The notes under the pieces were generated by a model, which saw nothing but the letters and a program-made list of their open reading frames with translations, searched no databases and was not told where the DNA came from. From the NCBI GenBank assembly GCA_028693565.1, contig JAQUVE010000013.1:1-33366 (forward strand): a DNA stretch of 33,366 nucleotides, given 5' to 3'. The stretch is from Sulfurospirillaceae bacterium. Its GTDB lineage: Bacteria > Campylobacterota > Campylobacteria > Campylobacterales > Sulfurospirillaceae. Shown here piece by piece: positions 1 to 33,366 of this stretch. How positions within the stretch are numbered: the first letter of the stretch is position 1; each line of letters begins with the position of its first letter. The translations under genes and the position numbers were made by a program.

Positions 1-151
1 CTAAAAGCGACAATAAAAAAGCTTGATCACCTTCTTCTCTTTTTAAGAGCTCAATCACTTCTACTGTTTTTTTTACATCCAGTGGCAGTGGCGGTACACC
101 TAGTGCTACGCGCTCTTGAACTTCTTTCTCATATGTTTCAAAAAAACTCAT
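1..151 (-). CDS. acnB: Aconitate hydratase B, N-terminal fragment (runs off window edge)
   Basis: Minus-strand ATG at 151; translation MSFFETYEKEVQERVALGVPPLPLDVKKTVEVIELLKKEGDQAFLLSLL resembles AcnB N-termini; below the ORF-track size cutoff. Confidence 0.8.
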   Translation of the reverse strand, partial: MSFFETYEKEVQERVALGVPPLPLDVKKTVEVIELLKREEGDQAFLLSLL

Positions 152-216
152 TGTCTGTCGCTCCTTAGAGATGATTTAGAACTATCCCTAGGATTGTAAC
201 AAAAAAATGATGTTTT

Positions 217-2310
217 TTATATTATTTCGCGTTGGCCTTTTGAGTTTTGTGCAGAAAGTATTCCCATTGCTTCCAATTGTTCGACAATAGTCGCTGCTCT
301 ATTGTAACCAATACCAAGACGTCTTTGAATATAGCTAATAGAGCTTTTACGCTCATTAACAACTATCGCTTTTGCATCTTCAAAAAGCTCATCTAATTCA
401 CCACTCGTTGAACTATTTGCACCACTAAAACCATTTTCTTCACTCTCTTTTAAAAAGCTATCATCATATTTTACAGGGCGTTGTTTTTTGAGATATTCAA
501 CTACTTTATCAATCTCAATTTCGCTCGCATAAGGTGCGTGTAAACGAATAAGACCTGAAGTACCGGGAGGTGTAAAAAGCATGTCGCCATTGCCTAAAAG
601 CGAATCTGCTCCACTGGCATCAAGAATGACTTTAGAATCTATCTTTTGCCCTACTTTAAAACTAATGCGCGAAGGAAGGTTGGCTTTGATGAGTCCTGTT
701 ACAACATCCACAGAAGGTCGTTGGGTAGCAACAATGAGATGTATTCCACTTGCACGCGCCATTTGAGCAAGACGAGCAATATAAAACTCAACATCTTTAC
801 CACTGGTCATCATTAAATCGGCTAACTCATCGATAATGATCACGATATATGGCAGCGGCTCAAGTCCAATAGATTTGGCTTTTTCATTATAGTTTTCAAT
901 GTTTTTTGTTTTGGAGCGACTCATAATCTGATAACGACGTTCCATCTCATTGACCATATTGGCAAGTGCAACAATAGCTTGTTTTGGTTTAGTGATGACT
1001 GGCGTTAAAAGATGAGGAATGTCATTGTAAATTGAAAATTCCAACATCTTTGGATCAATCATTAAAAATCGTAAGGTATCCGGTGAATTACGATACAGTA
1101 AAGAAAGAAGCATTGCATTGATACCGACGCTTTTACCACTGCCTGTTGTCCCTGCAATCAAAAGGTGTGGCAATTTTTTTAAATCGGTTACAAAAGCATT
1201 CCCCACAATATCTTTGCCCAGCGCAATGGTTAAAGGGGAAGAAGATTTTTGAAAAATATCGCTTTCTAAAATTTCTTTAAGATAAATTGTTTCTATTTTT
1301 TGATTCGGAACTTCAATACCTACGACATCTTTACCAGGAACAGGCGCTTGGATACGAATAGTTTTAGCTTTAAGTGCCATCGCCAAATCATCTTGAAGTG
1401 TTAATATTTTTGAAACCTTAACATGGGGAGCTGGCTTAAATTCAAAGGTAGTAACAACGGGACCTGAATAGGTACGAACAACGTCTCCATCAATTTTAAA
1501 ACGTCTTAGTTTTTCCAATAAATCTAAGATTTTTTGATCAATCTCGCTCTCATTTACGTGATTTGATTTTGTTGGAGGATTCGCTAAAAAAGAGAGCGGT
1601 GGTAATTTAAAATCTTTAGGTTTATCACATTCTCCTTGGTCAATTTCAGCTAATATTTTTTTATTTTCTTCTACAACATTGAGAATTTCAACCTTTTTGC
1701 TATTTTTTGCTCTATTGGGTTTAGGTTCAATTTCGCTTTGTTCTGGCATCTCTTCTGTAATGATCTCTTCATCGTTTTGAATAAAAGGTTCAGATTCTTG
1801 TTCAAGTGCCAATCGTTCTTTTAGGCTCAATTCGACTTGTTGTTCACTATCATCAAGAACTCCCCTATACTCTTTAATTCTTGTTTTAGTAAAAGTTGGT
1901 TTCATGAAGGTTAAAAAATCACTGATACTTGATTCAACTAATAACGTCATGGAGAGTGAAAAAATAGAGATAATAAAAATCCACACACCCATAATGCCAA
2001 TTAAACCAATTAATTTTTCAACAATGGCATTACCAAAGTAGCCATTATACGCGCCATGAACTAAAATGGATTGAGCCATTAGAAGCGCAAAAGCAAGGAT
2101 AAGAGAAGCCAGCGTTATACCAATGCGACGTTCACTGAGTCGATTGTCTTTGTAGAAAACAAAAGCAGGCATCACAAGGAAAAAAGGATAAAAAAATGCA
2201 AAATAACCAAACCACTGTTTATTCCAAAGCCCTAGATATGAACCATATTTTCCAACGATGGAAGCATCTGGTAACACAGTAGAAATACCTAAAAAAAGTA
2301 ACAATGCCAC
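217..2310 (-). CDS. ftsK: DNA translocase FtsK/SpoIIIE family (start uncertain, may extend to about 2340)
   Basis: N-terminal hydrophobic segments, Walker A GTTGSGKSVG, Walker B IIIIDELADLMM, ATQRPSVDVVTGLIKANLPSRISF, C-terminal gamma winged helix ISYIQRRLGIGYNRAATIVEQLE. Confidence 0.95.
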   Translation of the reverse strand: MALLLFLGISTVLPDASIVGKYGSYLGLWNKQWFGYFAFFYPFFLVMPAFVFYKDNRLSERRIGITLASLILAFALLMAQSILVHGAYNGYFGNAIVEKLIGLIGIMGVWIFIISIFSLSMTLLVESSISDFLTFMKPTFTKTRIKEYRGVLDDSEQQVELSLKERLALEQESEPFIQNDEEIITEEMPEQSEIEPKPNRAKNSKKVEILNVVEENKKILAEIDQGECDKPKDFKLPPLSFLANPPTKSNHVNESEIDQKILDLLEKLRRFKIDGDVVRTYSGPVVTTFEFKPAPHVKVSKILTLQDDLAMALKAKTIRIQAPVPGKDVVGIEVPNQKIETIYLKEILESDIFQKSSSPLTIALGKDIVGNAFVTDLKKLPHLLIAGTTGSGKSVGINAMLLSLLYRNSPDTLRFLMIDPKMLEFSIYNDIPHLLTPVITKPKQAIVALANMVNEMERRYQIMSRSKTKNIENYNEKAKSIGLEPLPYIVIIIDELADLMMTSGKDVEFYIARLAQMARASGIHLIVATQRPSVDVVTGLIKANLPSRISFKVGQKIDSKVILDASGADSLLGNGDMLFTPPGTSGLIRLHAPYASEIEIDKVVEYLKKQRPVKYDDSFLKESEENGFSGANSSTSGELDELFEDAKAIVVNERKSSISYIQRRLGIGYNRAATIVEQLEAMGILSAQNSKGQREII

Positions 2311-2371
2311 AGCGATTATAAATAGTGTCTCTTTTACGATAACGAATCCTTTACATATAAATCAAAGTCAT

Positions 2372-2377
2372 ATTATA
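2372..2377 (-). promoter_or_regulatory. Candidate sigma70 extended -10 (TGTTATAAT) upstream of ftsK
   Basis: Minus strand reads ATCTGTTATAATATGAC in the flgL-ftsK gap. Confidence 0.45.
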
Positions 2378-2385
2378 ACAGATAA

Positions 2386-5013
2386 TTACATGTAATTTAA
2401 AAGAGTCATTGAATTTATCTTCGAAATTGTTGATAGCATCGCTTGGTATGAAATGCTCATTTGGTTAAATTGTAAATAAGCTTCTGCAATATCAACGTCA
2501 ATAACACTTGAACGTACCGTCTGTACATTCAAGCTTAAATAAGTTGCTCTATCATTCGCATTAGTAAGAGCATTTGAATATGCACCTATTTTTGTTTGCA
2601 CTTTTGTTACATGGTCTAAAATATGATCTATTTGGTTTAATGAGTTTTGAATACCAATATTACGAGGATCATCAGATTTTGAATCCATTCTAAAATTGCC
2701 TGATCTCACAGCTTCAATCATTGAGTCTAAATCTTTGAAAAAGTCAATGCTTGGATTGGTAATGGTCACAGAATCATTAGCCATAAAGGAAAGTGCTGTA
2801 CTTCCAATCCCTGTAAAATCGGTTGCACTTTTATCGCACATAGAAAATTCAATATTGGATTTAGATTTATTTTTATCAATTATTTGTAACTGACCTTTAT
2901 AATCTAAGCTAACATCTACATTATTTTTAGCAACCGATACATAATGATTGTATTCTGCAAGATTTGCATTACCAATAGCATTGTTATAATCTATGGTTGC
3001 TTTAGCAACTACTTCAGGGGTTGATGTAGGATTGTCTCTTAGAATCCCTGCATCAATTGCTTTTTGAATATAACTAGCTGTTTCTGTTGAAATACCAGTT
3101 TTAGCAATTGCTGTTTGAGCAGCAAGGTTAGTAGTGTCACCAGCAACGCCAAAAGCAATTGCGCTATTTATCGCTGTTTGAGCAGCCGTAGAAACACCTT
3201 CTTTAGGCAAATTACCAGAAGTTGCCATACTGATAAGATCGTTAAGCTGTTGGTAGGTCATCTTATCTGCTGTTGTGTTTAAATTTAAAGGGTCACCTTG
3301 TGCATTATAAATAGAAAAAGTTTCATTTGTTCCTGTCGTATTTCCATCACCATCTAAATCAACTGAAAACGTTGTATTTGCGATATCAAAATTGAGTGTT
3401 CCTGTTCTTTCAATACCGTTAGTATCTGTATAATTGAGAACCAGTTGTTTGCCATTTAAACTTTCGACACCTGCAACATCTACAAGTTTTGTAGAAGAAG
3501 TAGCATATTGATTTGTATTTTTGACGATTTGTGAAATATTACCTTGTAACTCATTGCCATCTTTGCTAAATCCTCTACGCGCATAATTAATAGCATCAGG
3601 AAGTTCATCGCCATGCGCTAATACATTTGAAGCATTTTTTGGCTCTATTCTAATGGTTGAATTTGGTGTTTCTATTGTATTGTTATTGAGTGTTGCGGTA
3701 GGAACACCACCAAAGTATTCTGTATCGATAGCATCCATTAAGTCTTGCACAGTCTTTCCTGCAATAGCAAAAGAGGTTGCACCAAAATCAAGATGATCAA
3801 CATCTGAAGGAAAGAGACCTACGAGTTGAGTCGTCGTTGTAATAGTAGATGTATTTGTGTCTGTAGGGAAACTTAAACTAAACTGACCAATTGTATCCGT
3901 AGGTGTTGCATACATCGTTAAGTCAGGCGAAGAGAGTGAGGTCTCAAAATTGCTTTTATTAAAGGCAATAATATCAACGTTGGGATGTAAAAGTAAATTA
4001 TCGATATTCATAATTTGCTTAGCATCTCCACTTTCTCCAGAAAGAGCATTTCTATCAATTGCTCCAAAGATATTCATTTCAAGTAGCTGGTTGCCTTGTT
4101 TGAGATCTTTAACTTCAATTTGTCCATGTGCATTCATACTGACATCAACGACTTTATTTGAAGCAGAATTACCATAAGCCACACCGATACTCTCCATCAA
4201 ATCAGAGACCTTAGAAGATGTATTAAGCTCTATAATATTAGAAAATGTCGTTCCATCATTAGTACGACCAGAGAGATAAAAGACTGCTTTAGGGTCATCT
4301 GTGGAAGATGTGTTCGTATCGCCTACTAAATCTCGTATGGAATCTGTCTCTGCTAGATAAATTTTTTCTGAAGTAAGATTATCATTATCTTCAACCATAG
4401 TACTTGGATTTAGCTTTGATTGATTGTACATTGAAACATTCGTTGAAACGGTTCGATGATAATCATTATCGCGTCCAAGGAAAAGGGATTGACCATCAAT
4501 ATTGTAAGGTAGCTCTACGCCAGAACCAATAACTGCGGTTAAACTGTCACTATTTCCATTATAATTACCATAAGCATCAAGAGGCTTTTGAAGTAATGAT
4601 GAGCCTGAAAATAAAAATTGTCCATTAATCGAAGTATTACCTAGTCCAACCATATGGTTTTTAAGTGCTTCTAATTCATCAGCTAAAGCACCAAGACTAG
4701 TAGAAGAGTTGGAAGCATTACTCGCTTGAAGAAGTTTTGTTTTAAATTGTTCTAAAGCGCTTGAAAATTGGTTCATAGTTGAATCAGTATTTTGAGCAAA
4801 TGTTTGAGCTTTTGAACTAGTCTCTTTACTCTGCTCAAGTGTTGCTATCTCATAATTAAGTCGCATTGTATCTACATAAACACCACTATCTTCATAACTA
4901 TTTTGTATTTTTTGTTTTGTCGACATTTGTTCATTTATATCATAAATACTTTTCATTGCTTTTTGTTGTTCATAAGAGGATGTTGTATAAAATAACGAAT
5001 TAGTAATTCTCAT
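2386..5013 (-). CDS. flgL: Flagellar hook-associated protein FlgL (HAP3), very large; preferred ATG at 5013 (track start 5025)
   Basis: N-terminus MRITNSLFYTTSSYEQQKAM and C-terminus IDVDIAEAYLQFNQMSISYQAMLSTISKINSMTLLNYM are typical flagellin/HAP3 termini; SD GGAGAG precedes the ATG at 5013. Confidence 0.92.
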   Translation of the reverse strand: MRITNSLFYTTSSYEQQKAMKSIYDINEQMSTKQKIQNSYEDSGVYVDTMRLNYEIATLEQSKETSSKAQTFAQNTDSTMNQFSSALEQFKTKLLQASNASNSSTSLGALADELEALKNHMVGLGNTSINGQFLFSGSSLLQKPLDAYGNYNGNSDSLTAVIGSGVELPYNIDGQSLFLGRDNDYHRTVSTNVSMYNQSKLNPSTMVEDNDNLTSEKIYLAETDSIRDLVGDTNTSSTDDPKAVFYLSGRTNDGTTFSNIIELNTSSKVSDLMESIGVAYGNSASNKVVDVSMNAHGQIEVKDLKQGNQLLEMNIFGAIDRNALSGESGDAKQIMNIDNLLLHPNVDIIAFNKSNFETSLSSPDLTMYATPTDTIGQFSLSFPTDTNTSTITTTTQLVGLFPSDVDHLDFGATSFAIAGKTVQDLMDAIDTEYFGGVPTATLNNNTIETPNSTIRIEPKNASNVLAHGDELPDAINYARRGFSKDGNELQGNISQIVKNTNQYATSSTKLVDVAGVESLNGKQLVLNYTDTNGIERTGTLNFDIANTTFSVDLDGDGNTTGTNETFSIYNAQGDPLNLNTTADKMTYQQLNDLISMATSGNLPKEGVSTAAQTAINSAIAFGVAGDTTNLAAQTAIAKTGISTETASYIQKAIDAGILRDNPTSTPEVVAKATIDYNNAIGNANLAEYNHYVSVAKNNVDVSLDYKGQLQIIDKNKSKSNIEFSMCDKSATDFTGIGSTALSFMANDSVTITNPSIDFFKDLDSMIEAVRSGNFRMDSKSDDPRNIGIQNSLNQIDHILDHVTKVQTKIGAYSNALTNANDRATYLSLNVQTVRSSVIDVDIAEAYLQFNQMSISYQAMLSTISKINSMTLLNYM

Positions 5014-5044
5014 GGTTCTCTCCATTTTTTATCTTTTTATCAGT

Positions 5045-5062
5045 AAGCAATTTTAATTCCTT
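5045..5062 (-). promoter_or_regulatory. Candidate sigma-54 promoter for flgL
   Basis: Minus strand AAGGAATTAAAATTGCTT: GG-N10-GC, about 32 nt upstream of the ATG at 5013. Confidence 0.7.
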
Positions 5063-5136
5063 GTGAAAAATATCGACATTTTGGGCTTATTCTTTAATTA
5101 TTACAAAAAAATATTGTCTTTTTTTTAAAAAAATTG

Positions 5137-5142
5137 TACAAT
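5137..5142 (+). promoter_or_regulatory. Candidate sigma70 -10 (TACAAT) for the HU gene
   Basis: AAATTGTACAATCC after T/A-rich tract, about 35 nt upstream of ATG 5177. Confidence 0.5.
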
Positions 5143-5176
5143 CCTCGCATTACTATATTTTCATAAGGAATGAGGA

Positions 5177-5455
5177 ATGAAAAAAGCGGAATTTATCCAA
5201 GCGGTGTCTGAAAAAGCGGGTCTTTCAAAAAAAGATACTCAAAAAGCTGTTGATGCAGCATTAGAAGCAATCAGTGATGCATTAGTTGCGGGCAAAGATG
5301 TTAGCTTTATTGGTTTTGGTACATTTAGTACTGCAGTAAGAGCAGCTAGAAAAGCAAGAGTTCCAGGAACTGACAGAGTTGTAGATGTTGCAAAAACAAC
5401 TGCCGTAAAATTTAAAGTAGGTAAAAAACTTAAAGACGCTGTTGCTAAAGCGTAA
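5177..5455 (+). CDS. hup: HU family DNA-binding protein
   Basis: MKKAEFIQAVSEKAGLSKKDTQKAVDAALEAI...GFGTFSTAVRAARKARVPGT; SD AAGGAATGAGG. Confidence 0.95.
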   Translation: MKKAEFIQAVSEKAGLSKKDTQKAVDAALEAISDALVAGKDVSFIGFGTFSTAVRAARKARVPGTDRVVDVAKTTAVKFKVGKKLKDAVAKA

Positions 5456-5469
5456 TTTCGTTCATTCAA

Positions 5470-5511
5470 AAGCTTAAACGTCATTTTCATTGACGCTTAA
5501 GCTTTTTTTAT
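5470..5511 (+). terminator. Rho-independent terminator after HU
   Basis: AAGCTTAA-A-CGTCA / TTTTCAT / TGACG-C-TTAAGCTT stem followed by a T-run. Confidence 0.85.
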
Positions 5512-5537
5512 ATATAATCCCAAACTTAAAAATATGT

Positions 5538-5622
5538 GCCTGAGTGGTGAAATTGGTAGACGCGCTAGACTCAAAATCTAGTATAGAGATATGTGCCGGT
5601 TCGAGTCCGGCCTCAGGTACCA
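5538..5622 (+). tRNA. tRNA-Leu (anticodon CAA), CCA encoded
   Basis: Acceptor GCCTGAG/CTCAGGT + A + CCA; anticodon stem CTAGA-ctCAAaa-TCTAG; T arm GCCGG-TTCGAGT-CCGGC; short variable stem. Confidence 0.93.
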
Positions 5623-5724
5623 TCCAATCCCCTAAAATACAACATTTTAACACTTAAACTTTGCTGGTGTCAATAAGATGTCACAAAATGTCAAAATTAA
5701 GCAAAAATTATCCTTGATTTTTGT

Positions 5725-5730
5725 TATACT
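5725..5730 (+). promoter_or_regulatory. Candidate -10 (TATACT) directly upstream of the FAD dehydrogenase ATG
   Basis: TTGTTATACTTTTTCCCATG; A/T-periodic sequence upstream. Confidence 0.5.
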
Positions 5731-5737
5731 TTTTCCC

Positions 5738-7021
5738 ATGAAAAATTATGAACTAGATTCTCATTATGATGTCATTGTTGTTGGTTCTGGTCCGGCGGGT
5801 CTTGGTGCTGCGTTTAAAATTGCGGAAAACTCAAATTATTCTGTTTTATTACTCGAAAAGAAGAAGATAAGCTCAGGCGGCTTACGAAATGACTGTAAAC
5901 AAAACTACACTTTTCCTGTTGGATTTCCCTATGAGCATTGGAATAAGCAAAGCGCTGATGTGTTGCTTCATGAAGTAGCGAGTCATTTAAACCCAAAAAT
6001 TGAAAAGCGAATCAATGTTGAAAAATACATCAATCGTGCGCAAAAAATTGGTGTTGAAATCCTTTCTATCGACCAAGCACACGTAGGAACCGATAAATCT
6101 TCAGAGCTTATTCGTAGCTTAATTGAAAAATTAGAAGCTTTGCATGTAAAGGTTTCTTTACAAACAGAAGTGAAAGAACTTTCCCCAGATAGTAAAAAAT
6201 TAACTTTAGATAATGGGTACATTATCACATTTAATCACCTTATTTTAGCGCCTGGCCGAGCTGATTATGATTGGTTACAAGAGCAAATGGATAGACTTGG
6301 TGTGAGTTATTGTGATAATATTGTTGATATTGGTGTTCGCATTGAGACTAAAGAGGAAAATTATCCCATTGTGCGAGATTACTATGATCCCAAAATTCTT
6401 TTGCCCAATAAAGTAAGAACATTTTGCACTAATTCTGGATGCGCTCATATTGTACGTGAAAAATACAAAGGGTATTATTCGGTTAATGGGCATTCACTTT
6501 CAAAAGAGAATGAGCGTAATAACTTAGTAAATTTTGCAATGCTCAAAACCATACGCTTGACGCAACCTGTTGTGAGTGGTCAACAATTTGGCAAAATCTT
6601 AGGTGAAATGGTAATGCAACTAAGCGGTGGTTCTGTCATTATGCAACGTGTGGGTGATTTTAGGATGGGGTCTCGTAGTAAAGAAGAGACGTTTAATAAT
6701 GATTTATATGATTTTGAGCCCACTCTCAAAAGTGCGGTTGCTGGTGATTTGTCTTTGTGCATGCCTGCAAAAATTTTACGTGATATTTGGAAAGCGCTTA
6801 AGATGCTTGACACCATTATCCCTGGGGTGCTTCATCCTTCTACCATTATTTATTATCCAGAAATCAAAACGTATTCCAATAAACCGCAATTTATCGATGA
6901 ATATTTTATGGTCAAAGAGGGCTACTACATTATTGGTGATGGGGCAGGTACAAGTCGAGGTATCACTGCAGCTTGGGCATCTGGTATTCGTGCTGCCAAT
7001 GGAATTTTACGCTCACGATAG
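5738..7021 (+). CDS. FAD-dependent dehydrogenase, COG2509-like (track start 5678; ATG 5738 preferred)
   Basis: YDVIVVGSGPAGLGAAFKIAE dinucleotide-binding motif; C-terminal YIIGDGAGTSRGITAAWASGIRAANGI FAD motif. Confidence 0.85.
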   Translation: MKNYELDSHYDVIVVGSGPAGLGAAFKIAENSNYSVLLLEKKKISSGGLRNDCKQNYTFPVGFPYEHWNKQSADVLLHEVASHLNPKIEKRINVEKYINRAQKIGVEILSIDQAHVGTDKSSELIRSLIEKLEALHVKVSLQTEVKELSPDSKKLTLDNGYIITFNHLILAPGRADYDWLQEQMDRLGVSYCDNIVDIGVRIETKEENYPIVRDYYDPKILLPNKVRTFCTNSGCAHIVREKYKGYYSVNGHSLSKENERNNLVNFAMLKTIRLTQPVVSGQQFGKILGEMVMQLSGGSVIMQRVGDFRMGSRSKEETFNNDLYDFEPTLKSAVAGDLSLCMPAKILRDIWKALKMLDTIIPGVLHPSTIIYYPEIKTYSNKPQFIDEYFMVKEGYYIIGDGAGTSRGITAAWASGIRAANGILRSR

Positions 7022-7040
7022 ATTATCACCAAACTTTTGC

Positions 7041-7046
7041 TATAAT
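7041..7046 (+). promoter_or_regulatory. Candidate sigma70 extended -10 (TTTTGCTATAAT)
   Basis: ACTTTTGCTATAATCC, 38 nt upstream of small ORF ATG 7084. Confidence 0.65.
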
Positions 7047-7083
7047 CCATACTTTCATTTAGTCTATATGCAAGGGAAATACA

Positions 7084-7254
7084 ATGCAACATAATTTATT
7101 TGATGATTTAAAAGTACTCAAAGACAAAATGAGTCAGGAAGAAAAAAAGAGCAATACTCAAAAAATTGAAAACCTCAAGCAAGAAAAAGAAAAAAAATTA
7201 CAAGATCAATTTTTAGACTTTGTGAAAGATGCTGGAATTAGAAAAATTAACTAA
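7084..7254 (+). CDS. Small charged coiled-coil-like protein, 56 aa
   Basis: Own translation MQHNLFDDLKVLKDKMSQEEKKSNTQKIENLKQEKEKKLQDQFLDFVKDAGIRKIN; SD AAGGGA; strong -10 upstream; 3 nt before bpt; absent from ORF track because of its size. Confidence 0.75.
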   Translation: MQHNLFDDLKVLKDKMSQEEKKSNTQKIENLKQEKEKKLQDQFLDFVKDAGIRKIN

Positions 7255-7257
7255 CTT

Positions 7258-7983
7258 ATGAATATTATCTCTCGAATCGTTGAATTTTCAACCTTAGAAA
7301 CTAAATGCTCTTATCTCCAAAATCATCGCACAAGGATGTCCTATAAGTACATCGAAAATGCAACAATGGAGCTTAATCATGCTTTAGTAGAACGTGGTTG
7401 GCGTCGTTTTGGCAAATATTACTCTAGACCTCAATGCCCGAATTGTAACCAATGTCTTAATCTTCGTATTGATGCACAACACTATTACTTTGGAAAATCC
7501 GCCCGAAGAACCATTAAAAAAGCAGAAGGCATTACATATGTAATTCAGAGCCCTACTATCAGTACGGAACACCTTAACCTTTATGACAAATACCATCGCC
7601 ACATGGAAATAAAACGGGGTTGGCAGTATCATTTTTTAAAGCCACAAAGTTATCATGAGCTTTATGTTAGCGGAGCAGATGGCTTTGGAAAAGAAATTTT
7701 ATATTTTTATCATGACAAACTTATTGGTGTTGATTTAATCGATTTTGTTGACGATGGGATATCTTCAATTTATTTTTATTATGATCCAGATTTTGAGAAA
7801 TATTCACTAGGTAGGCTCTCAATTTATGAACAAATTAGATTGGCTAAAGAGTATGATTTGGAATGGATATACCTAGGATATTATGTTGAAGGGTGTCAAA
7901 GCTTAAAATATAAAGCACTCTATAAACCTTTTCAGCTCTTACAAGGGAACCCTTCATTAGACGAAGATGCTATTTGGCTCTAA
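7258..7983 (+). CDS. bpt: Aspartate/glutamate leucyltransferase (Bpt/ATE family)
   Basis: CSYLQNHRTRMSYKYIENATMELNHALVERGWRRFGKYYSRPQCPNCNQCLNLRI; family hallmark N-terminal Cys motif and C-terminal GYYVEGCQSLKYKALYKPFQLL. Confidence 0.92.
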   Translation: MNIISRIVEFSTLETKCSYLQNHRTRMSYKYIENATMELNHALVERGWRRFGKYYSRPQCPNCNQCLNLRIDAQHYYFGKSARRTIKKAEGITYVIQSPTISTEHLNLYDKYHRHMEIKRGWQYHFLKPQSYHELYVSGADGFGKEILYFYHDKLIGVDLIDFVDDGISSIYFYYDPDFEKYSLGRLSIYEQIRLAKEYDLEWIYLGYYVEGCQSLKYKALYKPFQLLQGNPSLDEDAIWL

Positions 7984-7986
7984 ATT

Positions 7987-8005
7987 TTGGAACTTTATTT
8001 GCTTT
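7987..8005 (+). promoter_or_regulatory. Near-consensus sigma-54 promoter upstream of J-domain gene
   Basis: TTGGAACTTTATTTGCTTT, GG-N10-GC; 33 nt before the start codon. Confidence 0.85.
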
Positions 8006-8037
8006 GATGGAATAATACTCTGTCAAAGGATGCATTG

Positions 8038-8871
8038 ATGCAAATTTCTCTTTCACATGAAATGCTTGCTATAACACTACAAGAAGATGCTAAAACATTC
8101 TATTTTCTCCAGAATTTGGCAGAAAAAAACTTTCAGAAAAAAATTGGACGAAAGAATAAAACAATTATTTTTAAAGAAGAATCAGAGCTTGTACAACGAA
8201 GATATTTTTTAAAACTCATCAGTAAACTTTATCAGAAAAAAAATGATGATCTTTTAATGCGCAATTGTATTGAAAATGCTTTGGATAAAACCATCAAAAT
8301 TACCCTTCTAAAATCAAATCAATTACTCCAGCATATTGATATTAAAATGGACATTGAAGATAACTATGCTGTCGTTTTTTCGATAGGAACGCCCAATACA
8401 TTGTTAACGTCCTATTTAAAAAACTATTTTAAAGACCATTTAGTAAGATTTAGGACCAAAAACAATACAATGACGCTTTATCCAAACTCAGCTCAAACAG
8501 CACACTTAATTGAAAAATTATTGCAACAAAAAGAGTTATTGGGTTGCTTCGTCCATTTTAAATACGATGAAGAAGACTTTCTCACTTACAAATTAAGCCT
8601 TAGAGGTCGAAAATCAAAACGAAATCATCATGGTGCACTTTATTCGCTATTGGAAGAGTATTTTAGTGTGTTAGAGTGTAAAATTGATGATTCATTTGAA
8701 ATCGTTAGAGGAAACTATTTAAAATTAGTCAAAAAGTATCACCCAGATAGTTGTGGTTTACTTGCAGATGATTTACATATAAGATATCTCAAGAAATTTC
8801 AAGAAATTCAATACGCCTATGAGATGATCAAAGTTCACTATAAGAATGAATCTCACCTAAGAATTGCTTAG
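8038..8871 (+). CDS. J-domain (DnaJ-like) protein with C-terminal J domain (track start 8035 is TTG; ATG 8038 preferred)
   Basis: C-terminal ...IVRGNYLKLVKKYHPDSCGLLADDLHIRYLKKFQEIQYAYEMIKVHY with HPD motif; long N-terminal region of unknown function. Confidence 0.8.
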   Translation: MQISLSHEMLAITLQEDAKTFYFLQNLAEKNFQKKIGRKNKTIIFKEESELVQRRYFLKLISKLYQKKNDDLLMRNCIENALDKTIKITLLKSNQLLQHIDIKMDIEDNYAVVFSIGTPNTLLTSYLKNYFKDHLVRFRTKNNTMTLYPNSAQTAHLIEKLLQQKELLGCFVHFKYDEEDFLTYKLSLRGRKSKRNHHGALYSLLEEYFSVLECKIDDSFEIVRGNYLKLVKKYHPDSCGLLADDLHIRYLKKFQEIQYAYEMIKVHYKNESHLRIA

Positions 8872-8874
8872 GTG
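8854..8874. terminator. Hairpin at overlapping convergent stops of J-domain gene and rpoN
   Basis: CACCTAAG-aattg-CTTAGGTG, perfect 8-bp stem; plus-strand TAG 8869-8871 and minus-strand TAA 8868-8870 lie in the right arm. Confidence 0.6.
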
Positions 8875-10145
8875 TTAAATTGTAGTAAATAAAGCTTTTT
8901 GCGTTCCGATGAACTAGCAATATTGAATTGCTGTCTGTACTTTGTTATCGTTCGCCTTACCATTTTGATAGAAAATTGCTTTTCAATCATCTCTAGAAGC
9001 TTAAGGTCACTGAGCGGCTTTAATCTATTTTCTGCTTTGACTAATTCTAACATATACTCTTTAATTGCACTATTGGATATATCTTCCTCTAAAGCAGTGG
9101 CAAAAAATTGTTTTAATGGAATCACACCTCTTTGACATGATAAATATTTCCCCGCTATAGCACGTGATATCGTTGAAGGGTTTCTACCTAAGTCATCAGC
9201 CAAGTCTTTAAGTTTCATAGGTTTAATGGCTTTTCCAAAGAAAAAATCATATTGGTATTCTACGATCATGAGCCCTATTTTATAAAGTGTTGCTTTTCGC
9301 ATTTCCAAAGCATCGACTAAATCTTTTGCATCTTTTATCTTTTGTGCCACAAATAAATGTGTTTCATCAACACCTTCTGTATCAATAATGATTTCAGGAT
9401 AATATGAATCATTGAGTTGAACTTCAATTACACCATTTTTATCATAAACAAAAATATCAGGGATAACCTCTTTTTCATCCTCTAAAAAATCTATTGCTGG
9501 GGGATTTCTAAATCTTTTGATCACTGAAAGTGCTTCATGAAAATGAGGCTCTTTACCAAAAGATTCAATGATTTCAAAATTTTCAATCAACGTTTCAGTT
9601 AAGAGGTAAAGTTCATTATCTATCTCTAAATCTTGCAATTGAAATAAAAACGCCTCTTTAAAATCAATAGCACCAATGCCTAAAGGCTCCAAATAAGCAA
9701 ATCTCTGCCTGATTTTTTCTACCTCGCTAGAGGTAGTATTATATTTTATGGCTATCTCGTGAATAGCACTTTGTTCAAAATAGCCTTCAGAGTTAATATT
9801 TTCGATAATGTCATAAGCAATATTTTGTGAGTTAATAGTTGGGAAAAGTGGAGGATTTACCTGTTCGTATAAGACTTGGAAAAGAGATTTTTTATCAAAA
9901 GTCAATGCCTCAATAGTGCTCGAAACAGAATCTTTTGATATTTGTGAAAAAAAACTCTTTTTTTCAAAACGCTTATCCTCTTTTTCACAACCTGATTTAA
10001 CTTGAATAAAAGGATTTTCTTGAACAAAAGGTTCTAATGTTTCAACCAATGTATCAAGATTCGATTGAAGGATTGGTAGCCAGCCTCTTAAGGTGGATGA
10101 AAATTTTTGTTTGGTGGTTTGTGTTCCAGAAACTCGTAATTTCAA
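8868..10145 (-). CDS. rpoN: RNA polymerase sigma-54 factor
   Basis: RGWLPILQSNLDTLVETLEPFVQENPFIQV N-terminus; LADDLGRNPSTISRAIAGKYLSCQRGVIPLKQFF; RRTITKYRQQFNIASSSERKK (RpoN box-like). Confidence 0.95.
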   Translation of the reverse strand: MKLRVSGTQTTKQKFSSTLRGWLPILQSNLDTLVETLEPFVQENPFIQVKSGCEKEDKRFEKKSFFSQISKDSVSSTIEALTFDKKSLFQVLYEQVNPPLFPTINSQNIAYDIIENINSEGYFEQSAIHEIAIKYNTTSSEVEKIRQRFAYLEPLGIGAIDFKEAFLFQLQDLEIDNELYLLTETLIENFEIIESFGKEPHFHEALSVIKRFRNPPAIDFLEDEKEVIPDIFVYDKNGVIEVQLNDSYYPEIIIDTEGVDETHLFVAQKIKDAKDLVDALEMRKATLYKIGLMIVEYQYDFFFGKAIKPMKLKDLADDLGRNPSTISRAIAGKYLSCQRGVIPLKQFFATALEEDISNSAIKEYMLELVKAENRLKPLSDLKLLEMIEKQFSIKMVRRTITKYRQQFNIASSSERKKLYLLQFNT

Positions 10146-10172
10146 ACGTTCCTACCTATGATTTGAGTATCA

Positions 10173-10895
10173 TTAAAATTTAAAATCTTCACCTAGATAA
10201 TAGGTCTTTACTAGCTTGTTTTGAGCCACTTCATCGCTGGTTCCACTGGCTAGCAAACTTCCATCTTTTAGTACATAAGCTCGATCACAAATAGCTAATG
10301 TTTCACGTACATTGTGATCTGTGATAAGCACACCAATATTAAGGTTTGCGAGTTCTTGCACAATAGCTTGTATATCAGAAACAGCTATAGGATCAACACC
10401 TGCAAAAGGCTCATCTAAAAGTAAAAATTTTGGCTGAAGCACTAAAGAGCGTGCAATTTCACAACGTCTTCTTTCCCCACCACTTAAACTAACACCATTA
10501 CGTTTACGAATCGGCTCGATATTTAAAAGATTTAAAAGCTCTTCAACTCTTTTTTCAGCATCTTCTTTTTTTTCGTAGACGATTTCGGCGGCTAACATAA
10601 TATTATCTTCAACACTCAAATCTTTAAAAATACTTGATTCTTGAGGTAAATAGCCAATACCTAGTTTTGCGCGTTGATGTAAAGGGACAGCTGTTACATT
10701 TTGATTGTCAAAATATACTTCACCTTCACTAGGTGCAATAAGGCCACAAATCATATAAAACATCGTTGTTTTCCCTGCACCATTAGGACCTAGCAGGCCT
10801 ACGACCTCACCACTTTTAACTTCAACAGAAACACCCTTGATAATTTCTGTTTTTTTGATAATCTTTTTTAATTTTTCAATTTTAAGCGTGTGCAT
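10173..10895 (-). CDS. lptB: LPS export ABC transporter ATP-binding protein LptB
   Basis: GLLGPNGAGKTTMFYMICGLI, LSGGERRRCEIARSL, LLDEPFAGVDPIAV; adjacent to rpoN as in many proteobacteria. Confidence 0.93.
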   Translation of the reverse strand: MHTLKIEKLKKIIKKTEIIKGVSVEVKSGEVVGLLGPNGAGKTTMFYMICGLIAPSEGEVYFDNQNVTAVPLHQRAKLGIGYLPQESSIFKDLSVEDNIMLAAEIVYEKKEDAEKRVEELLNLLNIEPIRKRNGVSLSGGERRRCEIARSLVLQPKFLLLDEPFAGVDPIAVSDIQAIVQELANLNIGVLITDHNVRETLAICDRAYVLKDGSLLASGTSDEVAQNKLVKTYYLGEDFKF

Positions 10896-11304
10896 TCATA
10901 TTTACCTTATATGTACGTTTTAAACCATCTATTTCAATATCTATTGTCGTATAAGCCATTGCAAAACGTTGTAGTATTTTTTCAAATGATGTATCACCCC
11001 ACTCTATTAAATGGTATCCCTCGACGTCTAATTTCTCGATAAGCCCTGAGCTTAAAAAACCTTCGCACCCACATTGATAAATATCATAATGAAAAAGTTT
11101 TTGTTCATATTCATGTAAAATTGAAAATGTGGGTGAAGAGATAGCTTCGTTAATCCCTAGCACAGTAGCAAAAGCCTTCACAAACGATGTTTTTCCACTT
11201 GCTAAATTGCCTCTTAAAAGTATAATGCCACCTTGTGGCATTTGATTTACAATCTCTTGTGCAAATGCTGGTAATGTATTAAAATCACAACTTGCTATAT
11301 ACAC
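10882..11304 (-). CDS. tsaE: tRNA threonylcarbamoyladenosine biosynthesis protein TsaE
   Basis: LRGNLASGKTSFVKAFA Walker A, SSPTFSILHEYE, FHYDIYQ, IEWGD motifs. Confidence 0.92.
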   Translation of the reverse strand: MYIASCDFNTLPAFAQEIVNQMPQGGIILLRGNLASGKTSFVKAFATVLGINEAISSPTFSILHEYEQKLFHYDIYQCGCEGFLSSGLIEKLDVEGYHLIEWGDTSFEKILQRFAMAYTTIDIEIDGLKRTYKVNMNAHA

Positions 11305-11306
11305 GT

Positions 11307-12290
11307 TTAGACCATATATGAAACTCTGATAATTTCACTGAGTTTATCCCATGCTTTTTTTGTATCTAATGCTTCTTTCATCATTTCAATACCTTCTTGC
11401 ATATCTCTGGCTTTACCATCCACCATAAGTGCACAAGCGCCATTAAGTAAAACGATATCGCGTTTAGATCCTTTTTCATCGCCCCGAAGAATATCACGTG
11501 TGATATTAGCATTCGTCACACTATCACCACCTTTAATATTTTCAAGCGATGTCAATTTGATGCCATAATGTTCGGGATTGATTTCACCTTGCGTCATAGT
11601 TTCATTTTCAATTAAAACATACTCTGTAATGTCACAAACACTCACTTCGTCTAACCCATCTTTAGAGCTTAGAACAATACTTTTTTGGGTGCCAAGTTGC
11701 TTTAATGCTTGGCTGAACCGATCAATATACTCAACATCAAAAACACCAATTATCTGCTTTTGAGCATTTGCGGGATTGGCTAAAGGACCTAGCATATTAA
11801 AAATGGTACGATGCGATAAGCTTCTGCGAATTGGCATAATGTGTTTCATACACGGATGATGATTCATCGCAAACATAAAAACAAATCCACACTCCTTAAG
11901 CATTGCGATTTGTTTTTCAACGCTTATATCAAGATTGAGTCCTAAACTTCTAAGAACATCTGCACTACCTGATTTACTTGTGGCAGAGCCACTACCATGC
12001 TTAGCTACTTTGCATCCTAGCGAAGCTAATACGATAGATGTGGTTGTTGAGATATTAAACGTTCCACTTTGATCACCACCTGTTCCAACAACGTCAATAA
12101 TTTCATTTTGTAATGATGCTTCTAAGACTAATTTTACACTATGTTCACGCATAACTTTTGCAGCTGCTGCAATCTCATCGGCATTCTCGCCGCGCTCATA
12201 GAGCTCGACCAAAAAGGCTGCTGCATCTTCTGTGCTAAGTTGATTATTAAAAAGTGCATCAAAACGTTTATAAGCTTCAGTATAATTCAT
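11307..12290 (-). CDS. trpD: Anthranilate phosphoribosyltransferase
   Basis: DVVGTGGDQSGTFNISTTTSIVLASLGCKVAKHGSGSATSKSGSADVLRSLG; FNMLGPLANPA. Confidence 0.95.
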   Translation of the reverse strand: MNYTEAYKRFDALFNNQLSTEDAAAFLVELYERGENADEIAAAAKVMREHSVKLVLEASLQNEIIDVVGTGGDQSGTFNISTTTSIVLASLGCKVAKHGSGSATSKSGSADVLRSLGLNLDISVEKQIAMLKECGFVFMFAMNHHPCMKHIMPIRRSLSHRTIFNMLGPLANPANAQKQIIGVFDVEYIDRFSQALKQLGTQKSIVLSSKDGLDEVSVCDITEYVLIENETMTQGEINPEHYGIKLTSLENIKGGDSVTNANITRDILRGDEKGSKRDIVLLNGACALMVDGKARDMQEGIEMMKEALDTKKAWDKLSEIIRVSYMV

Positions 12291-12535
12291 TTAATTTCCC
12301 TCACATATTCATCTTGCAAATTTTTAGGAATGGTTTTGGTAACTGGGATTTGCAACACTTCATAAACAACGTTTCTTTCAAGATAAGCAATACTTAGTTT
12401 ATCACCCACTTTAACATCTTTAGAAGCTTTGGCAACAATGCCATTGATGCTAACAACGCCATTTTTACACATATCTTCTGAAACAGCTCGCCGCTTTGTT
12501 AAATTGACGCTATTTAAAAACTTATCAACTCTCAT
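12287..12535 (-). CDS. RNA-binding S4 domain protein (Hsp15-like)
   Basis: MRVDKFLNSVNLTKRRAVSEDMCKNGVVSINGIVAKASKDVKVGDKL. Confidence 0.9.
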   Translation of the reverse strand: MRVDKFLNSVNLTKRRAVSEDMCKNGVVSINGIVAKASKDVKVGDKLSIAYLERNVVYEVLQIPVTKTIPKNLQDEYVREIK

Positions 12536-12561
12536 AAAACCTCTTCCTTCATTTGGTTGTC

Positions 12562-12567
12562 ATTCTA
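12562..12567 (-). promoter_or_regulatory. Candidate extended -10 (TTTTGATAGAAT) for the S4/trpD/tsaE/lptB/rpoN run
   Basis: Minus-strand TTCTTTTGATAGAATGAC, about 27 nt upstream of ATG 12535. Confidence 0.5.
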
Positions 12568-12651
12568 TCAAAAGAATATTTAAACTCTCTTTTTAAGCTA
12601 ATGTACAAGCCTGCCTCATTGCGCATAAGCAAAGTTTTTAATAACTTTTGA

Positions 12652-12657
12652 TAGTAT
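12652..12657 (+). promoter_or_regulatory. Candidate extended -10 (TTTTGATAGTAT) for argG
   Basis: ACTTTTGATAGTATCAC upstream of argG ATG 12697. Confidence 0.5.
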
Positions 12658-12696
12658 CACAAAATTTTATAAACAAATTTGTAAGGAAATGATACG

Positions 12697-13923
12697 ATGA
12701 AAAAAAGTGTTAAAAAAGTAGTCCTAGCATATTCTGGTGGACTTGATACCAGCATTATTTTAAAATGGCTCCAAGATGAATATAAGTGCGAAGTTGTCAC
12801 ATTTACAGCAGACATCGGTCAAGGTGAAGAATTAGAACCAGCACGTAAAAAAGCCATCTCTTTAGGCATCAAACCTGAAAATATTTTTATTGAAGATTTA
12901 AAAGAAGAATTTGTAAAAGATTATGTATTTCCTATGTTTAGAGCTAATGCTATTTATGAAGGGGAGTACCTTCTTGGAACATCTATTGCACGCCCTTTGA
13001 TTGCAAAAAGACAAGCGGAAATTGCTGCAATGGTTGGTGCTGATGGCGTTAGTCATGGCGCAACCGGTAAAGGCAATGACCAAGTACGTTTTGAACTTGG
13101 CTATTTGAGTATGAATTCGGATTTAGTCATCATTGCTCCATGGCGTGAATGGGATCTTAATTCGCGTGAAAAATTACTTGCTTATGCTGAAAAAAACGGT
13201 ATCAGCATCGAGAAAAAGCCTGGCAAATCACCCTACTCCATGGATGCTAACTTACTTCATATCTCTTATGAGGGTCTTGTACTTGAAAATCCTGCTATGG
13301 AGCCTGAAGAAGATATGTGGCGCTGGACTGTAAGTCCAGAAAATGCGCCAGATAAAGCTGAAGTCATTGAATTAACGTATGAAAAAGGAGATCCTATTGC
13401 TCTTAATGGTGAAAAACTCTCTCCTGCTACTATGCTTACAAAACTCAATGAAATTGGATGTAAACACGGCATCGGAAGAATTGATATCGTTGAAAATCGT
13501 TTCGTTGGAATGAAAAGTCGCGGATGTTATGAAACGCCTGGTGGTACGATTATGCTTCGTGCGCATCGAGCCATTGAGAGCATTACGTTAGATCGTGAAG
13601 CAGCCCATTTTAAAGACGAATTGATGCCACGTTACGCAAAAACAATTTACAACGGCTTCTGGTTTTCACCTGAGCGTGAAATGATGCAAGCAGCAATTGA
13701 TAAATCGCAAGAAAATGTTAATGGTACTGTCAAAATCAAGCTTTATAAAGGCAACGTTTCAGTTATCGGAAGAGATTCAAAAACCAATAATCTTTTCAAT
13801 GAAGCATTTTGTACTTTTGAAGAAGACGAAGTTTACAATCAAAAAGATGCAGAAGGTTTTATTAAACTCAATGCATTACGATTTATTATTAGCGGTAAAA
13901 ATAGAAAAAAACAAGGCAAATAA
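12697..13923 (+). CDS. argG: Argininosuccinate synthase
   Basis: [50 protein letters not shown]. Confidence 0.97.
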
Positions 13924-13928
13924 TCGCT

Positions 13929-14333
13929 ATGTGTGAATGTAAGGATGAAGAAAAAATGTTAAGTTTGCTTAAAACGGTACAAAATAATTGCGAAATTAGC
14001 TCTGATGAGCTGAATTTTTTACTTGAGTGCAGAGCCAAGCAAAAAGTTGATTTTACACTTATTGATATTCGTGAAATCTTTGAATACTCTGATTCAAGTA
14101 TCAAAGGTACAGATTTACTTCTTCCTACATCTATGATCCATATGAATATGGATCAATTGGCAAAACGAAAGGGTAGCTTTATGATTTTTTACTGTCGAAC
14201 AGGTAATAGAACGGCTCAAATGCTTTTTATGCTTCGTCGCATGGGCTTTACTCACATTGCTCATTTAACTAAAGGCATTGTCAATTTTCGTGGTGAAAAA
14301 CTCAAAAATGCTCCGCTTCCGAAAAATTTGTAA
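13929..14333 (+). CDS. Rhodanese-like domain protein
   Basis: DFTLIDIREIFEY...MIFYCRTGNRTAQMLFMLRRMGFTHIAHLTKGI; active-site loop CRTGNRT. Confidence 0.9.
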   Translation: MCECKDEEKMLSLLKTVQNNCEISSDELNFLLECRAKQKVDFTLIDIREIFEYSDSSIKGTDLLLPTSMIHMNMDQLAKRKGSFMIFYCRTGNRTAQMLFMLRRMGFTHIAHLTKGIVNFRGEKLKNAPLPKNL

Positions 14334-14348
14334 TACAAAGGATACTAT

Positions 14349-14795
14349 ATGAAAGTCTTATTAATTAAAGATGTCAAAGATTTGGGCAAAAAAGGTGAAT
14401 TAAAAGATGTTAAAGACGGTTATGGCCAAAACTTTTTAATTGGCAAAGGCTATGCTCTTCTAGCTACCCATGAAGTTTTAAAAAAATACGAATCAGCACA
14501 ACGAAAAAAAGCAGAAGAAGAAGCATTGGAATTAGCAAATTTACGTACTATTGAAAAAGAACTTGCAACGCTTAAATTAACAATTAAACGTAAATTAGGT
14601 GCCAATGGAAGCTTGTTTGGTGCGGTGACAAAAGATGAAATTGCCCATGAACTAAAAGAACAATATCACCTTGATATTGATAAAAAGAGTATTGAAATCG
14701 ACAATCCTATTAAAATGACAGGAAACTTTGATATTTCTATTAAACTAGGTCATGGCATCCATGCCACACTAGCACTGATTATTGTTGGTGAGTAA
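14349..14795 (+). CDS. rplI: 50S ribosomal protein L9
   Basis: [40 protein letters not shown]. Confidence 0.97.
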
Positions 14796-14797
14796 CA

Positions 14798-15343
14798 ATG
14801 TTTGAAGCAACCACCATTTTAGCATGCCGTGGTCAAAATCGTGCCGTTATTGGCGGCGATGGCCAAGTGACTTTTGGTAATACCGTTTTAAAAAACAATG
14901 CCACAAAAATACGAAAACTCTATAATGGTAAAATTTTAGCTGGATTCGCAGGTAGTACTGCAGATGCTTTTAATCTATTTGATATGTTTGAGAGTATCCT
15001 GGAACAGAAAAAAGGCGATTTATACAAGTCAGTGATTGAGTTTTCCAAAGAGTGGCGTAAAGATAAAATGCTAAGACGGCTTGAAGCTATGATGATAGTT
15101 TTAGATTGTGAGCATATCTATATTTTAAGTGGAACGGGTGACGTTGTCGAACCGGAAGATGGGAAAATTGCTGCTATTGGTAGCGGGGGTAACTATGCTA
15201 TTTCTGCTGCAAGGGCGCTTGATCGTCATGCAAATTTGGATGAAGAGTCACTTGTTAAAGAGAGTCTAAAAATCGCCAGTGAGTTGTGTATTTATACCAA
15301 CGACCATATCAAAACATTTGTATTGGAAAGTAAAAACGCATGA
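14798..15343 (+). CDS. hslV: ATP-dependent protease subunit HslV
   Basis: [58 protein letters not shown]. Confidence 0.97.
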
Positions 15344-16665
15344 ATTTAACACCAAAAGAAATTGTAGCCTACTTGGATGAGTATATTATCGGACAATTTA
15401 ATGCGAAAAAAGCTATTGCTATAGCCCTTCGTAATCGCTATAGAAGATTGAAACTTGAAGACGATATGGCTGAAGAAGTGATGCCAAAAAATATTTTAAT
15501 GATTGGCTCAACGGGTGTAGGTAAAACTGAAATTGCCAGACGTATGGCAAAAATGCTAGGCCTTCCTTTTGTTAAAGTGGAAGCTAGTAAATATACTGAA
15601 GTTGGTTTTGTAGGCCGTGATGTAGAGTCCATGGTTCGTGATTTGATGATGGCTTCAATCAATTTAGTCAAAGCCGAACATCGTGAAAAAAACCGTGACA
15701 ATATTGATGAATATGTTGAAAAAACAATTATAGAAAAGCTTTTACCACCACTGCCTAAAGGTGTTAGTGAAGAAAAAAAAGCGGATTATGAAAAAAGTTT
15801 TGAAAGGATGCGTCAAAAATTTCGTGCAAAAGAGATGGATGAACTCAAAGTCGAAGTTGAACTGTCGCAAGGAAATTCTGATTTAGGCGATTCTTCCTTA
15901 CCCCCTGAAATGATCAAAGTGCAAGAATCATTTATTAAGATATTGGGTAGTGGTCAAAATAGTATTAAAAAAGAGATGAAAGTTAAAGATGCTAAAGAAG
16001 CCCTTAAGCATGAAGCAAGTGAGAAATTACTTGATATTGAAGCTGTGAAAACTGAAGCAAGAGAGCGATGCCAAAACGGTGGCATTATTTTTATAGACGA
16101 GATTGATAAAATTGCTGTTAGTGCTTCTGCTTCACACCGCAGTGACCCTAGTAAAGAAGGTGTTCAAAGAGATTTATTACCTATCGTTGAAGGCTCTGAT
16201 GTCAATACTAAGTTTGGAACCATTAAAACAGACCATATTCTTTTTATCTCTGCAGGTGCGTTTCATGTCAGTAAGCCAAGTGATTTGATTCCTGAGTTGC
16301 AAGGTCGTTTCCCTTTGCGAGTTGAGCTCAATTCACTCACGGAAGATATTTTATATAAAATTTTAACACAACCAAAAAATTCCTTATTGCGCCAGTATGA
16401 AGCACTCTTAAATACTGAAGGTGTGAAATTAGTTTTTGAAGATGAGGCAATTTCAGCTATTGCAAAAATTGCTCAAATGACCAATGAAAAAACTGAAGAT
16501 ATTGGTGCCCGTAGACTTCATACTATTATTGAAAAAGTAATAGAAGATATTAGTTTTACTGCAGATGAACATGCTGGCAAAAGTATACATGTCACTAAAG
16601 ACTTAGTTCATGAAAAACTTGATGCTATTGTTGAAGACGAAGATAGTAGTCGATATATTTTATAA
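15340..16665 (+). CDS. hslU: ATP-dependent protease ATPase subunit HslU
   Basis: [62 protein letters not shown] overlap with hslV. Confidence 0.97.
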
Positions 16666-16674
16666 AGTGAGATA

Positions 16675-17574
16675 ATGCAAAATAAAACAAACCCTACAAA
16701 AGCTGGTTATGTTGCCGTCATTGGAAGACCGAATGCCGGCAAAAGTTCTCTTCTTAATTGGTTAATTGGCGAGAGATTAGCACTGGTTTCACACAAAGCA
16801 AATGCTACACGTAAACGTTTAAATGTTATTGCAATGCATGAGAGTACACAAATTATTTTTATAGATACTCCAGGTATTCATGAACAGGAAAGATTGCTTA
16901 ACCAGTTTATGCTTGAAGAAGCTATGAAGGCTATGGGGGATTGTGATTTAATTCTTTTTTTAGCGCCTGTAAGTGATAAAATACAACACTATATTGATTT
17001 TTTAGCACTCAACAAAAATAATACTCCTCATATCGTTTTACTCACAAAAGTTGATACTGTTTCTCAAACAGCCCTTTTTGATAAAATAACAGAATACCAA
17101 GTTTATCAAGATAAATTTCTTGCTCTCATCCCCGCATCTATCAAAAAAGGTTTTTCACGTGATTATCTTTTATCGACTATTGCAAAAGAAATGCCTGAAC
17201 ATCCTTATTTGTACGATCCCGAGATTTTAACAACTGAAATGGCTAAAGATATTTACAAAGAGTTAATCCGTGAAGCTATTTTTGAGAATACAAGTGACGA
17301 AATTCCCTATTTTGCCGATGTAATTGTTGATAAAGTTGAAGAAAAAGATACAATCGATAATATTTATGCTACAATAATTGTTGATAAAAAGAGCCAAAAG
17401 GGCATATTAATAGGAAAAAATGGCCAAACTATCAAACGAATTGGCTCACATGCAAGAGCTTCTATTGAAGAACTAACACAAAAACGTCTTTTTTTGAAAC
17501 TTGTTGTTGTCGTCAAGCAAGGTTGGAGTCAAGATAAAGAAATATTGAAAAAAATTGGTTATATTATTCAATAA
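16675..17574 (+). CDS. era: GTPase Era
   Basis: GYVAVIGRPNAGKSSLLNWLIGERLALVSHKANATRKR, DTPGIHE, C-terminal KH domain GKNGQTIKRIGSHARASIEEL. Confidence 0.96.
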   Translation: MQNKTNPTKAGYVAVIGRPNAGKSSLLNWLIGERLALVSHKANATRKRLNVIAMHESTQIIFIDTPGIHEQERLLNQFMLEEAMKAMGDCDLILFLAPVSDKIQHYIDFLALNKNNTPHIVLLTKVDTVSQTALFDKITEYQVYQDKFLALIPASIKKGFSRDYLLSTIAKEMPEHPYLYDPEILTTEMAKDIYKELIREAIFENTSDEIPYFADVIVDKVEEKDTIDNIYATIIVDKKSQKGILIGKNGQTIKRIGSHARASIEELTQKRLFLKLVVVVKQGWSQDKEILKKIGYIIQ

Positions 17575-17586
17575 AAAGAAGTATGC

Positions 17587-17592
17587 TATAAT
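17587..17592 (+). promoter_or_regulatory. Candidate extended -10 (TATGCTATAAT) upstream of transformation-system-like operon
   Basis: GTATGCTATAATATT, about 50 nt upstream of ATG 17642. Confidence 0.6.
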
Positions 17593-17641
17593 ATTTTGTT
17601 TAAAAAAGATAATAAATTTTTAAAATAAAGAGGTTTTGAAA

Positions 17642-19168
17642 ATGGCTAAAGCTGAAGAAAAGCGTTATAGCTCAGAAGTTATATCTATTGACCCTTTATC
17701 TCTGGTTTCGTATGCGTATTCAAAAAATGAAATTAAACTTCAAAAAATAGAGAAAAGCGACAAAAATTCTTTTTATATCTCTTATATTCAATCCCGCGAT
17801 ATTATCAGTGCAACCATAGATATAAGTAGAAATATTCCTGATTCTGATTTAAAAGATGCCATTGAAATTAAAGTATATGACGAACTTGCTCTAGATTCAT
17901 CAATTGAATATGCTATCACATACCTCGAAACAGAATCAAAAGATTCTAAAAATCGAACTTTTAATATTTTTATTATTGATGTAAGCCTTGTAACTTCAAA
18001 ATTAGCACCTATTAAAGAAAAGACGAGATATATTGATTATGTAACCGTGGCACCTTTTTTAGTAAAATCTCTCTATTTAAAAAATTTTATTGAACCGGAA
18101 GGTACACATTGCTTTATTTATTTTCAAAAAAACGATGCTTTTTTAGCTATTTATAAAGGTGGACAATATATTTATTCAAAATCTTTACACTATTCGCTCA
18201 AAGAAATTAATGAAAAATTTTGTGAGCTTATTGGTGAAAGAGTAGACGAAGAAGATTTTTACAAAATCTTAACCAATGAAGGTTTAAAAGCTACAAATTC
18301 CTTATTTCAACAAAATTTAATGCAACTTTTTGGTGAAATATTTTTGTATATTAATGATGTTTTAGTCTTTACTAAACGATCTTACAATATAGACTTTATT
18401 GATAAAATGTATATTGGTTCAGAAATAGGCTCTTTTGCTGGAATTGAAGAGTATGCAAAAAGCTACTTAGGCCTTGAAGCATTTGATTTTAATTTTAGCA
18501 TTGCTATCAATTCGAAAGAATGGTATATTGACCAAATTCATATATTAATGATGCTAAGTGCTCAAATATATATGGAAAATCCAGATGATAATCTTAATTT
18601 CTCTATTTATCGAAGACCGCCACCTCTTACTAAAAGACCCGTAGGTAAACTTTTAGGTGTTTTAGTCGCAAGTATTATCTTATCATTAGCTTATCCAGCT
18701 TTTCAAATAGCCTATAATGCATATCTAAATATAGTTTTATCGAAATCAACAGAAAGCTACAACAATACTTTTAAAAAAACCTCAAGCATTAGGGATCAAC
18801 TTGGTTTACTAAAGATAGAAAAAGAAAAAGTAGATTCTTTACTTAAAAATGAAACATCAAAGTTTGAATTTCGGAAAAAACTGTTAAAAGAGATCTATAA
18901 TAAAAAGATTACCTATCCTATGAAAGCCAAAATGCTATTGGAAATTTTTGAGTTATCAAATGCTAATGACAATAAAATTGAGTCACTAGCATTTAAACAA
19001 AATGTTCTTAGCTTATCTATTCGCAATAAAAATGAAAAGAAGATTACTGAGTTTATCAAAGATTTAACAGCACTCAAAAAATATAAAATCAATACTGACA
19101 AAATCACAAAAGACGATCTATTAAAGCTCTATACAAGTACCATATTTATAGGACTAACTGATGAATAG
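17642..19168 (+). CDS. GspL/PilM-PilN-like inner membrane protein of T2SS/T4P-type (transformation) machinery
   Basis: About 330 aa cytoplasmic-type N-domain, one TM (LGVLVASIILSLAYPAFQIAYNAYL), coiled-coil C-domain; first gene of cluster with secretin/GspE/GspF; SD AAAGAGG before ATG 17642. Confidence 0.6.
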   Translation: MAKAEEKRYSSEVISIDPLSLVSYAYSKNEIKLQKIEKSDKNSFYISYIQSRDIISATIDISRNIPDSDLKDAIEIKVYDELALDSSIEYAITYLETESKDSKNRTFNIFIIDVSLVTSKLAPIKEKTRYIDYVTVAPFLVKSLYLKNFIEPEGTHCFIYFQKNDAFLAIYKGGQYIYSKSLHYSLKEINEKFCELIGERVDEEDFYKILTNEGLKATNSLFQQNLMQLFGEIFLYINDVLVFTKRSYNIDFIDKMYIGSEIGSFAGIEEYAKSYLGLEAFDFNFSIAINSKEWYIDQIHILMMLSAQIYMENPDDNLNFSIYRRPPPLTKRPVGKLLGVLVASIILSLAYPAFQIAYNAYLNIVLSKSTESYNNTFKKTSSIRDQLGLLKIEKEKVDSLLKNETSKFEFRKKLLKEIYNKKITYPMKAKMLLEIFELSNANDNKIESLAFKQNVLSLSIRNKNEKKITEFIKDLTALKKYKINTDKITKDDLLKLYTSTIFIGLTDE

Positions 19169-19808
19169 CATTGACCACCTTTTAGATAAAATTGATCAAT
19201 TTTTGGATGGCAAAAAAAGTAGTGAATTAACTTTAATTTTTCTCTTGCTATTTCTTTTCGTAGGGTATATCTCTTATAGTTATGTTTATCCTATCAGTGA
19301 TAAGATGTTAAAACAAACCATGCGCAATACCAATGCGATAACAAAAAATCTTCAAAATGAAGTGTCATATTTTAATTCTGTCTCTAAAGATGGAGACGAA
19401 CATTTTTTTCTCAAACAAGTCAAAAACGATATTGAAAACTCTAAAGTTTTTTTGGAAAAAACAACCTATACTAATGCTTATGTTGACAACAAACTTAAAG
19501 AGCTCTCTTATTTACTTTTTAATGATGAAAACTGGGCTAAATTTTTAAACTCAATTACACAACTAGCACAAAAATATTCTGTTAATATTATGGTTATTGA
19601 AAATAAAATCAATGAACCAAGTATTCAAAAAATTGAACAGATTTTGAATTTAAAAGTTGATTTCAATGGTCAATTTCCCAATATTATGAAATTTATAAAT
19701 GCTATCGAAGAGAGTGAACTGGTTGTCGATATATATGACATCAACTGTATAGGTCAACAAAACATAACAGGCCAAATTAATATTGCTGTTTGGGGGATGA
19801 AGTATTGA
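19161..19808 (+). CDS. PilO/GspM-like protein
   Basis: N-terminal TM LTLIFLLLFLFVGYISYSYVYP, coiled coil, ferredoxin-like C-terminus; position between GspL-like and PilP-like genes. Confidence 0.55.
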   Translation: MNSIDHLLDKIDQFLDGKKSSELTLIFLLLFLFVGYISYSYVYPISDKMLKQTMRNTNAITKNLQNEVSYFNSVSKDGDEHFFLKQVKNDIENSKVFLEKTTYTNAYVDNKLKELSYLLFNDENWAKFLNSITQLAQKYSVNIMVIENKINEPSIQKIEQILNLKVDFNGQFPNIMKFINAIEESELVVDIYDINCIGQQNITGQINIAVWGMKY

Positions 19809-20227
19809 AAACTTTTCTTAAAATACTTTGTAGTGTCACCTTTTTATTTGATTTAATATATGCAAAAAATATTTTATCAATGGGAAATGAAGTCAAAGAA
19901 TATGACACTATTTTTGAAAAAATTGCAGAAAAAAGAATTGGTATACAATCCTCATCAATTGATGCGATTTCTAATCCATTTATTCTAAACAATAGTGCAA
20001 CTATCGCTGATGATAATAATACACCCAATACTTCTTACCAATTAGAAGCAACCATCAATCAACACGCAAAAATAAATGGTAATTGGTATAAAATTCACCA
20101 AAGAGTAGGAGAATTTAAATTGGTTAAAGTTAATCCAGATAGTATTATTCTCCATAATGAAGCTGAAAGAAAAGAAATTTTTATAAGGACCAAAGATGCA
20201 AGCAATATCAAAATATTTTCCAAATAA
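19805..20227 (+). CDS. PilP/GspC HR-domain-like protein (position of C. jejuni ctsR); TTG start 19805 preferred over track TTG 19790
   Basis: Signal-peptide-like MKTFLKILCSVTFLFDLIYA; DAISNPFIL...LEATINQHAKINGNWYKIHQRVGEFKLVKVNPDSIIL resembles PilP/GspC HR fold. Confidence 0.55.
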   Translation: MKTFLKILCSVTFLFDLIYAKNILSMGNEVKEYDTIFEKIAEKRIGIQSSSIDAISNPFILNNSATIADDNNTPNTSYQLEATINQHAKINGNWYKIHQRVGEFKLVKVNPDSIILHNEAERKEIFIRTKDASNIKIFSK

Positions 20228-21713
20228 ATTGATTATCTTAGTGGCTATATTAGCCCTAGGTCTAACAACTTTAAATGCTGTTGAAAAAAGTAAAACATGT
20301 GCCTATAGAACATTTAATATTAAAACAAATAACAAAGCAACTGCTAATGAACTTCTCTCTGAATTAGCTGATATGTGTGATTTTAGCATAGTAGTAAAAG
20401 ACAATGAAGCTGCTAAAATTCTAGAAAAAAATTTAAGTGGTATTAACATTAAAAATCTCTCACTTGTTGAAATTTTTCAAATTGTTTTATCTGATAATGA
20501 TCTCTTCTTTTCATATGATCAAAATTTTCTCAAAATTTCTGCTTTAAGTACTCGAACATTTAAAGTTGATTATATTACCTCTATTCGTGAAGGCAAAGCT
20601 ATTCTTAATGCTTCAGTAGACGCTTCTCCCACTGAAGAAGGTGGCAAACGTGATGTAACGGCTCAAGCTCAAAATATGATAACTTCTAATGATACATTTG
20701 ATTTTTGGAAAACTATTGCTACTGAGCTTACTGCCATACTTAATACAGGTGCAGAAGGATATAAAACACAAGCTCCTATCATTAATCCAAATGCTGGAAT
20801 TATTACAGTTACCGCAACTAAAAAACAACTGAGTCGTGTTGAGGATTATTTAAATCTAATGGAAGAGCGTTTACATAAACAAGTTCTTATCGATGTCTCT
20901 ATTATATCTGTTGACCTCACTGCTAGTAATAATACGGGTGTTGATTGGAGTAAATTTTCTTTATCATTCAATAGTGATTCAACATTTAGTAATAATTTAG
21001 ATTATGCCAATGCAAACCATAGTATTTTTAGTCAAAATCGCGGTACTACTTCTGGCTCAAACAGCCTTACAATTCTTAATGGAGCAGCTTTCTCAATAGC
21101 TGGACTTATAGACTTTCTAGGGACAAATGGTGAAACAAAAGTTGTCTCAAGCCCTAAAGTATTAACGCTGAACAATCAACAAGCACTTATTACTATTGGT
21201 GACAATATCAACTATCGTGTTCCTAAAGAAACGGCTAATACTGCGGCTTCTTCTAATACTCTATTGACAACAACTTATAGCAATTATTCTATCTTTATTG
21301 GTGTATTACTCAATATTACTCCAGAAATTTCTGAAAACAACGAAATTATTTTGCGAATCAATCCTTCTGTCAGTAATTTTAAATATGCAGCTGATGATGC
21401 ACGTACTGCAACCGATACAGCAAGAGTTATTGCCCCAGACACTAAAGAAAAAAAGCTATCAACCGTTGTTAAAGTCAAAGATGGAAGTACCATTATTTTA
21501 GGAGGACTGATTACGGATAGTAAAGGTAAAGATGATAATAGTGTTCCTCTTCTCAGTAGCATTCCTCTTCTTGGTGAAGCATTTAAACATTCTGCTGATA
21601 CATTGAAAAAAAGTGAGCTTATCTTTGTTATAACCCCTAAAATTATTGGAGCCAAGGGTACGGATAAAGCATCACTAAAAGATTTGGGATTTAGTCAAAA
21701 AGTCTATGAATAA
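20196..21713 (+). CDS. ctsD: Secretin (GspD/PilQ/CtsD-like)
   Basis: VVSSPKVLTLNNQQALITIGDNINYRV, KDGSTIILGGLITD, VPLLSSIPLLGEAFKH. Confidence 0.85.
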   Translation: MQAISKYFPNKLIILVAILALGLTTLNAVEKSKTCAYRTFNIKTNNKATANELLSELADMCDFSIVVKDNEAAKILEKNLSGINIKNLSLVEIFQIVLSDNDLFFSYDQNFLKISALSTRTFKVDYITSIREGKAILNASVDASPTEEGGKRDVTAQAQNMITSNDTFDFWKTIATELTAILNTGAEGYKTQAPIINPNAGIITVTATKKQLSRVEDYLNLMEERLHKQVLIDVSIISVDLTASNNTGVDWSKFSLSFNSDSTFSNNLDYANANHSIFSQNRGTTSGSNSLTILNGAAFSIAGLIDFLGTNGETKVVSSPKVLTLNNQQALITIGDNINYRVPKETANTAASSNTLLTTTYSNYSIFIGVLLNITPEISENNEIILRINPSVSNFKYAADDARTATDTARVIAPDTKEKKLSTVVKVKDGSTIILGGLITDSKGKDDNSVPLLSSIPLLGEAFKHSADTLKKSELIFVITPKIIGAKGTDKASLKDLGFSQKVYE

Positions 21714-22512
21714 TAACTATAGTCATTTAAAATCCATCTTTGTAGATGGTGAAGTATTTGATTATGTTAATTTGGATCAATCAGCAATTACATATGATAG
21801 GCTGGTTCAAACGCTTGATAAGCCCTTAAAATTAATACTTTTTTATGGAAAACCTGGAACTGGAAAAACATTTTTATTACAAAAAATATTTAATGATCTT
21901 AAACAGAAAAAAAAGATCATTTTTTTTCCAAGACCCTTTTTTGATGAAAAAATATTTATTAAAGCGCTTTATGAAAATACTTTTCATGAAGTTGCGCCTG
22001 AGATATCTACATACGATGAATTTCTCTTTCTAGTTAGCAAACGCATCACAAAAGAAAATACCATTACTGTTTTAATTGATGAAGCACAATTATACCCAGG
22101 TGAGCTTATTGAAAAAATAAGACTTATGGCAGATTCACGTCTTTTTAAATTTTTATTTACAGTACATAAAACAGAAAAAGAAGATATTTTGGCAAAAGAT
22201 TATTTTCAAACACGTATATGGGAAACAATAGAAATTGACAATGCATCTTTAAATGAAATTAAAACTTATATAGAAAAAAAATTGCTGTTTCATAATCGAT
22301 TTGAATTTCTTAATCTCTTCAAAGATAAACATTTTAAGCTAATTCTTCAATTAACTAAAGGAAATCTTCGTACAATTAATAAGTTGATGTACAAGTTATT
22401 TGAAATTTTAGAGTATTATGACCAATATAAGCCATCAAGTATCAAGGCTAATTCTCTACATGTTAAATATATTGAAATGGCTGGTATTAGTTTAGGAATG
22501 TTACATGCTTAG
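21706..22512 (+). CDS. ctsP: AAA ATPase, ExeA/CtsP-like
   Basis: Walker A LFYGKPGTGKTFLLQ, Walker B TVLIDEAQLYPGEL; between secretin and TPR protein. Confidence 0.7.
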   Translation: MNNNYSHLKSIFVDGEVFDYVNLDQSAITYDRLVQTLDKPLKLILFYGKPGTGKTFLLQKIFNDLKQKKKIIFFPRPFFDEKIFIKALYENTFHEVAPEISTYDEFLFLVSKRITKENTITVLIDEAQLYPGELIEKIRLMADSRLFKFLFTVHKTEKEDILAKDYFQTRIWETIEIDNASLNEIKTYIEKKLLFHNRFEFLNLFKDKHFKLILQLTKGNLRTINKLMYKLFEILEYYDQYKPSSIKANSLHVKYIEMAGISLGMLHA

Positions 22513-23368
22513 TGCATCTGAAATTGCAGACTTAGAAAGAAAGGTTGCACATTATCGCTTTAAACGTAAGGCTCATTATCTTGTATATGCTTTACTTGTT
22601 ATTGTTTTTCTTGGTATCATGGTTTATACTTACTCTATTTTTGATAAGAAACCTATTATCAAAACCAACCAAATGGACAATAATGTTACAGCAACATTAA
22701 CGCAATTAGTCAAACCTTCGCCCACAATTATTCCTGAAAGTCCTGTCTCTACTTCTGAAAAAATACTGACTTCTGAAGAAAATGACATTAATAACTCTGT
22801 AACTGAGACATTAGAATTACGTCTTCCAACTATTAAAACTCCTAAGCAACAAAAGGAAGAAAATTTTAAACCTAAAGATTTTACAAATACATCTCAAGAA
22901 GAAAAAAATTCTCACAAAGATTTAATACTCAAAGTACCTACTAAAATCGAAGAACCACCATACTATCGTGGGAATGAAGAAAAAATTGAGTCCACAATGC
23001 TTGCTCCACCTGCACTTTTGATGGATGATACTGTCAAAAGTAAAATTACAATTGAAACACAAGAAATTAATTCTATCCAATATTTAAAAGATAAGTTTGA
23101 AAAAACACATAATATCATTTTTGCTTTAATGCTCGCAGAAGAGAATTATCTTAATAAAAAATATGATGAAAGTTTAAAATGGTCCCTTATGGCTAATTCA
23201 ATAGATGCTGAAAATGAAAAAAGCTGGCTATGGTTTGCTAAATCAAAAATGAAATTAGGAAAACAAAATGATGCAATAACAGCTCTTGAATCCTATTTGA
23301 AAAACAATAAATCAGCTGCAGCTCAATCTTTATTAAACCAAATTACTATGGGTGAATTTCATGATTAA
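22505..23368 (+). CDS. Single-pass membrane protein with C-terminal TPR-like region (CtsX position)
   Basis: TM YLVYALLVIVFLGIMVYTYSIF, Pro/Thr-rich linker, TPR-like C-terminus SLKWSLMANSIDAENEKSWLWFAKSKMKLGKQNDAITALESYL. Confidence 0.6.
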   Translation: MLSASEIADLERKVAHYRFKRKAHYLVYALLVIVFLGIMVYTYSIFDKKPIIKTNQMDNNVTATLTQLVKPSPTIIPESPVSTSEKILTSEENDINNSVTETLELRLPTIKTPKQQKEENFKPKDFTNTSQEEKNSHKDLILKVPTKIEEPPYYRGNEEKIESTMLAPPALLMDDTVKSKITIETQEINSIQYLKDKFEKTHNIIFALMLAEENYLNKKYDESLKWSLMANSIDAENEKSWLWFAKSKMKLGKQNDAITALESYLKNNKSAAAQSLLNQITMGEFHD

Positions 23369-23394
23369 TATTTTATTTAGCTTTAGAAAAATGA

Positions 23395-23400
23395 TACAAT
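23395..23400 (+). promoter_or_regulatory. Candidate internal extended -10 (TGATACAAT) before gspE-like gene
   Basis: AAAATGATACAATGATA, 28 nt before ATG 23429, in the one sizeable gap of the cluster. Confidence 0.4.
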
Positions 23401-23428
23401 GATAAAAATAAGTCAAGATTGGTAAAAT

Positions 23429-25180
23429 ATGAGCACTATTATTTCTACACTTTTAACCTATTTACTTAATAATCGTATTATCGATGAAAATACTGCATCT
23501 TTTATTCAAGACGAAGCGAAAACAAATAGTAATAAGATTATTGGTGACATTCTAATAGAAAATAATTTCTTTACCAAAGAAGATCTTCATATTTTAGTAT
23601 TAGAGTTTTACAAAAAAGGCTATCTTACACTAGAAGATGTTAATATAAATTTTGCTATAGATACTGAAAAATTTTTACAAGCCCTAGCAAAAAATATTAA
23701 CTGCGAATACCTTGATTTAGATTCTGTAGATATTGACTATAGATTAGCGTCTAAGCTCCCTTTTGCGCAACTTAAAAAATACAGCGCTCTACCTATTAAA
23801 GAAGATGAAATTAACGTCTATGTTGCCATTAAAGACCCTTTTGATATCCATGCACACGAAAATGTACAACGTATTTTTCCTAGAAAATTACTTAAAATCA
23901 TTATTGCTGAACCAGCTCAGATCGATAAATATCTTGTTAAAATGGAACTAGGTGAAAGCATTAAAGGGCTTATCGGGGAAATTCGAAAAGAGATTACCTC
24001 CAATGCAGCTGAAAATCCTCAAGAATCTTCAGGTATTTTAAAACTTATTGAAATTATTTTAAAAACATCTATTCTTTCTCGTGCTAGTGATATTCATATT
24101 GAACCAACTGAAAATAATTGTATTGTCCGTAGTCGAATTGATGGTATGCTAACCGAAACATTTATTTTTGATAAAGATATCTATCCTCCTCTTGGTTCAC
24201 GTTTAAAACTTTTATCAAATATGGATATTGCAGAAAAAAGAAAACCACAAGATGGACGCTTTTCAGCAACAATCTTAGGTCGTGAATATGATTTTAGGAT
24301 ATCTGCACTTCCAACACTCAACGGTGAATCAATTGTTATTCGTATTTTGGATAAATCCAAAGTGATGATAAAAATTGAAGATTTAGGCATGCATCCTCAA
24401 AATTATGCTAAATTTCATCAAGCAATGCACACACCTTATGGTATTATTTTTGTTACGGGACCTACAGGAAGTGGTAAAACAACAACGCTTTATGCTGCTC
24501 TAAATGCTATCAAAAGCGTGCAAACAAAGATTATCACAGTTGAAGATCCCGTGGAATATCAGTTAAACTTGACACAACAAGTACAAGTCAATGAAAAGGC
24601 CAATTTAACTTTTGCGTCAGCATTACGTTCAATTTTACGTCAAGACCCTGATATCATTATGATTGGTGAGGTTAGAGATACTGAAACACTTCGCATTGCC
24701 GTTCAAGCTGCACTCACAGGGCACTTAGTATTTTCAACACTGCATACAAATGATGCAATTAGTGCTGTCACTAGGGTTATGGATATGGGGATAGAACCTT
24801 ATTTACTTAGCGGTTCATTGGTGGCCATTGAAGCACAACGCTTAGTGCGAAAATTATGTCCGTATTGTAAAACAAAATATATATTACCAAAAACTGCTTT
24901 TGATGAAATTAAAAACATGCTTCCAGAAAACTATCAATTTTACAAAAATGTTGGTTGTGAAAAATGCGCACAAACTGGCTATCTAGGGCGTGAAATGATT
25001 TCTGAGATATTAGTCGTAAGTGAAACGATTTCGAGTATGATTGCACAAGGTACAAGTAAAGCAAAAATTAAAGAGCAAGCCTTAATTGAAGGTTTTATTG
25101 ACATGTACAAAGATGGGATTTTAAGAGCAGCAAAAGGTATAACAACACTTGAAGAGATAACAAGGGTGGCAAAAGGATGA
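23429..25180 (+). CDS. ctsE: GspE/PilB-family secretion ATPase (CtsE-like)
   Basis: GPTGSGKTTTLYAAL, EDPVEYQLN, RSILRQDPDIIMIGEVRD, STLHTNDA, CPYC...CEKC zinc motif. Confidence 0.92.
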   Translation: MSTIISTLLTYLLNNRIIDENTASFIQDEAKTNSNKIIGDILIENNFFTKEDLHILVLEFYKKGYLTLEDVNINFAIDTEKFLQALAKNINCEYLDLDSVDIDYRLASKLPFAQLKKYSALPIKEDEINVYVAIKDPFDIHAHENVQRIFPRKLLKIIIAEPAQIDKYLVKMELGESIKGLIGEIRKEITSNAAENPQESSGILKLIEIILKTSILSRASDIHIEPTENNCIVRSRIDGMLTETFIFDKDIYPPLGSRLKLLSNMDIAEKRKPQDGRFSATILGREYDFRISALPTLNGESIVIRILDKSKVMIKIEDLGMHPQNYAKFHQAMHTPYGIIFVTGPTGSGKTTTLYAALNAIKSVQTKIITVEDPVEYQLNLTQQVQVNEKANLTFASALRSILRQDPDIIMIGEVRDTETLRIAVQAALTGHLVFSTLHTNDAISAVTRVMDMGIEPYLLSGSLVAIEAQRLVRKLCPYCKTKYILPKTAFDEIKNMLPENYQFYKNVGCEKCAQTGYLGREMISEILVVSETISSMIAQGTSKAKIKEQALIEGFIDMYKDGILRAAKGITTLEEITRVAKG

Positions 25181-26418
25181 AATATTTTGAAGTAAACTAC
25201 CTTTTTAAAGGTCAAAAATCCAAAACTATTGTTAAATCACCCAATAAACATGATGCAATTGCGATTGCTAAAATTAAACTACCAGGTGTTATTTTAAATG
25301 TCAAAGAGATTTCAGCACCACTTGAAGATCAACTCTCTACTTTTAAGAATCAACTGTTGGGCTCATTGACCAAGAAAAAAATAAAAATGCCAAGCTTGAT
25401 TGCTGCTATGCGCCAACTGAGTGTTATGACAGATGCTGGTATTTCAATTCATGATAGTGTTAAAGAAGTTGCAAGCGCTACTGTTGATAAAACACTTCAA
25501 GAAATTTTTAATAGCGTTAATGATGATTTAAATTCTGGGCATAGTTTAACCCAAGCAATGATGGCATACAGAAATGAGCTTGGAGATGTTACTATTGCTA
25601 TGATAGAATTGGGTGAAAGCACAGGTAATATGGCTGAATCGCTTGAAAAACTCTCAGAAATCCTTGAAGAAATTGAAGAAAATAGACAAAAATTTAAAAA
25701 AGCGTTACGTTATCCTATCACTGTTGTGATTGCTATTAGTATTGCTTTTTCAATTTTAATGATTTATGTTGTTCCAAAATTTAAAGATATATTTTTAAAG
25801 CTGAAAGCAGAATTACCACTTCCTACTAAAATACTGCTTTTCATGGAAAATTTAATTAATAATTATGGTATTTATCTTTTAATTGTTATTGTTGGTACTA
25901 TCATATTTGTCAAATATATGCTGAGAAATAATGAGAATTTTAAAAAAGGGTTCGATCAATATATTTTAAAAGTTTATTTGATCGGTGATATTATTTTTTA
26001 TGCAACATTGAGTCGTTTTACCCTTGTATTTACCGAACTTATTCGAGCGGGTATTCCTATTGCTGACGCTCTTGATACCGCGTTATTAACACTAGACAAT
26101 ACATATTTGAAAAGAAAGCTATCTGCTGTCAAGATATCAGTACAAAGAGGTATTTCACTAACAGAATCTTTTAGAGATACTGGGCTTTTTGAAGGGATGC
26201 TTATTCAGATGATTCAAGCTGGCGAACACAGTGGTACACTTGATAAAATGCTAGAAAAAGTGACTAACTACTTTAAATCACGTTTTAATGATATTATTGA
26301 CAACATTGCTAGTTATATTGAACCTATACTATTAGGATTTATTGCAGCCATGGTTCTTTTAATGGCTCTTGGTATTTTTATGCCAATGTGGGATATGGCA
26401 AAAGCCGTGAAGACTTAA
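25177..26418 (+). CDS. ctsF: GspF/PilC-family inner membrane platform protein (CtsF-like)
   Basis: LIAAMRQLSVMTDAGISIHDSVKEV, LRYPITVVIAISIAFSILMIYVVPKF, GEHSGTLDKMLEKVTNYF, LGIFMPMWDM. Confidence 0.92.
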   Translation: MKYFEVNYLFKGQKSKTIVKSPNKHDAIAIAKIKLPGVILNVKEISAPLEDQLSTFKNQLLGSLTKKKIKMPSLIAAMRQLSVMTDAGISIHDSVKEVASATVDKTLQEIFNSVNDDLNSGHSLTQAMMAYRNELGDVTIAMIELGESTGNMAESLEKLSEILEEIEENRQKFKKALRYPITVVIAISIAFSILMIYVVPKFKDIFLKLKAELPLPTKILLFMENLINNYGIYLLIVIVGTIIFVKYMLRNNENFKKGFDQYILKVYLIGDIIFYATLSRFTLVFTELIRAGIPIADALDTALLTLDNTYLKRKLSAVKISVQRGISLTESFRDTGLFEGMLIQMIQAGEHSGTLDKMLEKVTNYFKSRFNDIIDNIASYIEPILLGFIAAMVLLMALGIFMPMWDMAKAVKT

Positions 26419-26419
26419 C

Positions 26420-26454
26420 AATAAAGAGGCTTTAAAGCTTAAAGCCTCTTTATT
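26420..26454. terminator. Bidirectional hairpin terminator
   Basis: AATAAAGAGGCTTTAA-agc-TTAAAGCCTCTTTATT, perfect 16-bp stem between convergent genes. Confidence 0.85.
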
Positions 26455-26469
26455 TCTTAATATAGTAAA

Positions 26470-26916
26470 TCAAAATTCTTTAGGAATAGTGCAATCCAAC
26501 TCATCTTTAAATCGATTTTTTGCAAGCTCTATTATCTCTTTTTGTCCAATATTACCTAACAAACATAAAGCACCAAGTTTTTTACACCAAATACGTGCCA
26601 ACTTAATTTTATAGTCCTCTTCTTTTATTTTTGAAGAAATTGCCCAACTGCGAATACTCTTTTTTTCTTTGTATTCAAGCAAGTCAACTATCTCTCTATC
26701 GTCAATCTTTCGATCAATGACTGAGCGTATTTGTACTTCATTAAGTCCTGATTTCCATGCTTTATACCCTAAAACAAGAGCTCTAGCACGATTTGGTGTA
26801 TTGTTTTTAAGTTTATCAAAACTTGCACCAAAATACTCAAGGTTTATAATAATATCTTTTGCTTTAAAAATTTTTTCTTTAGTTGTGTATTCTGGCGCTT
26901 CTATAACGTGTTCCAA
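26470..26916 (-). CDS. Hypothetical protein, 148 aa, downstream of flgH (TTG start)
   Basis: Open frame ending at terminator; SD-like AAGGAAAG before TTG; 17-nt gap from flgH stop; no recognised domain. Confidence 0.65.
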   Translation of the reverse strand: MEHVIEAPEYTTKEKIFKAKDIIINLEYFGASFDKLKNNTPNRARALVLGYKAWKSGLNEVQIRSVIDRKIDDREIVDLLEYKEKKSIRSWAISSKIKEEDYKIKLARIWCKKLGALCLLGNIGQKEIIELAKNRFKDELDCTIPKEF

Positions 26917-26933
26917 TCTCTTTCCTTATATTT

Positions 26934-27641
26934 TTAAAATGGCCAAATTGATTCCATAAGTTTACTACCCCATGGTTTTGTCATCGTTTGGTCTATATCG
27001 CCTTCTGTTTTATATAAAATTCTAGCATCAGCGATATATTTTGAATCAATAGTATTATATTTATCTATGTCATAAGGACGAATTACACCGCTAATTTGAA
27101 TGATTTGTTTTTCACCATTAATTAACAGTTCGCGACTACCTTCGATAAAGTAATTTCCATTGACCATAATTTTAATTATTCTAGCTGTAACATTCGTTGT
27201 AAAAGTTTCATTTCGAGTATTACTCCCTGCCCCCTTAAAAGAGTTGTTAGAGCCAGAAGTAAAACCAATATTGCCAACTTTGTTAAGCTGATTAGAAACA
27301 CTACCCAAGACTCCACCTCCAGCAGTCGTTGTTAAGCCAGCTCCCAAACTATCTGAGCTATCTTTAGAGAGAGTTTTTTTTGCTGTAGATGTTTGAGCAA
27401 TATTTTCAGTAACAACAACCGTGACAACATCATTAACATGCATCGCCTTCAAATCAGCAAACAAAGGATTTTCGCCCTGTCCAAAAAGACTTCCAGGTTG
27501 CGAGCCAACATTTTCTTTAATACGAGATGGCATCTCTTCAACGTATGCTGGTGGTTTCATGGTAATTTTAGGGTCAGCTTGATGTGCTGTACAACCTGCT
27601 AAAAATAAAATAGAAACCAGACTTAACGTAACAACTTTCAT
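26934..27641 (-). CDS. flgH: Flagellar L-ring protein FlgH
   Basis: Lipoprotein signal FLAGCTAH; GSLFGQGENPLFADLKAMHVNDVVTVVVTENIAQTSTAKKTLSKDS; ISGVIRPYDIDKYNTIDSKYIADARILY. Confidence 0.95.
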   Translation of the reverse strand: MKVVTLSLVSILFLAGCTAHQADPKITMKPPAYVEEMPSRIKENVGSQPGSLFGQGENPLFADLKAMHVNDVVTVVVTENIAQTSTAKKTLSKDSSDSLGAGLTTTAGGGVLGSVSNQLNKVGNIGFTSGSNNSFKGAGSNTRNETFTTNVTARIIKIMVNGNYFIEGSRELLINGEKQIIQISGVIRPYDIDKYNTIDSKYIADARILYKTEGDIDQTMTKPWGSKLMESIWPF

Positions 27642-27680
27642 AAAACTCCATTATTATTGTAGTTTGCACAAACTTTTTGC

Positions 27681-27686
27681 TATTAT
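27681..27686 (+). promoter_or_regulatory. Candidate sigma70 extended -10 (TTTTTGCTATTAT) for yqeY
   Basis: ACTTTTTGCTATTATACT, about 40 nt upstream of ATG 27726. Confidence 0.55.
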
Positions 27687-27695
27687 ACTATATCT

Positions 27696-27714
27696 AAAGC
27701 AAATTAAGTTCCAA
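27696..27714 (-). promoter_or_regulatory. Near-consensus sigma-54 promoter for flgH
   Basis: Minus strand TTGGAACTTAATTTGCTTT, GG-N10-GC, about 58 nt upstream of flgH ATG. Confidence 0.85.
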
Positions 27715-27725
27715 GGGAAAAAAGA

Positions 27726-28172
27726 ATGTCTATACTAAAAATAAAACTTCAAGATGACCTCAAAGAGGCAATGAAAAATAAAGATCCATTTAAAAGAGAT
27801 GTCATTCGTTTTTTAATGAGTGCTTTAAAACAAATTGAAGTTGATGAGCGAAAAGAGCTCAGTGATGAAGAAATTATCAAAATAATCCAAAAATCTCTTA
27901 AACAGCGTGAAGATTCCATTACGGCATTTAAAAATGCTGATAGAGATGATCTTGTTGAAAAAGAGAGTGCTGAAGCGGCTATTTTAAAAAGCTATCTGCC
28001 TCAACAATTAGATGATGAAGCCTTAAAAATTATTGTTCGTAAGCATATAGAACTTTTAGGGGCTACTAGTTTAAAAGAGATAGGTCAAGTCATGGGCGCA
28101 GTTCTTGCAGAATGTTCTGGTGTTGCCGATGGAAAAAGGATCAATGCCATCGCAAAAGAATTTTTATCGTAG
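27726..28172 (+). CDS. GatB/YqeY domain-containing protein
   Basis: LKDDLKEAMKNKDPFKRDVIRFLMSALKQIEVDERKELSDEEIIKIIQKSLKQREDSITAF-type sequence; SYLPQQLDDEAL. Confidence 0.92.
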   Translation: MSILKIKLQDDLKEAMKNKDPFKRDVIRFLMSALKQIEVDERKELSDEEIIKIIQKSLKQREDSITAFKNADRDDLVEKESAEAAILKSYLPQQLDDEALKIIVRKHIELLGATSLKEIGQVMGAVLAECSGVADGKRINAIAKEFLS

Positions 28173-28175
28173 AGT

Positions 28176-28201
28176 CCATGTAGAGATTTCTCTCTACATG
28201 G
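28176..28201. terminator. Hairpin between convergent yqeY and ackA
   Basis: CCATGTAGAGA-tttc-TCTCTACATGG, perfect 11-bp stem. Confidence 0.7.
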
Positions 28202-28207
28202 TAACTT

Positions 28208-29413
28208 TTATTTCATGTTTTCAATAACTTCTTTAGTTTGTATTGCAATTTCTAGTTCTTCATTAGTTGGAATAACAAGTACTTTGACCTTACTTTCAGA
28301 ACTACTAATTGTCAAGATATCACGACATCGTTGATTGTTAATTGTTGCATCAATCTCAATACCAAGGTTTTTTAAGTCACTACAGCTATTGAGTCTTACG
28401 TTACTATCATTTTCACCAATACCTCCTGTAAAAATAATACAATCAACACGACCTAAAACAGCACTGTACGAACCAATATATTTTTTAATACGATAGTTAA
28501 ACATATCAAGAGCTAATTGAGCTTGTGCATCACCCTCTTCGGCTAATTTATTAATAGCTCGCATATCATTATTGCCACATATCCCTTTAAGCCCACTTTC
28601 TTTATTGACCAGTTTATCTAAATCATCAATGCTATAACCTAATTTTCGAGCAAGATAAAATAAAACTGCAGGATCAATATCACCGCTACGCGTTCCCATG
28701 ATCAACCCTTCTAATGGTGTTAATCCCATCGAAGTGTCAACACATTTACCATTTCGAATAGCGCTTACACTTGCCCCATTACCTAAATGAAGTGTAATCG
28801 CATTAAGAGTATTAATATCCTTTTGTAAATATTTTGCAGCTTCTTTTACAATAAAGCGATGTGATGTTCCATGAAAACCATAGCGTCTAATTTTCAAATC
28901 TTCATAGAACTTATAAGGAATTGCATACAAATATGCATGTTTAGGCATTGTACTATGGAAAGCTGTATCAAAAACAACGACTTGTGGTACATTTGGGCTC
29001 TGTTCAATAGATACTTGAATACCCGCTAAGTGACCAGGATTATGTAGTGGTGCTAAAGGAATTAAACGTTCAATTTCGTCAGCTACGTAGTCTGTAACAA
29101 TGACTGGTTCACGAAAAGATGCTCCACCTTGAACAACTCTATGACCGATACCATCCAAATCATTAAGATCACTAATTGTGCCTGATTCAATTAATAATGT
29201 GGACATTAATTTTAACGCCATTTTATGATCTTTGATAGTTGATTTACGCTCAATGACACTTTCAACACCATGGTCAAAATATTTTATTTTAGCATTAGAC
29301 TCATTTTCGCCAATTTGCTCAATCATTCCACTCGCTAAAACAGCATTAGTATCCATATTAAAAAGTTGATATTTTACGGAAGAACTCCCTGCATTTAAAA
29401 CTAATATTTTCAC
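28208..29413 (-). CDS. ackA: Acetate kinase
   Basis: MKILVLNAGSSSVKYQLF, FDTAFHSTMP, HLGNGASVSAI, DTSMGLTPLEGLIMGTRSGDIDP. Confidence 0.97.
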   Translation of the reverse strand: MKILVLNAGSSSVKYQLFNMDTNAVLASGMIEQIGENESNAKIKYFDHGVESVIERKSTIKDHKMALKLMSTLLIESGTISDLNDLDGIGHRVVQGGASFREPVIVTDYVADEIERLIPLAPLHNPGHLAGIQVSIEQSPNVPQVVVFDTAFHSTMPKHAYLYAIPYKFYEDLKIRRYGFHGTSHRFIVKEAAKYLQKDINTLNAITLHLGNGASVSAIRNGKCVDTSMGLTPLEGLIMGTRSGDIDPAVLFYLARKLGYSIDDLDKLVNKESGLKGICGNNDMRAINKLAEEGDAQAQLALDMFNYRIKKYIGSYSAVLGRVDCIIFTGGIGENDSNVRLNSCSDLKNLGIEIDATINNQRCRDILTISSSESKVKVLVIPTNEELEIAIQTKEVIENMK

Positions 29414-31518
29414 TTCTTATCTCCATCATTATTTTGTGCTTGAATTGCAGTAATAGCAACAGTATTAACGATATCAGCCACTAAACATCCTCGACTAAGA
29501 TCATTAACAGGTTTTCTTAGACCTTGTAAAACTGGTCCAATAGCGACAGCGCCTGAACTTCTTTGCACCGCCTTATACGTGTTATTACCTGTATTAAGAT
29601 CTGGGAAAATAAAAATGGTTGCTTTACCCGCAACTTGGCTATTTGGTAGTTTAGTAATCGCTACATCAGGATCAATTGCAGCATCATATTGAATTGGTCC
29701 CTCAACTAATAAATCTGGACGTTGCTCTTTCACGATACTCGTTGCTAAACGCACTTTTTCAACTTCTTCCCCTTTGCCAGAATCACCAGTAGAGTAAGAA
29801 AGCATAGCTATTTTTGGCTCAATTCCAAACATTTTAGCAGTATCTGCAGAAGAAATTGCAATTTGTGCTAGCTCTTCAGCATTCGGGTCTTGATTGACAG
29901 CACAATCTCCATAAACAAGGACTCTTGTATCAAGGCACATAAAAAATAGACTAGATACAATAGAAATACCTGGTTTTGTTTTGATAATTTGAAGAGCAGG
30001 ACGAATAGTTTCTTGTGTCGTATGAATGGCTCCTGAAACCATACCATCAGCATAACCAAGGTAAACCATCATAGTACCAAAATAGTTTTTCATCATCATA
30101 CTATCACGCGCAACATCAAGTGATAAACCCTTTGCTTTACGCATCTCATAAAAAGCATTAACAAACTCTTCCATTAACGGTGAATTCAGCGGATCAATAA
30201 TAGTCGCTTTGCTGATATCGATACCTATAGATGAGCTTTTTTGCATTACATCGTCTTTATTACCTAATAAAATAATATCAGTTACATCTCGTCTTAAGAG
30301 AATTTCCACTGCTCTTAAGATACGTTCATCATTACTTTCTGGAAGAACAATTTTTTTACGATCTCTACGTGCACGTTCAAACAATGCATATTCAAACATG
30401 ATTGGAGTAACTGAAGTTGATGAGGATTCAGTATTGATTTGTGCTTCAATTTCTGCAATATTGACATTAGACGAGAAAAGCCCCATGGCAAGTGCGATTT
30501 TTCGTACACTTTGTGGAGTAATAGCGGCAGGAACCTTGGCAACGTTAACAGCAGTATCATAAGTACCATGATCAACACTCAAGATAGGAATAGAAAGGTC
30601 TTTAAACCCCGCTATAAGTTTATTGATAGATTTATGCGGCATCATGCCTGCGGTTAGAAGAATACCTGAAATATTCGGATAGTTATTTGAAAATGCGGTA
30701 CTAAGGCATCCGACAATAATATCTGATCTATCACCTGAAGTAATGATTAAATCACCCTCCTCTATATACTCTAAAAAATTATCTAATTTCATTGCTGCAA
30801 TTTTACTTTGTTTAACGACACGACGTAAATCTTTTTCTTCTCCAAAAATATGTCTGCATCCAAGTTTTTTCTTAATTTCAGCAACTGTTGGAGTATCTAG
30901 TTCTGGTAGTTCTTGAAGAAAATATATCGGTGAATTTTGAAGCGGCTCTTGAGTAGAGAGCTCTTTAAGTTCTTGAGCGTCATTTTCATTTAAGCGGTTA
31001 ACAAATGTCGCAAAATGCTGACACCCTGAACCTTTTATTGCATCTGCTTCAATATGAATTTCATCAATAATTTCACTGAGCTTTTTATTTTTACCTTTTA
31101 ATACGCTGATAAAGGGACTACTAAGATTTTTTGCAATAGCTAAATTAATATCAAAATCTAATGTATTTGAAAAATTTGATTGGTTCAATCCTTCAATTAG
31201 CACAAAATCATAATTTAATTCTAAATTTTTAAGCTTCTCAATGAGATGCTCTAATACTGTATTAAATTTATTTTCAGCAACGAGTTTTTCAACTTCATGC
31301 ACCGTATATCCATACATATCCTGATAGTTCATACCGAGAGCATAATGCTCAAGCATAAAATCAATATCTTTATCACCTTCCTTGTCATCAAGAATGACAG
31401 GCCTAAAAAAGGCTACTTTACCCAAACGACCTTTTAACAACTCCATAATTCCCATGGCAACAATCAAACTGCCCGCTGATGGTTCCAAAGATGAAATATA
31501 TAAGCTTTTTGTTTGCAT
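29410..31518 (-). CDS. pta: Phosphate acetyltransferase, long form with N-terminal regulatory domains (ATG 31518 preferred over track TTG 31545)
   Basis: N-terminal P-loop/DRTGG-like domains plus C-terminal PTA_PTB domain LPESNDERILRAVEILL, GMVSGAIHTTQETIRPALQII; 4-nt overlap with ackA. Confidence 0.95.
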   Translation of the reverse strand: MQTKSLYISSLEPSAGSLIVAMGIMELLKGRLGKVAFFRPVILDDKEGDKDIDFMLEHYALGMNYQDMYGYTVHEVEKLVAENKFNTVLEHLIEKLKNLELNYDFVLIEGLNQSNFSNTLDFDINLAIAKNLSSPFISVLKGKNKKLSEIIDEIHIEADAIKGSGCQHFATFVNRLNENDAQELKELSTQEPLQNSPIYFLQELPELDTPTVAEIKKKLGCRHIFGEEKDLRRVVKQSKIAAMKLDNFLEYIEEGDLIITSGDRSDIIVGCLSTAFSNNYPNISGILLTAGMMPHKSINKLIAGFKDLSIPILSVDHGTYDTAVNVAKVPAAITPQSVRKIALAMGLFSSNVNIAEIEAQINTESSSTSVTPIMFEYALFERARRDRKKIVLPESNDERILRAVEILLRRDVTDIILLGNKDDVMQKSSSIGIDISKATIIDPLNSPLMEEFVNAFYEMRKAKGLSLDVARDSMMMKNYFGTMMVYLGYADGMVSGAIHTTQETIRPALQIIKTKPGISIVSSLFFMCLDTRVLVYGDCAVNQDPNAEELAQIAISSADTAKMFGIEPKIAMLSYSTGDSGKGEEVEKVRLATSIVKEQRPDLLVEGPIQYDAAIDPDVAITKLPNSQVAGKATIFIFPDLNTGNNTYKAVQRSSGAVAIGPVLQGLRKPVNDLSRGCLVADIVNTVAITAIQAQNNDGDKK

Positions 31519-31623
31519 TAAAACTCCCTTTATCTTCCTTAACAATTTTTACTTAAAAACTTTGGATAAATCATATAATATCAACATAACAATCATATAA
31601 CAAAAATACTGTTGCGTATTAAA

Positions 31624-33057
31624 TTACATAAAGTTTGGTGCATCATTTGAAAAGAGTATTAAATCTCCAGCACGCGTATGCTCGGCTAAAATAGTTTCAA
31701 TTTTTGTTTTATCATGGACAATAATTTTCTCAGCCTTATGAATTAAACTATCTAAAATATTAAGATTGATAGTGCCCGTTAAAATTACCAGGTCAAAAAC
31801 TTCATCAATTTTTTGCGCTAGAAGCTTATTGGCATTGTCGCTACTTTCAACAATACCAGGCGTAATGATCACTTTGCGACCATTAAAAGTTGAAGCCAAT
31901 TCATATGAACTCATCATTCCATCAAAATTACCATTGAAACTATCATCAATAATAAGCTTACCACCCGCTTCAATTTTTTCTAAGCGATGTTGTACACTCT
32001 TAAGATTTGCAATTGAATGTTTAATATTCACTAATGGTATACCCAGTGATAAACAAACATGAATACAAGCACATAAATTAATGGCATTAAAATCACCTAA
32101 TAAATTACATAAAAACTGCTCTTCAACCCCATTAATTGTTACAGAAAAAGTTGTATGTTCGAAAGTTGCATTGACGTGGCTTAGGTCATCACCAAAAGAA
32201 TGTATAAAATCATTATCTTTAACACACGCACTTACATGAACAAAAGCTTTTTCTAAACGTGAAGAATTTAGCAACTCCATTTTGGTATTACGAATATTTT
32301 CTAATGTTTTAAAGTATTCCAAGTGTTGTTCACCAATCTTCCCAACAACAGCGATGTGAGGGTTAACAAAGCGGGCAATCTCATCAATATCACCTCGTTC
32401 TCTAGCACCTGCTTCAACAATGTAAATATCACTATCAAGAGGTAGTGACTCATTAATATCCTTTACAATGCCTGCTAGCGTATTAACACTTCTGGGTGTC
32501 ATATATGTTTTATAGTGCGATGAAAGCATTTGAAAAAGAAAATTTTTAATACTTGTTTTACCATAACTTGCCGTAATAGCAATCACTTTAATATTACTGT
32601 GTACATCAAGTTTTTTACGTGCTTCTTTTTTAAAACCTTCATAAGCTATTTTTTCATAAACCATACTAAATATATGCGCCACTAAAAGGGGAATAATAAT
32701 ACCGTATTTAACACAAGTTGTCATCAGTAAACAGAGCATATCCTGAAAAATCGTACTTAAGATGAGAAAAAGAAAAAAACGTTTGATACGTGGGGTAAAA
32801 ACTAATTTTTTATCACGTTTATGCGCCCACCAAAACAATAAGCAAACATAAATACCATAGAGCAGATACAGAACTAAACCATGACTGATATAATATAAAA
32901 TAAGCGGCAATAGAAAAAAATAAAAGTGCCAATCATATCGATTATAATGCCATACAACACGTTGTAAACGATAACTATACCACTGCATAGCTGTCATAAA
33001 ATAATAACCTAAGGCGAGCGAAAACAAGATATGTAAACTTATATTCAAAAAAACCAC
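31624..33057 (-). CDS. murF: MurF-like Mur ligase (UDP-MurNAc-tripeptide:D-Ala-D-Ala ligase) with multi-TM N-terminus (GTG start)
   Basis: IAITASYGKTSIKNFLFQML, VEAGARERGDIDEIARFVNPHIAVVGKIGEQHLEYF, LLGDFNAINLCACIHVC, LIIDDSFNGNFDGM. Confidence 0.82.
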   Translation of the reverse strand: MVFLNISLHILFSLALGYYFMTAMQWYSYRLQRVVWHYNRYDWHFYFFLLPLILYYISHGLVLYLLYGIYVCLLFWWAHKRDKKLVFTPRIKRFFLFLILSTIFQDMLCLLMTTCVKYGIIIPLLVAHIFSMVYEKIAYEGFKKEARKKLDVHSNIKVIAITASYGKTSIKNFLFQMLSSHYKTYMTPRSVNTLAGIVKDINESLPLDSDIYIVEAGARERGDIDEIARFVNPHIAVVGKIGEQHLEYFKTLENIRNTKMELLNSSRLEKAFVHVSACVKDNDFIHSFGDDLSHVNATFEHTTFSVTINGVEEQFLCNLLGDFNAINLCACIHVCLSLGIPLVNIKHSIANLKSVQHRLEKIEAGGKLIIDDSFNGNFDGMMSSYELASTFNGRKVIITPGIVESSDNANKLLAQKIDEVFDLVILTGTINLNILDSLIHKAEKIIVHDKTKIETILAEHTRAGDLILFSNDAPNFM

Positions 33058-33062
33058 AGAAC

Positions 33063-33335
33063 CTACCCTTTTTTTGTAAAACTATTAAATGCAATAAAAT
33101 CTATTGGATGACACACAATATTTTCGACATGTGAAAAAAGTGAACCATCATACAATTTACTGATAAAAAATTCTAAATCCTCTTCATAATCGGTATTAAC
33201 TACGACTTCAACATCGCCATTTAAAAGATTTTTAACATAACCAACATACCCAAGTGCTTGTGCCATTTCAACAACATATAGGCGATAATTTACCCTTTGT
33301 ACACGCCCTGAAACAATTAACTGGTATGTTCTCAA
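33063..33335 (-). CDS. Acylphosphatase-like protein (TTG start)
   Basis: YQLIVSGRVQRVNYRLYVVEMAQALGYVGYVKNLLNGDVEVVV matches acylphosphatase layout; Arg and Asn catalytic positions retained. Confidence 0.78.
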   Translation of the reverse strand: MRTYQLIVSGRVQRVNYRLYVVEMAQALGYVGYVKNLLNGDVEVVVNTDYEEDLEFFISKLYDGSLFSHVENIVCHPIDFIAFNSFTKKG

Positions 33336-33366
33336 AAGCCATTCTTTTCTAAAAGAGTTTCGATTC
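33332..33366 (-). CDS. C-terminal tail of an upstream gene (...IETLLEKNGF*), runs off window; identity unknown
   Basis: Minus-strand reading frame ends in TGA 33334-33332, overlapping the TTG start of the acylphosphatase gene. Confidence 0.4.
   Translation of the reverse strand, partial: IETLLEKNGF

Follow-up and report, generated by a model that had tools for sequence, protein, structure and literature searches.

A J-domain protein gene behind a conserved sigma-54 promoter motif in the Campylobacterales, a probable member of the flagellar regulon

In contig JAQUVE010000013.1 of a Sulfurospirillaceae bacterium (33,366 nt, the whole stretch of DNA analysed and hereafter the window), a gene encoding a J-domain protein lies between bpt and rpoN and is preceded by what appears to be a sigma-54 promoter. 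This arrangement raises the question of whether the protein belongs to the sigma-54 (RpoN) flagellar regulon and, if so, what it would do there. A sequence-only reading of this DNA had placed the site, the 19-mer TTGGAACTTTATTTGCTTT (7987-8005), just after the bpt stop codon, with a Shine-Dalgarno element AAAGGA, and 33 nt ahead of the J-gene ATG. The placement and the Shine-Dalgarno element stand, while the distance from the 19-mer to the ATG at 8038 is 32 nt, or 34 nt when counted from the 17-mer at 7987-8003. The features on which the analysis rests are as follows.

7258-7983, plus strand: bpt (arginyl/leucyl-tRNA-protein transferase), upstream neighbour; Pfam ATE_C/ATE_N
7987-8003, plus strand: predicted sigma-54 promoter, TTGGAAC-TTTAT-TTGCT, matching the C. 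jejuni sigma-54 consensus and conserved before 94/130 orthologue loci
8012-8017, plus strand: expected transcription start of the J gene, from the 8-13 nt spacing in C. jejuni (PMC3847290)
8025-8030, plus strand: Shine-Dalgarno element AAAGGA, read directly
8038-8871, plus strand: J-domain protein gene, 277 aa, product predicted to be cytoplasmic; NCBIfam NF006503, 404 bits
8038-8622, plus strand: N-terminal region of the protein, ~195 aa, predicted alpha/beta; AlphaFold2 pLDDT 81
8656-8832, plus strand: J domain, residues 207-265; Pfam PF00226, E=6.5e-8, 33 bits against a cut-off of 27.8
8868-10145, minus strand: rpoN (sigma-54), convergent with the J gene; Pfam Sigma54_DBD, CBD, AID
27698-27714, minus strand: predicted sigma-54 site of flgH (Pfam PF02107), identical to the J-gene site at 16 of 17 bases

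The site and its copies in the window and the genome

The site before the J gene has the composition of a sigma-54 promoter, with a -24 element TTGGAAC (GG at 7989-7990), a 5-nt spacer and a -12 element TTGCT (GC at 8001-8002), which places GG and GC 10 nt apart in a TGG and TTGC context. The consensus determined for C. jejuni by dRNA-seq, GGaa-N6-tTGCTt (PMC3847290), equals the TGGAAY-form motif found here. An AGGA or GGAG-type element is seen ahead of most orthologue starts. The bpt stop codon (TAA, 7981-7983) falls just 5' of the site, and bpt is considered to lie outside the J-gene unit, as the upstream genes differ in other families. At the other end of the gene, the stop codons of the J gene (8869-8871) and rpoN (8868-8870) overlap, and no terminator-like element was found between the two genes in the window; a sigma-54 transcript of the J gene could run antisense into rpoN from the overlap at 8868-8871.

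Near identity to a candidate site before flgH had been part of the original proposal and is borne out, as TTGGAACTTAATTTGCTTT, which starts at 27714 on the minus strand, agrees with the J-gene 19-mer at 18 of 19 positions. Exact matches to TTGGAACN5TTGC number three in the window, namely these two sites and one inside argG at 12974. With up to two mismatches allowed, 15 matches were observed against 13 expected, which is no enrichment, so that the window taken by itself offers weak evidence; this count is what speaks for one alternative, a chance sequence match devoid of promoter activity. The 2.78-Mb draft genome contains exactly four copies of the fuller TTGGAACN5TTGCT, before the J gene, flgH and flgI and inside one ORF, and the first three lie between genes, each with a start codon 30-60 nt downstream. 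Genome-wide, the looser pattern TGGMAYN5TTGC occurs 48 times versus 9 for a reversed control pattern. Intergenic TGGAAY-form sites followed by a start codon at a suitable distance are found before flgB, a flgF/G-type gene, flgE, flgH, flgI, fliK and a pseB-like gene, as well as two nif-associated-looking genes (ArsC-like and Rop-like). Judged by the genes that its intergenic sites precede, the TGGAAY form is mainly a flagellar sigma-54 motif in this organism, and the J gene has its promoter motif in common with flgH, flgI, flgB, flgF/G, flgE and fliK of the same genome, as a class II gene does.

Several other sites were observed along the way. One precedes a flgP-like lipoprotein gene (L206:1410-1947), an assignment that is our own reading, with no Pfam hit. 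Those ahead of the ArsC-like and Rop-like genes are at L177 and L185 (G000:C94, C123); genes of this kind are found with nitrogenase genes, and sigma-54 in this genome may serve nitrogen fixation or nif-type genes too. Another site, TGGAATATGTTTTGCTT at L174:1501 (G000:C75:11274), precedes an ORF of 47 aa (MEILDGVKLVVMLKDKIEEAKKNDQ...) with no Pfam match, possibly a small protein of the sigma-54 regulon. The J gene and flgH are ~18-19 kb apart in the window (8038 versus 27641) and in those f1 genomes that were checked; in two f10 genomes (G071:C82; G058:C126) the distance is ~7 kb.

Conservation and loss of the site across the order

The sequence-only reading had named lack of conservation before orthologues as one of the outcomes that would refute its proposal. 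We assembled 130 usable loci encoding the J-domain protein from across the order, mostly through genome searches and the regions around the matches, and called a site when GG and GC were both present, with at most 3 mismatches of 12, within 110 nt of the start. This revealed a site in 94 of the 130 loci, with at most 1 mismatch of 12 in 66, compared with 4 of 440 background genes in the same loci (three of the four being rpoN itself) and 0 of 440 at the stricter level; as the loci are related and not independent, the tree and the spread over families outweigh these raw counts. Dinucleotide shuffles of the same upstream sequences reached the site call in 1.2% and at most 1 mismatch in 0.03%. 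At positions outside the GG/GC core used as a filter, A6, T14 and T17 are present in all 94 sites and T13 in 93, and the site lies mostly at -48 to -53 from the start.

The site is kept before orthologues in at least nine families. In the window's family and some Campylobacteraceae the upstream gene is bpt, and in other families it is unrelated, so the J-gene site is not a remnant of whatever gene lies next to it. The site also stays ahead of divergent second copies or paralogues (L151, L155, L156, L158 and L159, in families f1, f5, f17 and f18), and most divergent paralogues are preceded by it. On a maximum-likelihood protein tree, the site label needs ~6 changes, versus 32 for shuffled labels, and the simplest reading of this pattern is that the site was ancestral in the order and was lost several times, about six. 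Conservation on this scale, set against 0/440 background genes at no more than one mismatch, refutes a chance match as a general explanation, and we assign that alternative a negligible probability. The site thus passes the conservation test with ample room to spare, and on these alignments a sigma-54 promoter before the J gene is near certain.

The clades that lack the site include those resembling C. jejuni and H. pylori. It is missing from all 13 loci of f11 g28, which from synteny (Cj1035c-Cj1034c) we take to be the C. jejuni group, and bpt ends only ~10-40 nt ahead of the J gene there. It is also missing from all five loci of the H. pylori-like f14 g49, in which the gene sits between mnmA and nadD-nikR-exbB; this copy, between mnmA and nadD, is presumably HP1336. 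Identity with HP1154, a listed class II gene beside murG, was considered and rejected on the position of the locus between mnmA and nadD. Further losses, with the protein retained, are seen in f14 g41, f14 g65, f13, f16 and f23. A search for a hidden sigma-54 site serving operon copies in the site-less clades, up to 2.5 kb upstream, produced no convincing one, the sites with 1-2 mismatches in f5 falling within an upstream coding gene. As the protein stays where the site has been lost, its function does not depend on sigma-54 control. Loss of the site from these two groups of well-sampled relatives of C. jejuni and H. pylori may be why the gene went unnoticed, since these two species supply most of the RpoN literature. 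The open-access papers searched yielded no mention of Cj1034 or HP1336 and no J-domain protein tied to RpoN flagellar control in Campylobacterota, and the J gene is absent from the H. pylori class II gene list in PMC2864241.

The protein and its occurrence with flagella and rpoN

The unusual layout ascribed to the protein was confirmed, with the J domain (residues 207-265) at the C-terminal end of the 277-aa chain and a region of ~195 aa of no matched fold ahead of it. The HPD motif (residues 235-237; 8740-8748) lies inside the J domain and is found in 41/41 aligned orthologues and in 129/130 loci. Foldseek searches with two AlphaFold models (pLDDT 73 and 81) identified no convincing solved fold, with nothing below E=0.01; the N-terminal region had no match at E≤0.001, and the relatives in the PDB cover the J domain only. 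No membrane segment is predicted (maximum 19-residue hydropathy 0.7). The protein thus has a J domain with HPD in common with DnaJ, CbpA and DjlA, while differing from them in the C-terminal position of that domain, in the unmatched fold of its ~195-residue N-terminal alpha/beta region and in having no predicted membrane segment.

Two identities were rejected. DnaJ proper (type I/II), in which an N-terminal J domain leads into a G/F region and substrate-binding domains, does not fit a protein whose J domain is C-terminal and which has no other DnaJ Pfam domains. Adenylosuccinate lyase is the name borne by NF006502, NF006503 and NF006504, NCBIfam equivalog models that describe this family and score 404-502 bits, above their cut-offs (window 8038-8871, L080 and L071); Pfam finds only a DnaJ domain and no lyase domain, and the NCBIfam name is wrong.

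Across 299 genomes of the order, with presence defined as a family-profile match at E≤5e-23, the J-domain protein was found in 145, of which 143 have flgH and 139 have rpoN; where flgH is lacking, in two cases, the genome is incomplete or fragmented. The members of f11 (2) and f17 (5) that have no flagellum also have no J-domain protein, so that its occurrence follows flagella in the way expected of a flagellar class II gene. It is also absent from the Arcobacter-like families f9 and f19, most of whose members have flgH but no rpoN, in agreement with a published survey that reports the loss of RpoN, FlgRS, FliA and other ancestral flagellar accessories in Arcobacter (PMC9321776). In families f4 and f7, rpoN and flgH are present but the family profile detects no copy, and the protein is therefore not universal in the order.

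These distributions bear on the possibility that the protein is a general co-chaperone, another DnaJ/CbpA-like protein with no flagellar client that is co-expressed with flagella since motile cells make more protein. Such a role would agree with a J domain as the sole domain recognised by Pfam and with persistence of the protein in site-less clades, but it sits poorly with a separate and conserved N-terminal region, with a promoter conserved across deep divergence, with loss of the protein together with flagella in f11 and f17, and with the other J proteins that the same genomes already hold (additional J-domain-only matches). We consider it quite improbable.

Convergence of the J gene with rpoN holds in the window, in nearly all f1 loci and in several f11 loci, but adjacency, which the sequence-only reading had stressed, is not a general rule and is confined to the window's family and some Campylobacteraceae. 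The two genes are not linked in f10, f14, f15, f17 and f18, and the site is still kept there. In f18 (L115:4-2471), fliD-fliS and a small FliT-like ORF with no Pfam match lie convergent to the J gene. Where linkage does occur, it invites the idea of a feedback regulator, in which J protein made from the sigma-54 promoter would hand RpoN or FlgR over to DnaK or to a protease and so curtail the sigma-54 phase; antisense control could be added in the window's family by read-through into the 3' end of rpoN, past overlapping stop codons and with nothing terminator-like separating the two genes. A precedent is the control of sigma-32 by DnaK/DnaJ in E. coli (Noguchi 2014, as cited in PMC11816700). 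Retention of the site in families where the linkage is absent, together with the finding that four of the five protein-bearing f23 genomes have no rpoN match, argues against this idea, which we regard as unlikely.

A proposed role in flagellum biogenesis

Membership of the flagellar regulon, as originally proposed for the J gene, is supported by the site in at least nine families, by the motif shared with flagellar genes and by confinement to flagellate genomes; C. jejuni-like and H. pylori-like genomes lack the site. With that restriction, the comparative sequence evidence makes it very likely that the J gene belongs to the sigma-54 flagellar regulon. We further consider it probable that its product is both a member of this regulon and a dedicated flagellar co-chaperone of DnaK, a reading based on the conserved and correctly placed promoter, the intact HPD motif and the restriction to flagellate genomes. 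The promoter is of the same type as those of the mid-class genes of Campylobacter and Helicobacter (flgE, flaB, flgK, fliK, flgI, flgH and others); unlike the structural parts made from that class, the J gene encodes a predicted soluble cytoplasmic J-domain protein.

Under the dedicated co-chaperone reading, RpoN holoenzyme would transcribe the J gene at the same time as the rod, ring, hook and fliK genes, once the cell has an assembled export apparatus and active FlgR. In the cytoplasm, the N-terminal alpha/beta region may then bind a flagellar client, or a small number of them, and the J domain would stimulate DnaK such that the client is held or remodelled. Our first guess for the client would be a mid-class export substrate (a rod, hook, hook cap or filament protein) and our second the RpoN/FlgR machinery, which the rpoN adjacency in the window's family favours, though only locally. 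The protein could act in assembly or export, as first suggested, or in RpoN/FlgR turnover; the papers searched contained no mutant data on motility or assembly. Flagellum synthesis in E. coli needs DnaK, DnaJ and GrpE (Shi et al. 1992, as cited in PMC11816700), and DnaK of P. aeruginosa binds flagellin (PMC11816700).

FlgX (Cjj81176_0199), the stator chaperone of C. jejuni, resembles the proposed role in being cytoplasmic, dedicated to the flagellum and from the Campylobacterota. It was rejected as the identity of the J protein, being the product of a different gene (~153 codons) whose source paper has no J domain or DnaJ in its text.

A broader hypothesis, to which we give an even chance, is that the protein is a flagellum-dedicated Hsp70 co-chaperone found order-wide in Campylobacterota, placed in the ancestor under sigma-54 activation at the hook-basal-body checkpoint and equipped with a new N-terminal fold that selects its flagellar client, and that lineages resembling C. 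jejuni and H. pylori retained the protein but took it out of the sigma-54 regulon. The rewiring in these two lineages would offer a testable case of regulon turnover. The family also exposes a database error, in that three NCBIfam equivalog models name the J protein adenylosuccinate lyase, a misnaming likely to spread through automatic annotation. For the order, which has major pathogens and many free-living species, the analysis would add a conserved and apparently unstudied gene to the flagellar regulon, and it may offer a tangible way into the long-standing finding that flagellum synthesis depends on the DnaK system.
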